From assembly GCA_944325515.1 (NCBI GenBank), contig CALVAO010000008.1, forward strand, positions 1 through 64,000: a DNA stretch of 64,000 nucleotides. Reading direction: 5' to 3'. Within the stretch, counting starts at the first letter, position 1, and every line of letters starts with the position of its first letter. The stretch comes from Candidatus Gastranaerophilales bacterium (lineage in GTDB: Bacteria > Cyanobacteriota > Vampirovibrionia > Gastranaerophilales > Gastranaerophilaceae). This document shows, one piece after another, positions 1 through 64,000 of the stretch. Position numbers and translations under genes: made by a program. The notes under the pieces are model-generated. The model made no database searches, had not been told where the DNA came from, and saw only the letters and a program-made list of their open reading frames with translations.

Positions 1-270
1 TAGCTTAGTTTCCGCTTCGGAGTCTCACCCCACCCTAGCCCTCCCCATCCAGGGAGGGAAGGCGTGTGATGCGTTATTCGGACGTTTTTCCAGCCTCTTT
101 TATCCTTTTGACTACCATCATTTACCCCTGCCCTCACTCTATCCTTCCTCCCAACCTCTTAGTCACCCAGTCACCCAGTCACTCAGTCACTTAACCCACC
201 AGTCACTTAATCACTTAATCCAGCATTCACCCAATCCCTTCCTTTCTCCCTTCCCGCGAGGTGCCTTATT
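1..270. other. C-rich, G-poor leader of the giant flagellin gene
   Basis: No ORF is supported here. Bases 26-62 carry a GC-rich palindromic repeat (CCCTCCC...GGGAGGG) of a family seen three more times in the window. From about 115 to 255 the + strand is very rich in C and T and poor in G, with degenerate tandem AGTCACCC/AGTCACTT/AATCACTT units at about 160-220. Bases 116-135 carry TTTACCCCTGCCCTCA, which recurs near 61040. No convincing -10 hexamer is visible, so the promoter may lie outside the window. A GAGGTG Shine-Dalgarno sequence sits near 258, before the ATG at 271. C-rich, G-poor RNA is the known preference of Rho, so a rut-like role is possible but is inference. Confidence 0.5.
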
Positions 271-3200
271 ATGATAAGCATTGGGACAGACATAGGAAAT
301 GAGGTTCTTCTAAGTACCCTAAACAATAATACTATCGGGTTGAATAACTCGATAGAGCGTATGACAACGGGTTATAAGTTAAACCATGCAAAGGATAATG
401 CGGCTGGATATTCGATAGCTACGGATTTGAATACCAAAATCTCATCAATGTTGATGGTACAGCAGAATACGGAGCAGGGAATATCAATGCTGCAGACAGC
501 AGAGAGTGCGCTGGCTAATATCCAGAGTCTTCTTCAACGGCTGCGTGATTTGGCAGAGCAGGCAAGTAACGGCGTATATGGTGATAGTTCCCGCGCTGCA
601 ATGCAGGCTGAGGCAGATGAGATAATAGAACAGATAGAACAAATAAAAGATACAACGAATTTCAACGGCATTACTCTTTTAACCTCTGTGGGAGGCGGGG
701 GAAATGCTATCAGTACAAACTCCGCTGCGGGTGTGAATGTAAAAAACGGCGGGATAAATAGCATGGGCTTAAGTTTATCTGCTGCAGCAAGGACTAATCA
801 ATCCGCTGCTTCTGAACAACGCGGCGAATCACCGGAAGCTTTTTTATCTGCTCTGGATAAAGAAATAAAAACTCTCTCAGCTTCTATCAAATCAAGCTCA
901 ACAATACAAACCCGACCAAATACATATACTCCTGCTTCAGCATCAGCGCCAAGGGCTGCAGATATCCAAGGTGCTGTTGAGATAGCGGGCAAAGCTACTC
1001 AAGTAGTAAATATAGACGGGGTTGATTATACGGTTACGAATAAACTTTCTACTACACAAAGTTTTTCTTATACTAAAGACACTACAACCGGTGAAGTAAC
1101 TTTTCTCAGTTCTAGTTTTACAATTAAAGGTCAGACGGATGTTGTACACAATCTAATAATAGAAGGCAGCAGCAATACGGTTTATACCGGAGATTTGGCG
1201 GATAAGGTTGTTACATCAGGTTTTGCATCCAACAACATTATCTATGGCGGTGAAGGTGATGATACCATGATTGATATGGTAACCTCCGCTGTTAATAGCC
1301 TTTATGGTCAAGGCGGCGCTGATACATTGTCAGGGCGTGCTCTGAATGGCGGTGACGGGAACGATATTCTTAATTATACGGCGATTAACGGGTATTCAGT
1401 AGAAGGCGGGAACGGTGATGATATTATAAATGTAGAGAATGGGTCCGGTTTAATTATAAGAGCAGGAGCCGGAAATGATACTATTAATATTAAGAAAGGA
1501 AGTAATATCCAAATTTATGGCGATGATGGTGATGATAATATTATAATCTCTTCCGGCAGTAATAATTATGTGGATGGCGGCGCAGGGAATAATACTTTAA
1601 CCGACAACGGGACTAATACACAAAAAATAAATGTCCCCGGGGCAAATTTGTTTGAAATAACTTTTGCCGGAAATGAAACAATAACACAGAATATCAACGG
1701 GATTGATTATACAATTACGAATAATCAAAATATATCAAGCACTCTTCAGTACAAAATAGACTCCAACGGTGCGATAAATTTCTACAAAGGCTCTAAATTC
1801 ACAATCCGCGGTGATGCTAACAAGGCTCATAATGTTAATATAAATATTGCCAACAGTACATTTTACGGCGGAAATTTGGCGGATACTATACTTATAAGCA
1901 ATTCATCAAATTATATTTATTCCGGTGACGGAGCTGATACTATAACCGTTAATGGGAATAATAACTATGTTTATTCGGGTGATGATGTTGACACTATTAC
2001 AGTTAATGGAAATTCTCATTATGTATATGCCGGAAAAGGTAACGATATTATTAATGTAAATAGCGTTAATCATATTGTATATGGGGAAGAGGGAGATGAT
2101 AAAATAAAAGTTACCGGTAACCGTCAGAGTATATGGGGCGGAGCTGGTAATGATACGATTGATGTGAGCGCTAACCAGGTAGATGTTTATGGCGATGATG
2201 GTGATGATACTGTTACGGTTTCAGCCACTTCTAATAGTGCAGCAATATATGGCGGCAGCGGAACAAATACAATAACAGATAACGGCAAAAGGACTATGAA
2301 AGCAGGTTTCGGGAACGAGGATAATGCACAGGTTCTTGTTGTCGCCCCAAGTGAAACTAAAACTCTAAACATAAACGGAATAAATTATACGGTTAAAAGT
2401 GCCTCGACTTCAGTTACAAAGGCTTTATTCTACTATTATAATCCCGTAACGGATGAGATATATTTTAATGGCAGAGCTTTCAATATTACCGGTCAAACAG
2501 ATAAACAGCATAATGTTGTACTTGAAGGTTCATATATGAATTTTTATGGCGGAGATCTGGATGATAATATTACATCATATATGTATGGCGGAAGTATCTA
2601 TGCATACGGCGGAAATGATAATATAACAATGCAAGGGGGTGGTACAAATCTTTATGCAGGAGATGGTGATGATAATATAAATCTGATAGGAAGCGGTAAT
2701 AATGCATATGGTGAAGCCGGTAATGATGTTATTAATATTAATTCTAATCAAAGTACAATAAATGGCGGTACAGGTAACGACACATTTAATATTAATGCAA
2801 AGGTTAATTCTTTGTCTGATGATGGCGGCAATAATATCTATAATATTAATGCGGATAATTTTGTTATCACAGGTTCAAACGGCGACGACACATTCTATGT
2901 AAACGGTGATAACAACAATATCAACGGGCAGGGCGGAAATGATTATTACATAATAACCGGTAACAACAATCAAGGGATAGGCGGAACCGGCACCAACTAT
3001 TATGTCGATGCAGGAACAGGCAACACATATGTAAATACATCCTTTGACCCGTCATCCGGAGTCCTGACATTCACATATCAAGGAGAAGTAAAAACATTTG
3101 AACGTGACGGCAAAACTTATACTGTCACAAATAATGCTTCCGGCAGCAATACTTTACAATATTCTTTAAATACAAATACAGGTGTAATAAGTCTTATCGG

Positions 3201-4533
3201 TTCTGATTTGACAATAGATTCGGAGGCTGATAAAGCTGCTAATCTGGAAATCAGAGGAAATAATAATATTGTTAACGGTTCAAACTTAAACGACCGTATC
3301 AGTGTGGAATCCGGCAGCAACAATGTTATTAACGGAAAAGACGGAAACGATACCTTAATAAACAACAGTGCAAATAACTCCCTAAATGGTGATAACGGTA
3401 ATGACACAATAACAATTAATGTATCAACTAATCAAGCAATCACAGGCGGAGCCGGCGATGATACAATTAATATCAACAGTAATAATAATACAAATATATC
3501 AACCGGCAGCGGCAATGACAGAATAACCGGAACGGGAAACAGTAATACAATCAATGTCGAAGACGGAAACAACAATGTATTGCTCAATGGAAATACAAAC
3601 ACGATAACAGCAGGTGACGGCAATAACCGGTTATCTGCAGTCGGAAATAATAATACAATAAATTCCGGCAGCGGCAAAAACACAATCGGTGTAGACGGTG
3701 ACAACAATACAGTATCTAACGGAAACGGCGACAGTATATTCAATATTCTTGGTAACACCAATAATGTTACAACTCAAGACGGGAATAATGAATTAAATAT
3801 CTCCGGTGATACCAACATTATCACAAGCGGAAACGGTGATGATGAATACAATGTAACCGGTGACGGAAACTCAATTACAACTTCCGGCGGAGATAATGAG
3901 GCAGAATTTACCGGTGACAGTAACAACTACAAAGGCGGCTCCGGTGTCGATGATATTATTTTAAGAGGTGATAATAACCGTGCAGAAGGCGGCGACGGCA
4001 ATGATTCGTTTATGATATCACGCGGTGATAATAACTATATAGACGGGAATGCCGGTGATAGAAATACAATGATAAATAACGGAGTCGACACGGAGTATTA
4101 CAATACAATAGATATGACTCCGGATCCGGTACAAATAAATTTTAAAGTAGATATCGGAAGTGACAGCTCCAGTTATATTAATATAGAGTTAGCGTTTAAC
4201 CTGTTTGATTTTGACGTGGATTTTAGTACAGCAGACGGAGCAACGAAAGCATTAGATGCTATCGATGATATGTTGAAAGTTGTTAGCGAGCAGTTATCAA
4301 ATATCGGAGCTACATTAAATCGTTTGGAAAGTGCTATTGATGCACAGGGTATCAAGCTGAATAATTTGATATCATCATTATCAACGATAAGAGATGCTGA
4401 TATAGCAGAAGAAAGTTCAAATTTAATCCGGTACCAGATATTACAGAATGCAACAGCCACTTTGATGAGTGTTACTGCTGACCAGCGGCGTGAAAATATT
4501 CTGGGATTACTGAATGGTATAAATATAGGGTAG
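271..4533 (+). CDS. Giant flagellin with RTX-like repeat insertion
   Basis: This encodes a flagellar filament protein of 1420 residues; typical flagellins have 270-600. Residues 1 to about 140 are a clear flagellin N domain (the RMTTGYKLNHAKDNAAGYSIA motif region, then QNTEQGISMLQTAESALANI). The last 80 or so residues are a flagellin C domain (LSTIRDADIAEESSNLIRYQ, ending LLNGINIG). Between them, from about residue 240 to 1340, are glycine/aspartate repeats such as GGEGDDTM, GGDGNDIL, GAGNDTINI and YGDDGDDNI, matching the GGxGxDxUx RTX/hemolysin-type calcium-binding pattern and grading into Asn/Ile-rich GNNNTI repeats. Four modules start with an INGxxYTVTN-like motif near residues 248, 475, 701 and 944. 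ATG follows GAGGTG. The ends define a flagellin; a calcium-binding beta-roll surface is inferred. No second flagellin lies in the window. Confidence 0.9.
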   Translation: MISIGTDIGNEVLLSTLNNNTIGLNNSIERMTTGYKLNHAKDNAAGYSIATDLNTKISSMLMVQQNTEQGISMLQTAESALANIQSLLQRLRDLAEQASNGVYGDSSRAAMQAEADEIIEQIEQIKDTTNFNGITLLTSVGGGGNAISTNSAAGVNVKNGGINSMGLSLSAAARTNQSAASEQRGESPEAFLSALDKEIKTLSASIKSSSTIQTRPNTYTPASASAPRAADIQGAVEIAGKATQVVNIDGVDYTVTNKLSTTQSFSYTKDTTTGEVTFLSSSFTIKGQTDVVHNLIIEGSSNTVYTGDLADKVVTSGFASNNIIYGGEGDDTMIDMVTSAVNSLYGQGGADTLSGRALNGGDGNDILNYTAINGYSVEGGNGDDIINVENGSGLIIRAGAGNDTINIKKGSNIQIYGDDGDDNIIISSGSNNYVDGGAGNNTLTDNGTNTQKINVPGANLFEITFAGNETITQNINGIDYTITNNQNISSTLQYKIDSNGAINFYKGSKFTIRGDANKAHNVNINIANSTFYGGNLADTILISNSSNYIYSGDGADTITVNGNNNYVYSGDDVDTITVNGNSHYVYAGKGNDIINVNSVNHIVYGEEGDDKIKVTGNRQSIWGGAGNDTIDVSANQVDVYGDDGDDTVTVSATSNSAAIYGGSGTNTITDNGKRTMKAGFGNEDNAQVLVVAPSETKTLNINGINYTVKSASTSVTKALFYYYNPVTDEIYFNGRAFNITGQTDKQHNVVLEGSYMNFYGGDLDDNITSYMYGGSIYAYGGNDNITMQGGGTNLYAGDGDDNINLIGSGNNAYGEAGNDVININSNQSTINGGTGNDTFNINAKVNSLSDDGGNNIYNINADNFVITGSNGDDTFYVNGDNNNINGQGGNDYYIITGNNNQGIGGTGTNYYVDAGTGNTYVNTSFDPSSGVLTFTYQGEVKTFERDGKTYTVTNNASGSNTLQYSLNTNTGVISLIGSDLTIDSEADKAANLEIRGNNNIVNGSNLNDRISVESGSNNVINGKDGNDTLINNSANNSLNGDNGNDTITINVSTNQAITGGAGDDTININSNNNTNISTGSGNDRITGTGNSNTINVEDGNNNVLLNGNTNTITAGDGNNRLSAVGNNNTINSGSGKNTIGVDGDNNTVSNGNGDSIFNILGNTNNVTTQDGNNELNISGDTNIITSGNGDDEYNVTGDGNSITTSGGDNEAEFTGDSNNYKGGSGVDDIILRGDNNRAEGGDGNDSFMISRGDNNYIDGNAGDRNTMINNGVDTEYYNTIDMTPDPVQINFKVDIGSDSSSYINIELAFNLFDFDVDFSTADGATKALDAIDDMLKVVSEQLSNIGATLNRLESAIDAQGIKLNNLISSLSTIRDADIAEESSNLIRYQILQNATATLMSVTADQRRENILGLLNGINIG

Positions 4534-4701
4534 TACGGAAAGTATATTCCGGAAAAATAATAATTTACGGATATATTCTCCTAATGTTCTATCTTTTCTT
4601 ACCGGTCTTTTTAAATTTAATATAAATAGAAAAAAAGAAAAGAAACCGGCTTAAAACATAACCGATTTCTTTTCAGTCAGAGCAAACGAATTAATTACTT
4701 A
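4534..4701. terminator. Convergent intergenic region with weak hairpins
   Basis: This separates the 3' ends of the flagellin gene and the SLH gene. A hairpin TATATTCCG/CGGATATAT lies at about 4541-4576, and a longer arm pair ACCGGTCTTTTT/AAAAAG...ACCGG at about 4600-4650. Neither has a clean U-tract, so the call as a terminator region is tentative. Confidence 0.35.
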
Positions 4702-6648
4702 CTATTCGCCGCTGCATCCGAAAGCTATAGTAACGTGTTCTTTCGGGTTAATAGCTGAGATTTTGTAGCCTTTAGCGTCTACAAGGTATCCGACTTCATC
4801 ACCGGTTGCCTGAACTAAACCGATAGTACCGGAGATAGCTGTTCTTGTGATATCAATAGGAGCTTTAACTGTATCTTTAACAACATCTCCTACACTTCTT
4901 GCAGAAGCCATAAATTGACCCTGGAATGCTTCACCTAAAGCAATACCTGTACCGGAAGCCACGTCTTCAAGAGCGTTACCTAAGTTAGATAACATACCGC
5001 CTGTAGTTCTGCCGACAATACCGAGCATCTGACCACCCCAAGTAAATGGTGCAGTAACAATTCTTGATACGATATTAGGAGTATTAGATTTGTTAATTTC
5101 AGCGTTAAGTATTTGTCTTGGTAAAGTAGCTCTGCATCCGCAGTTTTCAATCTCTGTAAACGCAAGCTTCAAAGCACCCTTCTGACATCCTGAAGGTCTT
5201 ACGACTTCGACAACCTTACCATAAACATTAGAACCGCAAGGATATAACTGGCCATTGATAGTTACATCTTCAAGTGTCTTGGCAGCAAACTTCTGGCCTA
5301 CGTGAGAAGATTTTGCACTGACTTGATCCTTAAATTCTAACTGTAAAGTCGGAATTTTAACGATTTCTTCGTTTTCAACAAATGCTTTTTTATCAACAGG
5401 GCACATCGGGCAGTCGTTGTTAGCAGTTACAGGGTTTTTGTCTATACCTGCTGAAACTCTGATGTTCTGGAGCATTGCAGCAATATCTGCACGTGATGCA
5501 TCTTTAAACGGAGCAATTGTATTCGGATTCGGCGAGTTGTTTAATGCACCTTTATCCAAAGCTTTAGCTACAGGTATTTGTGCCCATTCCGGAATAGTGT
5601 TTCCGTCACAGTATTTAGACAATATTTCCTGAGCCTTGCACTTATCCATATCGGCGCATTGGATGCCCTTAGATAATGCACATAATGCTTCAACTCTTGT
5701 TACGTTATGGTCAGGCATAAATTTACCGTTAGGATAACCTTTTAACAAGTCTTGGTGAACTGCGACAGTAATAGCTGAGTTAGCCCAGTGGTTTGTCGGA
5801 ACATCTGAGAATAATTTTTCCGGAGCGCATGAATACATATCTTTATCGAATCCTTTCACTAACATAGTTGCGAATTCGGCACGCGAAATGTTACGTGAAG
5901 GCTTGAACAGTCTGTCCGGATAACCTACAACTACGTCATTAGTTGCTAATTTGTCTATTTCGCAGGAAGCCCAGTAACCTTCCGGAACGTCCGGAAACAT
6001 TTGAAGTCCTGCTGCTGCACCGGTCATATTGCTGAACGGGGACAGGTCAAACGGCACTAATGTCTTTTTGATTGCTTGAATAGAATTAGCGGTTCCCATT
6101 TGGATAGGGCATCCGTTGCCGTCGATTTTAGATTCATCTCTGATAATCGGCGACCCTGTATGGCGCGGAATATCATTCAAGCACGGTATGTCTGTTGCAG
6201 CACCGGTAATTGAACCGTCGCTTGCAACAGTTGTACCCATTGTACCGGCAGTAAGCTGGTTGATTTCTCTATTTACAGAGAAGCCTTCTGCTGTGTAAAT
6301 AGAGTCTTTTTCAGTACCTACAAAATTGTTGTACCCGTAAACAGCATTAGGATATGAATAAACTTGTTTCATATCAGCTCTTGACAGGTCTTTTGTTCCC
6401 GGGCATAAAGCACAGGAAGGTACAGGATCCTGTTCACATTTCGGCACAGTGTCGCAGCCGCATTCCGGTTCCGGTTCGCACGGGCAGGCTGCGCCGGTCA
6501 TTTCCGGCAAGTCCGGTTCACATGGACAAGCACCTTGAGTAACAATAGGGCGTTGATCACACGGGCAGGCTGCCATTACCGTATTGAACGAACACGTTGC
6601 TATACCAACGGCAATTGCAGCTGCCACAGTAAGTTTTCTAATCGTCAT
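4702..6648 (-). CDS. SLH-domain envelope protein with Cys-Pro-rich N-terminus
   Basis: A secreted, probably cell-envelope-anchored protein of 648 residues. The chosen ATG (6648) follows AAAGGAGG at ideal spacing; an upstream in-frame start at 6690 lacks one. A signal peptide covers residues 1-26, cleaved near VMA-A. Residues 27-90 hold repeated CPCEP/CPCDQ/CGCD units. Three S-layer homology repeats follow at roughly 215-270 (FPDVPEGYWA...SRAEFA), 280-335 (FSDVPTNHWA...TRVEAL) and 345-395 (weaker, PEWAQIPVAKAL...SRADIAAML). The region around 440-520 resembles the secreted protein at 47382-47885 (a GQxFxxKxxxDVxxxGQxLxxxGxxVxGKVxxV pattern). SLH domains bind peptidoglycan-linked polymers or act in outer-membrane attachment in cyanobacteria-like cells. 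The function of the C-terminal half is unknown. Confidence 0.8.
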   Translation of the reverse strand: MTIRKLTVAAAIAVGIATCSFNTVMAACPCDQRPIVTQGACPCEPDLPEMTGAACPCEPEPECGCDTVPKCEQDPVPSCALCPGTKDLSRADMKQVYSYPNAVYGYNNFVGTEKDSIYTAEGFSVNREINQLTAGTMGTTVASDGSITGAATDIPCLNDIPRHTGSPIIRDESKIDGNGCPIQMGTANSIQAIKKTLVPFDLSPFSNMTGAAAGLQMFPDVPEGYWASCEIDKLATNDVVVGYPDRLFKPSRNISRAEFATMLVKGFDKDMYSCAPEKLFSDVPTNHWANSAITVAVHQDLLKGYPNGKFMPDHNVTRVEALCALSKGIQCADMDKCKAQEILSKYCDGNTIPEWAQIPVAKALDKGALNNSPNPNTIAPFKDASRADIAAMLQNIRVSAGIDKNPVTANNDCPMCPVDKKAFVENEEIVKIPTLQLEFKDQVSAKSSHVGQKFAAKTLEDVTINGQLYPCGSNVYGKVVEVVRPSGCQKGALKLAFTEIENCGCRATLPRQILNAEINKSNTPNIVSRIVTAPFTWGGQMLGIVGRTTGGMLSNLGNALEDVASGTGIALGEAFQGQFMASARSVGDVVKDTVKAPIDITRTAISGTIGLVQATGDEVGYLVDAKGYKISAINPKEHVTIAFGCSGE

Positions 6649-7026
6649 TTTAACCTCCTTTTTAATTGGCTGGAGTAGATTTACGTTCATTCTCTAAACT
6701 TCATTTACCCCTTATAGGCGGACTAGCTATTTTATGGAAATTGCTAGTCTTATTTATTCCTTTTGTGTTTCAGAGATGTTCAGCTTTTTATATAAGCATC
6801 ATTTCCCTGTTAACTCCTAAATTATGGAATTTTTTGAAAATTAAAACATTACCTTAAAAGAGAATCCAGTCGGGGGATTAACTGGTTATTATCAGTATGT
6901 GGTCGGGTTAAATAAGAAGGTTTATTTTTTATGCTCTGATGTTAGAATGTTAATTTTTATTTACGTAATATCAATTTTTTATAATGTTTATACTTTATAT
7001 AAATAGAAATGATTGTTGGGGAATAA
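6649..7026. promoter_or_regulatory. Divergent intergenic region with 5' UTR hairpin
   Basis: This separates the SLH gene from the transglutaminase-fold gene. On the SLH side, a 7-bp stem GACTAGC/GCTAGTC (6721-6749) sits about 75 bases upstream of the SLH start and would lie in its 5' UTR. An AAAGGAGG Shine-Dalgarno sequence lies at about 6656-6663. AT-rich sequence at 6960-7010 (TTTATACTTTATATAAAT) probably holds the + strand promoter. No ORF in the region is convincing. Confidence 0.4.
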
Positions 7027-8226
7027 ATGTTACTACGCATAGGGATGAATAATATCAGCAGGATTTTTACCGCATCCGGCAGCAAGGCGCTGAACGGTCA
7101 TAGTGGAATACGCTTTACAGCAGGTCGCCTTGAAAGAACAGCAGGAGATTTTGTTGAACTTACATCCAAAAGGAGGCAGGCTTTGATGCAGTACAATGCT
7201 GCAGGTGAACGGAAATTGCTTTACAATTTTAAAAAAGACGGCAGCATAGAAACTGTTCAAAGAAAATACGGGTCGGAAGATTTAGATTTTTTAGATCATG
7301 TAAAATACGGGAAATATATTCCGCCCAAAACATTACCGGAAGGAACTGCAGGCATAACACAGGAAGCTCTTGAGCAAAGCAACCGCCTTTCCTGCAATAT
7401 AATACCCGAAACTGAAAAACTGACAGACGGATTCAGATATAACGGCGTTCAAGCTGTTTTTGACAGGAACGGAAAAAATATTTCACGCTTTAGAAATGGA
7501 AATCAAGAAATAGATATTATTGACAGAAATCAAGATAAAATCCTTGCAGATACAATTGAAACTTTCAAGCAGCGGCTTGCAGGCAAAAATTATTCGGAAA
7601 AAGAGAAAATTGATGAACTTATGAAATTTGTTGATGAGGTTTTTTCCGTAAATCCTTCCGGAGCTGAAACAGAAAAACTTGTAAGCAGAATGCATAATCC
7701 AAATCTGCAGGAAGTATTTTTAGGCGATATAATCAACAGCGGTGCCGGAGTCTGCAGGCATCGGAGTTTGTTGACCAAAGTTCTTGGAGATGAAATTGGA
7801 CTTAAAACAAGAATTATACAGGGACAATATGCGAACGGCGGACACGCCTGGAATGAAATAATCAGCAAAAAAGGCGATATCTTCTTGTTTGATAGTATGC
7901 ACGGCAGCATATTTGACGTAACAAATCCGTCAAAAAATCTCACTCCGCAGGTATTCAACTATAGAATCTGTGATTTAGAAAACTCTGAAAAAATGATACA
8001 AAAATATTTTGATAAAGACAGTACGGTAGGTTTAATATACCGCTCTTTAGGACACAGGTTCCCCATAAATACTAATGCTGCAAGACTCATACCGTCCGAA
8101 GACAGATACATTATATCCCCGATGTGTGATGAAATAAAAGTTAACGGCAAAACTATCAACAATAACACAGATGTTTTTTATGGTGATTGGGTCCAAATTA
8201 AAGATATTGCTTTTCAAATAATTTAA
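7027..8226 (+). CDS. EDR1/CTR1-type transglutaminase-fold protein
   Basis: 399 residues. The central part (about 230-300) reads GAGVCRHRSLLTKVLGDEIG...GGHAWNEI...FLFDSMHG, the pattern of the transglutaminase-like fold found in plant EDR1/CTR1 kinases and in bacterial proteins (GVCRHRALLFK...HAWN...D). The presumed catalytic triad is complete: Cys243, His273, Asp289. The N-terminal 100 residues are basic and unlike any family I recognise, and there is no signal peptide. The C-terminal 50 residues (IKVNGKTINNNTDVFYGDWVQI) look like a small FHA- or S4-like beta unit. It may be a cysteine protease or amidase; the substrate is unknown. The start is uncertain: a second ATG at 7045 follows AGGG. Confidence 0.65.
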   Translation: MLLRIGMNNISRIFTASGSKALNGHSGIRFTAGRLERTAGDFVELTSKRRQALMQYNAAGERKLLYNFKKDGSIETVQRKYGSEDLDFLDHVKYGKYIPPKTLPEGTAGITQEALEQSNRLSCNIIPETEKLTDGFRYNGVQAVFDRNGKNISRFRNGNQEIDIIDRNQDKILADTIETFKQRLAGKNYSEKEKIDELMKFVDEVFSVNPSGAETEKLVSRMHNPNLQEVFLGDIINSGAGVCRHRSLLTKVLGDEIGLKTRIIQGQYANGGHAWNEIISKKGDIFLFDSMHGSIFDVTNPSKNLTPQVFNYRICDLENSEKMIQKYFDKDSTVGLIYRSLGHRFPINTNAARLIPSEDRYIISPMCDEIKVNGKTINNNTDVFYGDWVQIKDIAFQII

Positions 8227-8391
8227 AAATTTTATTCTAAAAACTTTCCTGTTCTCTGTCCATCAAAACCTCTTCTGTATTTTAATTACAGAAAATTATA
8301 ACATACTAATTAACATTCTGTCATATTTTATTGATATGAAAAAATATTTAAGATATTCTTTAAATTGTGGTAGATTATTTGGGAATTTTAA

Positions 8392-9366
8392 ATGGAAAAA
8401 GGTTTTGTAGATAACGGTTTTATTATTGATTTAAGCAACGCTAAAAATACAACCCAGCTTGTATTTGAATTAAGTTCAATAATGGAACATCCCGATGTAA
8501 AAGGGAAAAGAGTTTGTTTAAAGCTCGGCAATTTAGATTTAAAACAATCGCAGTTGCTGAGTATTAAGGCTTTAATAGAATCGATGGATGCTTCAATCGC
8601 TTGTATAGATACTTCTTCGGAACAAACGGAAGCATCTGCGGTGAGTCTTGGTATAATAGTTTCAGAAATCTCTAATAATGCAGTGCCTGCTATTATTGGA
8701 ACATCTGTAAATGAAGTTAAAGAAGAACCTGTTGTGATAAAAGAAGAAAATAAAACTGTTGAAGTTAGCGCAGACATGGGCGAAACTATAAAACCAATTG
8801 CAACAGCAGAAGGTGTTGAAGATATATATGAAGAAGAAACCACTCAAGAATTATCAGAAATAATACCTGCTGAAAGTTTTAATAATGATTTTGAAACCCT
8901 TGCTGTTAATGAAGGCATTTTAAAAACAGAAGAAACAAGTAAATATATTCTCTTAGAAACAGGGGATGTCTTACCTCAGGGAGTGGAAGAAAATAGTCTT
9001 AATACCGAAACGCTTCCTACATTATACATAAATCAGACATTGCGTTCCGGACAAACAGTGACATATGAAGGAAATATTTTAATAATCGGTGATGCGCATC
9101 CGGGCAGTGAAATCGTAGCTACCGGTGACATTACAGTATGGGGCATTCTTGGCGGAATTGCGCATGCAGGTTCTATGGGAAATGTAACATCTAAAGTCCG
9201 TGCGCTTAAGCTTAATGCAATTCAATTGAGAATTGCCGGTCTTTATGCACGGCGTAATGATACATTGAATGTTCCGTACGTTCAAAAAACAAATGAGTTT
9301 ACTCCAGAAGAAGCTCAAATTGAAGATGGTAAAATAGTTATTTATAAAAAGTTAAGGAGAGATTAA
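8392..9366 (+). CDS. minC: Septum site-determining protein MinC
   Basis: FtsZ-ring inhibitor that works with MinD to block division near the poles. The C-terminal domain (about residues 210-310) is a clear MinC beta-helix: LRSGQTVTYEGNILIIGDAHPGSEIVATGDITVWGILGGIAHAG, ending QLRIAGLYAR. The N-terminal 80 residues fit the MinC FtsZ-binding domain weakly. An acidic, low-complexity linker (about 95-205) is longer than usual, making 324 residues against about 230 in E. coli. It is first gene of the min operon and overlaps minD by one base (TAATG). The start ATG has no strong Shine-Dalgarno sequence. Confidence 0.9.
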   Translation: MEKGFVDNGFIIDLSNAKNTTQLVFELSSIMEHPDVKGKRVCLKLGNLDLKQSQLLSIKALIESMDASIACIDTSSEQTEASAVSLGIIVSEISNNAVPAIIGTSVNEVKEEPVVIKEENKTVEVSADMGETIKPIATAEGVEDIYEEETTQELSEIIPAESFNNDFETLAVNEGILKTEETSKYILLETGDVLPQGVEENSLNTETLPTLYINQTLRSGQTVTYEGNILIIGDAHPGSEIVATGDITVWGILGGIAHAGSMGNVTSKVRALKLNAIQLRIAGLYARRNDTLNVPYVQKTNEFTPEEAQIEDGKIVIYKKLRRD

Positions 9367-10178
9367 TGACTGGTCGAGTAATAGTAATCACCTCCGGTAA
9401 AGGCGGAGTAGGAAAAACCACAACAAGCGCAAATATAGGAACTGCCCTTGCAAAAGACGGTTATAAAGTAGTTCTTATTGATACAGATTTGGGCTTGAGA
9501 AATTTAGACCTGTTATTAGGTCTTGAAAACAGAATTGTATATACAATTGTTGATGTTATAGAAGAGCGCTGTAAATTAAAACAGGCACTTGTTAAGGACA
9601 AAAAGAACCCTAATTTATCACTTCTAGCTGCAGCACAGACAAGAGATAAAACAGCGGTTACAGCAGAACAATTAAAAGAAATCTGCGATACATTAAAAGA
9701 AGAAAATGATTTTGTTCTTGTTGATTGTCCTGCGGGTATTGAGCAGGGCTTCCAGAACGCTGTAGCAGGCGCTAGTGAAGCAATAGTTGTTACAACACCG
9801 GAAATGTCAGCTATACGTGACGCGGATAGAATTATAGGACTTTTAGAAGCAAAAGAAGAAATCAAAAGTTATAAACTTCTTTTAAATAGAGTCCGCCCGA
9901 GTTTAATTAAATCTAATGAAATGATGAGCGTTGACGATGTAGTGGAAATTTTATCTTGTCCGTTAGTTGGTATTATTCCGGAAGATACCGGTATTATAAC
10001 CTCTACAAATAAAGGTGAACCTATTGTTAATGATGAAAATGCTCTTGCAGGAAAAGCATACAGAAATGTAGCTCAAAGAATCCTCGGAGAAGAAGTTCCG
10101 TTTTTGGACTTAGATGAACCAAAAGGGTTTATGGCAAAAATCAAAAATGCATTTTCTAAACTGAAAGTGAAGGTGTAA
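9366..10178 (+). CDS. minD: Septum site-determining ATPase MinD
   Basis: Membrane-cycling ParA-type ATPase that recruits MinC and is released by MinE. The 270 residues match the family length. The deviant Walker A motif GKGGVGKTT sits at residues 11-19, the DTDLGLRNLDLLLGLENRIVY region follows, and the Walker B-like segment is FVLVDCPAGIEQGF. The last 17 residues (GFMAKIKNAFSKLKVKV) form the basic amphipathic helix used as membrane-targeting sequence. Its start overlaps the minC stop, and minE follows after 5 bases. Confidence 0.97.
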   Translation: MTGRVIVITSGKGGVGKTTTSANIGTALAKDGYKVVLIDTDLGLRNLDLLLGLENRIVYTIVDVIEERCKLKQALVKDKKNPNLSLLAAAQTRDKTAVTAEQLKEICDTLKEENDFVLVDCPAGIEQGFQNAVAGASEAIVVTTPEMSAIRDADRIIGLLEAKEEIKSYKLLLNRVRPSLIKSNEMMSVDDVVEILSCPLVGIIPEDTGIITSTNKGEPIVNDENALAGKAYRNVAQRILGEEVPFLDLDEPKGFMAKIKNAFSKLKVKV

Positions 10179-10183
10179 GAGAT

Positions 10184-10672
10184 ATGAGTATTCTTACAGA
10201 TATTTATAATACTGTTGCGAAATTTTTCCGCCCGCAGGAAGATACAGAAGATGCTTCCAAGTCCGTTGCAACTAACAGACTAAAACTTGTTTTAATGCAG
10301 GATAGAACTAATTTAACGCCTAAAATTCTTGAGCAGATGCGCGGTGAGTTAATAGACTTACTTTCAAGATATGTGGAAATGGATAAAGAACTGCTGGAAT
10401 TAAACTTTGAGCAGGAAGGCGATCAAGTTGCATTGATGTTATCTATTCCTGTAATAAGAGCGAAAGATGAAGAAGAAATTGAAGCCGCTTTGAATGCCGC
10501 TGCAGAAGAAGCTGAAGAAATTGTAGAAACTATTGAAGAAGCAGAAGTAGAAGATAACGGAGAAGAAACTATTATTGTGGAAGAAACTGAAGGCAGCAAC
10601 TCCCACACTACTCCAGAAGAGTTTAAGAGTGAAGATTCTGATAAAGCAAAAGAACAACATATAGAAGCATAA
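10184..10672 (+). CDS. minE: MinE topological specificity factor with acidic tail
   Basis: Stimulates MinD ATPase and confines MinCD to the poles. Residues 1-90 carry the MinE pattern: an amphipathic start MSILTDIYNTVAKFF, then ATNRLKLVLMQDRTNLTPK (anti-MinCD helix region) and the dimer domain. Residues about 93-162 are an added, strongly acidic Glu-rich tail, doubling the normal length of about 85. It is last gene of the min operon and ends just before an intrinsic terminator. Confidence 0.92.
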   Translation: MSILTDIYNTVAKFFRPQEDTEDASKSVATNRLKLVLMQDRTNLTPKILEQMRGELIDLLSRYVEMDKELLELNFEQEGDQVALMLSIPVIRAKDEEEIEAALNAAAEEAEEIVETIEEAEVEDNGEETIIVEETEGSNSHTTPEEFKSEDSDKAKEQHIEA

Positions 10673-10708
10673 AAAAACGGATTTTAATTAAAATCCGTTT
10701 TTTTTTTA
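10671..10708 (+). terminator. Intrinsic terminator after minE
   Basis: AAACGGATTTT-AATT-AAAATCCGTTT followed by a long T run. The converging efflux gene ends inside it, and the A run on the other side makes it potentially bidirectional. Confidence 0.9.
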
Positions 10709-12247
10709 AGTTTCTTCTTTTAAATTTTTAAGCAGTAAAATTAACGGTATTATAATAATACTTGCTATCGCAAAAAATCTAAATGCATCAATAAAAGCAG
10801 AGAGATTAGCCTGCTGCATTAAAAGCCTGTATGCATTATATTGTCCCATATAATGCGCTGTATGTGGGTCTACTGTTGACATAAACATACTTGCATATGT
10901 CTGTATTCTTTCTGTATATACTTGTGCCGTATCAGTTAGATGTTGGATAAGCATAAACTGGTGTTTCTGCGCACCTCTTGAAAGAAGTGTTGCAACAATC
11001 GATGTTCCAAAAGCTCCCCCTATATTTTTTAACAGATTTTGTAATCCGCTGGCATTGGTCATCTGATTATTACTTATAGTTGCCATAGAAAGGGTTATTA
11101 TAGGAATCATTGCAAGCCCTAAACCTATTCCGAATAAAAAGTTTGGCATACCTATATTTAATGTTGAAATCTGCAAATTCAAGCCGCCAAGCATCCAGCT
11201 TGCAGTTCCGATAATACTAAGTCCAATCATAACTAGAATTCTGTTATCAACAAGGTTTGACAGAGCAGCACATAAAAACATTGCCATTAATGCTCCTAAG
11301 CCCCTGGGCATCATGGAAAGCCCGCTTTTATAAGCATCATATCCCATTAAAGCTTGCAAAAACTGTGGTAAAATCGCAAGTGATGCAAGCAATACTGCCT
11401 GCATAACTACTTGAACCAGAGTCCCTATTGTAAAGTTTTTATCTTTAAATACACTTAAATCAACCAGCGATTCTTTATTTTTAATTTGTGAAATCAAAAA
11501 AGCAATTCCTGCAATAGTTGAAATTGCCGATAACCAGCATATCCACGCAGCATTAAACCAATCTGCATTATTACCCTTATCGAGAACAATCTGCAGCGTT
11601 AATAACCATATAGAAAGCAAAAAGAAACCGAGTCCGTCTGTCTTAACATTTTTTTGTTTTCTTGCATATGGCGGATCATATATAAATGTTTTTGAAAGAA
11701 ATAAAGCAATAATACCTATTGGAATATTAATAAAATAAATAAAAGGCCAGGACCAGTTTTCAGTAATCCAGCCTCCTAAAACAGGTCCGATAATTGGTGC
11801 AAGAACTATAACCAGACCAAATACCGCCATTGCTTTTCCTCTTTCCTGCGGTTTGAAATTCTCTAATAATATAGCTTGTGCTACAGGAAGCAATCCTCCA
11901 CCGCCGATACCCTGTAAAATACGATAAAGAACCATTGTTTCAAGATTTTTGGCAATACCGCAGAGTCCTGATGCAACTGTAAAAATTATAATACTCAATA
12001 TAAAAAAATTTTTACGTCCTAGAACTTTACTGAACCATCCAACCATAGGAATTACAATTCCGCTTGCAATTAGGTAGAATGTCAATATCCACATAGATTC
12101 TTCTCTGCTTACAGAAAAACTTCCTGCCATATGCGGCAGAGCAACGTTTGCAATAGTTTCATCCAGCACAAACATAAAAGCTGCTACCATTGTCGGAAGA
12201 CAGGCTAGCCACGGATTTACTTTTTGCTCCTCTATAATTTCTGCCAT
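10706..12247 (-). CDS. DHA2-family (EmrB/QacA) drug efflux transporter
   Basis: Proton-driven multidrug exporter of the inner membrane, 513 residues with about 14 hydrophobic segments as expected for DHA2. TM1 has the family motif LDETIANVALP (residues about 28-38). Motif A-like GWFSKVLGRK and motif C-like GPVLGGWITENWSWPFIYFINIP are present. A single gene with no adjacent EmrA or TolC partner. The start is supported by a promoter on the minus strand, TTGATT (12083-12078 in local reading order, about 12278-12283 in window coordinates) with TAATAT at 12255-12260, leaving only 7 bases before the ATG, so the mRNA is probably leaderless. Confidence 0.92.
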   Translation of the reverse strand: MAEIIEEQKVNPWLACLPTMVAAFMFVLDETIANVALPHMAGSFSVSREESMWILTFYLIASGIVIPMVGWFSKVLGRKNFFILSIIIFTVASGLCGIAKNLETMVLYRILQGIGGGGLLPVAQAILLENFKPQERGKAMAVFGLVIVLAPIIGPVLGGWITENWSWPFIYFINIPIGIIALFLSKTFIYDPPYARKQKNVKTDGLGFFLLSIWLLTLQIVLDKGNNADWFNAAWICWLSAISTIAGIAFLISQIKNKESLVDLSVFKDKNFTIGTLVQVVMQAVLLASLAILPQFLQALMGYDAYKSGLSMMPRGLGALMAMFLCAALSNLVDNRILVMIGLSIIGTASWMLGGLNLQISTLNIGMPNFLFGIGLGLAMIPIITLSMATISNNQMTNASGLQNLLKNIGGAFGTSIVATLLSRGAQKHQFMLIQHLTDTAQVYTERIQTYASMFMSTVDPHTAHYMGQYNAYRLLMQQANLSAFIDAFRFFAIASIIIIPLILLLKNLKEET

Positions 12248-12254
12248 AAAAAAA

Positions 12255-12283
12255 ATATTACCACACGGAAGTTATAAAATCAA
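12255..12283 (-). promoter_or_regulatory. Promoter of the DHA2 transporter
   Basis: On the minus strand TTGATT, 17 bases, TAATAT; the -10 ends 7 bases before the ATG. No Shine-Dalgarno sequence fits between. Confidence 0.6.
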
Positions 12284-12304
12284 AAACAAAAATGGTATAC
12301 TTTA

Positions 12305-13150
12305 TCAAAATTTTGTGTATGAACCGATTATCCTAACGTTTTTAACTTGAGGTTTTAAATCCTCAATAAGATTCTTAATTAACTCGTCATCTTTATGTCC
12401 GTCAAAATCAATAAATACAGCCTGTTCTTCTGCATTATTGTTCATCATTTTAGAATTAATCTGCGTTATATTGATATGATATTTTACAAAAACCTGTACA
12501 ATATCTAAAAGTGCTCCCTGCCTGTCATTTAAAAACAATACAATACTTGTTTTATCATTTCCTGTAGGATGAGTTTCTGCATCACCTATTACAATAAATC
12601 TGCGTTTATTATTTTTATCATCCTCAATATGTTCACGCAAAACATTAAGATTATATATTTCAGCAGTTTTATGTGTCCCTATGATAGAATATGTTAAATT
12701 ATAATTATTCAAAAGCCTTGCCGCATCATCCATACTTTCCGCTACTACAATATTAAGCTGTCTTGGCATCTCATCGCGCACAAAAATTTTACTTTTTGCC
12801 AGAGCATTTGGGTTTGCAATAAGTCCGGTAAGACTGTAAAATTCCGTTGTTTTAGATAAAATGCAGTCATTAACCGGAACAATTGTTTCTGCAAGAATCT
12901 GGATATTTAAATTTTTTGTCAAAATTAAATTATCAATAGTTTCTCTTATAATACCTTTGTACGTAGTTTCTACCGGCAAAACTGCAATAGCGTTACTATT
13001 TTCATCAATATAATCAATACATTCTTTTATAGAATTTAAAGAACGCTGATACAAATATAAATCATATACTTTAAACAACTTGTCTTTTGCTATTTCAGAA
13101 TACGAACCGCCCATACCAAGGCAAATAACTTCATTAAACTCTTCAAACAT
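12305..13150 (-). CDS. pheA: Prephenate dehydratase-like protein with ACT domain
   Basis: Prephenate dehydratase makes phenylpyruvate in phenylalanine synthesis. The 281 residues have the P-protein layout: a PDT domain at about 4-190 and an ACT regulatory domain at about 197-277 (TSIVLFLNDRQGALLDIVQVF). Family motifs are present but divergent: GMGGSYSEIA for GPxGTFSExA, and PVETTYKGIIRETIDNLI for PIENSxxGxVxxTxDxL. The catalytic TRF motif reads RRF (in NNKRRFIVIG), so the Thr known to be essential in E. coli P-protein is absent. It may be a weak or inactive enzyme, or a regulator. The ATG at 13150 follows GGAG. Confidence 0.75.
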   Translation of the reverse strand: MFEEFNEVICLGMGGSYSEIAKDKLFKVYDLYLYQRSLNSIKECIDYIDENSNAIAVLPVETTYKGIIRETIDNLILTKNLNIQILAETIVPVNDCILSKTTEFYSLTGLIANPNALAKSKIFVRDEMPRQLNIVVAESMDDAARLLNNYNLTYSIIGTHKTAEIYNLNVLREHIEDDKNNKRRFIVIGDAETHPTGNDKTSIVLFLNDRQGALLDIVQVFVKYHINITQINSKMMNNNAEEQAVFIDFDGHKDDELIKNLIEDLKPQVKNVRIIGSYTKF

Positions 13151-13245
13151 ATAAACTCCACTATTTTTTATTAATTATAACTTAAACAATAATAACCCGC
13201 AAAAATATTTTTGTTCATGTTTTAATAATAAAACAGAGGTGAAAA

Positions 13246-13530
13246 ATGAAAATATTACCAGGAAACGCTATAAATAGACAGTACCGCAATTTTCGTAAGA
13301 TACGTAATAACAGCTTTAATATGTTTGCTGCAAATCTAACACTTGCAGGCTTGAGTGCCCACAGACGTGATTTGCCGTTTACTATTGCATTAGGAGCTTT
13401 AAGTCTTATATGGGTAAAACACCTTGAAAATTCAGTTAATGCTATGCTGCCCCTTAGAAAACCATACAAAGAAATATTAAAACGTACAGTAGATATAAAA
13501 ATGTCTTCAGCATTTAAAAAGAAGCCTTAA
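13246..13530 (+). CDS. Small hypothetical protein
   Basis: 94 residues, basic, with one hydrophobic stretch around residues 45-60 (FTIALGALSLIWV). AGAGGTGAAAA gives a good Shine-Dalgarno sequence before ATG. It ends 4 bases inside the converging flgC gene. No family is recognised. An opposite-strand frame over the same bases lacks a ribosome-binding site and is less likely. Confidence 0.5.
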   Translation: MKILPGNAINRQYRNFRKIRNNSFNMFAANLTLAGLSAHRRDLPFTIALGALSLIWVKHLENSVNAMLPLRKPYKEILKRTVDIKMSSAFKKKP

Positions 13531-13973
13531 CTTCTTCCTATTTCGGTTGCCCTTGATGCCATTGACTTTGATATATTTACCAGTGCAAGGTTTGCCTCAT
13601 ATGCTCTTTGTGCCATAATAGCATCCGCCATATCAACCATCGCATTAACGTTAGAAGCTCTTATATATCCATTTGCATCAGCATCCGGATGCCCTGGTGA
13701 ATATATTCTTTCTCCTACCGTAGGATCTTCAACGCAACCGTTAAAAACTACTCCGCCTTGAAGATACGGAAGCGTTCCCGTTCCGAAAACATCATTTTTC
13801 ATTACATTCATAAGTCCATGGAATGAAATATCTTCAGAGGCATTAAGCACCGGAATACGTCTTACATAGTTTGGAGTATCAATATTCGCAATGTTTTTTG
13901 CATGTATATCAAGTCTTAGACCATGTGCTTTTAAGGCGTTTGAGCCGATATTAATTGATTCCATTATACTCAT
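13527..13973 (-). CDS. flgC: Flagellar basal-body rod protein FlgC
   Basis: Proximal rod protein of the flagellum, exported by the flagellar type III system. 148 residues is normal. The N-terminus has the rod/hook signature SNALKAHGLRLDIHAKNIANIDTPNYVRR, and the C-terminus the coiled D0 helix MVDMADAIMAQRAYEANLALVNISKSM. It is last of four rod genes, 22 bases after flgB. fliE, which often follows, is absent here. Confidence 0.96.
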   Translation of the reverse strand: MSIMESINIGSNALKAHGLRLDIHAKNIANIDTPNYVRRIPVLNASEDISFHGLMNVMKNDVFGTGTLPYLQGGVVFNGCVEDPTVGERIYSPGHPDADANGYIRASNVNAMVDMADAIMAQRAYEANLALVNISKSMASRATEIGRS

Positions 13974-13995
13974 TTTAATGCCTCACTTTCTAATA

Positions 13996-14346
13996 TTATT
14001 TGCCAACATTAATAACGGTTTTCATCTCTGTTATAATGTTAGACATTCTTCTTGTTGCCATTGTATATAAAATTGCGTTTTTTTGCATTTCTGTTAATTC
14101 TTCCGCAATATCAATTTCGCTCCTTCTACGGTCTTCTATTACTCCGGAAGGACCAAGCTCACTGGAGAGTTTTGTTTCAAGCGGACTATTCATTGAGCCT
14201 AAGTATTGTGAGAAATCAATATCGCGCCTAACATAACCAGGAGTATCAACATTCGCTACGTTAGAACCCAAAGCCCTTTGTCTTTGTGAAATTAAATCCA
14301 TCATTATATTTGTTTTACCCATTGAATCTAAGCTTGTGAATGTCAT
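13996..14346 (-). CDS. flgB: Flagellar basal-body rod protein FlgB
   Basis: Proximal rod protein next to FlgC. The 116 residues have the ALGSNVANVDTPGYVRRDIDF signature near the N-terminus and a helical C-terminus (EMQKNAILYTMATRRMSNIITEMKTVIN). It lies between the FlgF/FlgG-type gene and flgC in one operon. Confidence 0.95.
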   Translation of the reverse strand: MTFTSLDSMGKTNIMMDLISQRQRALGSNVANVDTPGYVRRDIDFSQYLGSMNSPLETKLSSELGPSGVIEDRRRSEIDIAEELTEMQKNAILYTMATRRMSNIITEMKTVINVGK

Positions 14347-14367
14347 TTTATGCTCCTAATAATTTAT

Positions 14368-15081
14368 TTATTCTCTTATGTTAATTGCTTTGTTGTACAT
14401 ATCATCAGCAACTTTCATTAAATTCATACTTGCAATCATTGAAGTATTTAATCTCATAAGATCATTTATTTCGTCATAAATGCTTGTATTTGAAACTTCA
14501 GTTGCATATTGCCTTATATTGTCCGAATTTTTTATAATTTGAGGCGCGCCGGATTCTTCATTATAGACCATTTTGTTATTGTGCCCCTGCTCTAAAGCTT
14601 CCGGACAATCAAACTGTACGATAGGGATTGTACCGATTTTTTCGGGCAGCGAGCCAGCGTCATCATAATTAATAACATCGCCATTAGGTTTAATTTCAAA
14701 TTTATAAGAATTCGCAGGGATTTTAATACCGTCACCGACCATCCATCCGTCTACAGTCATTAAGTATCCGTTTTCGCCTCTTTTTAAAGCTCCGTCGCGG
14801 GTATACTGGATTTCACCATCTTCTGATACTACGGGGATATAACCTTCGCCTTCAATTGCAATATCATATGGATTTTTGCTTATTCTTATAGAACCTTGAA
14901 GAGCATTTGTTCTGATTGCACCATCTACATAGCCATCTTCTCTTAAGATTTGTTCGAAGCGGGAAGTTTTATATGCTGCAGTATTATAGTTAGCCAGATT
15001 GTTTGCAATATAGCCTAGCTTTTCAAACTGCATTGTTGCATTATTAATACTTTTTCTTACTACTGCCTGCATATTATACAT
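14368..15081 (-). CDS. FlgF/FlgG-type flagellar rod protein (second)
   Basis: 237 residues, flagellar rod or hook family. The N-terminus has LGYIANNLANYNTAAYKTSRF; the middle has the FlgG-like core (NPYDIAIEGEGYIPVV...YTRDGALKR); the C-terminus ends in the D0 helix (LMRLNTSMIASMNLMKVADDMYNKAINIRE). Size and order suggest FlgF or FlgG, but the sequence does not let me choose. It follows a paralogue with a 14-base gap. Confidence 0.88.
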   Translation of the reverse strand: MYNMQAVVRKSINNATMQFEKLGYIANNLANYNTAAYKTSRFEQILREDGYVDGAIRTNALQGSIRISKNPYDIAIEGEGYIPVVSEDGEIQYTRDGALKRGENGYLMTVDGWMVGDGIKIPANSYKFEIKPNGDVINYDDAGSLPEKIGTIPIVQFDCPEALEQGHNNKMVYNEESGAPQIIKNSDNIRQYATEVSNTSIYDEINDLMRLNTSMIASMNLMKVADDMYNKAINIRE

Positions 15082-15095
15082 AATTTAATACCCTC

Positions 15096-15794
15096 CTATG
15101 AAACTGAACCCAGTTGACTGATAACTTTTTGCAAATTTGTGCTTTCTATTAAGAAAATCTGCCTGTTTGCCTCAAAATTTCTAACGACAGGCTTGACAGC
15201 CATAAATTCTGTTTGAAGGCTTACGTTAGAATATTCGTTATATCCTTGTTTAACATCCGGATTGAGTACTGCCATTCCGTTTGCATCAACTATCCCCAGA
15301 TTTCCTGCTGTAACAAGTTCATTTGAGTTTTTATCATATACACTAATCATGCCTTTTGTATTTACAACGACTTGAGCTGGATTATCCGGAACAACAGGGA
15401 GTTTAATCGGCATACCTGCATCAGAGAGAACAGGATTATCTTCAAGATTTAAAAGATTTCCTGCTTTATCCAGTTTAAAACGTCCATCCCTTGTAAGTTG
15501 AACGCCTTCCGGTGTCTGTATTTGAAAATAACCTTTATTTGCCATTGTGATATCAAGAGGATTCTTAGACGCCATAATACGCCCTACTTGATCATCAACT
15601 GTGCTTGATAGACCGTGAACTCCAATGTATTCCGTAAATGATGACACAACAGGTTCTCTTCTTTGGAATCCAACTTTATCAAAGCCGGTTACGTTTTCAT
15701 TTATCATTCCAATGATTTCGCTCTGGACATGCATGGCTCTTATTGATGCCTTCATTCCTTGTTCACAAAATCTTACACCGCCATTGATTTGCAT
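15096..15794 (-). CDS. FlgF/FlgG-type flagellar rod protein (first)
   Basis: 232 residues, first gene of the four-gene rod operon. The N-terminus is divergent: MIGMINENVTGFDKVGFQRREP replaces the usual NNLANVNTxGFK. The core NPLDITMANKGYFQIQTPEGVQLTRDGRFKLDKAGNL is a good FlgF/FlgG match, and the C-terminus (VSLQTEFMAVKPVVRNFEANRQIFLIESTNLQKVISQLG) is the expected helix. AGAGG precedes the ATG. A sigma-28-like box pair on the minus strand (TAAAG at 15844-15840, TCCGATTA at 15824-15817) is one base off consensus spacing. Confidence 0.88.
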   Translation of the reverse strand: MQINGGVRFCEQGMKASIRAMHVQSEIIGMINENVTGFDKVGFQRREPVVSSFTEYIGVHGLSSTVDDQVGRIMASKNPLDITMANKGYFQIQTPEGVQLTRDGRFKLDKAGNLLNLEDNPVLSDAGMPIKLPVVPDNPAQVVVNTKGMISVYDKNSNELVTAGNLGIVDANGMAVLNPDVKQGYNEYSNVSLQTEFMAVKPVVRNFEANRQIFLIESTNLQKVISQLGSVS

Positions 15795-15922
15795 AGTTAT
15801 ACCTCTTTTATTTACATAATCGGATGATTAATATAAATGCTTTAGTTAAAATTTATAAAATCATCTTTTTAGTGTAGCTAATAAGTCTATAATGTAATAT
15901 TAAAAAAAGTCAAATTTTTGAG

Positions 15923-15951
15923 TTGACAATAAATTTTGTTTTTAATATCAT
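15923..15951 (+). promoter_or_regulatory. Promoter of the tRNA cluster
   Basis: TTGACA (15923-15928), 17 bases, TATCAT (15946-15951), 10 bases before the first tRNA. This is a near-consensus sigma-70 promoter. Confidence 0.85.
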
Positions 15952-15961
15952 AAAACTTGAC

Positions 15962-16033
15962 GCCGGTATAGCTCAACGGTAGAGCAACGGTTTTGTAAAC
16001 CGTAGGTTGTAGGTTCGATTCCTATTACCGGCT
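15962..16033 (+). tRNA. tRNA-Thr (UGU)
   Basis: Acceptor stem GCCGGTA/TACCGGC, D-arm GCTCAACGGTAGAGC, anticodon stem ACGGT/ACCGT with loop TTTGTAA (anticodon TGT), T-arm with GGTTCGATTCC. CCA is not encoded. Confidence 0.95.
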
Positions 16034-16103
16034 ATTATTTTTGACAATTGAGCGGGGCAAAGAGGAGAGAAGTTTAACTTCTTTGCAGTACGGACCTAGT
16101 TAA

Positions 16104-16175
16104 GCCTTTGTGGCGCAGGGGTAGCGCACTCCCTTGGTAAGGGAGAGGCCACGGGTTCAAATCCCGTCAAAGGCA
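16104..16175 (+). tRNA. tRNA-Thr (GGU)
   Basis: Acceptor GCCTTTG/CAAAGGC, D-arm GCGCAGGGGTAGCGC, anticodon stem CTCCC/GGGAG with loop TTGGTAA (anticodon GGT), T-arm GGGTTCAAATCCC. CCA is not encoded. Confidence 0.95.
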
Positions 16176-16193
16176 AATTTTACAATTAAATAA

Positions 16194-16276
16194 GGGTAGG
16201 TGGCCGAGTGGCTAAAGGCGACAGACTGTAAATCTGTTCACGAGAGTGTACGGTGGTTCGAATCCACCCCTGCCCA
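16194..16276 (+). tRNA. tRNA-Tyr (GUA)
   Basis: Class II tRNA with a long variable arm (TCACGAGAGTGTAC). Acceptor GGGTAGG/CCTGCCC with one G-T pair; anticodon stem ACAGA/TCTGT with loop CTGTAAA (anticodon GTA). Confidence 0.95.
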
Positions 16277-16282
16277 AATCTT

Positions 16283-16310
16283 AAAAGACTCTGCAAAAGA
16301 GTCTTTTTTA
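16283..16310 (+). terminator. Terminator of the tRNA cluster
   Basis: AAAGACTCT-GCAA-AAGAGTCTTT followed by T residues, directly after tRNA-Tyr. Confidence 0.9.
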
Positions 16311-16598
16311 TTGTTTAGATGTATATTGGAAACTACCGTTTGTGCTCAGAACATAAAGAGGTACAGAGCTGAGTGTTTTTTGCAAGGGGTTTGAGTACGG
16401 AAGTAAAACAGGCAGATTAGTTTTTTTAACATCTATACCTCTCAACAAAAAAGAGTATAGAGCTTGCTTCACAAACACTAAAAAATAAAATTTATACTCT
16501 TTTTAATTTAATATGATAATTTGTCGAGCAAGCATTGCTAATCCGTTTTAATTACATAAAATCCACCCTAAAACTATTGACTTAGAGCTGCTATCAAG
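16311..16598. other. Non-coding stretch with two hairpins
   Basis: No ORF is supported. GCTCAG/CTGAGT followed by T6 (about 16338-16382) is terminator-like. AAAAAGAGTATA pairs perfectly with TATACTCTTTTT (16448-16503, loop about 32). AGAGGTA in the first element can also pair with TACCTCT just before the second, so alternative folds are possible. It could hold a small RNA, but there is no direct evidence. Confidence 0.35.
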
Positions 16599-16627
16599 TT
16601 GTAAAATTTTTATAATATAGTTAAAAT
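16599..16627 (+). promoter_or_regulatory. Promoter of the Tat/Fe-S/lar gene group
   Basis: TTGTAA (16599-16604), 17 bases, TAAAAT (16622-16627). The ATG of the aldo/keto reductase follows 32 bases later with an AGGAGAA Shine-Dalgarno sequence. Confidence 0.6.
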
Positions 16628-16658
16628 ATTTGAGGGAAGGTAATTAGGAGAACGGATT

Positions 16659-17900
16659 ATGAAACGCAGAGAGTTTATTATAAATTCGGCTTTAGCGGTT
16701 GGCGGAACAGCGCTGCTTGCAGGATGCGGTAAAAAAGAAGTTAAAAAAGCAGAAGGGCAGGTTGTCAGAAGAAAATTTGATAATACAACAATGCCTCTGA
16801 TTGCATTAGGCTGTATGCGCCTTCCTATGCGGGACGGCAAAATCGATATGGTTGAATTGGACAAAATGGTTGAATACGCAATGGCGCACGGAGCAAATTA
16901 TTTTGATACGGCTTATATGTACGTTGACGGCAAGTCTGAAAACGCAATCGGCGAAGTTTTAAAGAAATATCCAAGAGAAAGTTTTATTTTAACCGACAAA
17001 AACCCAGCTTATTTAGTTAATTCTCCCTCAGATGTGCATAAACTCTTTAATGAACAGCTGAAAAAATGTCAGGTTGAATATTTTGATAATTACATGGTTC
17101 ATAATATAAACAAAAATACAATTCGTAATTACCGTGATAACGATATGTACGGAGAACTTCTCAAACTCAAAAATGAAGGCAAAATCAAACATTTAGGCTT
17201 CTCTTTCCATGGTGACCCTAAAATGTTAAGAGAAGTTATAAGCGAACACAAGTGGGATTTCTGCCAGCTGCAGCTTAATTATCTTGACTGGGAAGTAGTT
17301 AATGCTGATGAGCTCTATCAGATTGCAGATGAAGCCGGAGTTCCGGTTATTGTTATGGAGCCTTTAAGGGGCGGAGTATTGTGCAACCTTCCGGAAAAAG
17401 CTGCAAATCACCTTAAGGAAAAATGTCCGAATGATACACAGGCTTCTTTCGGGCTAAGATGGATTGCGGGTAAAGAGCGGGTATTTACAATTCTTAGCGG
17501 TATGAGTAACCTGCAGCAGCTTAAGGAAAATGTTGATACATTTGTTAATTATAGAGAAATAACTCCGGAAGAGGAAAAAGTCGGACAGGAGCTTGCGCAT
17601 ATTATACAATCCGGCGGTGCAATAAGCTGTACTGCTTGCAGATACTGTATGGAAGTCTGCCCGAGAGGCATAAATATTCCTGCAATCTTCGGTTTATATA
17701 ACATGTATAAAGGAAGTACGGCAGCTAATGCAGCGTTTATGTTTGTATATAATTATAATGCTTTAAAAGAAGAACAAAGAGCTGACAAATGTATAGAGTG
17801 CGGACTCTGTGTAAAAAATTGTCCGCAGGATTTACAAATCCCAAAACTCTTAAAGGAAGTCGATAAAACTGTTAAAGAAGTCGAAAAGGGTATGGCATAA
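16659..17900 (+). CDS. Tat-exported aldo/keto reductase with two 4Fe-4S motifs
   Basis: 413 residues. The N-terminus is a twin-arginine signal (KRREFIINSA, Arg3-Arg4), and LLAGC ending at Cys23 is also a lipobox, so it is probably a Tat-exported lipoprotein. The aldo/keto reductase domain (about 38-310) keeps FDTAYMYVDG (Asp, Tyr), a Lys in FILTDKNPAY and a His in YMVHNINK. The C-terminus adds two ferredoxin-like motifs, CTACRYCMEVCPRG and CIECGLCVKNCPQD. The downstream polyferredoxin and tatA-tatC suggest that it takes electrons from the membrane and is exported by the neighbouring translocase. The substrate is unknown. Confidence 0.9.
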   Translation: MKRREFIINSALAVGGTALLAGCGKKEVKKAEGQVVRRKFDNTTMPLIALGCMRLPMRDGKIDMVELDKMVEYAMAHGANYFDTAYMYVDGKSENAIGEVLKKYPRESFILTDKNPAYLVNSPSDVHKLFNEQLKKCQVEYFDNYMVHNINKNTIRNYRDNDMYGELLKLKNEGKIKHLGFSFHGDPKMLREVISEHKWDFCQLQLNYLDWEVVNADELYQIADEAGVPVIVMEPLRGGVLCNLPEKAANHLKEKCPNDTQASFGLRWIAGKERVFTILSGMSNLQQLKENVDTFVNYREITPEEEKVGQELAHIIQSGGAISCTACRYCMEVCPRGINIPAIFGLYNMYKGSTAANAAFMFVYNYNALKEEQRADKCIECGLCVKNCPQDLQIPKLLKEVDKTVKEVEKGMA

Positions 17901-17904
17901 TAAA

Positions 17905-19167
17905 ATGAAAAATGCTTATAAAATCAGACTCGCTTTAGCACTTTTAATATTCATTCTTTTGATTTTGGGTTTTGCAGGGTTTTATCCTGCAAAAGTTCCG
18001 GATTTGCAGTTTGCTCCGCTTATTCAGAGAGTATTTATTGATTTTTCCGTAATTGCTCTTGTTTTGCTTGTTGTTGTAGTATTGTTAACGATTTTATTTG
18101 GCAGGTTTTACTGTTCACTTATTTGTCCGTTCGGAATTTTGCAAGAAATCGGGGCATTTGTTTTAAGAATAAAAAAGAAAAATTTCTACACTCCGAATTA
18201 CCCTGCAAAATATTTTATCTCAGCGGTTGTATTTGGAGCTTTAGCAGGAGGAAGCGCTGTTTTACTAAGATACATAGAACCATATACATATTTTGGCTCG
18301 GCTCTTACTTTATCTATAGTTGGAATTGCGGCTTTTGTTACGGTTTTAGTAATAGTTTTCTTTAAAAACCGCTTTTTTTGCACAAATATATGTCCTGTAG
18401 GAGCTATTTTGGGGCTTTTATCTAAAATATCATTGAATAAATTATATATTTCAGACTCCTGCGTATCATGCGGTATGTGTAGTAACAACTGCCCTGCAGG
18501 GTGTATTGATTATAAAAATAAAACGATTGATAATGAAACCTGTCTTAAATGCTTAAAATGCCTTGAAGTTTGTCCTAAAGGCGGAATTAAGTATGGGATA
18601 AAACCGCAAAAATTCAGTTTAAAAAGACGTGAACTTTTGGTTTCAGCCGGTGCGCTTGCTCTTTTCGGATTAATGATTAAAGCCGGAATTGAGATTAAAG
18701 ATAAGATTGCAGAGAAATTTAAGGATATAATTTTACCTCCGGGAGCGGGAAGCGAAGAGCGGTTTGTTAATAAATGCCTTAATTGTAATTTATGTGTAAA
18801 TAATTGCCCGAATAAGATTATTGTAAAAGCGGATAAGGACTTTTCAGCCGTCCATCTGGATTATACCAGAGGCGCCTGTGACAAGAATTGCGCAAAATGC
18901 GGTGAGGTTTGTCCCTCCGGCGCAATTAAGAGATTAAAATTAGAAGATAAGCAAAAAACAAGAATCGGCATGGCAATGATTAAAGCTGATGTCTGTATGA
19001 AATGCGGATTATGCGCTGAAGCTTGTCCTTATGACGCAATAACTTTTAGCAAAGGAAAAGCGCCGGAATTTAACGCTTCAAAGTGTGTAGGATGCGGAGC
19101 CTGCAAAAATGCCTGCAAATCCGGCGCGATAGAGATTTTTGCAGTAAAAGAACAAAGTATAATATAA
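17905..19167 (+). CDS. NapH/NapG-like membrane polyferredoxin
   Basis: 420 residues. The N-terminal half has about five hydrophobic segments and two CxxxCP motifs ([16 protein letters not shown]) like NapH/NosR/RnfB-type quinol-linked proteins. Two 4Fe-4S motifs follow ([28 protein letters not shown]). A second Tat-like stretch, [16 protein letters not shown] (about 238-254), leads into a NapG-like domain with further clusters ([45 protein letters not shown]). It therefore looks like a fusion of NapH- and NapG-type modules carrying electrons across the membrane, most simply to the exported reductase encoded just upstream. Confidence 0.88.
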
Positions 19168-19184
19168 AAAGAAAGGAGACAGAA

Positions 19185-19400
19185 ATGTCATTAGGAATAA
19201 CTGAAATTACTTTAATACTGGTTGTAATACTACTTCTATTCGGCGGGAAGAGAATTCCGGAGCTTGCAAGAGCTTTAGGAAGAGCATCTTATGAATTCAA
19301 AAAAGCCAAAGATGTTATCAAAAAAGAAACAGACGAACTTAAAGGCGCAATAGAAGATGTGCAGGAAAAGCCGGAAGAATACCAGCCTAAAGATGTATAA
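19185..19400 (+). CDS. tatA: Twin-arginine translocase subunit TatA
   Basis: 72 residues. Forms the pore component for export of folded proteins. One N-terminal membrane helix ([15 protein letters not shown]), the [16 protein letters not shown] hinge and amphipathic helix, then a charged tail. The start at 19185 follows GAAAGGAGAC; the same frame extends upstream into the previous gene but without a site. Two bases before tatC. Confidence 0.95.
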
Positions 19401-19402
19401 TT

Positions 19403-20146
19403 ATGACTGATAATAATGATGAAAGCATAATAGCGCACCTCGAGGCTTTGAGAGAAACTCTTTTAAAATGCATTACATCACTTGCGGTAATGCTTGTTCC
19501 TATGCTTTTTTTAGCACCTAAATGTCTTGATTTGTTTATTAGATTTTTAACAAAAGACACAAATCTGGTTTTGAACTATTTTTCGCCTGCGGAAGTTTTT
19601 CTTATCCAGATAAAGTTCGCGCTTGTTCTTGATTTGGTTATTTGTTTTCCGTATATAGCAAAACAGGTTTGGAATTTCTTTGTACCTGCGCTTTACGAAA
19701 ACGAAAAGAAGTTTATAACCTCAATTGTTCTGACTTCAAGCAGCTTGTTTATTCTTGGGGTTATTTTCTGCCTGTTTGTAATGCTTCCGCTTGTAATAAG
19801 ATTTGGCTTGAGTTTTATCACAGCTAATATTCACGCAATGTGGGGAATTACAAATATGATAAATATGTCATTGTGGATGTCTGTAGCGTTCGGCGTAATG
19901 TTTCAATTCCCGTTAATTACATACTCTCTTATAAAGCATAATATCGTATCATATGAAACCTTCAGCGATAAACGCCCGTATGTAATTGTAATCCTTTTAA
20001 TACTAGCAGCAATCTTTACCCCGCCGGATGTTTTAAGCCAGTTAATATTATTTACACCTACATACTTATTATTTGAGCTCGGGCTTTTGTGCGCTAAATT
20101 TAAGCAAAAAAACTTGACTGATAGCGGCTCTTATGATGTAAAATAG
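19403..20146 (+). CDS. tatC: Twin-arginine translocase subunit TatC
   Basis: 247 residues, six membrane segments. Receptor for twin-arginine signals. The N-terminus has IIAHLEALRETLLKC, the TatC HLxELRxR-type motif in altered form, and FSPAEVFLIQIKFALV. No tatB is nearby, so a minimal TatAC system is likely. Confidence 0.94.
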   Translation: MTDNNDESIIAHLEALRETLLKCITSLAVMLVPMLFLAPKCLDLFIRFLTKDTNLVLNYFSPAEVFLIQIKFALVLDLVICFPYIAKQVWNFFVPALYENEKKFITSIVLTSSSLFILGVIFCLFVMLPLVIRFGLSFITANIHAMWGITNMINMSLWMSVAFGVMFQFPLITYSLIKHNIVSYETFSDKRPYVIVILLILAAIFTPPDVLSQLILFTPTYLLFELGLLCAKFKQKNLTDSGSYDVK

Positions 20147-20150
20147 TTTT

Positions 20151-20846
20151 ATGGATAAATATATAGACTTGGATTTTGCAAAACTTGATATCGAAAGGCA
20201 GAAACGCAGAGGGTGTTCGGAAGCTGTTTTTTGTGAGTGCAAAACGACAGAACAGTTAATAAAAATTTTTTCGGAGTTTAATAAGCAGGGACAAAATGTT
20301 TTAGGAACACGTGCTGCAAAAGAACAGGCAGAGGCTTTGCAAGAAGAGTTTAAAGAGATTAAATATAATCGAGAGGCTGGAACTATAACTCTTATTAATA
20401 ATCCTATAGAAAAAATTGGCGAAGTCGCAATTTGTACCGGAGGAACCGGAGATATTCCGGTTGCGGAAGAAGCAGCCGAAACTGCAATGTTTTACGGAAG
20501 CAATGTCTCTAAATATTATGATATCGGTGTTGCCGGTATCCACAGGCTTTTTGACAAAATTGATAATATAAGAAAAGCTAATGTAATTATTGCAGCTGCC
20601 GGCATGGAAGGAGCGTTAGGCGGAATTATCACGGGGCTTGTTGATATTCCCGTGATTGCAGTCCCGACTTCCGTTGGATACGGAACTTCTCTCAAAGGAG
20701 TCTCCGCTCTTCTTACAATGCTTAATTCATGCGCGGAAGGTATGACTGTTGTAAACATTGATAACGGATTTAATGCAGGCTACAGCGCCTCACAAATAAA
20801 TAGAAAAATTGCAAGTAACAAACAAAATAATGAGCGGAGCGAATAA
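20151..20846 (+). CDS. larB: LarB, nickel-pincer cofactor carboxylase
   Basis: 231 residues. LarB carboxylates and hydrolyses nicotinic acid adenine dinucleotide in making the nickel-pincer nucleotide cofactor. The C-terminal part is PurE/NCAIR mutase-like: AICTGGTGDIPVAEEAAETA, YDIGVAGIHRL, VIIAAAGMEGALGGIITGLVDIPVIAVPTSVGYG. TAAAAT ends exactly 6 bases before the ATG, with TTGACT upstream at 20114 (19-base spacing), suggesting its own leaderless transcript besides read-through from tatC. Confidence 0.93.
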   Translation: MDKYIDLDFAKLDIERQKRRGCSEAVFCECKTTEQLIKIFSEFNKQGQNVLGTRAAKEQAEALQEEFKEIKYNREAGTITLINNPIEKIGEVAICTGGTGDIPVAEEAAETAMFYGSNVSKYYDIGVAGIHRLFDKIDNIRKANVIIAAAGMEGALGGIITGLVDIPVIAVPTSVGYGTSLKGVSALLTMLNSCAEGMTVVNIDNGFNAGYSASQINRKIASNKQNNERSE

Positions 20847-20900
20847 AATTTCTTCTCAACATCTAAACTACTAAACTTATAAACAACATAGGAGAAACCC

Positions 20901-21638
20901 ATGGATTTATATTTTGAATGCAAATCAGGAATTTCAGGCGATATGTCAGTAGGAGCCCTGCTGGACTTAGGTGCGTCAAAAGAAAAACTTGATAGAGCTT
21001 TAAGTTCAATGAAGCTGGAAAATGAATTTCAATATGAAATTACAAAGAAATCAATAAACTCAATTATGACAACAGATTTTAATGTTATTTTATCAAACAC
21101 ACATCACCATCATCACGAACACCGAAATCTTTTGGATGTGAATAAAATTATTGATAAATCTGATATGAGTGAAAAAGCAAAAGAGCTTGCGAAAAAGATT
21201 TTTAAAATAGTAGCGGAAGCAGAAGCTGAAGTGCACGGTAAAGGGGTAAATGAGGTACATTTTCACGAAGTCGGCGCAATTGATTCAATTGCGGATATAG
21301 TTAGTTTTGCAGTTTTATTTGATGATATTAATCCGGAAAAAGTATATTTTTCTACTTTAACGGAAGGACAGGGGTATGTTGAATGCGCCCACGGGCGCTT
21401 GCCGGTTCCGGCTCCTGCTGTTTGCAAAATTGCCGAAAAATATAAACTGCCAATGCGTTTTACGGATAATGACGGAGAAATGGTTACCCCGACAGGTGCT
21501 GCAATAGCCGCCTCACTTTATACGGGAGAAAAACTTCCGGAAGAATTTATAATCAATAAAACCGGATATGGCGCAGGGAAAAGACCATACAAAAGCCCGA
21601 TTTTAAGAGTTATGTTAATAAATGAGAAAGGAGAATAA
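20901..21638 (+). CDS. larC: LarC N-terminal domain protein (LarC1 only)
   Basis: 245 residues; full-length LarC is about 400. LarC inserts nickel into the pincer cofactor using CTP. The sequence is the LarC1 part: FECKSGISGDMSVGALLDLG, a His run after SNT (residues about 67-73), EVHFHEVGAIDSIADIV, GRLPVPAPAVCKI, DGEMVTPTGAAIAA and GYGAGKRPYKSPILRVML. The C-terminal LarC2 domain, which carries the nickel-insertion chemistry in characterised LarC, is not encoded before the next gene. AGGAGA precedes the ATG. Confidence 0.9.
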   Translation: MDLYFECKSGISGDMSVGALLDLGASKEKLDRALSSMKLENEFQYEITKKSINSIMTTDFNVILSNTHHHHHEHRNLLDVNKIIDKSDMSEKAKELAKKIFKIVAEAEAEVHGKGVNEVHFHEVGAIDSIADIVSFAVLFDDINPEKVYFSTLTEGQGYVECAHGRLPVPAPAVCKIAEKYKLPMRFTDNDGEMVTPTGAAIAASLYTGEKLPEEFIINKTGYGAGKRPYKSPILRVMLINEKGE

Positions 21639-21640
21639 TT

Positions 21641-22549
21641 ATGCATTTAGGAAATGGAATTATTTGCCCTGTTACAGGAGTTCCAATGCTTGCATTAGCC
21701 GGAGTAACAGCATTTTATGCTTATAAAAAAGCAAAGAAAGAGTTTACTAAGGATAAAATTTTACCCGCTGTAAGCTTAACAGCTTTAGTTTTTGGCTTGC
21801 AGATGATAAATTTTGCAATCCCGCAAACCGGCTCAAGCGGTCATATTGTGGGCGCAATTCTGCTGGCAGCGCTTTTAGGACCATACACAGCGTTTCTTGC
21901 GATGTGCGCAATACTTCTTGTTCAAGCTGTATTCTTCGCTGACGGCGGTCTCTTAGCTTTAGGATGTAATATTTTTAATATGGGATTTCTTGCCTGTTTT
22001 GTAGCTTATCCCCTTTTATATAAACCGCTCGCGGAAAGAAAAAGAATGTTCTCAGGAGCTTTAATTGCTTCAGTTGCAGCTCTTCAATTAGGCTCAATAG
22101 CCGTTGTCGCAGAAGGTGCTTTATCCGGTTCTATTGCTGGAAGATTAGGAGATTTTACTCTTTTAATGCAGGGAATTCATCTTCCGATTGGTATTATTGA
22201 AGGAATTGTAACGAGTGCTTTTGTTATTGCATCAAAATTGGCTGACTCTAAAAAAATCTCTGTTACTGCCGGAAGTTTAGCTTTCATTCTTGCGGGCTTT
22301 GTTTCGCTTTATGCTTCTCAAAAACCGGACGGGCTGGAATGGTCGCTTCTTAATATATCAGATTCTGTTGTAATGCAGACACAAAATGCGCTATATCCAA
22401 TTGTTGAAGCTGTTCAAACAAAATCTGCAATACTGGCGAATATGGCGCAGATTCCTGCAAATCTCTTAGGTCTGTTTGCTGTTGGAATATTAATGTTTAT
22501 TCTAAGCTTTGCAATGACTCGAGAAACGGTAAAAGAAAATGCAAAATAA
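21641..22549 (+). CDS. NikM/CbiM-like nickel ECF transporter membrane subunit
   Basis: 302 residues with about seven hydrophobic segments. It begins MHLGNGIICPVTG; in CbiM/NikM the N-terminal Met-His supplies metal ligands. Typical stretches are SSGHIVGAILLAALLGPYTAFLAM and GCNIFNMGFLACFVAYPLLY. The C-terminal 80 residues (VSLYASQKPDGLEWS, then one membrane segment) resemble the CbiN/NikN partner, so it may be an MN fusion. The ATPase and QO partners are not in the window. Lying between larC and larE, it presumably brings in nickel for the cofactor. Confidence 0.85.
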   Translation: MHLGNGIICPVTGVPMLALAGVTAFYAYKKAKKEFTKDKILPAVSLTALVFGLQMINFAIPQTGSSGHIVGAILLAALLGPYTAFLAMCAILLVQAVFFADGGLLALGCNIFNMGFLACFVAYPLLYKPLAERKRMFSGALIASVAALQLGSIAVVAEGALSGSIAGRLGDFTLLMQGIHLPIGIIEGIVTSAFVIASKLADSKKISVTAGSLAFILAGFVSLYASQKPDGLEWSLLNISDSVVMQTQNALYPIVEAVQTKSAILANMAQIPANLLGLFAVGILMFILSFAMTRETVKENAK

Positions 22550-23321
22550 ATTTGAAATTTTAGAAAATTATTTAAATAAACTGGATGAGCAAGGCATAAG
22601 CCTTGCTTTTTCCGGCGGAATTGATAGTTTGCTGCTTCTTTATTTATGTAAAAATAAAAATGTAAAAGCTTATACATTTAAATCTGTTTTTCAAACTGAT
22701 GAAGAAATAGATTTTACAAAAGATATTTGCAAAGAATTTTCTGTGGAGCAAGAAATAATTCAATATTATCCGCTTGAAGATGAGTTAATAAAAAATAACC
22801 CGAAAGACAGATGTTATTACTGCAAAAAACTTATGTTTTCTCTCCTTGCAAAGCGTGCCGGCAAAACCGTAATAATAGACGGCACAAATGCTGATGATTT
22901 AAATTGCTATAGACCGGGACTTAAAGCTCTGAAGGAACTCGGTATAATATCTCCGTTTGCTGAATGCGGAATTACCAAAGAAGAAATTCGGGAATATACA
23001 AAAAGATGTGGTATAAAGTATTTCTCCAAACCCTCAACCCCTTGTTTTGCAACAAGATTTCCATACAATACCCAAATAACAGAAAACGATATAGAAAAAG
23101 TAAAATCAGCAGAAAAAATTCTGCAACAAAACGGATTTGCATCCTGCAGAGTGCGGTTACATAATGATATCGCCAGAATAGAAATAAATCCAAACAAATT
23201 TAATGAGATTATAGAAAAAAAAGATTTATTAATAAAACAACTGAAAAAAATCGGAATAACATACATCACTCTTGACTTAGAGGGCTTCCGAAGCGGCAGC
23301 ATGGATATAGAATTAAAATAA
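22539..23321 (+). CDS. larE: LarE, sulfur transferase for nickel-pincer cofactor
   Basis: 260 residues. ATP-dependent sulfur insertase. The PP-loop SGGIDSLLLLYL is near residue 26; RCYYCKKLMF and STPCFATRFPY supply three cysteines, as in LarE forms proposed to hold an Fe-S cluster. It overlaps the previous gene by 11 bases. With larB, larC and the nickel transporter it gives the cofactor pathway, but no larA racemase is visible here. The stop lies 3 bases before the inverted-repeat element. Confidence 0.93.
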   Translation: MQNKFEILENYLNKLDEQGISLAFSGGIDSLLLLYLCKNKNVKAYTFKSVFQTDEEIDFTKDICKEFSVEQEIIQYYPLEDELIKNNPKDRCYYCKKLMFSLLAKRAGKTVIIDGTNADDLNCYRPGLKALKELGIISPFAECGITKEEIREYTKRCGIKYFSKPSTPCFATRFPYNTQITENDIEKVKSAEKILQQNGFASCRVRLHNDIARIEINPNKFNEIIEKKDLLIKQLKKIGITYITLDLEGFRSGSMDIELK

Positions 23322-23324
23322 AAA

Positions 23325-23512
23325 ATCTTGCATCATTTTTAATAAAATGGTGCAGGGGTAAATATAAGGGTGTGAAAGCAAGAATTCACGCTATATCAGC
23401 CAATCTTCTTATTATTCTTAACAAAACTTTAACAGGTGTTGCATATAAGATATTTGGTGATATTATTAATTTATACTAGTAACGCACCATTTTATTAAAA
23501 ATGATGCAAGAT
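23325..23512. repeat. 188-bp element bounded by perfect 29-bp inverted repeats
   Basis: Bases 23325-23353 and 23484-23512 are exact reverse complements (29 of 29), enclosing 130 bases. Inside is a hairpin-forming ATATAAGGGTGTGAA...TTCACGC stretch (23359-23393) and, in the + orientation, possible promoter hexamers TTGCAT (23439-23444), 16 bases, TATTAT (23461-23466) pointing at the recombinase and glycan genes. No target-site duplication is evident. The layout resembles an invertible promoter segment or a MITE; see findings. Confidence 0.85.
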
Positions 23513-23551
23513 ATAGAAGCCGTAATAAGGATGAACATTAGGATTTAAGCT

Positions 23552-24097
23552 GTGGTCAAGGATTCACCGATAAAAGACAGAGTAATAATTAATCTTATAA
23601 AGCAATATTATTTTAACAAAAAGGATTATCGTAATCTGTTGTTCTTTTTAATGTCAATAAATACTGGATTAAAGATTAATGAACTTTTGGACTTGAATGT
23701 CGGTGATGTAAAAGGTAAGGATTTTTTGATAGTCAGACATTGTCTAGCCGGTATAAAGAAAAGAATTCCTCTAAATGATGAGATAAAAGATGTTATATCA
23801 AGAGTTGTCAAGCACAGCAAAAAATCTGATCCGTTATTTATTTCAATACGCGGCAAGCGTCTGGAGCGAACAACATTATATAACCAGTTTAAAGACATGT
23901 GTGAAGAATTAGGTCTGGAAGATGATATATCGATTTGTTCTCTGCGTAAGACATTTGGTTACCATTATTATCAAAAATCAAAAGATCTGTCATTTTTACA
24001 GTGGCTGTTTAATCAATCCAGCGTGCTTTCAACAATGGAATACATTGGAATAAGCGAAAATTTAAGTGCCAGATTTAATCCGGAATTTAGTTTATAG
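23552..24097 (+). CDS. Degenerate FimB-sized tyrosine recombinase
   Basis: 181 residues, catalytic domain only, the size of FimB/FimE invertases. Starts GTG. It matches phage-integrase motifs: INTGLKINELLDLNVGDV, GIKKRIPLNDEI, SLRKTFGYHYYQKSKD and the final SVLSTMEYIGIS. Arg132 of the LR motif and the nucleophile Tyr164 are present, as is the hairpin Lys. However, the first catalytic Arg is Lys41, the His of HxLR is Cys129, and the His of NHSS is Gln155. It lies 40 bases after the perfect inverted repeats and directly before the glycan genes. It could flip that element, bind it without cutting, or be a relic. Confidence 0.8.
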   Translation: MVKDSPIKDRVIINLIKQYYFNKKDYRNLLFFLMSINTGLKINELLDLNVGDVKGKDFLIVRHCLAGIKKRIPLNDEIKDVISRVVKHSKKSDPLFISIRGKRLERTTLYNQFKDMCEELGLEDDISICSLRKTFGYHYYQKSKDLSFLQWLFNQSSVLSTMEYIGISENLSARFNPEFSL

Positions 24098-24105
24098 GAG
24101 GAAGA

Positions 24106-25608
24106 ATGCAAATAATAATACAGGCAGGCGGTAAAGGAACGCGATTGGAGGGTTTGACAAGAAACAAACCTAAATGTCTTGTTCCAGTTAACAATTTGCC
24201 GATTATTTTTTATGCATTCCAACAATTTCCGGATGCAGAATTTACGATTATAGCCGATTACAAAACCGATGTTCTGGCGAAGTATTTGGATGCTTTCGGG
24301 ACAAAATACAATTACAGAATAATAAAAGCAGTAAAAAAAGGTACAATTTCCGGCATAAAAGAAGCTATTTCTTCATTTTCTTCTGATGAATCTTTTATGA
24401 TAATGTGGTGCGACCTTATTTTATCGAAAGATTTTGAATTTCCTAAAGAAAAAGGTAATTATATCGGGATTTCTAAGGATTTTGAGTGCCGCTGGTCATA
24501 TATTGACGGGAAATTTGTAAAAGAACCGTCTAAAGAAAACGGTGTAGCGGGCTTATTCATATTTGAGAACAAAAAAATTCTGGAAGATATTGCGGAAGAA
24601 GGTGCACTGGTAGGCTGGCTTGAGAATCGAAATATTTCCTTCAAGCGTCTTGATTTGTATGGCTCAAAGGAAATCGGCACACTGCTTTCTTATTCAGATA
24701 ATAACGATTCAACTCCTCGCTGCCGTCCTTTCAATTCAATGGAGTTTAAGGGAGATGTAATCATAAAACGCGGAATTAATGAGCAGGGGCAGAAAATTGC
24801 GCGTGACGAAATCAACTGGTACAAGCATGTTAAAGAACTCGGTTATCAGAATATTCCGGAGATATACGAGTATGAACCTCTAACGATGAAGCGTGTAAAA
24901 GGTAAGAACATTTTTGAGTATGATTGTTTGACAAAGACTCAAAAAAGAGAGATTTTAAGAAAACTTATAGAGGCGCTTAAGGAGCTTCACAATTTGGAGC
25001 CTGCCCAGCCTGTAAACTTGCAGGATGTTGAGGATAATTTTATAAACAAAACCTTTCAGCGGCTCTCCAGAGTAGAAAAACTTGTTCCTTTTGCGGACAA
25101 AGAGTTTATAAAGATAAACGGCAATTATTACAAAAATGTTTTCTTTAATAAAGAAGAGTTGATTGAAACGGTCAAATCCGTTTATCCGAAGGAATTCCGT
25201 CTAATACACGGTGATTGTACTTTTTCAAATCTGATGTTTGACACATATGATATGAAAGCTGTATTGATTGACCCCCGCGGATATTTTGGCAATACAAAGT
25301 TTTACGGTGACGTGGATTATGACTGGGCGAAACTCTATTATTCATTGAAAGGTGAATATGACCAGTTTAACCGCAAGAAATTTACGCTTGATATACGAGA
25401 AAAGGATGTGGAGATTGCGATTAAGCCTAATAACTGGGCTGATATGGAAGAATTTTTCTTTGACTGCCTGTCTGGTGTAAATAAATTCAAATTAAAATTG
25501 CTCCACGCCATAATCTGGTTGAGTTTAACCACTTATGCTTGGGAAGATTATGACTCCATTTGCGGGGCGTTTTATAACGGAATCGTTAAGTTAAACGAGG
25601 TAATATGA
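24106..25608 (+). CDS. Sugar/alcohol-phosphate nucleotidyltransferase fused to APH-type kinase
   Basis: 500 residues, two domains. Residues 1-215 are a nucleotidyltransferase: AGGKGTRLEGLTRNKPKCLVPV is the NTP-binding signature, with WCDLI as the metal-binding Asp region. Residues about 225-480 are a choline/aminoglycoside kinase fold: HGDCTFSNLMFD is the catalytic loop and VLIDPRGYFG the DFG-like metal site. The pairing parallels LicC plus LicA, so an activated phospho-substituent for a glycan is likely, but its identity cannot be read. GGAGGAAG precedes ATG. First enzyme gene after the recombinase; its stop overlaps the next start. Confidence 0.82.
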   Translation: MQIIIQAGGKGTRLEGLTRNKPKCLVPVNNLPIIFYAFQQFPDAEFTIIADYKTDVLAKYLDAFGTKYNYRIIKAVKKGTISGIKEAISSFSSDESFMIMWCDLILSKDFEFPKEKGNYIGISKDFECRWSYIDGKFVKEPSKENGVAGLFIFENKKILEDIAEEGALVGWLENRNISFKRLDLYGSKEIGTLLSYSDNNDSTPRCRPFNSMEFKGDVIIKRGINEQGQKIARDEINWYKHVKELGYQNIPEIYEYEPLTMKRVKGKNIFEYDCLTKTQKREILRKLIEALKELHNLEPAQPVNLQDVEDNFINKTFQRLSRVEKLVPFADKEFIKINGNYYKNVFFNKEELIETVKSVYPKEFRLIHGDCTFSNLMFDTYDMKAVLIDPRGYFGNTKFYGDVDYDWAKLYYSLKGEYDQFNRKKFTLDIREKDVEIAIKPNNWADMEEFFFDCLSGVNKFKLKLLHAIIWLSLTTYAWEDYDSICGAFYNGIVKLNEVI

Positions 25609-25973
25609 TAGAACTTTCAGAACTAAAACATACCTGGATACTGGATATAGACGGAACCCTTGTCAAGCATAACGGTTATCTTTTGGATGGCTTTGATACG
25701 CTTCTGGAGGGTGTAAAAGAGTTTTTTGAAAAGATTCCGCAGGGTGATAAAATTGTTCTTTTGACAGCACGAAAAGAGCAGTACTTAGAGGATTTGAAAC
25801 ATTTTCTTGCTGAGAACGGAATAAGATATGATTACCTTTTAAACGATATGCCAATGGGCGAGCGGATTCTTGTTAATGATAACAAGCCATCGGGGTTAAA
25901 GTGTGCTTATGCTGTTTGTAAGGAGCGTGACAGCGCGTTGCGAGTTGATTTTGCGATAAGAGAAGACCTGTAG
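25605..25973 (+). CDS. Small HAD-family phosphatase-like protein
   Basis: 122 residues. Motif I WILDIDGTLV gives the nucleophile and acid/base Asp pair; LLTAR is motif II; VNDNKPSG supplies the motif IV-type acidic residues. It has no cap domain and is similar in size to small HADs beside nucleotidyltransferases in surface-glycan loci. It overlaps the previous gene by 4 bases and abuts the next, so these are probably made together. Confidence 0.8.
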   Translation: MIELSELKHTWILDIDGTLVKHNGYLLDGFDTLLEGVKEFFEKIPQGDKIVLLTARKEQYLEDLKHFLAENGIRYDYLLNDMPMGERILVNDNKPSGLKCAYAVCKERDSALRVDFAIREDL

Positions 25974-27107
25974 ATGAAGATATTAATGAACGAAAAACTT
26001 GATAACAAACGTGTGGTAAAGCTTGCGGGCTTGCCGTTAATGAGTGTTGAAAAGACTAAGAACACGAAACTACAGAGTTTTCTAGGCGGAATAGTGACGG
26101 CATATAAGACGTTTCAAGATGATTATGTATCAAAAGACATACGGTTTTTGAAACTCAGCACATACAAATACATACGTCGCGGCAATGATGTTGAGTGTTA
26201 TTTGTTTAATCACAAGTACAAGGATAAATCTCTTGGCAGGGAGTTTTGCAGGAAATACAAAAACCTTCTGGCAAATCATGATGACGTTTATGTTCTGCAC
26301 GCAAACATAGGCGAGAGCGTAATTTTCTTACGCCTTGCGCGTGCGTATTTTGAGAAAATGGGTACAAAAAAGCCTTTGATAATTGGTTTGCAGGAGTATC
26401 ACAGGGATTTGGTAAAAATGTTTTTGCCGGATGCAGATGTTGAGATAATCAAACGTGTAAAGATTTCTCTATATTCCGATGGATTTGATTTTGATGACCA
26501 CAAATTACGCTTGATATTTCCCAAGAGCCACTATGACAAGGTAGAGGACGACCTGCGTAATCCGGATGCGCCGGTTAAGCATTTTGTTGACCAGATATTG
26601 TTAAAACTTGGTTTAGCGGAGTCGGATTTTTCGGATGTGCAGATTAATATACCGGAAGAAGTGCGTCTTAGCCTGCTTAAGAAGGTTAAATCAATTGACT
26701 TGAAGCTGGATAATTTTGTTTTCTTCGCACCGGAGGCAAACACGTGTGAAGCTTATGACAGCGGCTTCTGGTATGACTTAAAGCGTGAGTATGAGAGCCG
26801 CGGTATGGATGTTTATTGTAATACGCACAGACACAGTCAAGAATACAGTGATTTTAAACACGTAGATTTAACCCTGCAGGAGGCGTATCTTCTGGCGTCG
26901 TATTCGCAAAAGATAATCGGCTTGCGCAGCGGGCTTCTGGATCTTCTAGTCCTAACCGGCAGACCGATGAGCGTAATCTATACAAAAGCACGCATACGCG
27001 ATGGTTTTGATAAACTCACGCGTGATGAAATCATTGACGGGTTCAAGTTTAGAAACTTTGAGAATGTGGAAGAAATAGTTGATAAGGAAGTGTGTAAGGC
27101 AATATGA
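25974..27107 (+). CDS. Glycosyltransferase-like protein, paralogue A
   Basis: 377 residues; no named family is certain. The C-terminal half resembles GT-B/heptosyltransferase-like folds: FVFFAPEANTCEAYDSGFW, GMDVYCN, LTLQEAYLLASYSQKIIGLRSGLLDLL. These strings recur in the genes at 29121 and 30235 (PEANACKMYNPEFYF, IGLRSGLFDIL; PNANFFHLLSSTFW, VGIRGGFSEV). The N-terminal half has VLHANIGESVIFLRLARAYFEKMGTKKPLI, also echoed in both. A donor-binding role for the GLRSG loop is inferred. Base composition is normal for the genome, unlike its two AT-rich relatives. Confidence 0.6.
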   Translation: MKILMNEKLDNKRVVKLAGLPLMSVEKTKNTKLQSFLGGIVTAYKTFQDDYVSKDIRFLKLSTYKYIRRGNDVECYLFNHKYKDKSLGREFCRKYKNLLANHDDVYVLHANIGESVIFLRLARAYFEKMGTKKPLIIGLQEYHRDLVKMFLPDADVEIIKRVKISLYSDGFDFDDHKLRLIFPKSHYDKVEDDLRNPDAPVKHFVDQILLKLGLAESDFSDVQINIPEEVRLSLLKKVKSIDLKLDNFVFFAPEANTCEAYDSGFWYDLKREYESRGMDVYCNTHRHSQEYSDFKHVDLTLQEAYLLASYSQKIIGLRSGLLDLLVLTGRPMSVIYTKARIRDGFDKLTRDEIIDGFKFRNFENVEEIVDKEVCKAI

Positions 27108-27811
27108 TAAATATAAGACGCATACAGCATTTTTTTATAAATAGATGGACTTTTCTTTTTGTATTAGCCCTATTTGTATGGGTATTACTATCTTGGAAGC
27201 CTCAAGGTATAAAAGGTGAGCTCTATTATGTTATTTCTACTTTTGCAATAGTATACACTGCAATCGTAGCAACTTGGGATTTTTATCAAAGGAGGAATTT
27301 TGACAAATTAAATTATGCAATAGAGCTGGTGGAATACTTTGATAATAAAGAGCTGCGTGTTGCCAGAAACTTTACGAGAAATTTAAGAAAACCTATAGAA
27401 AGCGGTAAATACTCTGATGACTTATTATTAAAATTCATAGAAAAACGCTATACATTCTGGGATTTATTAATAGATGCAGATTTAAGATATCTGCAAAAAG
27501 TTTGTAAACCTTGCGGGGATTTGGAGTTAAAAGATTCTCTGGTGTACTTATTCAACTATTGGCAAAAAGTTTATACGGCGTTGGAATATGAAGCGGTTGA
27601 TAAAGAATATATCATGCACCATCTTGCGGGAGTATATAAGGAACAATATAAAAGGTTTGAGTTTTGGCTTAATTATCAAGCAGAGAATGGCGGAGATAAA
27701 CGACAGAGAGAAGATTTACAAGAATTTTATGATTTGGTTTGTGACGATTTGAAAAAAATAAAGTTTTGTTACAAAAGGAAAAAATATAAATTAGTGCTAG
27801 AAAAGATTTAA
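27104..27811 (+). CDS. Membrane-anchored protein of unknown function
   Basis: 235 residues. Two N-terminal hydrophobic segments (residues about 13-31 and 38-57), then a charged, mostly helical cytoplasmic part (NAIELVEYFDNKELRVARNFTRNLRKPIE...). The arrangement resembles DUF4760-type proteins, which have a TM pair plus a helical domain, but the match is only by look. It overlaps the preceding gene by 4 bases. Function unknown. Confidence 0.6.
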   Translation: MINIRRIQHFFINRWTFLFVLALFVWVLLSWKPQGIKGELYYVISTFAIVYTAIVATWDFYQRRNFDKLNYAIELVEYFDNKELRVARNFTRNLRKPIESGKYSDDLLLKFIEKRYTFWDLLIDADLRYLQKVCKPCGDLELKDSLVYLFNYWQKVYTALEYEAVDKEYIMHHLAGVYKEQYKRFEFWLNYQAENGGDKRQREDLQEFYDLVCDDLKKIKFCYKRKKYKLVLEKI

Positions 27812-27861
27812 GTATTAAAGAATTAAGAAAAGCGGTAGAAGGTAAGAGAAAGGATTAAAGT

Positions 27862-29121
27862 ATGAAACATTTTTTTCAACAAATTTTTTCAATAAAAAAT
27901 AATGAAAAATGTTATAAAGTTATTACTTTTATGGGATTAAAGTTAAAACTAATAAATATAAAAAAATTATTATCAAAAAGATGGGATGTATTTCAAAGAA
28001 AAGAGAGAATTGATAATAATTTATTTACAAATTTGTACTTAAAACTTAACTATCTTGAACATAAAAATGATACTTTTAATCCTAAAAATTTATTCGATAA
28101 AAAAATCCGACCGCTAAATAATTGTTATTTAGGAACAAATATTTCGTATATTAATTATTTATTTACTAATTTGGAAGGTTCTTTTAATCGCAATGACCCG
28201 CGAGAAAAATTTCCCAATTTCTTTTATATATGTGGAATTGCTACTCAACCAAATCACGTCGCTACAATATCAGAAGCTTTAAAAAATGGTAGCCAAGTAT
28301 ATATTATTGAAGATTGTTTCTTAAGAAGCATATTTTCTCATGTATATGATGCAGAACCAAAATATATTAAATCTATTGGTTTTACAATTGACGACATTAC
28401 ACACTATGTAGATGCGTCAATTCCATCAAGGTTGGAACAGTGGTTAAATGACAAAACTTTAATTATTACAGAGGAGCAAAAAGTCAGAGCTAAAAAGTGC
28501 ATTGATAAAATTGTGAAAGCACATTTGTCTAAATATAATAATCAGCCAATTTATACACCAAATATCGGAAGAGAAGGTGCTCCTAAAGTTTTAGTTGTAG
28601 ATCAATCTTATGGCGATTGGAGTATTATAAAAGGTCGAGGTTCAGAAGATATTTTTGAATTAATGTTGAATAAAGCTATTGAAGAAAATCCAGAAGCTGA
28701 TATTATTGTAAAAACTCACCCAGATACAATGTCTGGCAAGAGAGGCGGATATTATACTGGGCTTGTGCAACATGATAATATTTATCCCATGACAGAACCT
28801 ATTAATCCAATATCTCTTATTAACTACTGTGATAAAGTTTATGTATGTACTACTCAGTTTGGATTTGAAGCATTAATGTGTAACAAAGAAGTTCATGTTT
28901 TTGGTGTACCTTTTTATCAAGGTTGGGGTTTAACAATAGATGAACAAATTTGCGAACGTAGGACTAATAAGAGAACGTTAGAAGAATTATTTTATATTGC
29001 ATATATTATGTATTCACATTACGTGAATCCAGAAACTAAATCTAGGTGTGAAATAGAAGAGGCGATAGATTATTTAATAAAGTTAAGAGATGAATATTTT
29101 CAAAAGGTAATTTGTAAATAA
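27862..29121 (+). CDS. KpsC/LipB-like capsule polysaccharide protein
   Basis: 419 residues. It matches the capsule-synthesis family that includes the Kdo transferases KpsC/KpsS: VVDQSYGDWSIIKGRG, NPEADIIVKTHPD, GKRGGYY, NPISLINYCDKVYVCTTQFGFEALM and VFGVPFYQGWGLT. KpsC has two such modules; this has one plus an N-terminal extension of about 120 residues. It therefore probably transfers a linker sugar for a surface glycan. It opens the very AT-rich part of the locus, and its stop overlaps the next start (TAATG). Confidence 0.82.
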   Translation: MKHFFQQIFSIKNNEKCYKVITFMGLKLKLINIKKLLSKRWDVFQRKERIDNNLFTNLYLKLNYLEHKNDTFNPKNLFDKKIRPLNNCYLGTNISYINYLFTNLEGSFNRNDPREKFPNFFYICGIATQPNHVATISEALKNGSQVYIIEDCFLRSIFSHVYDAEPKYIKSIGFTIDDITHYVDASIPSRLEQWLNDKTLIITEEQKVRAKKCIDKIVKAHLSKYNNQPIYTPNIGREGAPKVLVVDQSYGDWSIIKGRGSEDIFELMLNKAIEENPEADIIVKTHPDTMSGKRGGYYTGLVQHDNIYPMTEPINPISLINYCDKVYVCTTQFGFEALMCNKEVHVFGVPFYQGWGLTIDEQICERRTNKRTLEELFYIAYIMYSHYVNPETKSRCEIEEAIDYLIKLRDEYFQKVICK

Positions 29122-30230
29122 TGAATATTTTGTATTTAAAAGAAACTGTCAATAATCAAGTAATAAAGAAATATTTGTGCGGAATCTTGAAAGTAATTTC
29201 TTGTGCTGAGTGTTCAGAATATTTGCTTTTTAATGTAACCATCTTAAAAACAAAAAATGAGTTTTATCGTAAACAGTTTGTAATACTTGGATTGAGTTTT
29301 AAAAAATTTTTTTCTCCTTCACAAGCATTAAAACAAATTTTTTCTCAAATTACAGATGGGTATGATTCTATCTATTATATTTCATGCGGCACTGGAGAAG
29401 GTTATATATTGGCAAATCATTTTGATGAAATAATAAAAAATAATAACTCTAAAAAACCTTATGTAATTGTAAGAAATAAAGCTTTATTTTCAATCTTTAA
29501 TATTTTTAATCCTAAATTAAATAAAAAAATTTTTATGTTAGAGAATGATCTTGATTTTAGAAAGTTTTGTAAAAATAAATATAAATATAGGGGAAAAAAT
29601 ATATATATTTTTTTCCCTACAAAACATTTTTTTAAACAAGATAAAATATTATTAAATAGTAAAAAAAAGATAAATCATTTTTATTTTTATTTATGTAATT
29701 TATTAAAATTGAACAATTTAACTGATATAAAAATAAATAATTATGATAAAACTTTTAACATAATTACAAATGCACAATCGAAAGTAGTATTATTTGCACC
29801 TGAGGCAAACGCTTGTAAAATGTATAATCCAGAATTTTATTTTAAATTGGAAAAACTATTAATGGGTTGTGGATATAATGTTATATGGAATGTTACAAAA
29901 TGTAATACTGTATATGAATCTAAAAAAACATTTGAGTTAACTCATGAGCAAATAATAAATATAGCTATTAATGCGAAAGCTGTTATAGGTTTGAGGAGTG
30001 GGTTATTTGATATTTTATCTACAATAAAAAATACTCAACTACATGTGTTGTATACAGATTTTCATGATAAAGGGGTTAATAATGGATGTTATTATTCTTC
30101 TAAAGCAGCTTTGAAAGCTTTTACATTAAAAGAAATGCCTTGTGTTCATAAAGAAAATATTTTTGAATATGATACAAATACTATTTCAGAAGTAGCAATA
30201 ATACAAAAAATAATGGAGTTACTAAGTTAA
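29121..30230 (+). CDS. Glycosyltransferase-like protein, paralogue B
   Basis: 369 residues, very AT-rich gene. It shares with the proteins at 25974 and 30235 an N-terminal YYISCGTGEGYILANHF...KKPYVIV block and a C-terminal VVLFAPEANACKMYNPEFYF, GYNVIWN, INIAINAKAVIGLRSGLFDIL block. No signal peptide or membrane segment. Probably a glycosyltransferase of the GT-B type; donor and acceptor unknown. Confidence 0.55.
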   Translation: MNILYLKETVNNQVIKKYLCGILKVISCAECSEYLLFNVTILKTKNEFYRKQFVILGLSFKKFFSPSQALKQIFSQITDGYDSIYYISCGTGEGYILANHFDEIIKNNNSKKPYVIVRNKALFSIFNIFNPKLNKKIFMLENDLDFRKFCKNKYKYRGKNIYIFFPTKHFFKQDKILLNSKKKINHFYFYLCNLLKLNNLTDIKINNYDKTFNIITNAQSKVVLFAPEANACKMYNPEFYFKLEKLLMGCGYNVIWNVTKCNTVYESKKTFELTHEQIINIAINAKAVIGLRSGLFDILSTIKNTQLHVLYTDFHDKGVNNGCYYSSKAALKAFTLKEMPCVHKENIFEYDTNTISEVAIIQKIMELLS

Positions 30231-30234
30231 TATT

Positions 30235-31151
30235 ATGATTCTCTTAAAAAATTGTTATTTAAAAAAAATTTGTGGATTATTTCATAAAACAGAAGAAAAA
30301 AAGTTATTAGATAAAATTATTAAAATAATTGGAAAAAACTACGATAGTGTTTTTTATTTGCGTGCAGGTTTGGGAGAATCTTATGTATTTTATTTTATGA
30401 TTGAAGAATATATTAAAAAATATAAATTTAAGAAACCATGCATAATATGTCATAGAAAATTTTATAATGAGCTTTCTAAGATGTTTGCTCCTAATATTCC
30501 GTTTTACTATATTGATATTCCACAAGATATATTATACGAAACATTTAAAACAAGAAATATAAAGTATAGAGGAATAACTTTTAATGTAAATCCATCTACA
30601 TTATATGAGATCTTGACAGTATGGGAAAATTATAGAAGAGGAGTAGAAAAACGCCATTATATAGAGGTCTTAAAAGAACTAAATGGAGTTTTTGATATTA
30701 ATTATAAATCACCTTTAATAACAAGCCAGATTAAGCAAAGTGTTATGAACAAAACAAAGTATTTAAATAAAACTAATTTTATTTTTTTAATCCCAAATGC
30801 AAATTTTTTTCATTTACTGAGTTCCACTTTTTGGGATGCTATAGAAAAATCTTTAAAAGAGAAGGGGTATGATATATTTGTAAATTCAAAAGAGCTAACT
30901 ATTGCTGAAGCATATTATTTAGCAAGTTTAAGTAAGGGGATTGTTGGAATACGTGGGGGATTTTCAGAAGTTTGTTCTGCTATAAATGTTCCTAAACATA
31001 TCATTTATACAAAAAATAGGGCTAGGCTTGAAGATTCAATAAAAACTTTTACATTAAAAGAATACCCTCATGTCAATAAAGAGCTTATATATGAATATGA
31101 ATGCTATACTGATGACTATACTTTAGTATTAGAGCAAATTTTGGAGAATTT

Positions 31152-31158
<7 letters not shown>
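30235..31158 (+). CDS. Glycosyltransferase-like protein, paralogue C
   Basis: 307 residues, the shortest of the three related proteins because the N-terminal 60 residues are missing. Shared blocks are VFYLRAGLGESYVFYFMIEEY...KKPCIICH, FIFLIPNANFFHLLSSTFW, GYDIFVN, LTIAEAYYLASLSKGIVGIRGGFSEV. The loop reads GIRGG instead of GLRSG. The last bases overlap the acyltransferase gene. Confidence 0.55.
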
Positions 31159-32336
<1,178 letters not shown>

Positions 32337-32391
32337 AAATTATCAATATAGTATAGCAGTGTAAATAACATAAGAAAGGCATAAATAAAAC

Positions 32392-33423
32392 TTGGATAAA
32401 AATACATCATACAAAATTACAATAATCGTTCCTGTGTACAATACAGAAAATTGGCTTAAAAATTGTCTGGACAGCCTTGTTAATCAGAGCTTGAAAGAAA
32501 TTGAACTACTCTGTATCAATGACGGCTCAACAGATAATTCACCCGCAATTTTGCAGGAATATGCGAAAAATGACTCTCGTATTACTCTAATCAACACTTC
32601 GCATATCGGCATCGGTCCCGCCAGAAACCTCGCTCTGGATAACGCAAAAGGCGAGTACATAATGTTTGTAGATTCCGACGACTGGGCAGAGCCTAATATG
32701 TGTGAAATTATGTACAATACAGTCATAAATAAAAATGTCGATATTGTTTTCTGTGCAAATACAGCATGGCGCGACGGCGCTGTATTATCCCAAATTCCTT
32801 TGAGTACGGAATTTAAAAAAAGAAAACTCAAGATTAAACCCTCTGACATTTTTACGTTTGATGATATATGTAATTATAATATGGTTCTTATGCTCACTCC
32901 GTGGGCAAAAATATTTAATAGAAATTTCTTGCAGAAAAATAATATCAGATTCGGGAACTACAGCTGGGGTGAAGACCAGATTTTTAATATCCACGCTCGA
33001 CTGCTCGCAAAAATGTGCTATATCGATGATTTTCTGTACAATTATAGAAAAGCAAGAAGCGGAAATTCCGGAAGTCTTGCTCAATCATTCCCGATAAAAG
33101 AAATCTATGACGATATAAGCAATCTCTACCGCTCATATAACAAAGAAAAATATTTGGACAAAAGTTTTTTGCATTGGGTTCAAGCATTTCCGGTATGGGG
33201 CTATAAAAAATTACCCGAAAACAAAAGAATGGATTATCTCAAAAACTGCAAAAGCTTTATGACAAAAGCACAATATAAACTGCTTAAAAAAAGATTAGGA
33301 AAAGATGTTTTCGCAAATACGCTGAAATCAATATTTTCGGTTGAAAACGAATACTCAAATAATAACAAATACAAATTAATATCTGTTTTAGGAGCAAAAA
33401 TGAAAGTTAAAAGTTGGAGATAA
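32392..33423 (+). CDS. Family 2 glycosyltransferase
   Basis: 343 residues. N-terminal GT2 domain: ITIIVPVYNTENWLKNCLDSL, the LLCINDGSTDNSP nucleotide-binding stretch, and the FVDSDDWAEP DxD motif. It likely adds a sugar to the surface glycan. The start is TTG at 32392, with AAGAAAGG 13 bases upstream; there is no in-frame ATG before the conserved domain. Base composition returns to the genome norm here. Confidence 0.88.
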   Translation: MDKNTSYKITIIVPVYNTENWLKNCLDSLVNQSLKEIELLCINDGSTDNSPAILQEYAKNDSRITLINTSHIGIGPARNLALDNAKGEYIMFVDSDDWAEPNMCEIMYNTVINKNVDIVFCANTAWRDGAVLSQIPLSTEFKKRKLKIKPSDIFTFDDICNYNMVLMLTPWAKIFNRNFLQKNNIRFGNYSWGEDQIFNIHARLLAKMCYIDDFLYNYRKARSGNSGSLAQSFPIKEIYDDISNLYRSYNKEKYLDKSFLHWVQAFPVWGYKKLPENKRMDYLKNCKSFMTKAQYKLLKKRLGKDVFANTLKSIFSVENEYSNNNKYKLISVLGAKMKVKSWR

Positions 33424-33781
33424 AATAACCCGCCAAATTGGACAATAAAGATGCTTGCGCCAAGTATGCAAGATTACCCTCCCCTTGTGGGAGGGTCGAA
33501 ATCTCCGATTTCGGGGAGGGGTCAAAAGCAGATAGTACAACGAAAAAATCAAAACAAAGAAAGATAAACCAATGAAAAAACGAGATTTTAAAATACAACA
33601 AATAGATATAAATTTGGTAACGCAGGATTGCGCAGGGTGTACGGCTTTAACCCCTCTCCCTAACCCTCTCCCACAAGGGGCGAGGGGATGATGTGGACTG
33701 AGCGTGCAGATTTGAGCAGTCTTTTTTAACATAACGAAAACCTAAATATAAATTTTACAAACAAGCAAAGGAAACCGAAAA
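33424..33781. repeat. Intergenic stretch with two GC-rich palindromic repeats
   Basis: Bases 33477-33522 hold CCCTCCCC...GTGGGAGGG, then a CGAAATC/GATTTCG hairpin and GGGGAGGGG. Bases 33651-33688 hold CCCCTCTCCCTAACCCTCTC...GGGGCGAGGGG. Similar units lie at 26-62 and 43104-43137. No gene is supported in this stretch. Confidence 0.75.
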
Positions 33782-35557
33782 TTGAACTTACTAGACAAAA
33801 TAAAAACCTCTCAAGCATACATAAACTATTCCCGCATCTTACCATACGTGAAACCATACTGGTTTCGGGCGCTTCTGGCGATGCTGATATGTATTCCGAT
33901 AGGCTCATTAGACGCCGTAATCGCGCTGTCGCTCAAACCCTACATGGATCTGGTAATGGTAGAAAAAACCATCGAATCCCCGTGGTATATTCCGTTCGGC
34001 ATAGTCGCGTTTACCTCAATCCAGGGATTGTTAAACTATACAGCCACATATCTTAATACATGGGTCGGCGGCAAGATAACAAATGATTTGAAAATGACAC
34101 TTTATCAAAAAATGCTTACCTTTGAAACCGGTTACTTTGATAAAAAACGCTCCGGAGATATTATTTTTAGATTCAATAACGACGCAGATGTCGCTTGCTC
34201 CGGCTTGCTGGATAACCTCAAAACCTTTGTGTCAAGAATCTTCTCATCCGCCTCTCTCGTTTGTGTTCTTTTCTATAACTCGTGGCAGCTTGCTCTAATC
34301 GCCACAGTAATATTAGGCTGTGCCTTCGCCCCTTTAGCAAATATCAGAAAACGCATAAAATCGGTTATGGATAAATCGGTTACAGCCGGCTCCGCAATAA
34401 TCACGGCATACAACGAGTCCTTCTCCGGTAATAAAACCATAATTTCATATAACCTTGCATCCGAACAAGAAAATAAATTCAAAAATATTTTGTCTAATAT
34501 ATTCACCCTAAAAATCAAAATGATACAACGCACCAGCTGGCTTTCCCCGATGATGCACGTAATCGTATCAATCGGAATAGGTATTGCAATCGGCTACGGC
34601 TCGCATCTTATCTTGACCCACCAGATTACCAGCGGAAACTTCGTATCATTTATTACAGCGCTTATTATGCTTTATCAGCCGGTTAAAAATCTGGGGAATA
34701 ACTTTAACTCCGTGCAGTTCTCCTTTATGGCAATAGAAAGAATCTTTGATGTACTTGATTCAAAACCAAAGATTCAAGATAAACCGGAAGCAATAGAGCT
34801 GAAAGGTATAAATGACAAAATAGAATTCAAGAATGTTAATTTTGAGTATATAAAAAATAAACCGGTCTTGAAGAATATAAATCTTACAGTCAAGAAGGGC
34901 GAAGCAACCGCTTTTGTGGGGAATTCCGGCGGCGGTAAAACAACAATAGTTAATCTTATTCCTCGCTTTTATGACATTAAATCGGGTTCAATAACAATTG
35001 ATGGTGTGGATATAAGGGATTATACCTTGCATTCGCTCCGCCAGAATATCGCAGTAGTGTTTCAAGATAACTTCCTATTCTCTGGCACAATAAGAGAGAA
35101 CATTCTGCTCGGAAACAAAAACGCATCGGAAGAGCAGATTAATCAAGCAGTCAAAATGGCTTATCTGGATGAATTCATCGCAACATTAAAAGATGGTCTT
35201 GATACTCAGATAGGTGAGCGCGGTATTTTACTCTCGGGCGGACAAAAACAGCGTGTAGCAATCGCACGCGCGTTTTTAAAAGACGCCCCGATAATTATTT
35301 TGGATGAAGCGACTTCTGCATTGGATAACAAAGCAGAGGCTATAGTTCAAAAAGCAATAGATAACTTGATGAAGGACAAGACGGTATTTGTAATTGCCCA
35401 CCGCCTGTCAACGATTCAGAACGCGGATAAGATAGTTGTAATCAATCAAGGCGAGATAGTGGAGCAGGGCACGCATTCCGAGCTTCTCTCTATCTCAAAC
35501 GGCGCTTACAAAACCCTTTATGAAATGCAGTTCAAAAAACAAAAAGTAGAGGCGTAA
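33782..35557 (+). CDS. MsbA-like ABC exporter
   Basis: 591 residues, a half-transporter with six membrane segments (about 20-310) fused to an ATPase. Walker A GNSGGGKTT near 384, signature LLSGGQKQR, Walker B IIILDEATSALD, then the H-loop VIAHRLS. Closest in layout to lipid A/glycolipid flippase MsbA and PglK, which suits the glycan genes just upstream. The start is TTG at 33782 after AAAGGAAA. Confidence 0.88.
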   Translation: MNLLDKIKTSQAYINYSRILPYVKPYWFRALLAMLICIPIGSLDAVIALSLKPYMDLVMVEKTIESPWYIPFGIVAFTSIQGLLNYTATYLNTWVGGKITNDLKMTLYQKMLTFETGYFDKKRSGDIIFRFNNDADVACSGLLDNLKTFVSRIFSSASLVCVLFYNSWQLALIATVILGCAFAPLANIRKRIKSVMDKSVTAGSAIITAYNESFSGNKTIISYNLASEQENKFKNILSNIFTLKIKMIQRTSWLSPMMHVIVSIGIGIAIGYGSHLILTHQITSGNFVSFITALIMLYQPVKNLGNNFNSVQFSFMAIERIFDVLDSKPKIQDKPEAIELKGINDKIEFKNVNFEYIKNKPVLKNINLTVKKGEATAFVGNSGGGKTTIVNLIPRFYDIKSGSITIDGVDIRDYTLHSLRQNIAVVFQDNFLFSGTIRENILLGNKNASEEQINQAVKMAYLDEFIATLKDGLDTQIGERGILLSGGQKQRVAIARAFLKDAPIIILDEATSALDNKAEAIVQKAIDNLMKDKTVFVIAHRLSTIQNADKIVVINQGEIVEQGTHSELLSISNGAYKTLYEMQFKKQKVEA

Positions 35558-35584
35558 TAAAAACCGGTAACTGGACGAAAAAAC

Positions 35585-35758
35585 ACGCATTTTCTTTCCG
35601 CGGAAGGAGAGTGCGTAAAAAACATTAGTAATGTTACAAGATTTTATACTAAGTTTTACATCAGCAATAGACCAGATGGTCTATTGCTGATTATCCCAAA
35701 TTCTAATCCCTTGATTGATGGCATGGGCATGACTATCGGCTACACTGTTATCAAGGGA
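35585..35758 (+). promoter_or_regulatory. Structured intergenic and leader region of the AMIN gene
   Basis: Three inverted repeats lie in tandem: ACGCA...TCCGCGGA...TGCGT (35585-35616); a perfect 30-base palindrome with arms TCAGCAATAGACCA (35661-35690); and TCCCTTGAT (35707-35715) pairing with ATCAAGGGA (35750-35758). The last arm covers the AAGGGAGAG Shine-Dalgarno sequence of the next gene, so folding could hide it. Confidence 0.55.
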
Positions 35759-35774
35759 GAGAGAGTATATTATT

Positions 35775-36836
35775 ATGATGAAGAGAACGTTGTTGTTTTT
35801 TGGAATATTTTTATCAATGCTTACTGCGTATGCAGAAGAAAATGTTTTACAATCAATCGAAATTGTACCTGTAAAGGATACATACAATATTGTTTTAGTT
35901 TCAGACAAAGCTGTTGATGTTAAAAAAACAGTTAAAGCTCCTAACCAGATTACTCTTGATTTAAAAGATATAAGAGCTTCTAAGAGTCTTAATACTGTAT
36001 ATAACAACGTTTCAAATGTCGATACCGTAATGGTAGAACCGGCTGGCAGCGGCGTAAGCATCTTTTTCCAGGCAGAAAATGCACAGGGTGCAAGCGTTTC
36101 TTTTGATTCTATCGCTCCGGTTATGCCGGTTAAATCAGAGCCGCAAAATATTAAACTGAATAATCCAGTAGAAAGCTACGCACCGATTTATAAAGAAGAA
36201 CTTTCTAATGAAAAAACATCTGCCTTATTTAACAGACTTAAAAATTCTTCTACTGTAGAAGGGCTTAGGGATTCAGTTGATGAAAGTACTGTTTCAGATA
36301 CTTTGAATAAAGCTTTTTCGTTTGGATTGATTGCACTTTTAATCTATGCTGTTGCGCGTTTATTCAAACGTAAAGAGCCGGAAATGAAAATCGGCTTAAG
36401 CCAGAGTTTAAACGAACGTGAAATAGAAATGTACAGAGGTCAGCAGCCATTAGTCAATACCGGTATAAATGTTGAAAAACCTTTTACAACAGTAAACTAT
36501 GGTTTGAATGCTTATCAACGTGAAAATAGAAATCCATATGAACAGAACGCTCCTATTCACAATCCGAGATTAAGAAATTTTGTTAATCCTGCGTATAACC
36601 AGAATGTTCAAACAATAAGCCAGCCTTTGCCGGAAAGACCTGCTGCTCAAACTGCAGTCCAGCAAAAGGTTAAGAAAAATACAACTCCGGTAAATACGGC
36701 ACCTGTGAATCAATCAAACCCGAATATTGATAATTTAAAATTTTTAGAATCAATGACCGCAATATATGAAAAAAGCGGGCGCCATGATTTGGCTCAAGGT
36801 TTGAAGGCAAGTTTAAACAAAAATAATATTAAATAA
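35775..36836 (+). CDS. AMIN-domain secreted/membrane protein
   Basis: 353 residues. Signal peptide at residues 1-20 (LLFFGIFLSMLTAYA). Residues about 25-115 fit an AMIN domain (IEIVPVKDTYNIVLVSDKAV...APNQITLDLKDIRASKS...VDTVMVEPAGSGVSIFFQAE), a cell-wall-targeting beta module found in amidases and secretins. A membrane segment near 175-192 (FGLIALLIYAVARLF) is followed by a basic, Pro/Asn/Gln-rich tail. No enzymatic domain is visible. Possible envelope or secretion-system role. Confidence 0.68.
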   Translation: MMKRTLLFFGIFLSMLTAYAEENVLQSIEIVPVKDTYNIVLVSDKAVDVKKTVKAPNQITLDLKDIRASKSLNTVYNNVSNVDTVMVEPAGSGVSIFFQAENAQGASVSFDSIAPVMPVKSEPQNIKLNNPVESYAPIYKEELSNEKTSALFNRLKNSSTVEGLRDSVDESTVSDTLNKAFSFGLIALLIYAVARLFKRKEPEMKIGLSQSLNEREIEMYRGQQPLVNTGINVEKPFTTVNYGLNAYQRENRNPYEQNAPIHNPRLRNFVNPAYNQNVQTISQPLPERPAAQTAVQQKVKKNTTPVNTAPVNQSNPNIDNLKFLESMTAIYEKSGRHDLAQGLKASLNKNNIK

Positions 36837-36845
36837 TTATAAACA

Positions 36846-38162
36846 ATGAGAATTGCTTTTGTTCCGATAGATAACCGCCCTGTATGTTATAATCTGGCAG
36901 TAAATATTGCATCAATAGATGAAGAAATTGAATTTTTAATTCCTTCAAGAGATTTGTTAGGGGATTTGCAAAAGAGCGCCGATGTTAACGGAATTTTTCT
37001 GTGGCTGGAAAAATTAGAAAAAATTGATGCCCTAATTTTATCTCTGGATACAATTACATACGGCGGACTTATTCCGTCAAGGAGATGTGTTGAAACTTTT
37101 GAAGAGTTAAAAAAAAGGACAGAAAGATTAAAACCCATACTTGAAAACAAAAAGGTTTATGCATTTTCAAGTATTATGAGAATTTCAAATAATAATTATA
37201 ATGAGGAAGAAAAAGAATACTGGGCTGATTGGGGTAAAAAGATTTTTGAGTTTTCTTTTTCCGGAGGCAAAATAAATAATGGTATTCCGGACGAAATCAT
37301 AAAAGATTATTTGAGTACCAGAAAAAGAAATTTTGAGATTAACAAAATTTATCTTGAGTGGCAAAAAGAGGGGCTATTTGATACTTTAATATTTTCAAAA
37401 GATGACTGCGCAGAAAAAGGATTTAATGTTGATGAAGCAAAAGAGCTGGCAAGACTCGGCGGAAAGATAAAAACAGGTGCAGATGAAATCCCTTTAGCAC
37501 TTTTTGCCAGAGCTGTTCATAAAGATATCAAGATATATCCAAAATTTATGGAGCCGCAGTATAAAGAATGTATTTCAAACTATGAAGATGTATCAATTGA
37601 AAAATCAGTCTTAGGTCAAATTGAACTTTGCGGTTTGACAGCGGTTAACTCAGAAGCAGAAGCTGATATAGTTCTTATCGTTAATAATTTTAAAAATAGA
37701 CAGGGTGAACTCGTTATGGGTTGGGATACAGAGCCATTTAACGGTATATTTGTACCTCCGGAAAAACCTTATTGTATTGCAGATGTAAGATATGCAAACG
37801 GTGCTGATAATTCATTTATAAATCAGCTTTTGCAAAAGATTGATTTGAGGCTTTTTTACGGCTATTCCGGATGGAATACAAGTGCTAACACCACTGGCAG
37901 TCTTCTTGCTGCTGCAAAAATAAAATGGAATGCAAAAAAATACAACAATAAAGCCTTTACAAAACTTCAATTAATAAGGTTTTTGGATGATTGGGCTTAT
38001 CAAGCAAATATTAGAGGGCAAATTCATAAACCGCAGAACATTGACTGCTTGATGAAACCATATGAAGAAAAACTCAAACAGGTTTTTAACTGCAGTACAG
38101 ATAGAGAAATTAAATACCATTTCCCGTGGAATAGAAAATTTGAAATAGAAGTTTCTTTGTAG
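36846..38162 (+). CDS. DUF4127 family protein
   Basis: 438 residues. The start MRIAFVPIDNRPVCYNLAVNIA and the stretches LILSLDTITYGGLIPSRR and VDVRYANGADNSF-like ADVRYANGADNSFI, then GYSGWNTSANTTGSLLAAA, are hallmarks of DUF4127 proteins, whose function is not established. It has no signal peptide. It starts 9 bases after the AMIN gene with no strong Shine-Dalgarno sequence, so translation is probably coupled. Confidence 0.85.
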   Translation: MRIAFVPIDNRPVCYNLAVNIASIDEEIEFLIPSRDLLGDLQKSADVNGIFLWLEKLEKIDALILSLDTITYGGLIPSRRCVETFEELKKRTERLKPILENKKVYAFSSIMRISNNNYNEEEKEYWADWGKKIFEFSFSGGKINNGIPDEIIKDYLSTRKRNFEINKIYLEWQKEGLFDTLIFSKDDCAEKGFNVDEAKELARLGGKIKTGADEIPLALFARAVHKDIKIYPKFMEPQYKECISNYEDVSIEKSVLGQIELCGLTAVNSEAEADIVLIVNNFKNRQGELVMGWDTEPFNGIFVPPEKPYCIADVRYANGADNSFINQLLQKIDLRLFYGYSGWNTSANTTGSLLAAAKIKWNAKKYNNKAFTKLQLIRFLDDWAYQANIRGQIHKPQNIDCLMKPYEEKLKQVFNCSTDREIKYHFPWNRKFEIEVSL

Positions 38163-38204
38163 ACAAAGCTAAATTATCTGATGGTTTACTAAAACATCTT
38201 GGTG

Positions 38205-38210
38205 TATAAT
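38205..38210 (+). promoter_or_regulatory. -10 box of uvrA (leaderless type)
   Basis: TATAAT followed by six bases and the ATG. The -35 is weak (TGGTTT at 38182-38187). Confidence 0.55.
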
Positions 38211-38216
38211 TTTGGT

Positions 38217-41090
38217 ATGTCAGATAAAATTACTATTAAAGGCGCACGAGAACATAATTTAAAGAATGTATCGCTTGAAATACCGAAAAATGAACTCGTT
38301 GTATTTACAGGGGTTTCCGGCTCGGGGAAAAGTTCGCTTGCATTTGATACAATTTTTGCGGAAGGTCAGAGAAGGTATATTGAAAGCCTTTCTACGTATG
38401 CACGCCAATTCTTAGGTCAGATGGATAAGCCGGATGTAGATTATATTGACGGGCTTACGCCTGCTATATCAATTGACCAGAAATCTACAAGCAACAACCC
38501 GCGCTCTACGGTCGGAACGGTTACGGAGATTTATGATTATTTAAGGCTTTTGTATGCCCGCGTTGGAACGCCTTATTGCCCGAAGTGCGGAAAACCGATT
38601 AAGCCCCAGACCATTGATGAGATTGTATCAAGCATTCTCAAGCTTCCGGAAGGAACTAAAATCCAGATTTTAGCGCCTATTGCAAAGGGAAAAAAAGGGG
38701 AATTTCAATCTCTTTTTGAAGAATTAAGACAGGAAGGCTTTGTAAGAGTTAAGGTTGACGGCGAGATTTATAACCTTGATGAGGATGAAATAAAGCTTGC
38801 AAAAACAAAAGCGCATACAATATCGGTTGTAATTGACCGCGTTGTAGTAAAAGAAGCTGCTAAATCAAGAATTGCGGACAGCGTTCAGATAGCTTTAAAG
38901 AAAGCTGACGGAGTAACAAATATTGATGTTATAGACGGGGGTAAATGTATATCGGATGAAAGCGGAGCTTCAAATAATAAGTCAGAAAGTGAGGAAATAG
39001 TTTACAGCGAAAAACTTGCCTGTCCCGATTGCAATTTGAGCTTTGAAGAGCTTACACCCAGAATATTTTCATTTAACGCGCCCTACGGCGCCTGCGATAA
39101 ATGCGGAGGACTTGGTGTCGATTTCAAGATTGACCCTAATTTAGTTATACCTGATAGAACTAAAAGCATAAAAGAAGGAGCTATTTACCCGTGGAGCAAA
39201 TCTTCAACTTCTTATTATGATGATGTTTTAGCGGCGGTAAAAAGTGCTTATAATATAGATTTCGATATTCCGTTTAAGGATTTGCCGGAAGAGCATCAAA
39301 ATATTATTCTCTATGGTTCAGAGGATAGAATTCCGATGAGAATAAGAGAGTTTGGAAGCCACAGGTACAGAACTACACTCCAAAAATTTATCGGCGTAAT
39401 TCCTTTCTTAATGAAGCATTATAATGTTGAGAGCGAATACTGGAAAGCTGAAATTGAAAAATATATGATTACGACTCCGTGCGAAAAATGTGGCGGAGCA
39501 AGGCTTAAACCGTTTCCGCTTGCGGTTCGGATTAACGGCAAAAATATTTATGAATTCTGTCTTATGCCTGTTGATAAGGCGTATGAATTTGTTACGGATT
39601 TATACCTGACTCTTTCTGATTTTCAGATGAAAATCGGAAAACAAATTCTGGACGAGGTGCGCGCAAGGCTTAAATTTTTGTGCGATGTGGGCTTAAATTA
39701 TCTTAACCTTGCGCGCACCTCCGGAACGCTCTCGGGCGGAGAGGCACAGAGAATACGGCTTGCAACACAAATCGGAAGCGGGCTTTCCGGTGTTTTGTAT
39801 GTACTTGATGAACCGTCTATCGGTTTGCATCAGAGAGATAATGACCGTTTGATTAAGACACTGCTTAAACTGCGTAATATGGGTAATTCGCTCATTGTAG
39901 TCGAACATGATGAAGATACGATTAGAAATGCGGATTATATTGTGGATATCGGTCCAAAAGCCGGTGTTAACGGCGGAAACATCATTGCTCAGGGCTCGGT
40001 AGATGATATTATAGCATCAGAAGAGTCTATTACCGGAAAATACTTAAGCGGAGAGTATTATATTCCTATACCGGAGAGAATTCGCCCAGGGAATGGTAAT
40101 TATTTGCAGATTAGAAATGCTTTTAAAAACAATTTAAAAAACATAGATTTAGATATTCCGCTGGGGAAAATCGTCGTTTTAACAGGCGTTTCCGGCTCCG
40201 GCAAATCAACCCTTATGCAGGAATTGATTTATGAGTATGCTGTCCATAAACTTCGCAAAAATAAACCAAAACCGCAGGGCGTGGATGAAATTCTGGGTTT
40301 TGAAAATCTGGATAAAATAATTGATATAGACCAGTCGCCAATCGGAAGAACTCCGCGTTCTAATCCTGCAACTTATACAGATGTATTTACTCCGATAAGA
40401 GAGCTTTTTGCCAAAACTAACGAGGCAAAAATGAGAGGATACAAACCCGGACGTTTCAGCTTCAATGTAAAAGGCGGGCGGTGCGAAGCTTGCGCGGGCG
40501 ACGGCGTTTTAAAAATCGAGATGAACTTTTTATCTGATGTTTATGTAAAATGTGACGTTTGCAAGGGAAAAAGGTATAATAATGAGACGCTTGAAGTCAA
40601 ATATAAAGGCAAAACTATTTCCGATGTGCTTGAGATGAGCGTAAAAGAGGCGTATGAATTCTTTGAAAACATACCGCAGATTGCAAACAAGCTAAAAACA
40701 CTTAATGATGTAGGTTTAGACTATATTAAACTCGGTCAGAGTGCAACAACCCTTTCAGGCGGCGAAGCACAGAGGATTAAACTGGCAGCAGAACTCAATA
40801 AACGAGCAACCGGCAAGACACTTTATCTTCTGGATGAACCATCTGTCGGGCTTCACTGGCATGATTTGGATAAATTGATTAAGATTATTCAGCAGCTTGC
40901 AGATAATGGAAATACTATTTTAATCATTGAGCATAATCTTGATTTAATAAAAATTGCCGATTATCTGATTGATTTGGGACCGGAAGGCGGAGAATTCGGC
41001 GGGGAAGTAATAGCCTGCGGAACCCCCAGAGAAGTTGCCTGCAATAAAAAATCTTATACAGGACAGTATTTGAAACAGTTCTTTGGATAA
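38217..41090 (+). CDS. uvrA: Excinuclease ABC subunit A
   Basis: 957 residues. DNA-damage sensor of nucleotide excision repair. Two ABC ATPase modules: [14 protein letters not shown] (residues 32-45) and [12 protein letters not shown] in the second half, each with an LSGGEAQRI signature ([31 protein letters not shown]). Zinc-binding CxxC pairs include [23 protein letters not shown] and [19 protein letters not shown] chose the ATG at 38217: TATAAT at 38205-38210 ends 6 bases before it, so the TTG/GTG codons further upstream would lie outside the transcript. Confidence 0.96.
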
Positions 41091-41143
41091 AAGATTGAAA
41101 ATAACATGATAACTAAAGTTTAAAATGTTATATAATATAAATT

Positions 41144-42823
41144 ATGAACGAAACTTTAGCGGAAACAATTAAACTTGTGCCTTCCCAGCCGGGGTGTTAT
41201 CTTTATTATGATAAAGAGGGCGAGATAATATATGTCGGTAAGGCTAAAAATTTAAAAAGAAGAGTTTACAGCTATTTTCATAAGCAGCATGATAGTGTAA
41301 AAACCAATGTTTTAGTTTCTCAGATAGAACGGCTTGAATATATTATTACGGATTCCGAAGTCGAAGCTTTAATTCTTGAATCACATTTAATCAAAAAGCA
41401 TAAGCCAAGATATAATATTCTTTTAAAAGATGACAAGAAATACCCTTATTTTCTGATAACGGATGAAGATTTTCCGCGTATTCAAGTAGTCAGAAAAAAG
41501 AATTTAAATCCGGATAAAGGAAGGTTTTACGGTCCTTATACCGATGTCGGTGCAATGTATGCAACACTTGATTTTTTAAAAAGACTTTTTCCGCTTAAAC
41601 AATGCAAAACACCCAAATTTTCCAATCGTCCCTGCCTTTATTATCATATAGGCAAATGCCTTGCTCCCTGCCAGGGGAAAGTAACGCCGGAAGAGTATCA
41701 GAAATTAATACATCAAGTTGAATTGTTTTTAAGCGGCAAACAGACCGAGCTTTTGAAGCAAATTCAGATACAAATGCAAAAATATGCAGACGCCGAGCAG
41801 TTTGAAAAAGCCGCAAAAATGCGCGACAGTTATCTGGATTTACAAAAAACGCTTGAAAGACAAAAAGTTGTATATGAAAATACCAAACTTAATGAAGATA
41901 TAATTGCACTTCTTTATGAAGACGGCATACTGGCAATAGTTATTATGATGATAAGAGAAGGAAGGTTGATTGATAAAAAAGATTTCGCTTATTTTGTTGA
42001 CAATATTGATAAAACAGAATATTTTGAAACCTTCTTCCGCGAATATTATACGAACTTGAAACTTGAATATCCGGATAAAATAATATCAAGGGATTTAGAA
42101 GATATTGGAGAGAAAGAACTTTATCAAGACTGGTTGAAAGTAATATCCGGCAAAAAAATTACGATTAACTATGGCAGGGGCAGAGGCAAATATGGTGAGC
42201 TTTATGAGCTTGCGTTAAAAAATGCTGCAAATCTGTTAGAAAACGCCCGTTTGAAAAAAATGGCGCAAATTAGAGATGACTTTAATGAAGTTGGGTCATA
42301 TTTGGCAGAAAAACTGCACCTTGCGAATTTTCCCAACAGGATTGAATGTTATGATATTTCTCATATTCAAGGAACTAATACTGTTGCGTCAATGGTTGTA
42401 TTCCAGAATGGACTTCCCAAGAAATCAGCATACCGCAAGTTTAAGGTCAAAACAACAGAAGGCAAGCCGGATGACTTTTTATCAATGAAAGAAGTTTTAT
42501 CCCGCAGACTTTCCCGCCTCGGAGAACCTAAATGGGAAAAACCGGATTTAATAATTATTGACGGCGGAAAAGGGCAGCTTTCGAGTGTAATGCAAATTGT
42601 CGAAGGTATGGGGATAAAAGTCGGCAAGGATGGAATTGATTTCGTGTCATTAGCAAAAAGAGAAGAAGAAGTTTTTCTTCCGCATCAATCCAAATCAATC
42701 CTGCTTCCTCGAAATTCAAATGCACTTTATCTGATTCAGAGAATCCGTGATGAAGCTCACCGCTTTGCCATAACTTTCCACAGGGATTTAAGAAGCAAAG
42801 CCGTTAAAAAAACTAAAAATTAA
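41144..42823 (+). CDS. uvrC: Excinuclease ABC subunit C lacking C-terminal HhH
   Basis: 559 residues; about 600 is usual. Makes the dual incisions after UvrAB. GIY-YIG domain at 12-95 (GCYLYYDKEGEIIYVGKAKNLKRRVYSYF), UVR motif near 205-225 (EKAAKMRDSYLDL), and RNase H-like endonuclease domain (RIECYDISHIQGTNTVASMVVF, LIIIDGGKGQL, IRDEAHRFAITFHRDLR). It ends 12 residues after that point, so the helix-hairpin-helix DNA-binding pair is absent and no remnant is seen downstream. TATAAT (41131-41136) ends 7 bases before the ATG. Confidence 0.95.
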   Translation: MNETLAETIKLVPSQPGCYLYYDKEGEIIYVGKAKNLKRRVYSYFHKQHDSVKTNVLVSQIERLEYIITDSEVEALILESHLIKKHKPRYNILLKDDKKYPYFLITDEDFPRIQVVRKKNLNPDKGRFYGPYTDVGAMYATLDFLKRLFPLKQCKTPKFSNRPCLYYHIGKCLAPCQGKVTPEEYQKLIHQVELFLSGKQTELLKQIQIQMQKYADAEQFEKAAKMRDSYLDLQKTLERQKVVYENTKLNEDIIALLYEDGILAIVIMMIREGRLIDKKDFAYFVDNIDKTEYFETFFREYYTNLKLEYPDKIISRDLEDIGEKELYQDWLKVISGKKITINYGRGRGKYGELYELALKNAANLLENARLKKMAQIRDDFNEVGSYLAEKLHLANFPNRIECYDISHIQGTNTVASMVVFQNGLPKKSAYRKFKVKTTEGKPDDFLSMKEVLSRRLSRLGEPKWEKPDLIIIDGGKGQLSSVMQIVEGMGIKVGKDGIDFVSLAKREEEVFLPHQSKSILLPRNSNALYLIQRIRDEAHRFAITFHRDLRSKAVKKTKN

Positions 42824-43240
42824 AAATAAATTGCAACTATTTAAAAATGTTGAAAAATCAGATAAAAAGGATATATAGTCTTAATAAAAATCGAGGTCAG
42901 CAAAGCTCTTCGCCCTGCGGGAGAGTGTGTAAGGTGCAATCCATTGCACCAATATTTTTCATAAACAAATACACACGGACAATTTTTTAATCCAATAATG
43001 GTGCAATGAATTGCATACTACACACTTTTTATTCTACTATTTTTTACAAATTTATGATATAAGGGTGTGGTCACTTGCGCACCGATACAACTAACATATT
43101 AACCCCTCTCCCTAGCCCTCGCCCCTTGTGGGAGAGGGGATTTCCTACACATAATGTACGTAAACAATTGCGTTTTTCTCTTTCTATGTTGACATCAAAT
43201 TATTCTTGAAGATTTTTTATGATTTATTTAAAATAGCTGT
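42824..43240. repeat. Repeat-dense intergenic region between uvrC and panE-like gene
   Basis: No gene is supported. Bases 42924-42951 and 42999-43026 form an imperfect 28-base inverted repeat (24 of 28 match), each arm itself containing TGCAAT/ATTGCA; T residues follow the right arm, so it may terminate uvrC. ATATAAGGGTGTG-loop-CGCACC (about 43062-43084) resembles the hairpin inside the 23325-23512 element. Bases 43104-43137 hold a GC-rich palindromic repeat. A promoter TTGAAG (43206-43211), 17 bases, TAAAAT (43229-43234) ends 6 bases before the next ATG. Confidence 0.7.
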
Positions 43241-44146
43241 ATGGATAAAATTTTAATATGTGGTCTGGGAGCTGTTGGGCTGACTTTTGCAGCAAAGTTT
43301 AAGGGAAAATCAGAACTAAAAATTCTTGTTGATGAAGAAAGGCTGGAACGGTACAAAAAAAATAAACCCGCTTTAAATGGCGTAATACAAGAATTTGACT
43401 ATATTTTGCCATCAGCAAATACATTTATCAAATTTGTTCCAGATCTAATTATTATTGCTACAAAGGCTCAAGGTTTAGATAGTGCAATTAAAAATATTAA
43501 AAACTTTATCGGCAGCGATACCATAATTATTTCACTTCTTAACGGAATTTCTTCAGAGGAAAAAATTAAATCGGTCTATTCTCATGCGATTGTTCTTAAA
43601 TCATATTTTATCGGACACAGTGCTGTTAGAGAAGGAAATTCTGTGACTCAAGACGGTGTCGGCGAAATTGTTACTGAAAATAACCATAAACTTATTAATA
43701 TTTTTGAAAGATGTGGAATAAATTACTCATGCCCCGATGATATAGATTATGCTATGTGGCTCAAATTCACAATGAATGTTTTTTCTAACCAGACTTCCGC
43801 AATTTTAAATATGACATTTGGAGAATTAAAGCGAAACGGTGCTTTTATTGAATTTGCAAAGAAATTAATAAATGAAGTCCGTTTAATAGCAGACAAAAAA
43901 GGAGTTAAAAATCTGGAAAATCTTGAAGCGGATGCTTTGCATGCTCTTTCTTTAATGTGTGATGAAGGAAAGACTTCTATGCATCAAGATATATTGGCAG
44001 GCAGAAAAACAGAGGTCGATATTTTTGCGGGAGAATTGATAAGGCTCGGAAAAAAATTTGGGATTCCGACTCCTTACAATCAAGTTATATATGATTTAAT
44101 TAAGGTAAAAGAAGAAAACAATGAATATTGCGTTCATTCCTGTTAG
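43241..44146 (+). CDS. panE: Ketopantoate reductase-like protein
   Basis: 301 residues. ApbA/PanE family; reduces 2-dehydropantoate to pantoate for coenzyme A synthesis. N-terminal Rossmann motif ILICGLGAVGLTFAAKF, then IIATKAQGLDSAIKNI and ISLLNGISSEEKI. The C-terminal domain has WLKFTMNVFSNQTSAIL and the GRKTEVDIFAGELIRLGKKFGIPTPYNQVIYDLIK motif. It overlaps the neuA-like gene by 26 bases in another frame. Paralogues of this family reduce other keto acids, so the symbol is provisional. Confidence 0.85.
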   Translation: MDKILICGLGAVGLTFAAKFKGKSELKILVDEERLERYKKNKPALNGVIQEFDYILPSANTFIKFVPDLIIIATKAQGLDSAIKNIKNFIGSDTIIISLLNGISSEEKIKSVYSHAIVLKSYFIGHSAVREGNSVTQDGVGEIVTENNHKLINIFERCGINYSCPDDIDYAMWLKFTMNVFSNQTSAILNMTFGELKRNGAFIEFAKKLINEVRLIADKKGVKNLENLEADALHALSLMCDEGKTSMHQDILAGRKTEVDIFAGELIRLGKKFGIPTPYNQVIYDLIKVKEENNEYCVHSC

Positions 44147-44798
44147 AGGCGGGAGCAAATCCATTCCTCTCAAAAACATCAAAGAAATTAACGGAAAGCC
44201 TCTTGTATATTGGACAGCAAGAGCTGCAAACGATGCAAGCTGTATAGATAAAGTGGTTATCGCAACAGATAGCAGTGAAATAAAAGAAGTAGTTTCGAGC
44301 TTCGGGTTTGAAAAGTTGGAGATATTTGACAGAAGCCCCCAAAATGCAAGCGATACCGCTTCTACCGAGAGCGTAATGCTTGAGTATTTAGAGGCAGCTA
44401 AACATAATAAAGACGATAATTTCTTTCTTATTCAAGCAACCTCACCGTTATTAAAAGCAGAACATATAGATAAAATTTTCCAAAAATATATTAAAAGCAA
44501 TGCTGATTCTATCTTTTCAGCAGTTATAGAAAAACAATTTAAATGGTTAATCGAGGCAGACGGCAGTGTAAAACCTGTTAATTATGACTACAGGAAACGT
44601 CCGCGCAGACAGGAATTTGAAGGGTTGGCTGCTGAAACAGGAGCCTGCTATATTAATTCTGTCGGCAATATTTTAAGGGACAAATGCCGCCTTTCCGGCA
44701 GGATAACATTCTGCGAACTTCCCTCATACACAGCTTACGAACTTGATGAAGAGGCGGATTGGATTATTGTTGAGCAGTTGCTGAAAATCTATTCTTAA
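44121..44798 (+). CDS. Acylneuraminate-type CMP-sugar cytidylyltransferase
   Basis: 225 residues. Activates a nonulosonic acid (sialic, pseudaminic or legionaminic type) with CTP. IAFIPVRGGSKSIPLKNIKEINGKPLVYWTA is the family CTP-binding signature, with DKVVIATDSSEI and FLIQATSPLLKAEHI. Pseudaminic or legionaminic acids decorate flagellins in several bacteria, which is of interest given the giant flagellin, but the substrate cannot be read. The 3' end overlaps the converging acyltransferase by 35 bases. Confidence 0.85.
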   Translation: MNIAFIPVRGGSKSIPLKNIKEINGKPLVYWTARAANDASCIDKVVIATDSSEIKEVVSSFGFEKLEIFDRSPQNASDTASTESVMLEYLEAAKHNKDDNFFLIQATSPLLKAEHIDKIFQKYIKSNADSIFSAVIEKQFKWLIEADGSVKPVNYDYRKRPRRQEFEGLAAETGACYINSVGNILRDKCRLSGRITFCELPSYTAYELDEEADWIIVEQLLKIYS

Positions 44799-45834
44799 CC
44801 TTTTGTGTAATATAACTTATACCTTCTCCTATATATGTACAGATAATTAAACTGCCAAATGTGTACAGGAATTTGTATTTACCCATTTTATAGAAATGAG
44901 AAATAAGTCCATTCGGTAATTCATTAAACGACTTTCCATCGATTATAAAAATACACAGTTCAATAATAAATATTACAAATACGTGATTTGCCATAATATG
45001 CAGTGTATTTCTTCCTGCTTTATCAATAAAACTTCCTTCTTTAACTAATGGTGCGAGGAGTTTTGATATAAATAAAACAAAATAAATACCAGTAAAAGGA
45101 ACTAGAACTGGCGACATATTATGCCAGAGTTTTGCATTATTAATATCTAAATTACATTTATTAAGACATAAAAGTAAAGAAATAACCTGCAGAGTAACTA
45201 CCGCTCCCAGCCATTTTGTATTAAATTTAACTTTTTCTTCCAGTTTATTTTTATACAACCAGCCTGCGTATATATAAAATATTGTTATAAAAGTCCTAAT
45301 GATAATTTTAATTAATCCATGGGAAGCTTGAAAGTTATCTTTACTGAGAAAAATTGCCGTGACTGCTAAAATCAAGAAAAAAACCGTTGTTATCCAATTT
45401 TTCCAATTAAATTTTTTCTTTAAAAACATAATAACAGCAAAAATAGCCAGAGAAATTGCGAGCTGATACAGAAACCAGTTTGGTACACTGAAAAAGAAAG
45501 GAGTAGAATCAATCGGTGAAACAGTAAGTGTTTTGATAGATGGCATTTTTCCGTACAATCTGTCAAACAAAATATAAACAAGCACGGTTATGCCTCCATA
45601 GAAAAAGTGATAACCGTAAAACCACCCCAGATATTTACAGGCAATTTTTTTAATATGGCAAAGCAGGTCTTTATTTATGTTAAAAAAATATCCTGAAATA
45701 AAGAAAAATAATGGTACATGCCAGGAGCCGTTAGTAAACAATTCTCCAAAAATAAGCCATTTTGTATGACCTGCAATTATCGCAGTAATACCGATGAACT
45801 TTGCGATATTCATTTCCATATTAAATCTTTTCAA
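44764..45834 (-). CDS. Acyltransferase family 3 membrane protein
   Basis: 356 residues, about ten membrane segments. NMEMNIAKFIGITAIIAGHTKW near the N-terminus carries the family His, followed by VPLFFFISGYFF. Likely O-acylation of a glycan or export-linked modification. The gene converges with the cytidylyltransferase, with overlapping 3' ends. It is divergent from the XRE regulator. Confidence 0.82.
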   Translation of the reverse strand: MKRFNMEMNIAKFIGITAIIAGHTKWLIFGELFTNGSWHVPLFFFISGYFFNINKDLLCHIKKIACKYLGWFYGYHFFYGGITVLVYILFDRLYGKMPSIKTLTVSPIDSTPFFFSVPNWFLYQLAISLAIFAVIMFLKKKFNWKNWITTVFFLILAVTAIFLSKDNFQASHGLIKIIIRTFITIFYIYAGWLYKNKLEEKVKFNTKWLGAVVTLQVISLLLCLNKCNLDINNAKLWHNMSPVLVPFTGIYFVLFISKLLAPLVKEGSFIDKAGRNTLHIMANHVFVIFIIELCIFIIDGKSFNELPNGLISHFYKMGKYKFLYTFGSLIICTYIGEGISYITQKVKNRFSATAQQ

Positions 45835-45967
45835 ATTATACCCTCCAGTATAGTAAAGTTGTTTTATTTACAATATATAAAATCATAAATAAAACTTTTT
45901 TACAATATTGGATACCATTTTTTATGTGATAGAAAAACACTATAATAAATTGACAGAGGTTTTTATA

Positions 45968-46297
45968 GTGAAAGACATTGAAATCAAGGAACTTGTCGGT
46001 AAAAAAATTAAAAAGTACAGACAGAAAAATAATTTAACACAGTTCAGACTCGGAGAACTTGTTGATATCAATCAAAGACAAATTGCGCTTATTGAGAGCG
46101 GCAAATCTTTTCCTTCATTACCAACACTTGCAAATTTCGCTGATGTTTTTCATTGCAGCATTGCGGATTTCTTTGAGGTCGAAACTATAACTTCAGAAAG
46201 AGAGTTAAAAGAACTTTTGAAGCAAGAAATTGAAAAAGCCTGTTTTGATGACTGCAAAAGACTCTATACAATTATGAAGAGTTTCATGATTATATAA
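45968..46297 (+). CDS. XRE-family transcriptional regulator
   Basis: 109 residues. Helix-turn-helix at about 8-60 (LVGKKIKKYRQKNNLTQFRLGELVDINQRQIALIESGKSFPSLPTLANFADVF). The C-terminal 45 residues are helical and charged. I place the start at GTG 45968, after AGAGG, because TATAAT at 45941-45946 lies inside any longer reading frame. Confidence 0.8.
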   Translation: MKDIEIKELVGKKIKKYRQKNNLTQFRLGELVDINQRQIALIESGKSFPSLPTLANFADVFHCSIADFFEVETITSERELKELLKQEIEKACFDDCKRLYTIMKSFMII

Positions 46298-46300
46298 ACA

Positions 46301-47314
46301 TTAATCTGAAACCTTAATATATGCTTTAAAAATTTTATTTGAAATTGTATCATCAAAAGCCTGCTGAATTTGGTTCAGCGGGTAGGTTGTTGTTAAATTT
46401 TTTACATTTATTTTACCTGCAGATAAAAGTTCAAATGATTCTTTTAAGTCAGCCGGCGACGGCGAATAGCTTCCAAGCACTGTCAATTCTTTGTAATATA
46501 TTTCATTATTCGGATAGCCGTTATTGTTTGGAGTGCTTGAAAAGACAAGAATTTTCCCGCCCTGTCTTACTGAAGCAAGTGCTGTATCTATGGCTTTATC
46601 GGCTCCTGACGTCATAAATATACAATCTGCTCCGTAATCATTAGTTTTCTCTTTTATAATGGAAGTAAATTCCTGCAAATTTTTCGAGCTAAAAGCTTGA
46701 ATGCCCATTTTATTGGCAAGTGCAATCCGTTCCCCGATAAGGTCACAGCCAAAAACCCGATACCCCAGAGCTTTCAGAGCTTCTCCCATAAGCAGACCTA
46801 TTGAGCCTAAACCGATTATTAAAGCAGTGTCGTCTTTCATCAATGCACACCTTTTAATAGCTCTTATGCAGCATCCAAGAGGTTCGTAAAAAGAGATTTC
46901 TTCATATGACAAATTTGCGGGAACTTTGTATGCAACATTTTTGAGATGCTCCTCTGACACAAACACTTTTTCACTAAATCCGCCCGGAAAAATGTTTGTT
47001 TTTTTAAAATGTGTACACATAGAAACATTACCATGCCTGCAGAATTTGCATTCTCCGCAGGGAATATGGTGTGAAGAAACAATTATATCACCTGTTTTAA
47101 AATCAGTATCAGAATTTATCTCAATTATTTTTGCAACTATTTCATGTCCTAGAACAGCACCGTCATGAACAATTTTATGTTTAAATTTAACAATATCAGA
47201 GCCGCAAAGACCGCATCCCAGAACTTTGACAATTGCTCCTGCACGTCCTTGTAATGTAATGTCTTCTGCTTCTTTTATAATTATTTTGTCTTGATAAACC
47301 TGTGCTGTTTTCAT
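46301..47314 (-). CDS. Zinc-dependent alcohol/polyol dehydrogenase
   Basis: 337 residues, medium-chain dehydrogenase/reductase. GCGLCGSDIVKF and GHEIVAKI give catalytic zinc ligands; CGECKFCRHGNVSMC gives the structural zinc site (four Cys); GLGSIGLLMGEALKALGYRVFGCD is the NAD-binding fold. Similar in look to threonine or sorbitol dehydrogenases; the substrate is not determined. It converges with the XRE gene, 3 bases apart. Confidence 0.85.
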   Translation of the reverse strand: MKTAQVYQDKIIIKEAEDITLQGRAGAIVKVLGCGLCGSDIVKFKHKIVHDGAVLGHEIVAKIIEINSDTDFKTGDIIVSSHHIPCGECKFCRHGNVSMCTHFKKTNIFPGGFSEKVFVSEEHLKNVAYKVPANLSYEEISFYEPLGCCIRAIKRCALMKDDTALIIGLGSIGLLMGEALKALGYRVFGCDLIGERIALANKMGIQAFSSKNLQEFTSIIKEKTNDYGADCIFMTSGADKAIDTALASVRQGGKILVFSSTPNNNGYPNNEIYYKELTVLGSYSPSPADLKESFELLSAGKINVKNLTTTYPLNQIQQAFDDTISNKIFKAYIKVSD

Positions 47315-47381
47315 TGCTTCAACCTCATTGTTAATTATTATGAACTATTTTTGTATTTAGCTTTTAGTTACGCTCTGTCCT

Positions 47382-47885
47382 CTACCAGTTTGGATAGTAA
47401 TATATTGTGATAATATCTTTGGGCTTGATTTTGGCATGACCGCCCTTTATAAAATTTGTTAACGAGCCTGCAAACGGTATGAGCGTAAGTGACCATTTCA
47501 ACGGATAAACCCATAAGCATCTGTTTTGTCCTTTTTTGTAATGTGTACTTATAAGCTGCTTTTCATCTACATTCGGAATTTGAAAATCATCAACAATAAT
47601 TTCTGCAGGGAATCCATTCATACCGCTTGTGATTACGGTTTCTATTTTGGCATTTACTATATCGCCGGCTTTAAGAAGTGTTTTTCCTTGATAATTTACA
47701 TCTTTTGTTACGCGAAAAGATACGGTTTCTCCTTCAATTACCGAGTCTTTTGTAGAAATTTCTTCTGTTATTGAAAGTGTTATAGGAACACAGGTTGTGT
47801 CGGAAAAGTTGTACGGAAGCGGCTCTGCCATGCAGAAAGGATTTATAAATAAAAATAACAAAAATAAAGTTATATATTTATTCAT
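47382..47885 (-). CDS. Secreted protein of unknown function
   Basis: 167 residues with a signal peptide (residues 1-20, ending CMAEP). The body has an all-beta look: ITLSITEEISTKDSVIEGETVSFRVTKDVNYQGKTLLKAGDIVNAKIETV. This resembles the C-terminal part of the SLH protein at 4702-6648, suggesting a shared envelope module. It overlaps the upstream M48-like gene by 8 bases. Confidence 0.6.
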   Translation of the reverse strand: MNKYITLFLLFLFINPFCMAEPLPYNFSDTTCVPITLSITEEISTKDSVIEGETVSFRVTKDVNYQGKTLLKAGDIVNAKIETVITSGMNGFPAEIIVDDFQIPNVDEKQLISTHYKKGQNRCLWVYPLKWSLTLIPFAGSLTNFIKGGHAKIKPKDIITIYYYPNW

Positions 47886-48561
47886 AATCTACTTCCTTTG
47901 CAGAATTAGTCTTTATTTTTTCTTCCAGCATTCTGCGGTTTTCGACAGAATTGAGCAGGAAATTCTGATAATATTGATTATTAATATACTCATTATCCTG
48001 CAGATATTCCGGATATTTATATGTTATGTATTCATAAATTCTCGCCAGACGTTTTGATGTTAAATTATGTCTTGCAATAACATCCTGTCTTTTTTGTGGA
48101 CAGGTTTTGTTTATATAAACAATCAAAGCAAGCGGGTTGTATCCGGCTTTTACCATATAATCAACAGCTCTTTTGTCTGCAACCGTTTCAAACTTTTTAG
48201 AGCTGAGTGCTACCTGTATTGCATCAATGGTTCCTCCCCACATACCGCTGTATGACTTCATCACGGTTGCAATTTCTCTTGCAAGCATTGCTGCAATTTC
48301 ATCGTCGGATTGAATAAATTGATACTGCTCGCCGTACACAATTATCTGGCGTCTTTTTAGAGCTTTATACTTGCTCAGCCAATCTGCTTTGCCTTCTTTA
48401 TCAAATGTAAAGATTATACGTTTCGGTATTCTGTTAAAATTTAAAAGCCTTGTACCCACATTATCAACACGCTGTTGTATTGCATTAATTTCAACGGGAT
48501 TAGCATTTATGCTGCCGCACATTATTGACATGATTAATAATATATAAATTATCTTTTTCAT
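47878..48561 (-). CDS. Inactive M48-like protease homologue
   Basis: 227 residues with an N-terminal signal peptide (1-20). The stretch SDDEIAAMLAREIATVMKSY aligns with the M48 metalloprotease motif DELAAVLAHEIAHV, but both zinc-binding His are replaced (REIAT instead of HEIAH). VADKRAVDYMVKAGYNPLALI matches the downstream ADxxGxxYMxxAGYxP motif, also without the canonical Glu. It probably has a structural or chaperone-like periplasmic role rather than protease activity. Confidence 0.68.
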   Translation of the reverse strand: MKKIIYILLIMSIMCGSINANPVEINAIQQRVDNVGTRLLNFNRIPKRIIFTFDKEGKADWLSKYKALKRRQIIVYGEQYQFIQSDDEIAAMLAREIATVMKSYSGMWGGTIDAIQVALSSKKFETVADKRAVDYMVKAGYNPLALIVYINKTCPQKRQDVIARHNLTSKRLARIYEYITYKYPEYLQDNEYINNQYYQNFLLNSVENRRMLEEKIKTNSAKEVDYE

Positions 48562-48572
48562 ATAATTCCCTT

Positions 48573-49442
48573 TTAATATTCACCCTTCACCCTTGCAAAC
48601 TTTGTGTTCGCATAAAAATACTTTAATATTTGATATGCATTATAACCGCGTTTTGCCAGATTATTTGCACCATACTGGCTCATACCTACGCCATGTCCGT
48701 TCTTTTTTATCCCGTCATCAAATGATGGAACCGATTTTAAAAAAGGCAGATCCGAAGACCAGACCTGTCCGCCTGTTCGTGTTTTGCCTCCTGCAGATGC
48801 TGAATAATAAGCCGGCACAATTTTCCCCTGGCATACAAGAACAATTCCGGCAGTTTCGCTGACAGCCTCGTTTGTATTCGATTTTTCTGCACTAGCTCCT
48901 CCGTATGCTTGATCCTCGGGGGTATCTTTTAAGTCATAACCGTACTTTGCACGTTTGCCCATATTTGCAATCGCATAGCTTCGTGCTGCGATTGCCTGTG
49001 CTTTATGAGCTTCTGCTTCCCAGCCGGACGGCATTTCCGAGGGCACAACTCCTTGAAGATATTTTTCAAGCGGAACATCATTCATAACTGTTAAACCTAA
49101 ACCATCATTTATTACTTTAAAATGTCCTCTGTACCACTTTCTTTTTACACTCACAAATCCATTAGGCTCGGGTTTAATAACAATTTTATTAGCTTTCATT
49201 TTTTTCCATTCACCGTCGACTTTTATTGCGATAACTCCGCGGTATGGTTTCATTTCATACCCCTTCATTTTTTCCATAACAAAGATCAGTTTATTTGTAT
49301 CACAATCGATTATCTGCGCCTGTGTCGAAGCTCCGATAAATGTTTTATTAACATGAGTCTGAAGTCCGATTTTTATTGCAAAAACCGGCTGTATAAAAAA
49401 CAAAAAGAAAAATAAAAGTATTAAATCTCTTCTAATCCCCAT
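48573..49442 (-). CDS. SpoIID/LytB-domain secreted protein
   Basis: 289 residues from the ATG at 49442. Signal peptide in the first 24 residues. The SpoIID domain: YRGHFKVINDGLGLTVMNDVPLEKYLQGVVPSEMPSGWEAEAHKAQAIAARSYA, with PAYYSASAGGKT, and C-terminal NGHGVGMSQYGANNLAKRGYNAYQILKYFY. SpoIID is a lytic transglycosylase acting on denuded peptidoglycan; relatives occur in cyanobacteria and non-sporeformers. TATAAT ends 6 bases before this ATG; the longer frame would start with TTG inside the promoter. Confidence 0.87.
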   Translation of the reverse strand: MGIRRDLILLFFFLFFIQPVFAIKIGLQTHVNKTFIGASTQAQIIDCDTNKLIFVMEKMKGYEMKPYRGVIAIKVDGEWKKMKANKIVIKPEPNGFVSVKRKWYRGHFKVINDGLGLTVMNDVPLEKYLQGVVPSEMPSGWEAEAHKAQAIAARSYAIANMGKRAKYGYDLKDTPEDQAYGGASAEKSNTNEAVSETAGIVLVCQGKIVPAYYSASAGGKTRTGGQVWSSDLPFLKSVPSFDDGIKKNGHGVGMSQYGANNLAKRGYNAYQILKYFYANTKFARVKGEY

Positions 49443-49517
49443 AAAATTATTATACAATAAATCTATTTATTATTATAAGATTTGTGCAGAATAACATTGT
49501 AAGATAAAACTCACTGC

Positions 49518-50561
49518 CTAATTTATAAACATGCAGTCGCCATAGCTGTAGAAACGGTATTTTTCTTTTATTGCTTCGTGATAAGCTTCAAAAATAAAAT
49601 CTTTTCCGGCTAAAGCACTCACCAGCATTAAAAGAGTTGACTTCGGCAAATGAAAATTCGTTATCAGTTTATCAACTACTTTAAATTCATACGGGGGGTA
49701 AATAAATAACTCTGAGGCTCCGCGGCAGGCTTGAATTCCACCAAACATTTTATAAGCACTTTCTAGAGTTCTGACTGTTGTTGTACCAACTGCTACAAGT
49801 TTTTTCCCTTCACTTTTTGCTTTATTAATTAAATCTGCCGTTTCCTGCTTTATTTCAAAGGTTTCAGAATCCATGTGATGATCAAGGATGTTATCGCATT
49901 TTACGGGTCTAAAAGTGCCGATTCCGACATTTAGGGTAACATAGCCGATTTGTACACCTTTGTTTTTTAATTTCGCCAAAATTTCTTGAGTAAAATGCAA
50001 CCCCGCAGTCGGAGCTGCAACCGAGCCTTCTTTTTTTGCATAAACTGTCTGGTAGCGTTCAAAATCAAGCTTTTTTAATTCTTCATTTGACATTTTTCGC
50101 TCAATATACGGCGGAAGCGGAATGTTTCCGACTTTATGCAAAAGCTCAAAAATATCACCCTCATAAATCATCTGTACGAGCCATTTTCCGTCATCCGGAA
50201 GAGGCATTTTAACTTTGCAGGATAACTCATCAGAAATTTTAATCTCAGTTCCGACCCGAACTCTTTTAGAAGGCTTAATCAAAACTTCCCAGACTTTATT
50301 TTCTCTTTCTTTTAAAAGAAAAACTTCAATCTTAGCTCCTGTATCCTTATAGCCGTACAATCTTGCAGGAATAACTTTCGTATCATTTAAAATCAATATA
50401 TGATTTTCGTCTAATAAATCAACAATATCGTAAAAATGTTTATTCAAAATTTCATGCTTATCTCTATTCAGAACCATCATACGGGAATTCTCGCGCTTGT
50501 CGCTAGGACGCTGCGCGATTAATCCTTCCGGTAATTCATAGTCAAATTCTGATAAAAGCAT
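49518..50561 (-). CDS. queA: tRNA ribosyltransferase-isomerase QueA
   Basis: 347 residues from the ATG at 50561, which follows AGAGG. Uses S-adenosylmethionine to build epoxyqueuosine on tRNA. The N-terminus is LLSEFDYELPEGLIAQRPSDKRENSRMMVL, then LNDTKVIPARLYGYK, SVAAPTAGLHFT and LITNFHLPKSTLLMLVSALAG, all QueA signatures. The next small gene lies 35 bases upstream in the same direction. Confidence 0.97.
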   Translation of the reverse strand: MLLSEFDYELPEGLIAQRPSDKRENSRMMVLNRDKHEILNKHFYDIVDLLDENHILILNDTKVIPARLYGYKDTGAKIEVFLLKERENKVWEVLIKPSKRVRVGTEIKISDELSCKVKMPLPDDGKWLVQMIYEGDIFELLHKVGNIPLPPYIERKMSNEELKKLDFERYQTVYAKKEGSVAAPTAGLHFTQEILAKLKNKGVQIGYVTLNVGIGTFRPVKCDNILDHHMDSETFEIKQETADLINKAKSEGKKLVAVGTTTVRTLESAYKMFGGIQACRGASELFIYPPYEFKVVDKLITNFHLPKSTLLMLVSALAGKDFIFEAYHEAIKEKYRFYSYGDCMFIN

Positions 50562-50595
50562 ATTAACCTCTTGATTATTATAACACAATCAAGAT

Positions 50596-50781
50596 TTAGT
50601 TATTTATGTTCATATCAAATAATTTTTCTATAATATCATGTTGCAGCTTTAATGCGTAAGAAAGTGTAATTTCTTCATTTACGTAATTGTTAGTTTCACA
50701 AGCATCTCTAGTTACAGATATCAATCCGCAAACATCTAATGCTAAATTTTCTATTTCATCTAAAATTTCTTCGTTATTCAT
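50596..50781 (-). CDS. Small acidic hypothetical protein
   Basis: 61 residues, acidic and helical (NNEEILDEIENLALDVCGLISVTRDACE). It is divergent from a small XRE regulator, with an 87-base spacer full of ACTAT/ATAGT inverted repeats. This layout is common for regulator/target or antitoxin pairs, but no family is recognised. Confidence 0.5.
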   Translation of the reverse strand: MNNEEILDEIENLALDVCGLISVTRDACETNNYVNEEITLSYALKLQHDIIEKLFDMNINN

Positions 50782-50868
50782 AATGTTTTAATATGTAACT
50801 ATATACGACTATTATTCAAATATATAATATTGAATATAGTTTGTCAATAGTCTACTATAGTTGATATT
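50782..50868. promoter_or_regulatory. Divergent control region with ACTAT/ATAGT repeats
   Basis: ACTATA (50798), ACTATT (50808), ATATAGT (50834), AATAGT (50846) and ACTATAGT (50854) form overlapping inverted repeats around TATAAT (50823-50828) and TTGTCA (50841-50846). Probably the autoregulatory operator of the XRE gene. Confidence 0.45.
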
Positions 50869-51105
50869 ATGACAAATGAAATTGAACAAATAAGAAAAAA
50901 AATCGGCACAAAGATTAAACTTGAACGGGCTAAAAGAGGTTTATCGCAGGAAAAACTTGGAGAGTTGGCAGGTTTAAGCAAAACTTATGTTAATGCTGTT
51001 GAGCATGGAAGCAGTTCTCCTACAATTGATACACTAATAAGAATTTCCGGAGCTTTTGGAATGAAGCTTCTAGAACTTGTGGATGTTGAAAAGGTTGATT
51101 TATAA
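50869..51105 (+). CDS. Small XRE-family regulator
   Basis: 78 residues, essentially one helix-turn-helix domain: IGTKIKLERAKRGLSQEKLGELAGLSKTYVNAVEHGSSSPTIDTLIRISGAFGMKLLELV. Typical of phage-type or restriction-modification controllers, though no partner enzyme is next to it. It has no Shine-Dalgarno sequence and ends just before an intrinsic terminator. Confidence 0.85.
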   Translation: MTNEIEQIRKKIGTKIKLERAKRGLSQEKLGELAGLSKTYVNAVEHGSSSPTIDTLIRISGAFGMKLLELVDVEKVDL

Positions 51106-51109
51106 GAAG

Positions 51110-51138
51110 GGCGGATTATTTATCCGCCCTTTTAGTTT
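51110..51138 (+). terminator. Intrinsic terminator after XRE gene
   Basis: GGGCGGATT-ATT-TATCCGCCC followed by TTTTAGTTTTT on the + strand. It lies in the convergent gap with yidC. Confidence 0.85.
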
Positions 51139-51143
51139 TTATA

Positions 51144-52226
51144 TTATTTTTCTTTAATTTGTTTTGCATTGGCTAAATCAGCATCACTGACTTTTGCTTC
51201 TTTTTTTGCATCTTCTTTTTCAAGCTGTTTGTTAATAATTACAGTTTGAATTACTTGAAATACATTGCTGGAAATCAAGTACAACAGAACACCTGCCGGA
51301 ATCGGTATAATGATAAAAGTAAATGTAAGCATAATAGGCATAAATGTATTCATAGATTTTTGCATAGCCTTTTGAGCTTCATCCTGTTGAACATTTTTAT
51401 TCATTGCCATCATTGCTCTTTGTGAAAATACCATTGTTACGGCAAAAAGTGCAATTAGAAGCAATACATCATAATGGAAAGATGTTTTTACTTCTTTTGT
51501 CGGTATTGTACTTACCAGAATACCGTCTTTTCTTACAAAAGTCATGTTTTCAGATTCTTTTGTCTGAATATCCGTTACTTGAATTTCTGCTTTTTCTATC
51601 TGGTCGAGCTGGCTGAATTTGAGATTCAGACTGTCTAAACTTACTTTAAAATCTGCGGGTTCTCCCGGAACTAATTCGCCTTGAATTTCTACAGCCTTAT
51701 TAGGTTTTTCAATCTTAACATTATCTATAGGTTCGTCAACACCCTTTAAATATACTTTTGCAGTTTTACCGGTCATAAATGAATCATACTTAGACAGACC
51801 AAAAGTACCATTGTTGGAAATTCCTGCTGATGTTTTAAGAGTCGCATCAAGTCTTTTTATGAACAGAAATTGAGAATCACCTGCCATTTGTATAAACTGC
51901 GGACTCATTAAAGAAGAATAAAGCAGAATAAATATCGGCATTTGAATAAGGAGCGGGAAGCAGCCTGCCATTGGATTAAACTTATGCTCTTTATAAAATT
52001 CCATCATTTTCTGCTGCATCATCTGCGGGTTACTTTTGTATCTGTCTTGAATGGCTTTCATTTTAGGCTGAAGCATTTGCATCGTGCGCATAGAACGCTG
52101 CTGTGAAAGCCCTAACGGCCACATTGCAAGTCTTATGATTATTGTCAGTAAAATAATACCTATTCCATAGCTTCCTGCAAAAGAAAGCATTTTTAAAACG
52201 TCGATAGTCAGTGTTGTAAAATCCAT
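51144..52226 (-). CDS. yidC: Membrane protein insertase YidC/OxaI with large loop insert
   Basis: 360 residues. Inserts and folds inner-membrane proteins. IILLTIIIRLAMWPLGLSQQRSMRTMQMLQPKMKAIQDRYK has the conserved Arg and coiled C1 region; FNPMAGCFPLLIQMPIFILLYSSL is TM2/3. Residues about 115-245 are a hydrophilic, beta-rich insert (SLDSLNLKFSQLDQIEKAEIQVTDIQ) before the last membrane helices (VLLLIALFAVTMVFSQR; FIIIPIPAGVLLYLISSNVFQVIQ). The short YidC class normally has no such insert; the large P1 domain of Gram-negative YidC lies between TM1 and TM2 instead. Confidence 0.92.
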   Translation of the reverse strand: MDFTTLTIDVLKMLSFAGSYGIGIILLTIIIRLAMWPLGLSQQRSMRTMQMLQPKMKAIQDRYKSNPQMMQQKMMEFYKEHKFNPMAGCFPLLIQMPIFILLYSSLMSPQFIQMAGDSQFLFIKRLDATLKTSAGISNNGTFGLSKYDSFMTGKTAKVYLKGVDEPIDNVKIEKPNKAVEIQGELVPGEPADFKVSLDSLNLKFSQLDQIEKAEIQVTDIQTKESENMTFVRKDGILVSTIPTKEVKTSFHYDVLLLIALFAVTMVFSQRAMMAMNKNVQQDEAQKAMQKSMNTFMPIMLTFTFIIIPIPAGVLLYLISSNVFQVIQTVIINKQLEKEDAKKEAKVSDADLANAKQIKEK

Positions 52227-52255
52227 GTCCTCTTCCCTAAATTTATTCTAATATC

Positions 52256-52280
52256 AAAAAAGTGTACATACGTACACTTT
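52256..52280 (-). terminator. Terminator of the fliL-fliM-fliN operon
   Basis: On the minus strand AAAGTGTAC-GTAT-GTACACTTT followed by TTT. It lies 60 bases after fliN and just before yidC. Confidence 0.8.
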
Positions 52281-52339
52281 CAAAATACTTTAAATATGAC
52301 ATCAAGTCAAGATTACCTTTTTTATACAGTATTTAGGTC

Positions 52340-52813
52340 TTATGCATCTTCTTTTGCAGTATTTGAACTTAATGTATTAAGTCTTCTTGCCGGATCTGTA
52401 ATATGAGTAATTCTTAGACCGAAGTTATCTTCAATTACAACTACTTCACCATAAGCAATTAACTTCCCGTTTGCATACAGTTCTACAGGTTCACCTGCAG
52501 CCTTATTTAATGTTACAATTGAGCCTTTTGTTAACTCTAAGACTTTTTTTATCGGAAGCTCTGTTTTGCCAAGCTCTACTGTCAATTGTAATTTTACATC
52601 AAGAAGTATATTTAAGTTCTGATTCGGAGGACCCTGCACTTGATCTAAATCCTCAAAAGACGCAAATTGAACCGGCTGTACGGTAACAGTTTTATCGTCG
52701 TCATCTTCTTCTTTTGCTGTTTCCGCAATTTCCTCTGCCGGAAGCGGATTTATCTCTTCTTCCGGAATTTCATTTTCATTGTTTACGTCTTTTATATCGT
52801 CATTATCTGGCAT
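52340..52813 (-). CDS. fliN: Flagellar motor switch protein FliN
   Basis: 157 residues. C-ring component of the switch. The C-terminal SpoA domain reads LLDVKLQLTVELGKTELPIKKVLELTKGSIVTLNKAAGEPVELYANGKLIAYGEVVVIEDNFGLRITHI. The N-terminal 65 residues are acidic and low-complexity. It follows fliM by 14 bases. Confidence 0.95.
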   Translation of the reverse strand: MPDNDDIKDVNNENEIPEEEINPLPAEEIAETAKEEDDDDKTVTVQPVQFASFEDLDQVQGPPNQNLNILLDVKLQLTVELGKTELPIKKVLELTKGSIVTLNKAAGEPVELYANGKLIAYGEVVVIEDNFGLRITHITDPARRLNTLSSNTAKEDA

Positions 52814-52827
52814 TTATGCAACCTCTC

Positions 52828-53808
52828 TTATAAATAATTCCTCAGTAATTCATGCATTTCATCATAGACATCTGTTATTTTAACACAAATTTTGTCTTTT
52901 AAAGTTCCAGGACGTGCAAAAAACTTCTTTTCACCGTTTATTTTTACAATCAAATCATCCTGTACTCTGTTATCAAGTTTTAGTATATCACCTTCTGAAA
53001 GCTGTAAAAAATCATCAAGTGTAATGCTGCACTGTCCGAATTGAACTCTTACATCCACATTTGATGTATTAATCTTTGATATCATCTTCAATCTTTCGTC
53101 ATTAGATGCAACAAGCCCTTTTGTCTGGAAAATGTGCTGTGTGCTTAAGTGACCTAAGACGGTTTCCAACACCGGATACGGGAAGCAGATACTAAAAAGA
53201 CCGAAATGTTTGCCTTGAATTTGAACTTCAAATGTTAATAAAGCAACAATTTCTCCTGCAGTTGCAACCTGTATTGACTGATAATTGTCATCAAGGCTTA
53301 TGAATTTACCGGAAACAGGAATGATGGTATTCCAGGAGTCTTCCAGCTGTTTAATGATAATATTAATAACTTTTTTTGCAAGAGCTTTTTCAATATCTGT
53401 TAATTCACGTGTTTGAGTATCAATAGAGCCGACTCCGCCCAGCATACGGTTAACTATACAAGATATAACTTCAAAGCTTATTCCCAGAAGGATTTGACCG
53501 GATAACGGTTCAAATTCAAATACGCCGACGCTTATCGGAGACGGCATTGAACGTACAAATTCTTCATAAGTAAGCTGGTCGACTGACACTATTTCAATTT
53601 CAACACGCATGCGAAGATATCCGCTCAGCACCAGTGATATTGCCTTGGAAAATTCCCTGTGAATATCTCTTAATGCCCGCAGATTATCCTTTGAAAACTT
53701 GTCCGGACGCCTAAAGTTGTAAAGCTTATAGCTTTTGTGCTCGGAATCAGAGAATTCATCGTCTATATCAAGCGTGTTTATTAAATTGTTCTTAGTACTT
53801 TCTGTCAT
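52828..53808 (-). CDS. fliM: Flagellar motor switch protein FliM
   Basis: 326 residues. Middle domain with the FliM pattern: IHREFSKAISLVLSGYLRMRVEIEIVSVDQLTYEEFVRSMPSPISVGVFEFEPLSGQILLGI, then MLGGVGSIDTQTRELTDIE. The C-terminal SpoA domain is VRVQFGQCSITLDDFLQLSEGDILKLD. The N-terminal CheY-binding motif is not obvious: ALINTLDIDDEF-like NLINTLDIDDEFS partly fits. Confidence 0.95.
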   Translation of the reverse strand: MTESTKNNLINTLDIDDEFSDSEHKSYKLYNFRRPDKFSKDNLRALRDIHREFSKAISLVLSGYLRMRVEIEIVSVDQLTYEEFVRSMPSPISVGVFEFEPLSGQILLGISFEVISCIVNRMLGGVGSIDTQTRELTDIEKALAKKVINIIIKQLEDSWNTIIPVSGKFISLDDNYQSIQVATAGEIVALLTFEVQIQGKHFGLFSICFPYPVLETVLGHLSTQHIFQTKGLVASNDERLKMISKINTSNVDVRVQFGQCSITLDDFLQLSEGDILKLDNRVQDDLIVKINGEKKFFARPGTLKDKICVKITDVYDEMHELLRNYL

Positions 53809-53814
53809 TTATAC

Positions 53815-54414
53815 CTATTGAATAATAAACTGTCCGAAACTTACTCTTAAAACTTCTCTTTCGCCGCCTAAAATTGAATTTATATCATTCGTAATCTGTT
53901 CTTTTGCAAGCTCTTTTCCAGCGGCTGTCGCAAGTTCTGTTGAAGTCTTGCTGGAAAGATTTGTAATAACGGCATCCCTTATTGCAGGTTTGTATTGGTT
54001 CATCTCGTTCTGAATAGCTTCCATCGGATCCGCAGGTGCCGGTGCAGCGCCATGACCACCATGCCCACCGCTTTTTTCTTCAGTCACTTCCGGAAAGTCT
54101 GTATCTTTTTTAGTTACTTCTATCGCAACGTTAACTTTTAAATATTTTTTCTGGTTTTCATCACAAAGGTTTAAAATAAAATCACCCAAATCTACAATTA
54201 TACCTTTCTGAAGTTCATCTTCTTCGCCGGTATCATCTGCAAGTTCTTCTTGAGAAGTTGATATTGTACTGATTTTCTGGCTAATTAAATTTTCCATAAT
54301 AACATAATTAACACCTGCAAAAACTATAAACATAATAACTATAGAGGCAAGAGTCATTATTAAAAATTTGGTAATATCCTGTCTATTATCCCCTGGTTTT
54401 TCGTTTTCAGCCAT
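53815..54414 (-). CDS. fliL: Flagellar basal-body-associated protein FliL
   Basis: 199 residues from ATG 54414, preferred over 54426 because GGAG sits 6 bases before it. One N-terminal membrane helix (ITKFLIMTLASIVIMFIVFAGVNYVIM), then the periplasmic domain (IIVDLGDFILNLCDENQKKYLKVNVAIEV...) and C-terminal ILGGEREVLRVSFGQFIIQ. A His/Gly-rich insert, GGHGGHGAAPAPADP, interrupts the domain. First gene of fliL-fliM-fliN. Confidence 0.9.
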   Translation of the reverse strand: MAENEKPGDNRQDITKFLIMTLASIVIMFIVFAGVNYVIMENLISQKISTISTSQEELADDTGEEDELQKGIIVDLGDFILNLCDENQKKYLKVNVAIEVTKKDTDFPEVTEEKSGGHGGHGAAPAPADPMEAIQNEMNQYKPAIRDAVITNLSSKTSTELATAAGKELAKEQITNDINSILGGEREVLRVSFGQFIIQ

Positions 54415-54428
54415 ACATTTCTCCATTC

Positions 54429-54449
54429 ATACTGTACAGTATTATTATA
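54429..54449 (-). promoter_or_regulatory. fliL promoter with palindromic operator
   Basis: On the minus strand TATAAT (54449-54444) is followed at once by the perfect 14-base palindrome ATACTGTACAGTAT (54442-54429), which covers the expected transcription start, a classic repressor position. Confidence 0.6.
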
Positions 54450-54638
54450 TCAGCTCTTAAACAATCATTACACCATTATTTGATGTATTATTTTTCGGGT
54501 GCATTGTAAAGTTAATCCATTCCCGTAAAAGCACGATTCCTGCAATTTTATTATAACAAAAGTTTTTATTTTTGCCAAAAATAAAATAAAATCTAAAAGT
54601 TATTCGCATTTTTTGTCAGATGATTATATAATATTCTT

Positions 54639-56288
54639 ATGGGGAAGTTTGAAATATTCAATAAATTTAATAGTGCTGTCGTTGTTTTAAATTCAAATAA
54701 TGAAGCTGTTTTTAGAAATAATGTTTTTAAACGGGTATTTCCGGATTTTAAAAGTATTATAAAATTTTCTCATAAATTGAATTACAATGTCTGCGCCCTT
54801 GTCAGCAATGATGTAAAAGTGCATTCACCGATTGCTCAAGCATTGTTGTCCCCGGAAGATTTCTCTGCACATGTTGCATATCAAACTACTAATAATGAAT
54901 ATTTTTATTACGATATGAACGCTATTAAAAAAGGCACATATAATATTATTATTTTTACAGATGTAACTTCAAGAGAAAAATTAAATACAATTGAAGGAAG
55001 ATGCACAAATTATCAAAAAAAGATAGAGCTTCTTGAAGCTGATAATAAAAATTTATCTAAAATTAAACTTCAAGCACAGTCGCAGGCAATGAAACTTTTG
55101 CTGCTTAACAATATCTCAAATATCATAAGAGAGTCAATTGATACCTCTGTAATACTCAATTCGGCATTGAAAGAACTCTCACAAATGTTTGGCGCATTCA
55201 GAGCTTATTATGCTGAGCCTCAAGATAATGAAAAATTTATTATAAAAGAAACATTGACTAAAAAAGATATTAATAAAATAATTTCTTTTGACAAAGAGGT
55301 GAACAAGTTTATAAAACAAGGAAAAGTTTCCTGCTTTACCTGTATGAAAGAATATCTTGAAGCTCAGCCTTTTAAGGAAATCGTTCAAAGGATAGTTCTT
55401 CCAATATTTCATTTAAATAAGCTGCTCGGCATAATGATACTGTCTACAAAACAAAAAATAAAGTTGGATGATACACTGGAAGTGCTCGACGGAGTATCAC
55501 TGCAGCTGGGTAATGCAATTATTCAATCAGAGCTATATAAAAAAAATGCAAAGATGGTTGAGGATTTGACAAAAGCTCTTAATGAACTTCAAGATACGCA
55601 GTTGAAACTCATAAATTCAGAAAAAATGGCATCTCTAGGGCAGCTTGTGGCAGGCGTTGCTCATGAAATTAATACTCCGGTAGCATCCATAAAATCAAAT
55701 AATGAAATAACCAAAAAACTCATTACTCAAATACCCGATAACGAAATAAAAGATTTGCTGCAGGAGATTAATCTCATTGATACGGAAGCAATAGAGCGCA
55801 TAAACAGACTGGTAATTTCTTTAAGAAAATTCGTACGTCTTGATGAAGCTGAACTTCAAGAAGCAGACATTAACAAAGAAATTGACTTAACACTGGATTT
55901 AATAAGGCATGAAACCAAAAACAGAATTGACATAATAAAAAATTATGGAAAAATTCCGCCGGTAAAATGTTATCCGAATATGTTAAACCAGGTATTTATG
56001 AATATCCTTGTAAATGCAGCGCATGCAATAAAAAATAAAGGAATAATTACTATTGACACAGATTATAAAGATAATAACCTTATTGTAAAAATTCGTGATA
56101 ACGGCTGCGGAATTAAAGAGCCGGATAAAATCTTTTTTGCAGGTTATACGACTAAAAGCGCAGGTGTCGGCACCGGTCTGGGACTTGCTATATCACAAAA
56201 AATCATTGAAAAACATAATGGAAAAATTAATGTAAAAACAAAATTAAATAAAGGCAGCGAGTTCTGTATTACTATCCCGAGTGGGTAA
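54639..56288 (+). CDS. Cytoplasmic GAF-containing sensor histidine kinase
   Basis: 549 residues, no membrane segment. PAS-like N-terminus (about 5-110), a short coiled coil (about 118-155), a GAF-like domain (about 165-300), then HisKA with SLGQLVAGVAHEINTPVASIKS (phospho-acceptor His342). The HATPase has N box NQVFMNILVNAAHAI, G1 DNGCGI and G2 GTGLGLAIS. No response regulator is adjacent, so this is an orphan kinase. TATAAT (54627-54632) ends 6 bases before the ATG. Confidence 0.9.
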   Translation: MGKFEIFNKFNSAVVVLNSNNEAVFRNNVFKRVFPDFKSIIKFSHKLNYNVCALVSNDVKVHSPIAQALLSPEDFSAHVAYQTTNNEYFYYDMNAIKKGTYNIIIFTDVTSREKLNTIEGRCTNYQKKIELLEADNKNLSKIKLQAQSQAMKLLLLNNISNIIRESIDTSVILNSALKELSQMFGAFRAYYAEPQDNEKFIIKETLTKKDINKIISFDKEVNKFIKQGKVSCFTCMKEYLEAQPFKEIVQRIVLPIFHLNKLLGIMILSTKQKIKLDDTLEVLDGVSLQLGNAIIQSELYKKNAKMVEDLTKALNELQDTQLKLINSEKMASLGQLVAGVAHEINTPVASIKSNNEITKKLITQIPDNEIKDLLQEINLIDTEAIERINRLVISLRKFVRLDEAELQEADINKEIDLTLDLIRHETKNRIDIIKNYGKIPPVKCYPNMLNQVFMNILVNAAHAIKNKGIITIDTDYKDNNLIVKIRDNGCGIKEPDKIFFAGYTTKSAGVGTGLGLAISQKIIEKHNGKINVKTKLNKGSEFCITIPSG

Positions 56289-56579
56289 TAAATGTAAAGA
56301 AATTTTAATTCCTATTTTTCTTATTATAACTAAGTTATAGAAATATATTAATTATAATTAGAATTAAATTTTGTAAAATTATCTGGCAGGGTAGTCATAA
56401 AAATGTAAAAATATGGTATATTAATACTACCGAGATTAAGTGTAAATTTTACCCTAATTAATTAGGGAATGTAACAAAAATTTAACAAATCGTAAGATAA
56501 AGGCAATTTTTTTAAACAACTAAACTTTATATAACTGTGTAGAAGTTAAAATTATGTTTGCATATCGGAGGTAACGTGT
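56289..56579 (+). promoter_or_regulatory. Upstream region of the HEAT-repeat gene with 16-base palindrome
   Basis: No ORF is supported. CCCTAATTAATTAGGG (56452-56467) is a perfect palindrome about 110 bases upstream of the start, a likely operator. GGAGGT (56568-56573) is a strong Shine-Dalgarno sequence. Confidence 0.5.
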
Positions 56580-57437
56580 ATGGCAATTACAGTAAACGGT
56601 AAAAAGAAACAAGTCAAAAAGACTTTCCAGGAATTGATTAACGATTTAATGACATCAAGTTCTGAAAAAGTTCGTTATAATGCGGCTCGTGTTTTAGGCG
56701 AAATGGGTGACTCTAAAGCTGTAGAACCGTTGATTAATGTTTTGAAAAATGACAAGAACGGTTCGGTACGTTTATATGCTGCCCGTGCATTAGGTGAATT
56801 AGGCGATTCAAAAGCAACAGAACATCTTATTGAATCACTTAGAGAAGATAGAAACGTTGACGTTAGAGTTCGTGCAGCACGTGCACTCGGACGTCTTGGC
56901 GGCAAGATTGTTGTTGAACCTCTTGTAGAAGCTTTAAATGATGAGAATTCTCAAGTTTGTATTACAGCAACAGATGCTCTTATTGAGATTGGAGATGTTG
57001 CAACAGATGCTTTAATGAAATCTCTTGATCATGAAAAAGTTAATGTAAGATGTGACGCTACAAGAGCTTTAGGTGAAATCGGTAACAAAAAATGTGTAGA
57101 CAAGATTATTAACATGTTGTACGACGAATGGGTTAACGTTAGAATTTATGCAGTTACTTCTCTCGGAAAACTAAACGATACAAAAGCTGTTCCTGCGTTG
57201 ATTGATGTTATGAAAAATCGTTCTGAAAATGATTTAGTAAGAGCAGGTGCTGCTGCAGCTCTTGGTGTTCTAAGAGATCAAAGAGCATTGCTTCCTTTAA
57301 GAGAATTAATTATGGAAGCAGAAGAACTGGGCGAACTTGAAGATACTGCACTTAAATCTTTCAAAAAGATTATGGCTGCTAACTGGCAGGCTATTCCGGG
57401 TGCAACTCAACAGAAGAAACCGGCTCAAACATTCTAA
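56580..57437 (+). CDS. HEAT/PBS-lyase-type repeat protein
   Basis: 285 residues built of about eight 31-residue HEAT-like repeats: VRYNAARVLGEMGDSKAVEPLINVLKND, then VRLYAARALGELGDSKATEHLIESL, VRVRAARALGRLGG and so on to about residue 260. Such repeats scaffold protein-protein contacts; relatives in cyanobacteria attach phycobilins, but no phycobiliproteins are expected here. Strong translation signal and its own terminator suggest high expression. Confidence 0.9.
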   Translation: MAITVNGKKKQVKKTFQELINDLMTSSSEKVRYNAARVLGEMGDSKAVEPLINVLKNDKNGSVRLYAARALGELGDSKATEHLIESLREDRNVDVRVRAARALGRLGGKIVVEPLVEALNDENSQVCITATDALIEIGDVATDALMKSLDHEKVNVRCDATRALGEIGNKKCVDKIINMLYDEWVNVRIYAVTSLGKLNDTKAVPALIDVMKNRSENDLVRAGAAAALGVLRDQRALLPLRELIMEAEELGELEDTALKSFKKIMAANWQAIPGATQQKKPAQTF

Positions 57438-57462
57438 AATTTTAAATAGTTTAAATACAAAC

Positions 57463-57500
57463 AAAAATGCGGACTTTCACGAAAGTCTGCATTTTTGTTT
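57463..57500 (+). terminator. Intrinsic terminator after the HEAT gene
   Basis: AAAAATGCGGACTTTC-AC-GAAAGTCTGCATTTTT, with T residues following. Confidence 0.88.
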
Positions 57501-57619
57501 GTATTATGTTTAGGCGGAAATAAATTTTTATTTACATAAATTAATAAAAAGGCAATTTTGCAAAGCCAAAGAACTTTATTAATATATAGGGGATTACAGA
57601 TTATTAATAAGGAGTTTTG

Positions 57620-58945
57620 ATGGTATCAGCGGGAGTTATATTTAAACGATTTATCCAAAAGCCGGAAGTCGGGCTGCTGGTGAATTATTCAAAACTTCAA
57701 GCCGGAGAAAGAGTTTTGTTTTGTGAAGGAAAAATTAAGGACAAAATTATTCCTAAAGATTTTGCTGCAGATCTTGGAACTGCATCTATTCAGATAAGCA
57801 GAGATTTAGAAAAACATTTTCCAAAGGCACAGGCTCAGATAAAAACCGTCTTTGGCAATTTAAAATCTGTTGATAAAATCCAAAATAGAGCAAAAGGACC
57901 TGTATCCATTGCTCCTAAAATTTTAAGAGGAGTTAAAAGCGGAGAAGTCAACTCTTTTGAGAGTGCAAAAGCTTTTATTCTTGACGGAATAGGCTCAAGA
58001 GTTATTACAAAATCTCTGGATAAATTAGATAAAAAACAAATTAAAAATATGATTGAGAGTTTGAAAATTAATAACGAGCCGTTAAGCAGTAAACAGAAGA
58101 TTTTGCTGGAAAAATATATTTATCAGCGCAAAATGACACCGTCAGAAGAATTGGAAGCTTTTCCGTTATTTGAAAAATTTGCACAGCTGTTGATTGAAAA
58201 ACGTTCAAAACAGGTTGTTGATAATTTGAGTCTTTCTATCATAAAAAATCGTATGATAAAAGAAGGGCTTACATTGGAACAAATTAAAAAGCAGGGATTG
58301 CTTCCGGATGATTTAATACAACGTTTAAAAAATGAAAAAATTGAACCGCTGGAAGTTACTTTGATTAATAACTATAGAGGCATGAACGGTTTGCCGGAGT
58401 TTAGCAGCAGGCAAATTCAAGCTTTAAGAAAAGTTACAGGCGGAAAAGTAATTATTCACTCAAGGGCAGATCTTGCGGATTATGAAAAGTTTCCGCGTAC
58501 GGCTTATTCAAAAGAGGAGTTAAAAGAATTTGCCGTTAAACCTTCCGGCTACAGAACCGCACAAATGAATATAATACATAAAGATGGTACTTTAGGCGAA
58601 ATTCAGTTTAGAGGCAGTTATACAAATATGATTGGGGAATACGAGCATATTGCCTATGATTTAAGACAGGGCAAAAATACATTAGGTCCTATATTTGATA
58701 ACTTTAAATCTGCAATTTCAAAATTAACGCCCGAAGAGTATAATGAATATAATAAATATTTAGAAAAATGTTATAATTATTACAATAGATTAGAACTGGG
58801 GCTTCCTGCAATAAAACCGAAGCTTCCGCGAAAGTTTGATAAAATATTGTCAGAAGAAAGTATGAAAAAATTACATGATACAAATGAAGCCAGGCTTCAC
58901 AAGCTTAAAGAAGGTTTTAAACCACATTTTGAAGAAGTTGCTTAA
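57620..58945 (+). CDS. RelA/SpoT synthetase-fold protein with large insertion
   Basis: 441 residues from ATG 57620 (after AAGGAG). Split motifs match (p)ppGpp-synthetase domains: RAKGPVSIAPKILRG (Lys92, Ser96, Lys100) for RxKxxxSIxxK; DGIGSRV (Asp122-x-x-Gly-x-Arg127) for DIxGxR; PSGYRTAQ (Tyr311) for the GYxSxH loop; GEIQFRG (Glu327, Arg331) for EIQxRT; and EYEHIAYD (His343) for the final H. Residues about 130-285 are a mainly helical insertion between the second and third motifs. No HD hydrolase, TGS or ACT domain is present, so it would be a small alarmone synthetase type or a toxSAS-like nucleotide pyrophosphokinase. The partner gene follows 12 bases later. Confidence 0.65.
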   Translation: MVSAGVIFKRFIQKPEVGLLVNYSKLQAGERVLFCEGKIKDKIIPKDFAADLGTASIQISRDLEKHFPKAQAQIKTVFGNLKSVDKIQNRAKGPVSIAPKILRGVKSGEVNSFESAKAFILDGIGSRVITKSLDKLDKKQIKNMIESLKINNEPLSSKQKILLEKYIYQRKMTPSEELEAFPLFEKFAQLLIEKRSKQVVDNLSLSIIKNRMIKEGLTLEQIKKQGLLPDDLIQRLKNEKIEPLEVTLINNYRGMNGLPEFSSRQIQALRKVTGGKVIIHSRADLADYEKFPRTAYSKEELKEFAVKPSGYRTAQMNIIHKDGTLGEIQFRGSYTNMIGEYEHIAYDLRQGKNTLGPIFDNFKSAISKLTPEEYNEYNKYLEKCYNYYNRLELGLPAIKPKLPRKFDKILSEESMKKLHDTNEARLHKLKEGFKPHFEEVA

Positions 58946-58957
58946 TAAGGATTTGGT

Positions 58958-59368
58958 ATGATAAAATACGATATAATAAGACTTGACAATAAGAATATAA
59001 AATTTATTCCCAGAGGAATGACGAATATGAAATTTTCACAGGAGCTTGATAAAGTAATCTCTAAGATTAAAGAACGTATTGAAAAAGAAATTCCCGATAC
59101 AGGCTATTTTAGGAATTTTGCGGAAGACCTTGCCAATAAAGATGACAATCTTTTTGCAAAATCTGTTTCGCTGGCTGTAGAGCGGGACGAAAATGTTGAT
59201 GGTAATGCACTTTTGCTGGTATCAGTTCTTCATCCTGCAATAAATATAGATGCATCTTCAATGCTGGCATGCGGAAAACGCGGACAGTTATTGGAATACA
59301 TGAATAAAGAAGGTTTTAAAGATGAAGTTGTAAAAAGAATTCATGAACTTGCGGATTCTTTTTTATAA
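58958..59368 (+). CDS. Small protein paired with the RelA/SpoT-like gene
   Basis: 136 residues with no recognised family. AAGGATTTGGT precedes ATG; an internal ATG at 59006 starts a 120-residue form. The sequence is mixed helical, mildly acidic (FSQELDKVISKIKERIEKEIPDTGYF... VSLAVERDENVDGNALLLVSVLHPAINIDASSMLACG). Tight linkage after a synthetase-like gene suggests an antitoxin or regulator, but this rests on position only. Confidence 0.6.
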   Translation: MIKYDIIRLDNKNIKFIPRGMTNMKFSQELDKVISKIKERIEKEIPDTGYFRNFAEDLANKDDNLFAKSVSLAVERDENVDGNALLLVSVLHPAINIDASSMLACGKRGQLLEYMNKEGFKDEVVKRIHELADSFL

Positions 59369-59377
59369 AAAACTTAG

Positions 59378-59410
59378 CGGGCGGATTTTCTGAAAAAATC
59401 CGCCCGTTTG
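59378..59410 (+). terminator. Terminator after the RelA/SpoT-like pair
   Basis: CGGGCGGATTTT-CTGA-AAAAATCCGCCCG then TTTG. It lies in the convergent gap with the dehydrogenase gene. Confidence 0.8.
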
Positions 59411-59413
59411 CTC

Positions 59414-60379
59414 TTACATTTTAATTAATATTTTTATGCTTTCTTTGGATTTATTAGCTTCAAAAGCCTCCAGCGCATCATCTATTGAATATGTTTTTGT
59501 AATAAATGGTTTAAAATTAATTCTATTGTTTTTCAAAAGTCTTAATGCGGGAGCAAATTGTCCGCAGCGAGAGCCTAAAACAGTAATTTCATCTATTACA
59601 ATCGGAGCAAGATTTAGTTCTTTTCCGCTTGCTACAGTACTTTTTAAGACAAGCACGCCTCGCGGTTTTGTTAATGCCATAGAGGTTTCAAAGCCGGAAG
59701 CGGTTCCTGTTGCTTCTACTACGACATCATATATTTTTTGTGGGGTAAATGTATTTAGCAGCTGAGTTTTTACTCCCTGCTCTTTTGCAATGTCGAGTTT
59801 GTTCTGGTGTTTGCCGACAAGAAGTACATCAAAATTTTGCGCTTGAAGAGTTAGTGCTGTTGTTAAGCCTAATTTTCCATCTCCGAGGACAAGAACTTTT
59901 GCAGTCGGTTCGATGTGAAGCTGTTCTGTTATTTCACAGGCTGCGGCAAGCGGTTCTACAAAAACTGCCTGTTCATCCAGTACATTATCCGGTACTTCAA
60001 ACAAAACATTAGTTGGCATTGTCATATATTCAGCAAAGCAGCCGTCCTTTTCCCAGATTCCTAAAGTATGTCTGTTGGGACAATGGCGGTAATTCTTTTT
60101 GGCACACCATTCACAGGACGGATCATCACAGCCGTAGCTGATTTCTGCAACAACTCTTTTCCCGACAAGAGATTTGTCTTCCCCGTTAACTTCTTCTACA
60201 ACGCCGACAAATTCGTGCCCTAAAATTCCAACATAGCCCATATAACCTTTAGTGATTTCATAATCTGTGTTACAAATTCCGCCAAGAGTAACTCTTATTA
60301 GAGCTTCGCCTTTTTGCGGAACTGGTTTGGGATAATTTTTATCTAACTTTAGTTCATTATCAAAAACAATTGCTTTCAT
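59414..60379 (-). CDS. Zinc-dependent medium-chain dehydrogenase
   Basis: 321 residues from ATG 60379 (after GGGAG). LGGICNTDYEI has Cys and Asp at the catalytic zinc site, GILGHEFVGVV the His-Glu pair, CDDPSCEWCAKKNYRHC a variant structural zinc site, and VLVLGDGKLGLTTALTLQAQ the nucleotide-binding fold. It belongs to the same superfamily as the gene at 46301 but is not closely related. Substrate unknown. Confidence 0.83.
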   Translation of the reverse strand: MKAIVFDNELKLDKNYPKPVPQKGEALIRVTLGGICNTDYEITKGYMGYVGILGHEFVGVVEEVNGEDKSLVGKRVVAEISYGCDDPSCEWCAKKNYRHCPNRHTLGIWEKDGCFAEYMTMPTNVLFEVPDNVLDEQAVFVEPLAAACEITEQLHIEPTAKVLVLGDGKLGLTTALTLQAQNFDVLLVGKHQNKLDIAKEQGVKTQLLNTFTPQKIYDVVVEATGTASGFETSMALTKPRGVLVLKSTVASGKELNLAPIVIDEITVLGSRCGQFAPALRLLKNNRINFKPFITKTYSIDDALEAFEANKSKESIKILIKM

Positions 60380-60460
60380 TAATTTAACTCCCTTCAATAA
60401 GAAAATACCATAAATACAAGACTTTAGGTTAAGATGTAAAAAACTCTTTACAATTCATAG

Positions 60461-60488
60461 TTGGATTTTGAAAATGTAGTAGTATATT
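60461..60488 (+). promoter_or_regulatory. Promoter upstream of the CxxC-protein gene
   Basis: TTGGAT, 16 bases, TATATT. About 95 bases of leader follow before the ATG, including AGGGAAA/TTTACCC-type complementary stretches. Confidence 0.5.
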
Positions 60489-60583
60489 TTTGTACTCGAT
60501 TTTGAAACAAGGGAAACCGCGTAGGATAAATCTTTTAAAGGTACAGGGAAAGTTTTACCCGTTTAAATTTTATAGGAGGTTTT

Positions 60584-60961
60584 ATGAGGCATTGCTGCCA
60601 ATTTAAGCCCGATGATATTTATTATCTGAGGGATAATGATTTATTTTCATCCAGACAGTTAGCAATAGGTTTCTGCCCTATTTGTAAAAAACCTGTTGCA
60701 GAACTTACGGAATGGCGATTTGATGGAATTCTAAATAAAATTACTTCTTCCGGAATTAATGCAAATGATTTAATGCTAAAACACAACAGTGAAATCATCT
60801 ATTCCCAGAAAGAATGTAATTACAGAAGATTTAAATCAAAACCTTTTGGCTGGAAATACGGGCTTAATAAACAGGCTAAATCCGGCGGTAAAAACATGGT
60901 AAAACAATATGCATGTGATTTTTATGGCAACAAGGAATTAATTAAGTCTTCTCCTTGCTAA
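60584..60961 (+). CDS. Hypothetical CxxC protein
   Basis: 125 residues. CPICKKPVAEL near residue 31 is a zinc-ribbon-like knuckle; the N-terminal CC and the C-terminal SSPC add cysteines. Basic C-terminal half. ATAGGAGGTTTT gives a very good translation start. Function not recognised. Likely an accessory or mobile-element-associated gene. Confidence 0.6.
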   Translation: MRHCCQFKPDDIYYLRDNDLFSSRQLAIGFCPICKKPVAELTEWRFDGILNKITSSGINANDLMLKHNSEIIYSQKECNYRRFKSKPFGWKYGLNKQAKSGGKNMVKQYACDFYGNKELIKSSPC

Positions 60962-60978
60962 ATATATGTTATATTTCT

Positions 60979-61066
60979 TTGATTGAGGGTTTTGTTTCAC
61001 CTTTCTCTCTCGTAACACTCCTGGTGTTTTCTATATATTTACCCCTGCCCTCAATCTTTTTTTTAT
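60979..61066 (+). terminator. Large hairpin with T run after the CxxC gene
   Basis: GATTGAGGG (near 60982) pairs with CCCTCAATC (61048-61056) across a loop of about 60 bases, followed by T8. The inner arm holds TTTACCCCTGCCCTCA, the motif also seen at 116-135 and, reversed and partly, at 23351-23363. Confidence 0.6.
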
Positions 61067-61156
61067 TAATGATTATGAGGAATAAAGAGTGAATGATTAT
61101 TTATAAAATATACTATAGAACAATAGCTCTTTACACTTTGTCAAAAAGGGATTTTT

Positions 61157-61450
61157 ATGTCAAAAAATAACAACAAACAAAATGTAAACCAAAAACACAT
61201 TGAATTCTACAACAAAGCCCTTGATATTCTGGAATTTATCCTTGACGAATTTTCTCGAGAGCTTACAAGAGCAGATATAGAGTTTTTAGAGCTGTCAAAA
61301 AATTCTATTTCTGTTCTTGATTTCTTAATTTCTTCAATTGGTAAAGTCCAAAAGGGGCAGCGGCTTGCACTCGGGCTTGATGACGAAACAACTGTAAATG
61401 AAGAACCGGAAATTAATATTGTGGAAGGATTAACAGAAGACAAAATATAA
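61157..61450 (+). CDS. Small hypothetical protein
   Basis: 97 residues, mostly helical, acidic C-terminus (ALDILEFILDEFSRELTRADIEFLELSKNSISVLDFLISSIGKVQKGQ). AGGGA precedes ATG. It lies 11 bases upstream of the next translation start, so probably cotranscribed. No family recognised. Confidence 0.6.
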   Translation: MSKNNNKQNVNQKHIEFYNKALDILEFILDEFSRELTRADIEFLELSKNSISVLDFLISSIGKVQKGQRLALGLDDETTVNEEPEINIVEGLTEDKI

Positions 61451-61461
61451 AAGGAGATTTT

Positions 61462-62588
61462 ATGAGTTATTTAGATGATTATATAGAGAGTTGCTGCAAG
61501 AACGTGATTATCAGATTGCAGAAAAAATACTAAATGATATTGTTACGAATTTTATTCAGAACAAAAACAACACAATTTCTAATACCAGTGAATGTGCAGG
61601 TACTTATCCGGTAAGCGGTTATACCAGAGAAGATGGTACGGAAGTAAGAGGCTATATCAGAACTTGCGGAGCTGCACATGCCGGAAATTCTCAAAGTAGT
61701 AAAAATGTGAAAAAAGAAACTTATAAGCAAAACAATGAAGAAAATGACTGGCACAATGTTGAATTGGATGAAATAGACAGACTGCTGTATAAAGATATTG
61801 CAGACTATACAAATATGCTGCAAGACGGCTCTGTCCTGGAAGGACGTGTAGAAAAATTCGGTGATAATAAATTATCTGTTGTTGAAGCAGTGCAAAAAGA
61901 AGCGGCACAACTGGATGCAGGTAATGAACAATTACCTGCAAAAGATTATTACAAAATAGCATTGGATTTAGCGGAAAATCCCGAAAAAGTTGTAAGCAAC
62001 GACCGAAACCAAGTATATAAATCGGGCAATTTGCCGGAATCGTTAAATCAAAAAGTTGTATTTGATAAAATTGCACAAGGCTTAAAAATTGATGCAAATA
62101 ATCCGAATAACATAGAAGTATTCAAAAATACAACAGTAGTTGCGCCGGAGCCGGATTCTAAGCTTATACAAGTAATAAAACGCTCAGATAAAATAAAAAA
62201 TTTAATTAAATCCGAATATGAAAATATTGTGAACGGAGAGTATAAAAATCAATATTTTAAGAATGGTCTTGCCTTTGAAGCACCCGGTGGTGAAAAGATT
62301 TTTAGTAAACAATGGCGGGATAAAATGACTTTATTTGGCGTATTACATAATGTTGATATATATGACCTAAAACAAGATGCGGATGATTCAATTACGCTGA
62401 TTATTAGTGATTATTTTGATTTTGAACATTGGAATATTAATAAAAAAGATAATCTTTTTAATATTGGCATAAAATATGTTAACAATAATGCAAATAATCA
62501 GCAAAATAGAGGTAGGCTTGAACCATATATACTTTATATTCCGATAAGATTTAGTCAAGAAGAATTAAGAGAACAATTTTTTAAATAA
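61462..62588 (+). pseudogene. Accessory protein gene with apparent early frameshift
   Basis: AAGGAG at 61451-61456 serves the ATG at 61462, whose frame gives MSYLDDYIES and stops after 23 codons. The main 365-residue frame opens only at TTG 61491, with no ribosome site, and continues QERDYQIAEKILNDIV. Loss of one base near 61489 explains both. The long frame has the VSGYTREDGTEVRGYIRT motif common in accessory proteins, and a C-terminal domain (FDFEHWNI...NNNANNQQNRGRLEPYILYIPIRF) that is partly duplicated downstream. It could be a sequencing error, a decayed gene or a real alternative start. Function unknown; a polymorphic-toxin-like architecture is possible. Confidence 0.55.
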
Positions 62589-63026
62589 AAATGATAAATA
62601 GTAAATAGGAAATAGATATATTGCAAAATAATAGTAATAACATTTACAACAAGTTGTAGTAAGTAATAGAAAATAATGTATTAATGAAATGAAAAATATA
62701 CAGTTATAAAAACGATTTTTTAATAAAAATTGAGAATGTACATTTATTTTCTTATTTGCGTGTTTTTGTTTTATAAATATTATTATTGCTGCTAATATTG
62801 CGATAATTGCTGAACAGAATAGAATACAATAGTATATAGCAGCAATGAACAAAATTAAAATTCCTAATCCTGGAAATACAAAATCCCAATCTGCAAGACA
62901 CCATATCCATATCATAGAATATGTGACTATGAAAAATGAAGCTGGAGGTATGATTAATATATGCATAGCATGGTACTTTTTAAGCTTCATTAAAAAGTTG
63001 TATAATATTTTCAAGTATTTAATCAT
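62565..63026 (-). CDS. Small membrane protein, copy 1
   Basis: 153 residues with four hydrophobic segments. Very AT-rich. The 3' end overlaps the converging accessory gene by 24 bases. A second, frameshifted copy lies at 63327-63787. Clean ATG start (MIKYLKILYNFLMKLKKYHAMHILIIPPA). Function unknown; the constant pairing with the convergent C-terminal domain suggests the two act as a unit. Confidence 0.55.
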   Translation of the reverse strand: MIKYLKILYNFLMKLKKYHAMHILIIPPASFFIVTYSMIWIWCLADWDFVFPGLGILILFIAAIYYCILFCSAIIAILAAIIIFIKQKHANKKINVHSQFLLKNRFYNCIFFISLIHYFLLLTTTCCKCYYYYFAIYLFPIYYLSFLFKKLFS

Positions 63027-63155
63027 GAGAATATTTTACAATATATTTTCCGAATTTACAAGGGGGTGGATGTGGTAAAAAGTAGCAACTATCGGCTGCA
63101 AAAGTAATACAACAATTGTGTTAGGAACAAATAGTCTTTTCCAATTTATTTATTT

Positions 63156-63172
63156 GTTGGGTTTCACCCAAC
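63156..63172. repeat. Short palindrome GTTGGGT-TTC-ACCCAAC
   Basis: Perfect 7-bp stem followed by CTACTGCTGG, at the left edge of the duplicated C-terminal fragment. It resembles the small Gly-Phe-Thr-Gln-Pro-coding repeat units widespread in bacteria. Confidence 0.6.
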
Positions 63173-63179
63173 CTACTGC

Positions 63180-63341
63180 TGGTTTAAGAATAAAGAGAAT
63201 GGTTTTAAAAATATATTAATAAAGAAAATAAATAATAATGCTGATAGTCAACAAAAAGCTGGTAAATTAAAACCTTATGTATTATATATACCTATAGAAA
63301 TCAAATATGAAGAAATAAAAGAAATATTATCTGAAAAATAA
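63180..63341 (+). pseudogene. C-terminal remnant of an accessory-protein paralogue
   Basis: The frame ending at 63341 reads WFKNKENGFKNILIKKINNNADSQQ, then KAGKLKPYVLYIPIEIKYEEIKEIL, matching the end of the protein at 61462-62588 (NIGIKYVNNNANNQQ; RGRLEPYILYIPI). There is no start codon or upstream domain, so it is an orphan C-terminal tip. Confidence 0.75.
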
Positions 63342-63787
63342 ATATCCCCAAGGCAAAAGAAACATCATATAAGAATAATCATATAAAGATATTGGAAATT
63401 CTATCTTGTTGCCAGATATGATAATTAAATAATTGACAAGTGTTAATATATATATAATATTATAGAATTTACTATTCAACAAAAAATTTGATTTAACATA
63501 TAGTTTTCTGTTTTGTATATATTGTATAATGAGAATTAAAATTTCAACAAACAATGCAGTGAATACAGAAAAAATTGCTATTGCTAAATAAATTATAAAA
63601 AGTACAAAGGAAATCAACCCTGCTTCATAAATATCATTAGTAGATCTTCCATCGATTATAATAATAATCCAAATAAAATATGGAATATTATAAAAAATAG
63701 AGCTGAAGGTATGATTAATATATGTATGGCGTGGTACTTTTTAAGCTTCATTAACAGATTGTAAAAGAATTTCAAGTATTTAATCAT
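63327..63787 (-). pseudogene. Small membrane protein, copy 2, frameshifted
   Basis: The start at 63787 reads MIKYLKFFYNLLMKLKKYHA, then IHILIIPSALFF, as in copy 1. The frame is then lost in a T run near 63690 and continues in another frame to the stop at 63327 (LFIIYLAIAIFSVFTAL...NFLLNSKFYNIIYILTLVNYLIII). Copy 1 has QFLLKNRFYNCIFFISLIHYFLLL at the matching place. Confidence 0.7.
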
Positions 63788-63864
63788 AGGAATATTTTAC
63801 AATATATTTTCCAACCTTGCAAGGGCAGAATTAAAAAATTATAACTTTTTTAAGAAGGAGCTTT

Positions 63865-64000
63865 ATGGTAAAAGTTTTAATTCCGAGGGATAGTGAGTTT
63901 TGTTTGTATAAAAATGAGTGTAAAAATTTATACGAAAAGGTTCAACATAAAATTCATGATACAAACACTTTTGAGTTTATTTGTGCGAATACTTTTTTTT
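63865..64000 (+). CDS. Partial CDS running off the right edge
   Basis: ATG at 63865 after AAGGAG; reads MVKVLIPRDSEFCLYKNECKNL, then YEKVQHKIHDTNTFEFICANTFF to the end of the window. No family recognised from 45 residues. Confidence 0.6.
   Translation, partial: MVKVLIPRDSEFCLYKNECKNLYEKVQHKIHDTNTFEFICANTFF

Follow-up and report, generated by a model that had tools for sequence, protein, structure and literature searches.

A probable site-specific invertible segment ahead of an apparently degenerate recombinase gene and a glycan operon in a Gastranaerophilales genome

Introduction

What do two perfectly paired inverted repeats do in front of a small recombinase-like gene and a row of glycan genes, and does that gene operate the repeats or is it itself under their control? 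The locus that raises this question lies in the window, by which we mean the whole stretch of 64,000 nucleotides analysed here (contig CALVAO010000008.1, positions 1 to 64,000, of assembly GCA_944325515.1, Candidatus Gastranaerophilales bacterium, an uncultured inhabitant of the gut). A preliminary description made from the letters alone had suggested a phase-variable switch. In the present study the repeats, the segment between them, the recombinase-like protein and its relatives were analysed by sequence comparison. The features are collected in Table 1.

Table 1. Features of the switch locus and the glycan genes, in window coordinates.
Feature	Position	Strand	Details
Left inverted arm	23325-23353	+	Core 23330-23353, GCATCATTTT-TAAT-AAAATGGTGC; quasi-palindromic recombination site
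Invertible segment, 130 bp	23354-23483	.	Single copy in genome; orthologue G027 has it the other way round from G011, G160 and the window
Putative promoter toward glycan operon	23439-23466	+	TTGCAT 23439-23444, N16 (also given as N17/16), extended -10 TG-A-TATTAT 23458-23466
Right inverted arm	23484-23512	+	Core 23484-23507
Class B recombinase-like protein, 181 aa	23552-24097	+	GTG start; PF00589, E 2.6e-21; first gene of switched operon
Nucleotidyltransferase and APH-type kinase domain protein	24106-25608	+	First glycan gene
Capsule polysaccharide biosynthesis protein	27862-29121	+	PF05159
Acyltransferase and family 2 glycosyltransferase	31152-33423	+	31152-32336 and 32392-33423
ABC transporter (membrane and ATPase domains)	33782-35557	+	End of glycan locus as far as typed

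Results

An inverton is expected to have inverted repeats of 10-40 nt around a short segment and to occur in both orientations. Direct comparison of the two arms gave 29 complementary bases out of 29 with 130 nt between them, as the preliminary description had it, so the locus has the first of these features. The finder of inverted pairs was also run on 292 intervals of 550 bp from the window and on 300 shuffles. The arm pair scored 29, and because none of the control intervals (0/292) or shuffles (0/300) reached a score of even 16, the pairing is not a product of chance. Both arms are quasi-palindromic around a centre of four bases, as tyrosine-recombinase sites usually are. Elsewhere in the genome the motif GCAYCATTTT-N4-AAAATGRTGC occurs without mismatch at three places (C4:668, C26:14589 and C30:8). 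The centre varies by locus, being TAAT in the window, AATC on contigs C26 and C30 and ATGC on C4, and where arms are perfectly paired it is identical in both arms of the pair.

Contig C4 of the window's genome (G000) holds a second arm-like pair (L007, 667-692 and 865-890; 26 nt, 85%), with centres that differ between the arms. It is located upstream of a minus-strand ORF and adjoins lysS, with no recombinase gene nearby, and is possibly an orphan or decayed switch. Single arm-like sites in two other genomes (L132 in G024 and L133 in G010) had no partner arm of comparable quality and were taken as unrelated hairpins.

Lysyl-tRNA synthetase places the window's genome in the order Gastranaerophilales: its identity is 73-77% with the enzyme of Candidatus Gastranaerophilales and related MAGs, as against 50% with that of a Lachnospiraceae MAG. 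The same locus, with the arm motif of the window, was found in three close species (G011, G160 and G027), which encode 73% identical proteins. Between these orthologous loci both orientations of the segment occur. The inter-arm DNA of G011 and G027 aligned with a score of 96 when inverted and 27 in the same orientation (shuffle maximum 34), between colinear flanks (100/240). The window's segment gave 45 inverted versus 20 in the same orientation against G027 (shuffle maximum 27), and 57 in the same orientation versus 18 inverted against G011; the G160 segment is oriented as in G011. When the window is compared with G011 and G027, the flank on the side of the recombinase-like gene is alone recognisably shared, and it is colinear; the left neighbour, which is larE in the window, is not the same. 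A second, independent pair of orthologous loci, G020 and G008, scored 203 inverted versus 35 in the same orientation (shuffle maximum 41), with both flanks colinear (228/131). Weaker alignments among more distant loci were of mixed orientation and were left out of the argument. Because orthologous loci thus carry the segment in opposite orientations, G027 against G011, G160 and the window, and G020 against G008, the reading of 23325-23512 as a site-specific invertible switch is well supported by sequence comparison, and the phase variation suggested at the outset gains its main backing.

In a comparison of G011 (L068, contig C13) with G160 (L203, contig C3), a block made up of the switch and some 150-200 bp to its left and right (about positions 1030-1600 of L203) shows about 99-100% identity; the DNA upstream of this block is unrelated, and the recombinase-like and glycan genes are about 80% identical. 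This pattern suggests that the switch region was recently exchanged between the two species.

Contigs C26 and C30 of the window's genome both start exactly at an arm; they share 27 identical bases, with matching AATC spacers, and then diverge. C26 carries a gene related to that of the window (class B, see below). Other contig ends with common sequence share mostly longer stretches. The natural reading of a contig break at the arms would be that a flipping segment was left unassembled between C26 and C30. Palindromic sites at contig ends generally (4 of 68 ends) are not a strong statistic, so this pair alone was used. The window locus was assembled straight through. Contig C16 (positions 1-30) starts exactly on the site ATGTAACACAATATGTATTGTGTTACAT, which forms an inverted pair in C10:46110-46535; this may be another recombination site at a contig end.

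The ORF that follows the segment starts with GTG, preceded by AGGA at 23540-23543. Its product matches the Pfam family Phage_integrase, and its predicted structure (pLDDT 86.9) has the tyrosine-recombinase catalytic fold, with XerA (5hxy, TM 0.73) and Tn1549 Int as the best PDB matches. The family profile and fold of a competent tyrosine recombinase are present, but the catalytic residue set is not. Residue mapping placed K41, C129, R132, Q155 and Y164 at R148, H244, R247, H270 and Y279 of XerD; Arg I, His II and His III are replaced in the protein by K41, C129 and Q155, and Arg II and the tyrosine are kept. It scored 35.5 bits with the NCBIfam FimE-like invertase model (cut-off 222) and 20.1 with the FimB-like model (cut-off 221). 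The "FimB-sized recombinase" of the preliminary description therefore belongs to the family but is not of the canonical FimB/FimE type. The R225K mutant of Tn1549 Int, an R to K change at Arg I, is a standard inactive mutant, and removal of the beta-hairpin compromises the Tn1549 transposase (PMC5871717). Judged from its substitutions, the window's protein is probably catalytically degenerate, and its gene is more likely to be a switched gene than the engine of the switch.

A family sample of 98 distinct members was collected, most of which have the canonical residues (class A). The window's protein is one of 16 rows that form a clade supported at 100/100 (class B). At the Arg I position, class B proteins have K, M, A, G or similar, with one exception that has R (L210); His II and His III are absent from every class B protein aligned, and in some members Tyr is also replaced by Phe and the beta-hairpin is shortened. 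When 192 genomes of the order were searched with a profile, class B scored about 200 bits or more versus 163 or less for class A. Several class B pairs are saturated; for those with a measurable dS the dN/dS ratio is 0.04-0.11, which indicates that class B is kept by purifying selection.

An inverted pair with a score of at least 18 ends 10-73 bp before the start codon in 21 of the 30 class B genes, as against 0/292 control intervals and 0/300 shuffles. A class A gene is located just upstream on the same strand at 15 class B genes, 12 of them with an inverted pair between the two genes. Downstream genes were typed at nine class B loci and are glycan genes at seven (window, G011, G000-C26, G007, G011-C21, G008 and L023); one of the other two leads to a radical SAM and an acyltransferase gene, and one to a transposase. 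The window has the stand-alone form, a switch and a class B gene with no class A neighbour. Canonical class A paralogues are encoded elsewhere in its genome, on contigs C9, C10, C16 and C27, none of which could be linked to the GCAYCATTTT arm sequence. The closest relatives of the C9-type enzyme are found in G027 (78%) and G011 (74%), with just 67% in G160, and the species are close relatives (LysRS 95-96%), so that co-occurrence was uninformative for finding a trans-acting class A enzyme. At two other loci (L117, G009:C25 and L119, G026:C16), quasi-palindromic inverted sites (TAACATTTT.. and TAACACAAT..) flank a class A recombinase gene, and the invertible segment there may contain its own recombinase.

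The recombinase-like gene does stand at the head of a glycan locus, as had been proposed; domain typing placed glycan genes directly downstream. The first of these encodes a sugar nucleotidyltransferase fused with an APH-type kinase domain. On the other side, larE ends at 23321, 4 bp before the left arm. The genes at 19403-23321 (TatC, LarB-like, LarC-like, CbiM and LarE-like) form a nickel-pincer cofactor set, in which the LarC-like gene matches the N-terminal part of the profile only (1-235 of 375), with no LarC C-terminal part seen.

A strict sigma-70 scan of 23300-23600 found no site. Training a promoter model on 185 upstream regions from the genus yielded an extended -10 element (TGTTA[AT]AAT-like), and the best site of this model in the window's segment is the extended -10 TGATATTAT with the -35-like TTGCAT. 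The "plausible promoter hexamers" of the preliminary description were thus borne out only in part: the strict scan found none, and the genus-trained model ranked an extended -10 element first. The score of 5.12 is marginal by itself, the null distribution having its 90% point at 4.85 and its 95% point at 5.75. Because it lies below the latter, support for the promoter comes from conservation: the same extended -10 element points toward the gene in G011 and away from it in G027, and a TGTTATTAT element points toward the gene in G020 and in the opposite direction in G008. By itself, TGNTATTAT is frequent, with 19 matches in the window. In the distant relatives G012, G007 and G243, TTGACT-N17-TATTGT or TATTCT is located just upstream of the class B gene (spacing by eye). 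In the assembled orientation the promoter would be active and read into the operon, i.e., the ON state. A scan of 23300-23600 for intrinsic terminators found none, hence none between larE and the left arm, and read-through from larE could blunt the OFF state.

Discussion

We propose that a tyrosine recombinase recombines the two quasi-palindromic arms and thereby flips the 130-bp segment, whose extended -10 element would, as assembled, drive the glycan operon together with 23552-24097. A catalytically degenerate recombinase paralogue would then come first in the switched operon. Many related loci have a canonical class A enzyme on the opposite side of the switch (A - switch - B). Because the window locus is without a neighbouring class A gene, its switch would most likely be flipped in trans by a class A paralogue from C9, C10, C16 or C27. 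The class B protein, made in the ON state alone, would bind the arms and bias or hold the switch. For this reading as a whole, an inverton with its promoter in the segment, a degenerate class B gene first in the operon, class A in trans and class B as modulator, we estimate a probability of about 0.72. A more specific suggestion is that class B proteins in general are catalytically dead and made in the ON state only, that they attach to the arms either by themselves or in tetramers shared with class A, and that they control the direction or the persistence of inversion. It is tentative, and we rate its chances at somewhat less than even.

The same switch could be served by the adjacent class B protein if this were an invertase whose active site worked in changed form, with Lys in place of Arg I and with Cys and Gln in place of the two histidines. 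No class A gene adjoins the stand-alone loci (window, G011, G027, G160, C26, G012 and G007), whose proteins (B1) without exception retain Tyr, Arg II and the Lys of the beta-hairpin, whereas in several class B proteins paired with class A Phe takes the place of Tyr and the hairpin is shortened; in the four close species the arm motif and the B1 sequence also occur together. We nevertheless consider such an invertase doubtful, although a serious candidate, as Arg I is essential in studied enzymes, to the point that Tn1549 Int R225K serves as an inactive control (PMC5871717), both catalytic histidines are gone in all class B proteins aligned, and canonical class A enzymes exist in the genome. 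A relic, which flipped formerly and is now locked in this lineage with class B read constitutively from the segment or from larE, is unlikely. The arms have kept their 29/29 match, whereas the DNA between them differs widely from one species to the next; this points to recombination that continues or to selection acting on the arms. The paralogous locus C26/C30 in the same genome, moreover, breaks at its arms. For a relic speak the unbroken assembly of the window locus, the lack of a class A gene nearby and the position of larE right before the left arm with no terminator found.

Two readings leave inversion aside. Distant relatives of the window's protein occur in phages (35-39% identity, mostly Streptococcus phages) and on plasmids, as would be expected of an integrase left from a prophage or plasmid, but the phage and plasmid collections held no match above 60%, no phage gene adjoins, and class B forms a clade of its own, whose genes stand first in glycan operons in many genera of the family; in the lack of a close relative this origin was rejected as very improbable. 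A MITE or other transposable element, to which the terminal inverted repeats and the short AT-rich interior could belong, was given almost no credence. Many copies elsewhere in the genome had been named beforehand as the sign of a MITE; they were sought, and the inter-arm segment occurs once in the 2.1 Mb genome. Also against it speak the position of the pair, immediately before the class B gene at 21 of 30 loci, and the inversion between orthologues with colinear flanks.

The proposed switch resembles several known systems. The E. coli fimS element with FimB and FimE likewise combines an invertible promoter with small tyrosine recombinases consisting of the catalytic domain only. In E. coli, fimB and fimE are located before fimS, and the surface genes after it. 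Contrary to what had been stated earlier, the gene order is thus not that of fim: fimB and fimE precede the element and are active, whereas the recombinase-like gene of the window comes after the segment, first in the switched operon. The Xer recombinases (XerA, XerD and XerH) share the fold of the window's protein, as aligned over the catalytic domain; the protein differs from them by its degenerate active site and the absence of an N-terminal DNA-binding domain. The invertible capsule promoters of Bacteroides (Mpi/Tsr) and gut invertons are, like the segment described here, short invertible promoters before surface polysaccharide operons, although the Bacteroides promoters belong to another phylum and another promoter type, and Mpi is a serine enzyme. 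From a distance, the Mpi invertase can act in trans (PMC5386303). The flagellar and cwpV switches of C. difficile, which are served by the tyrosine recombinase RecV, comprise a 154-bp segment with 21-bp imperfect inverted repeats, were first recognised by comparing strains in opposite orientation, and show one recombinase acting in trans on several switches (PMC5386303). They agree with the window locus in the short segment between inverted repeats, the kind of enzyme and the manner of recognition; unlike in the window, RecV is catalytically active and encoded outside the switched operon, and no degenerate recombinase gene heads the C. difficile operon. In a survey of gut invertons, nearby invertase genes were generally not positioned for expression from the inverton promoter (PMC11892184); class B genes, by contrast, are so positioned.

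In the literature searched, largely without subscription papers, we found no report of invertons in Gastranaerophilales. The present analysis offers genetic evidence for the control of surface glycans by DNA inversion in these non-photosynthetic gut relatives of cyanobacteria. It also reveals a recurring layout of class A recombinase, switch, degenerate class B recombinase and glycan operon, which raises the question of why a selected, active-site-deficient recombinase stays the first gene of the switched operon. If the role suggested here for class B is true, these proteins would provide the phase variation of surface glycans with a feedback memory of its own, and one that is conserved among the genera of Gastranaerophilales.
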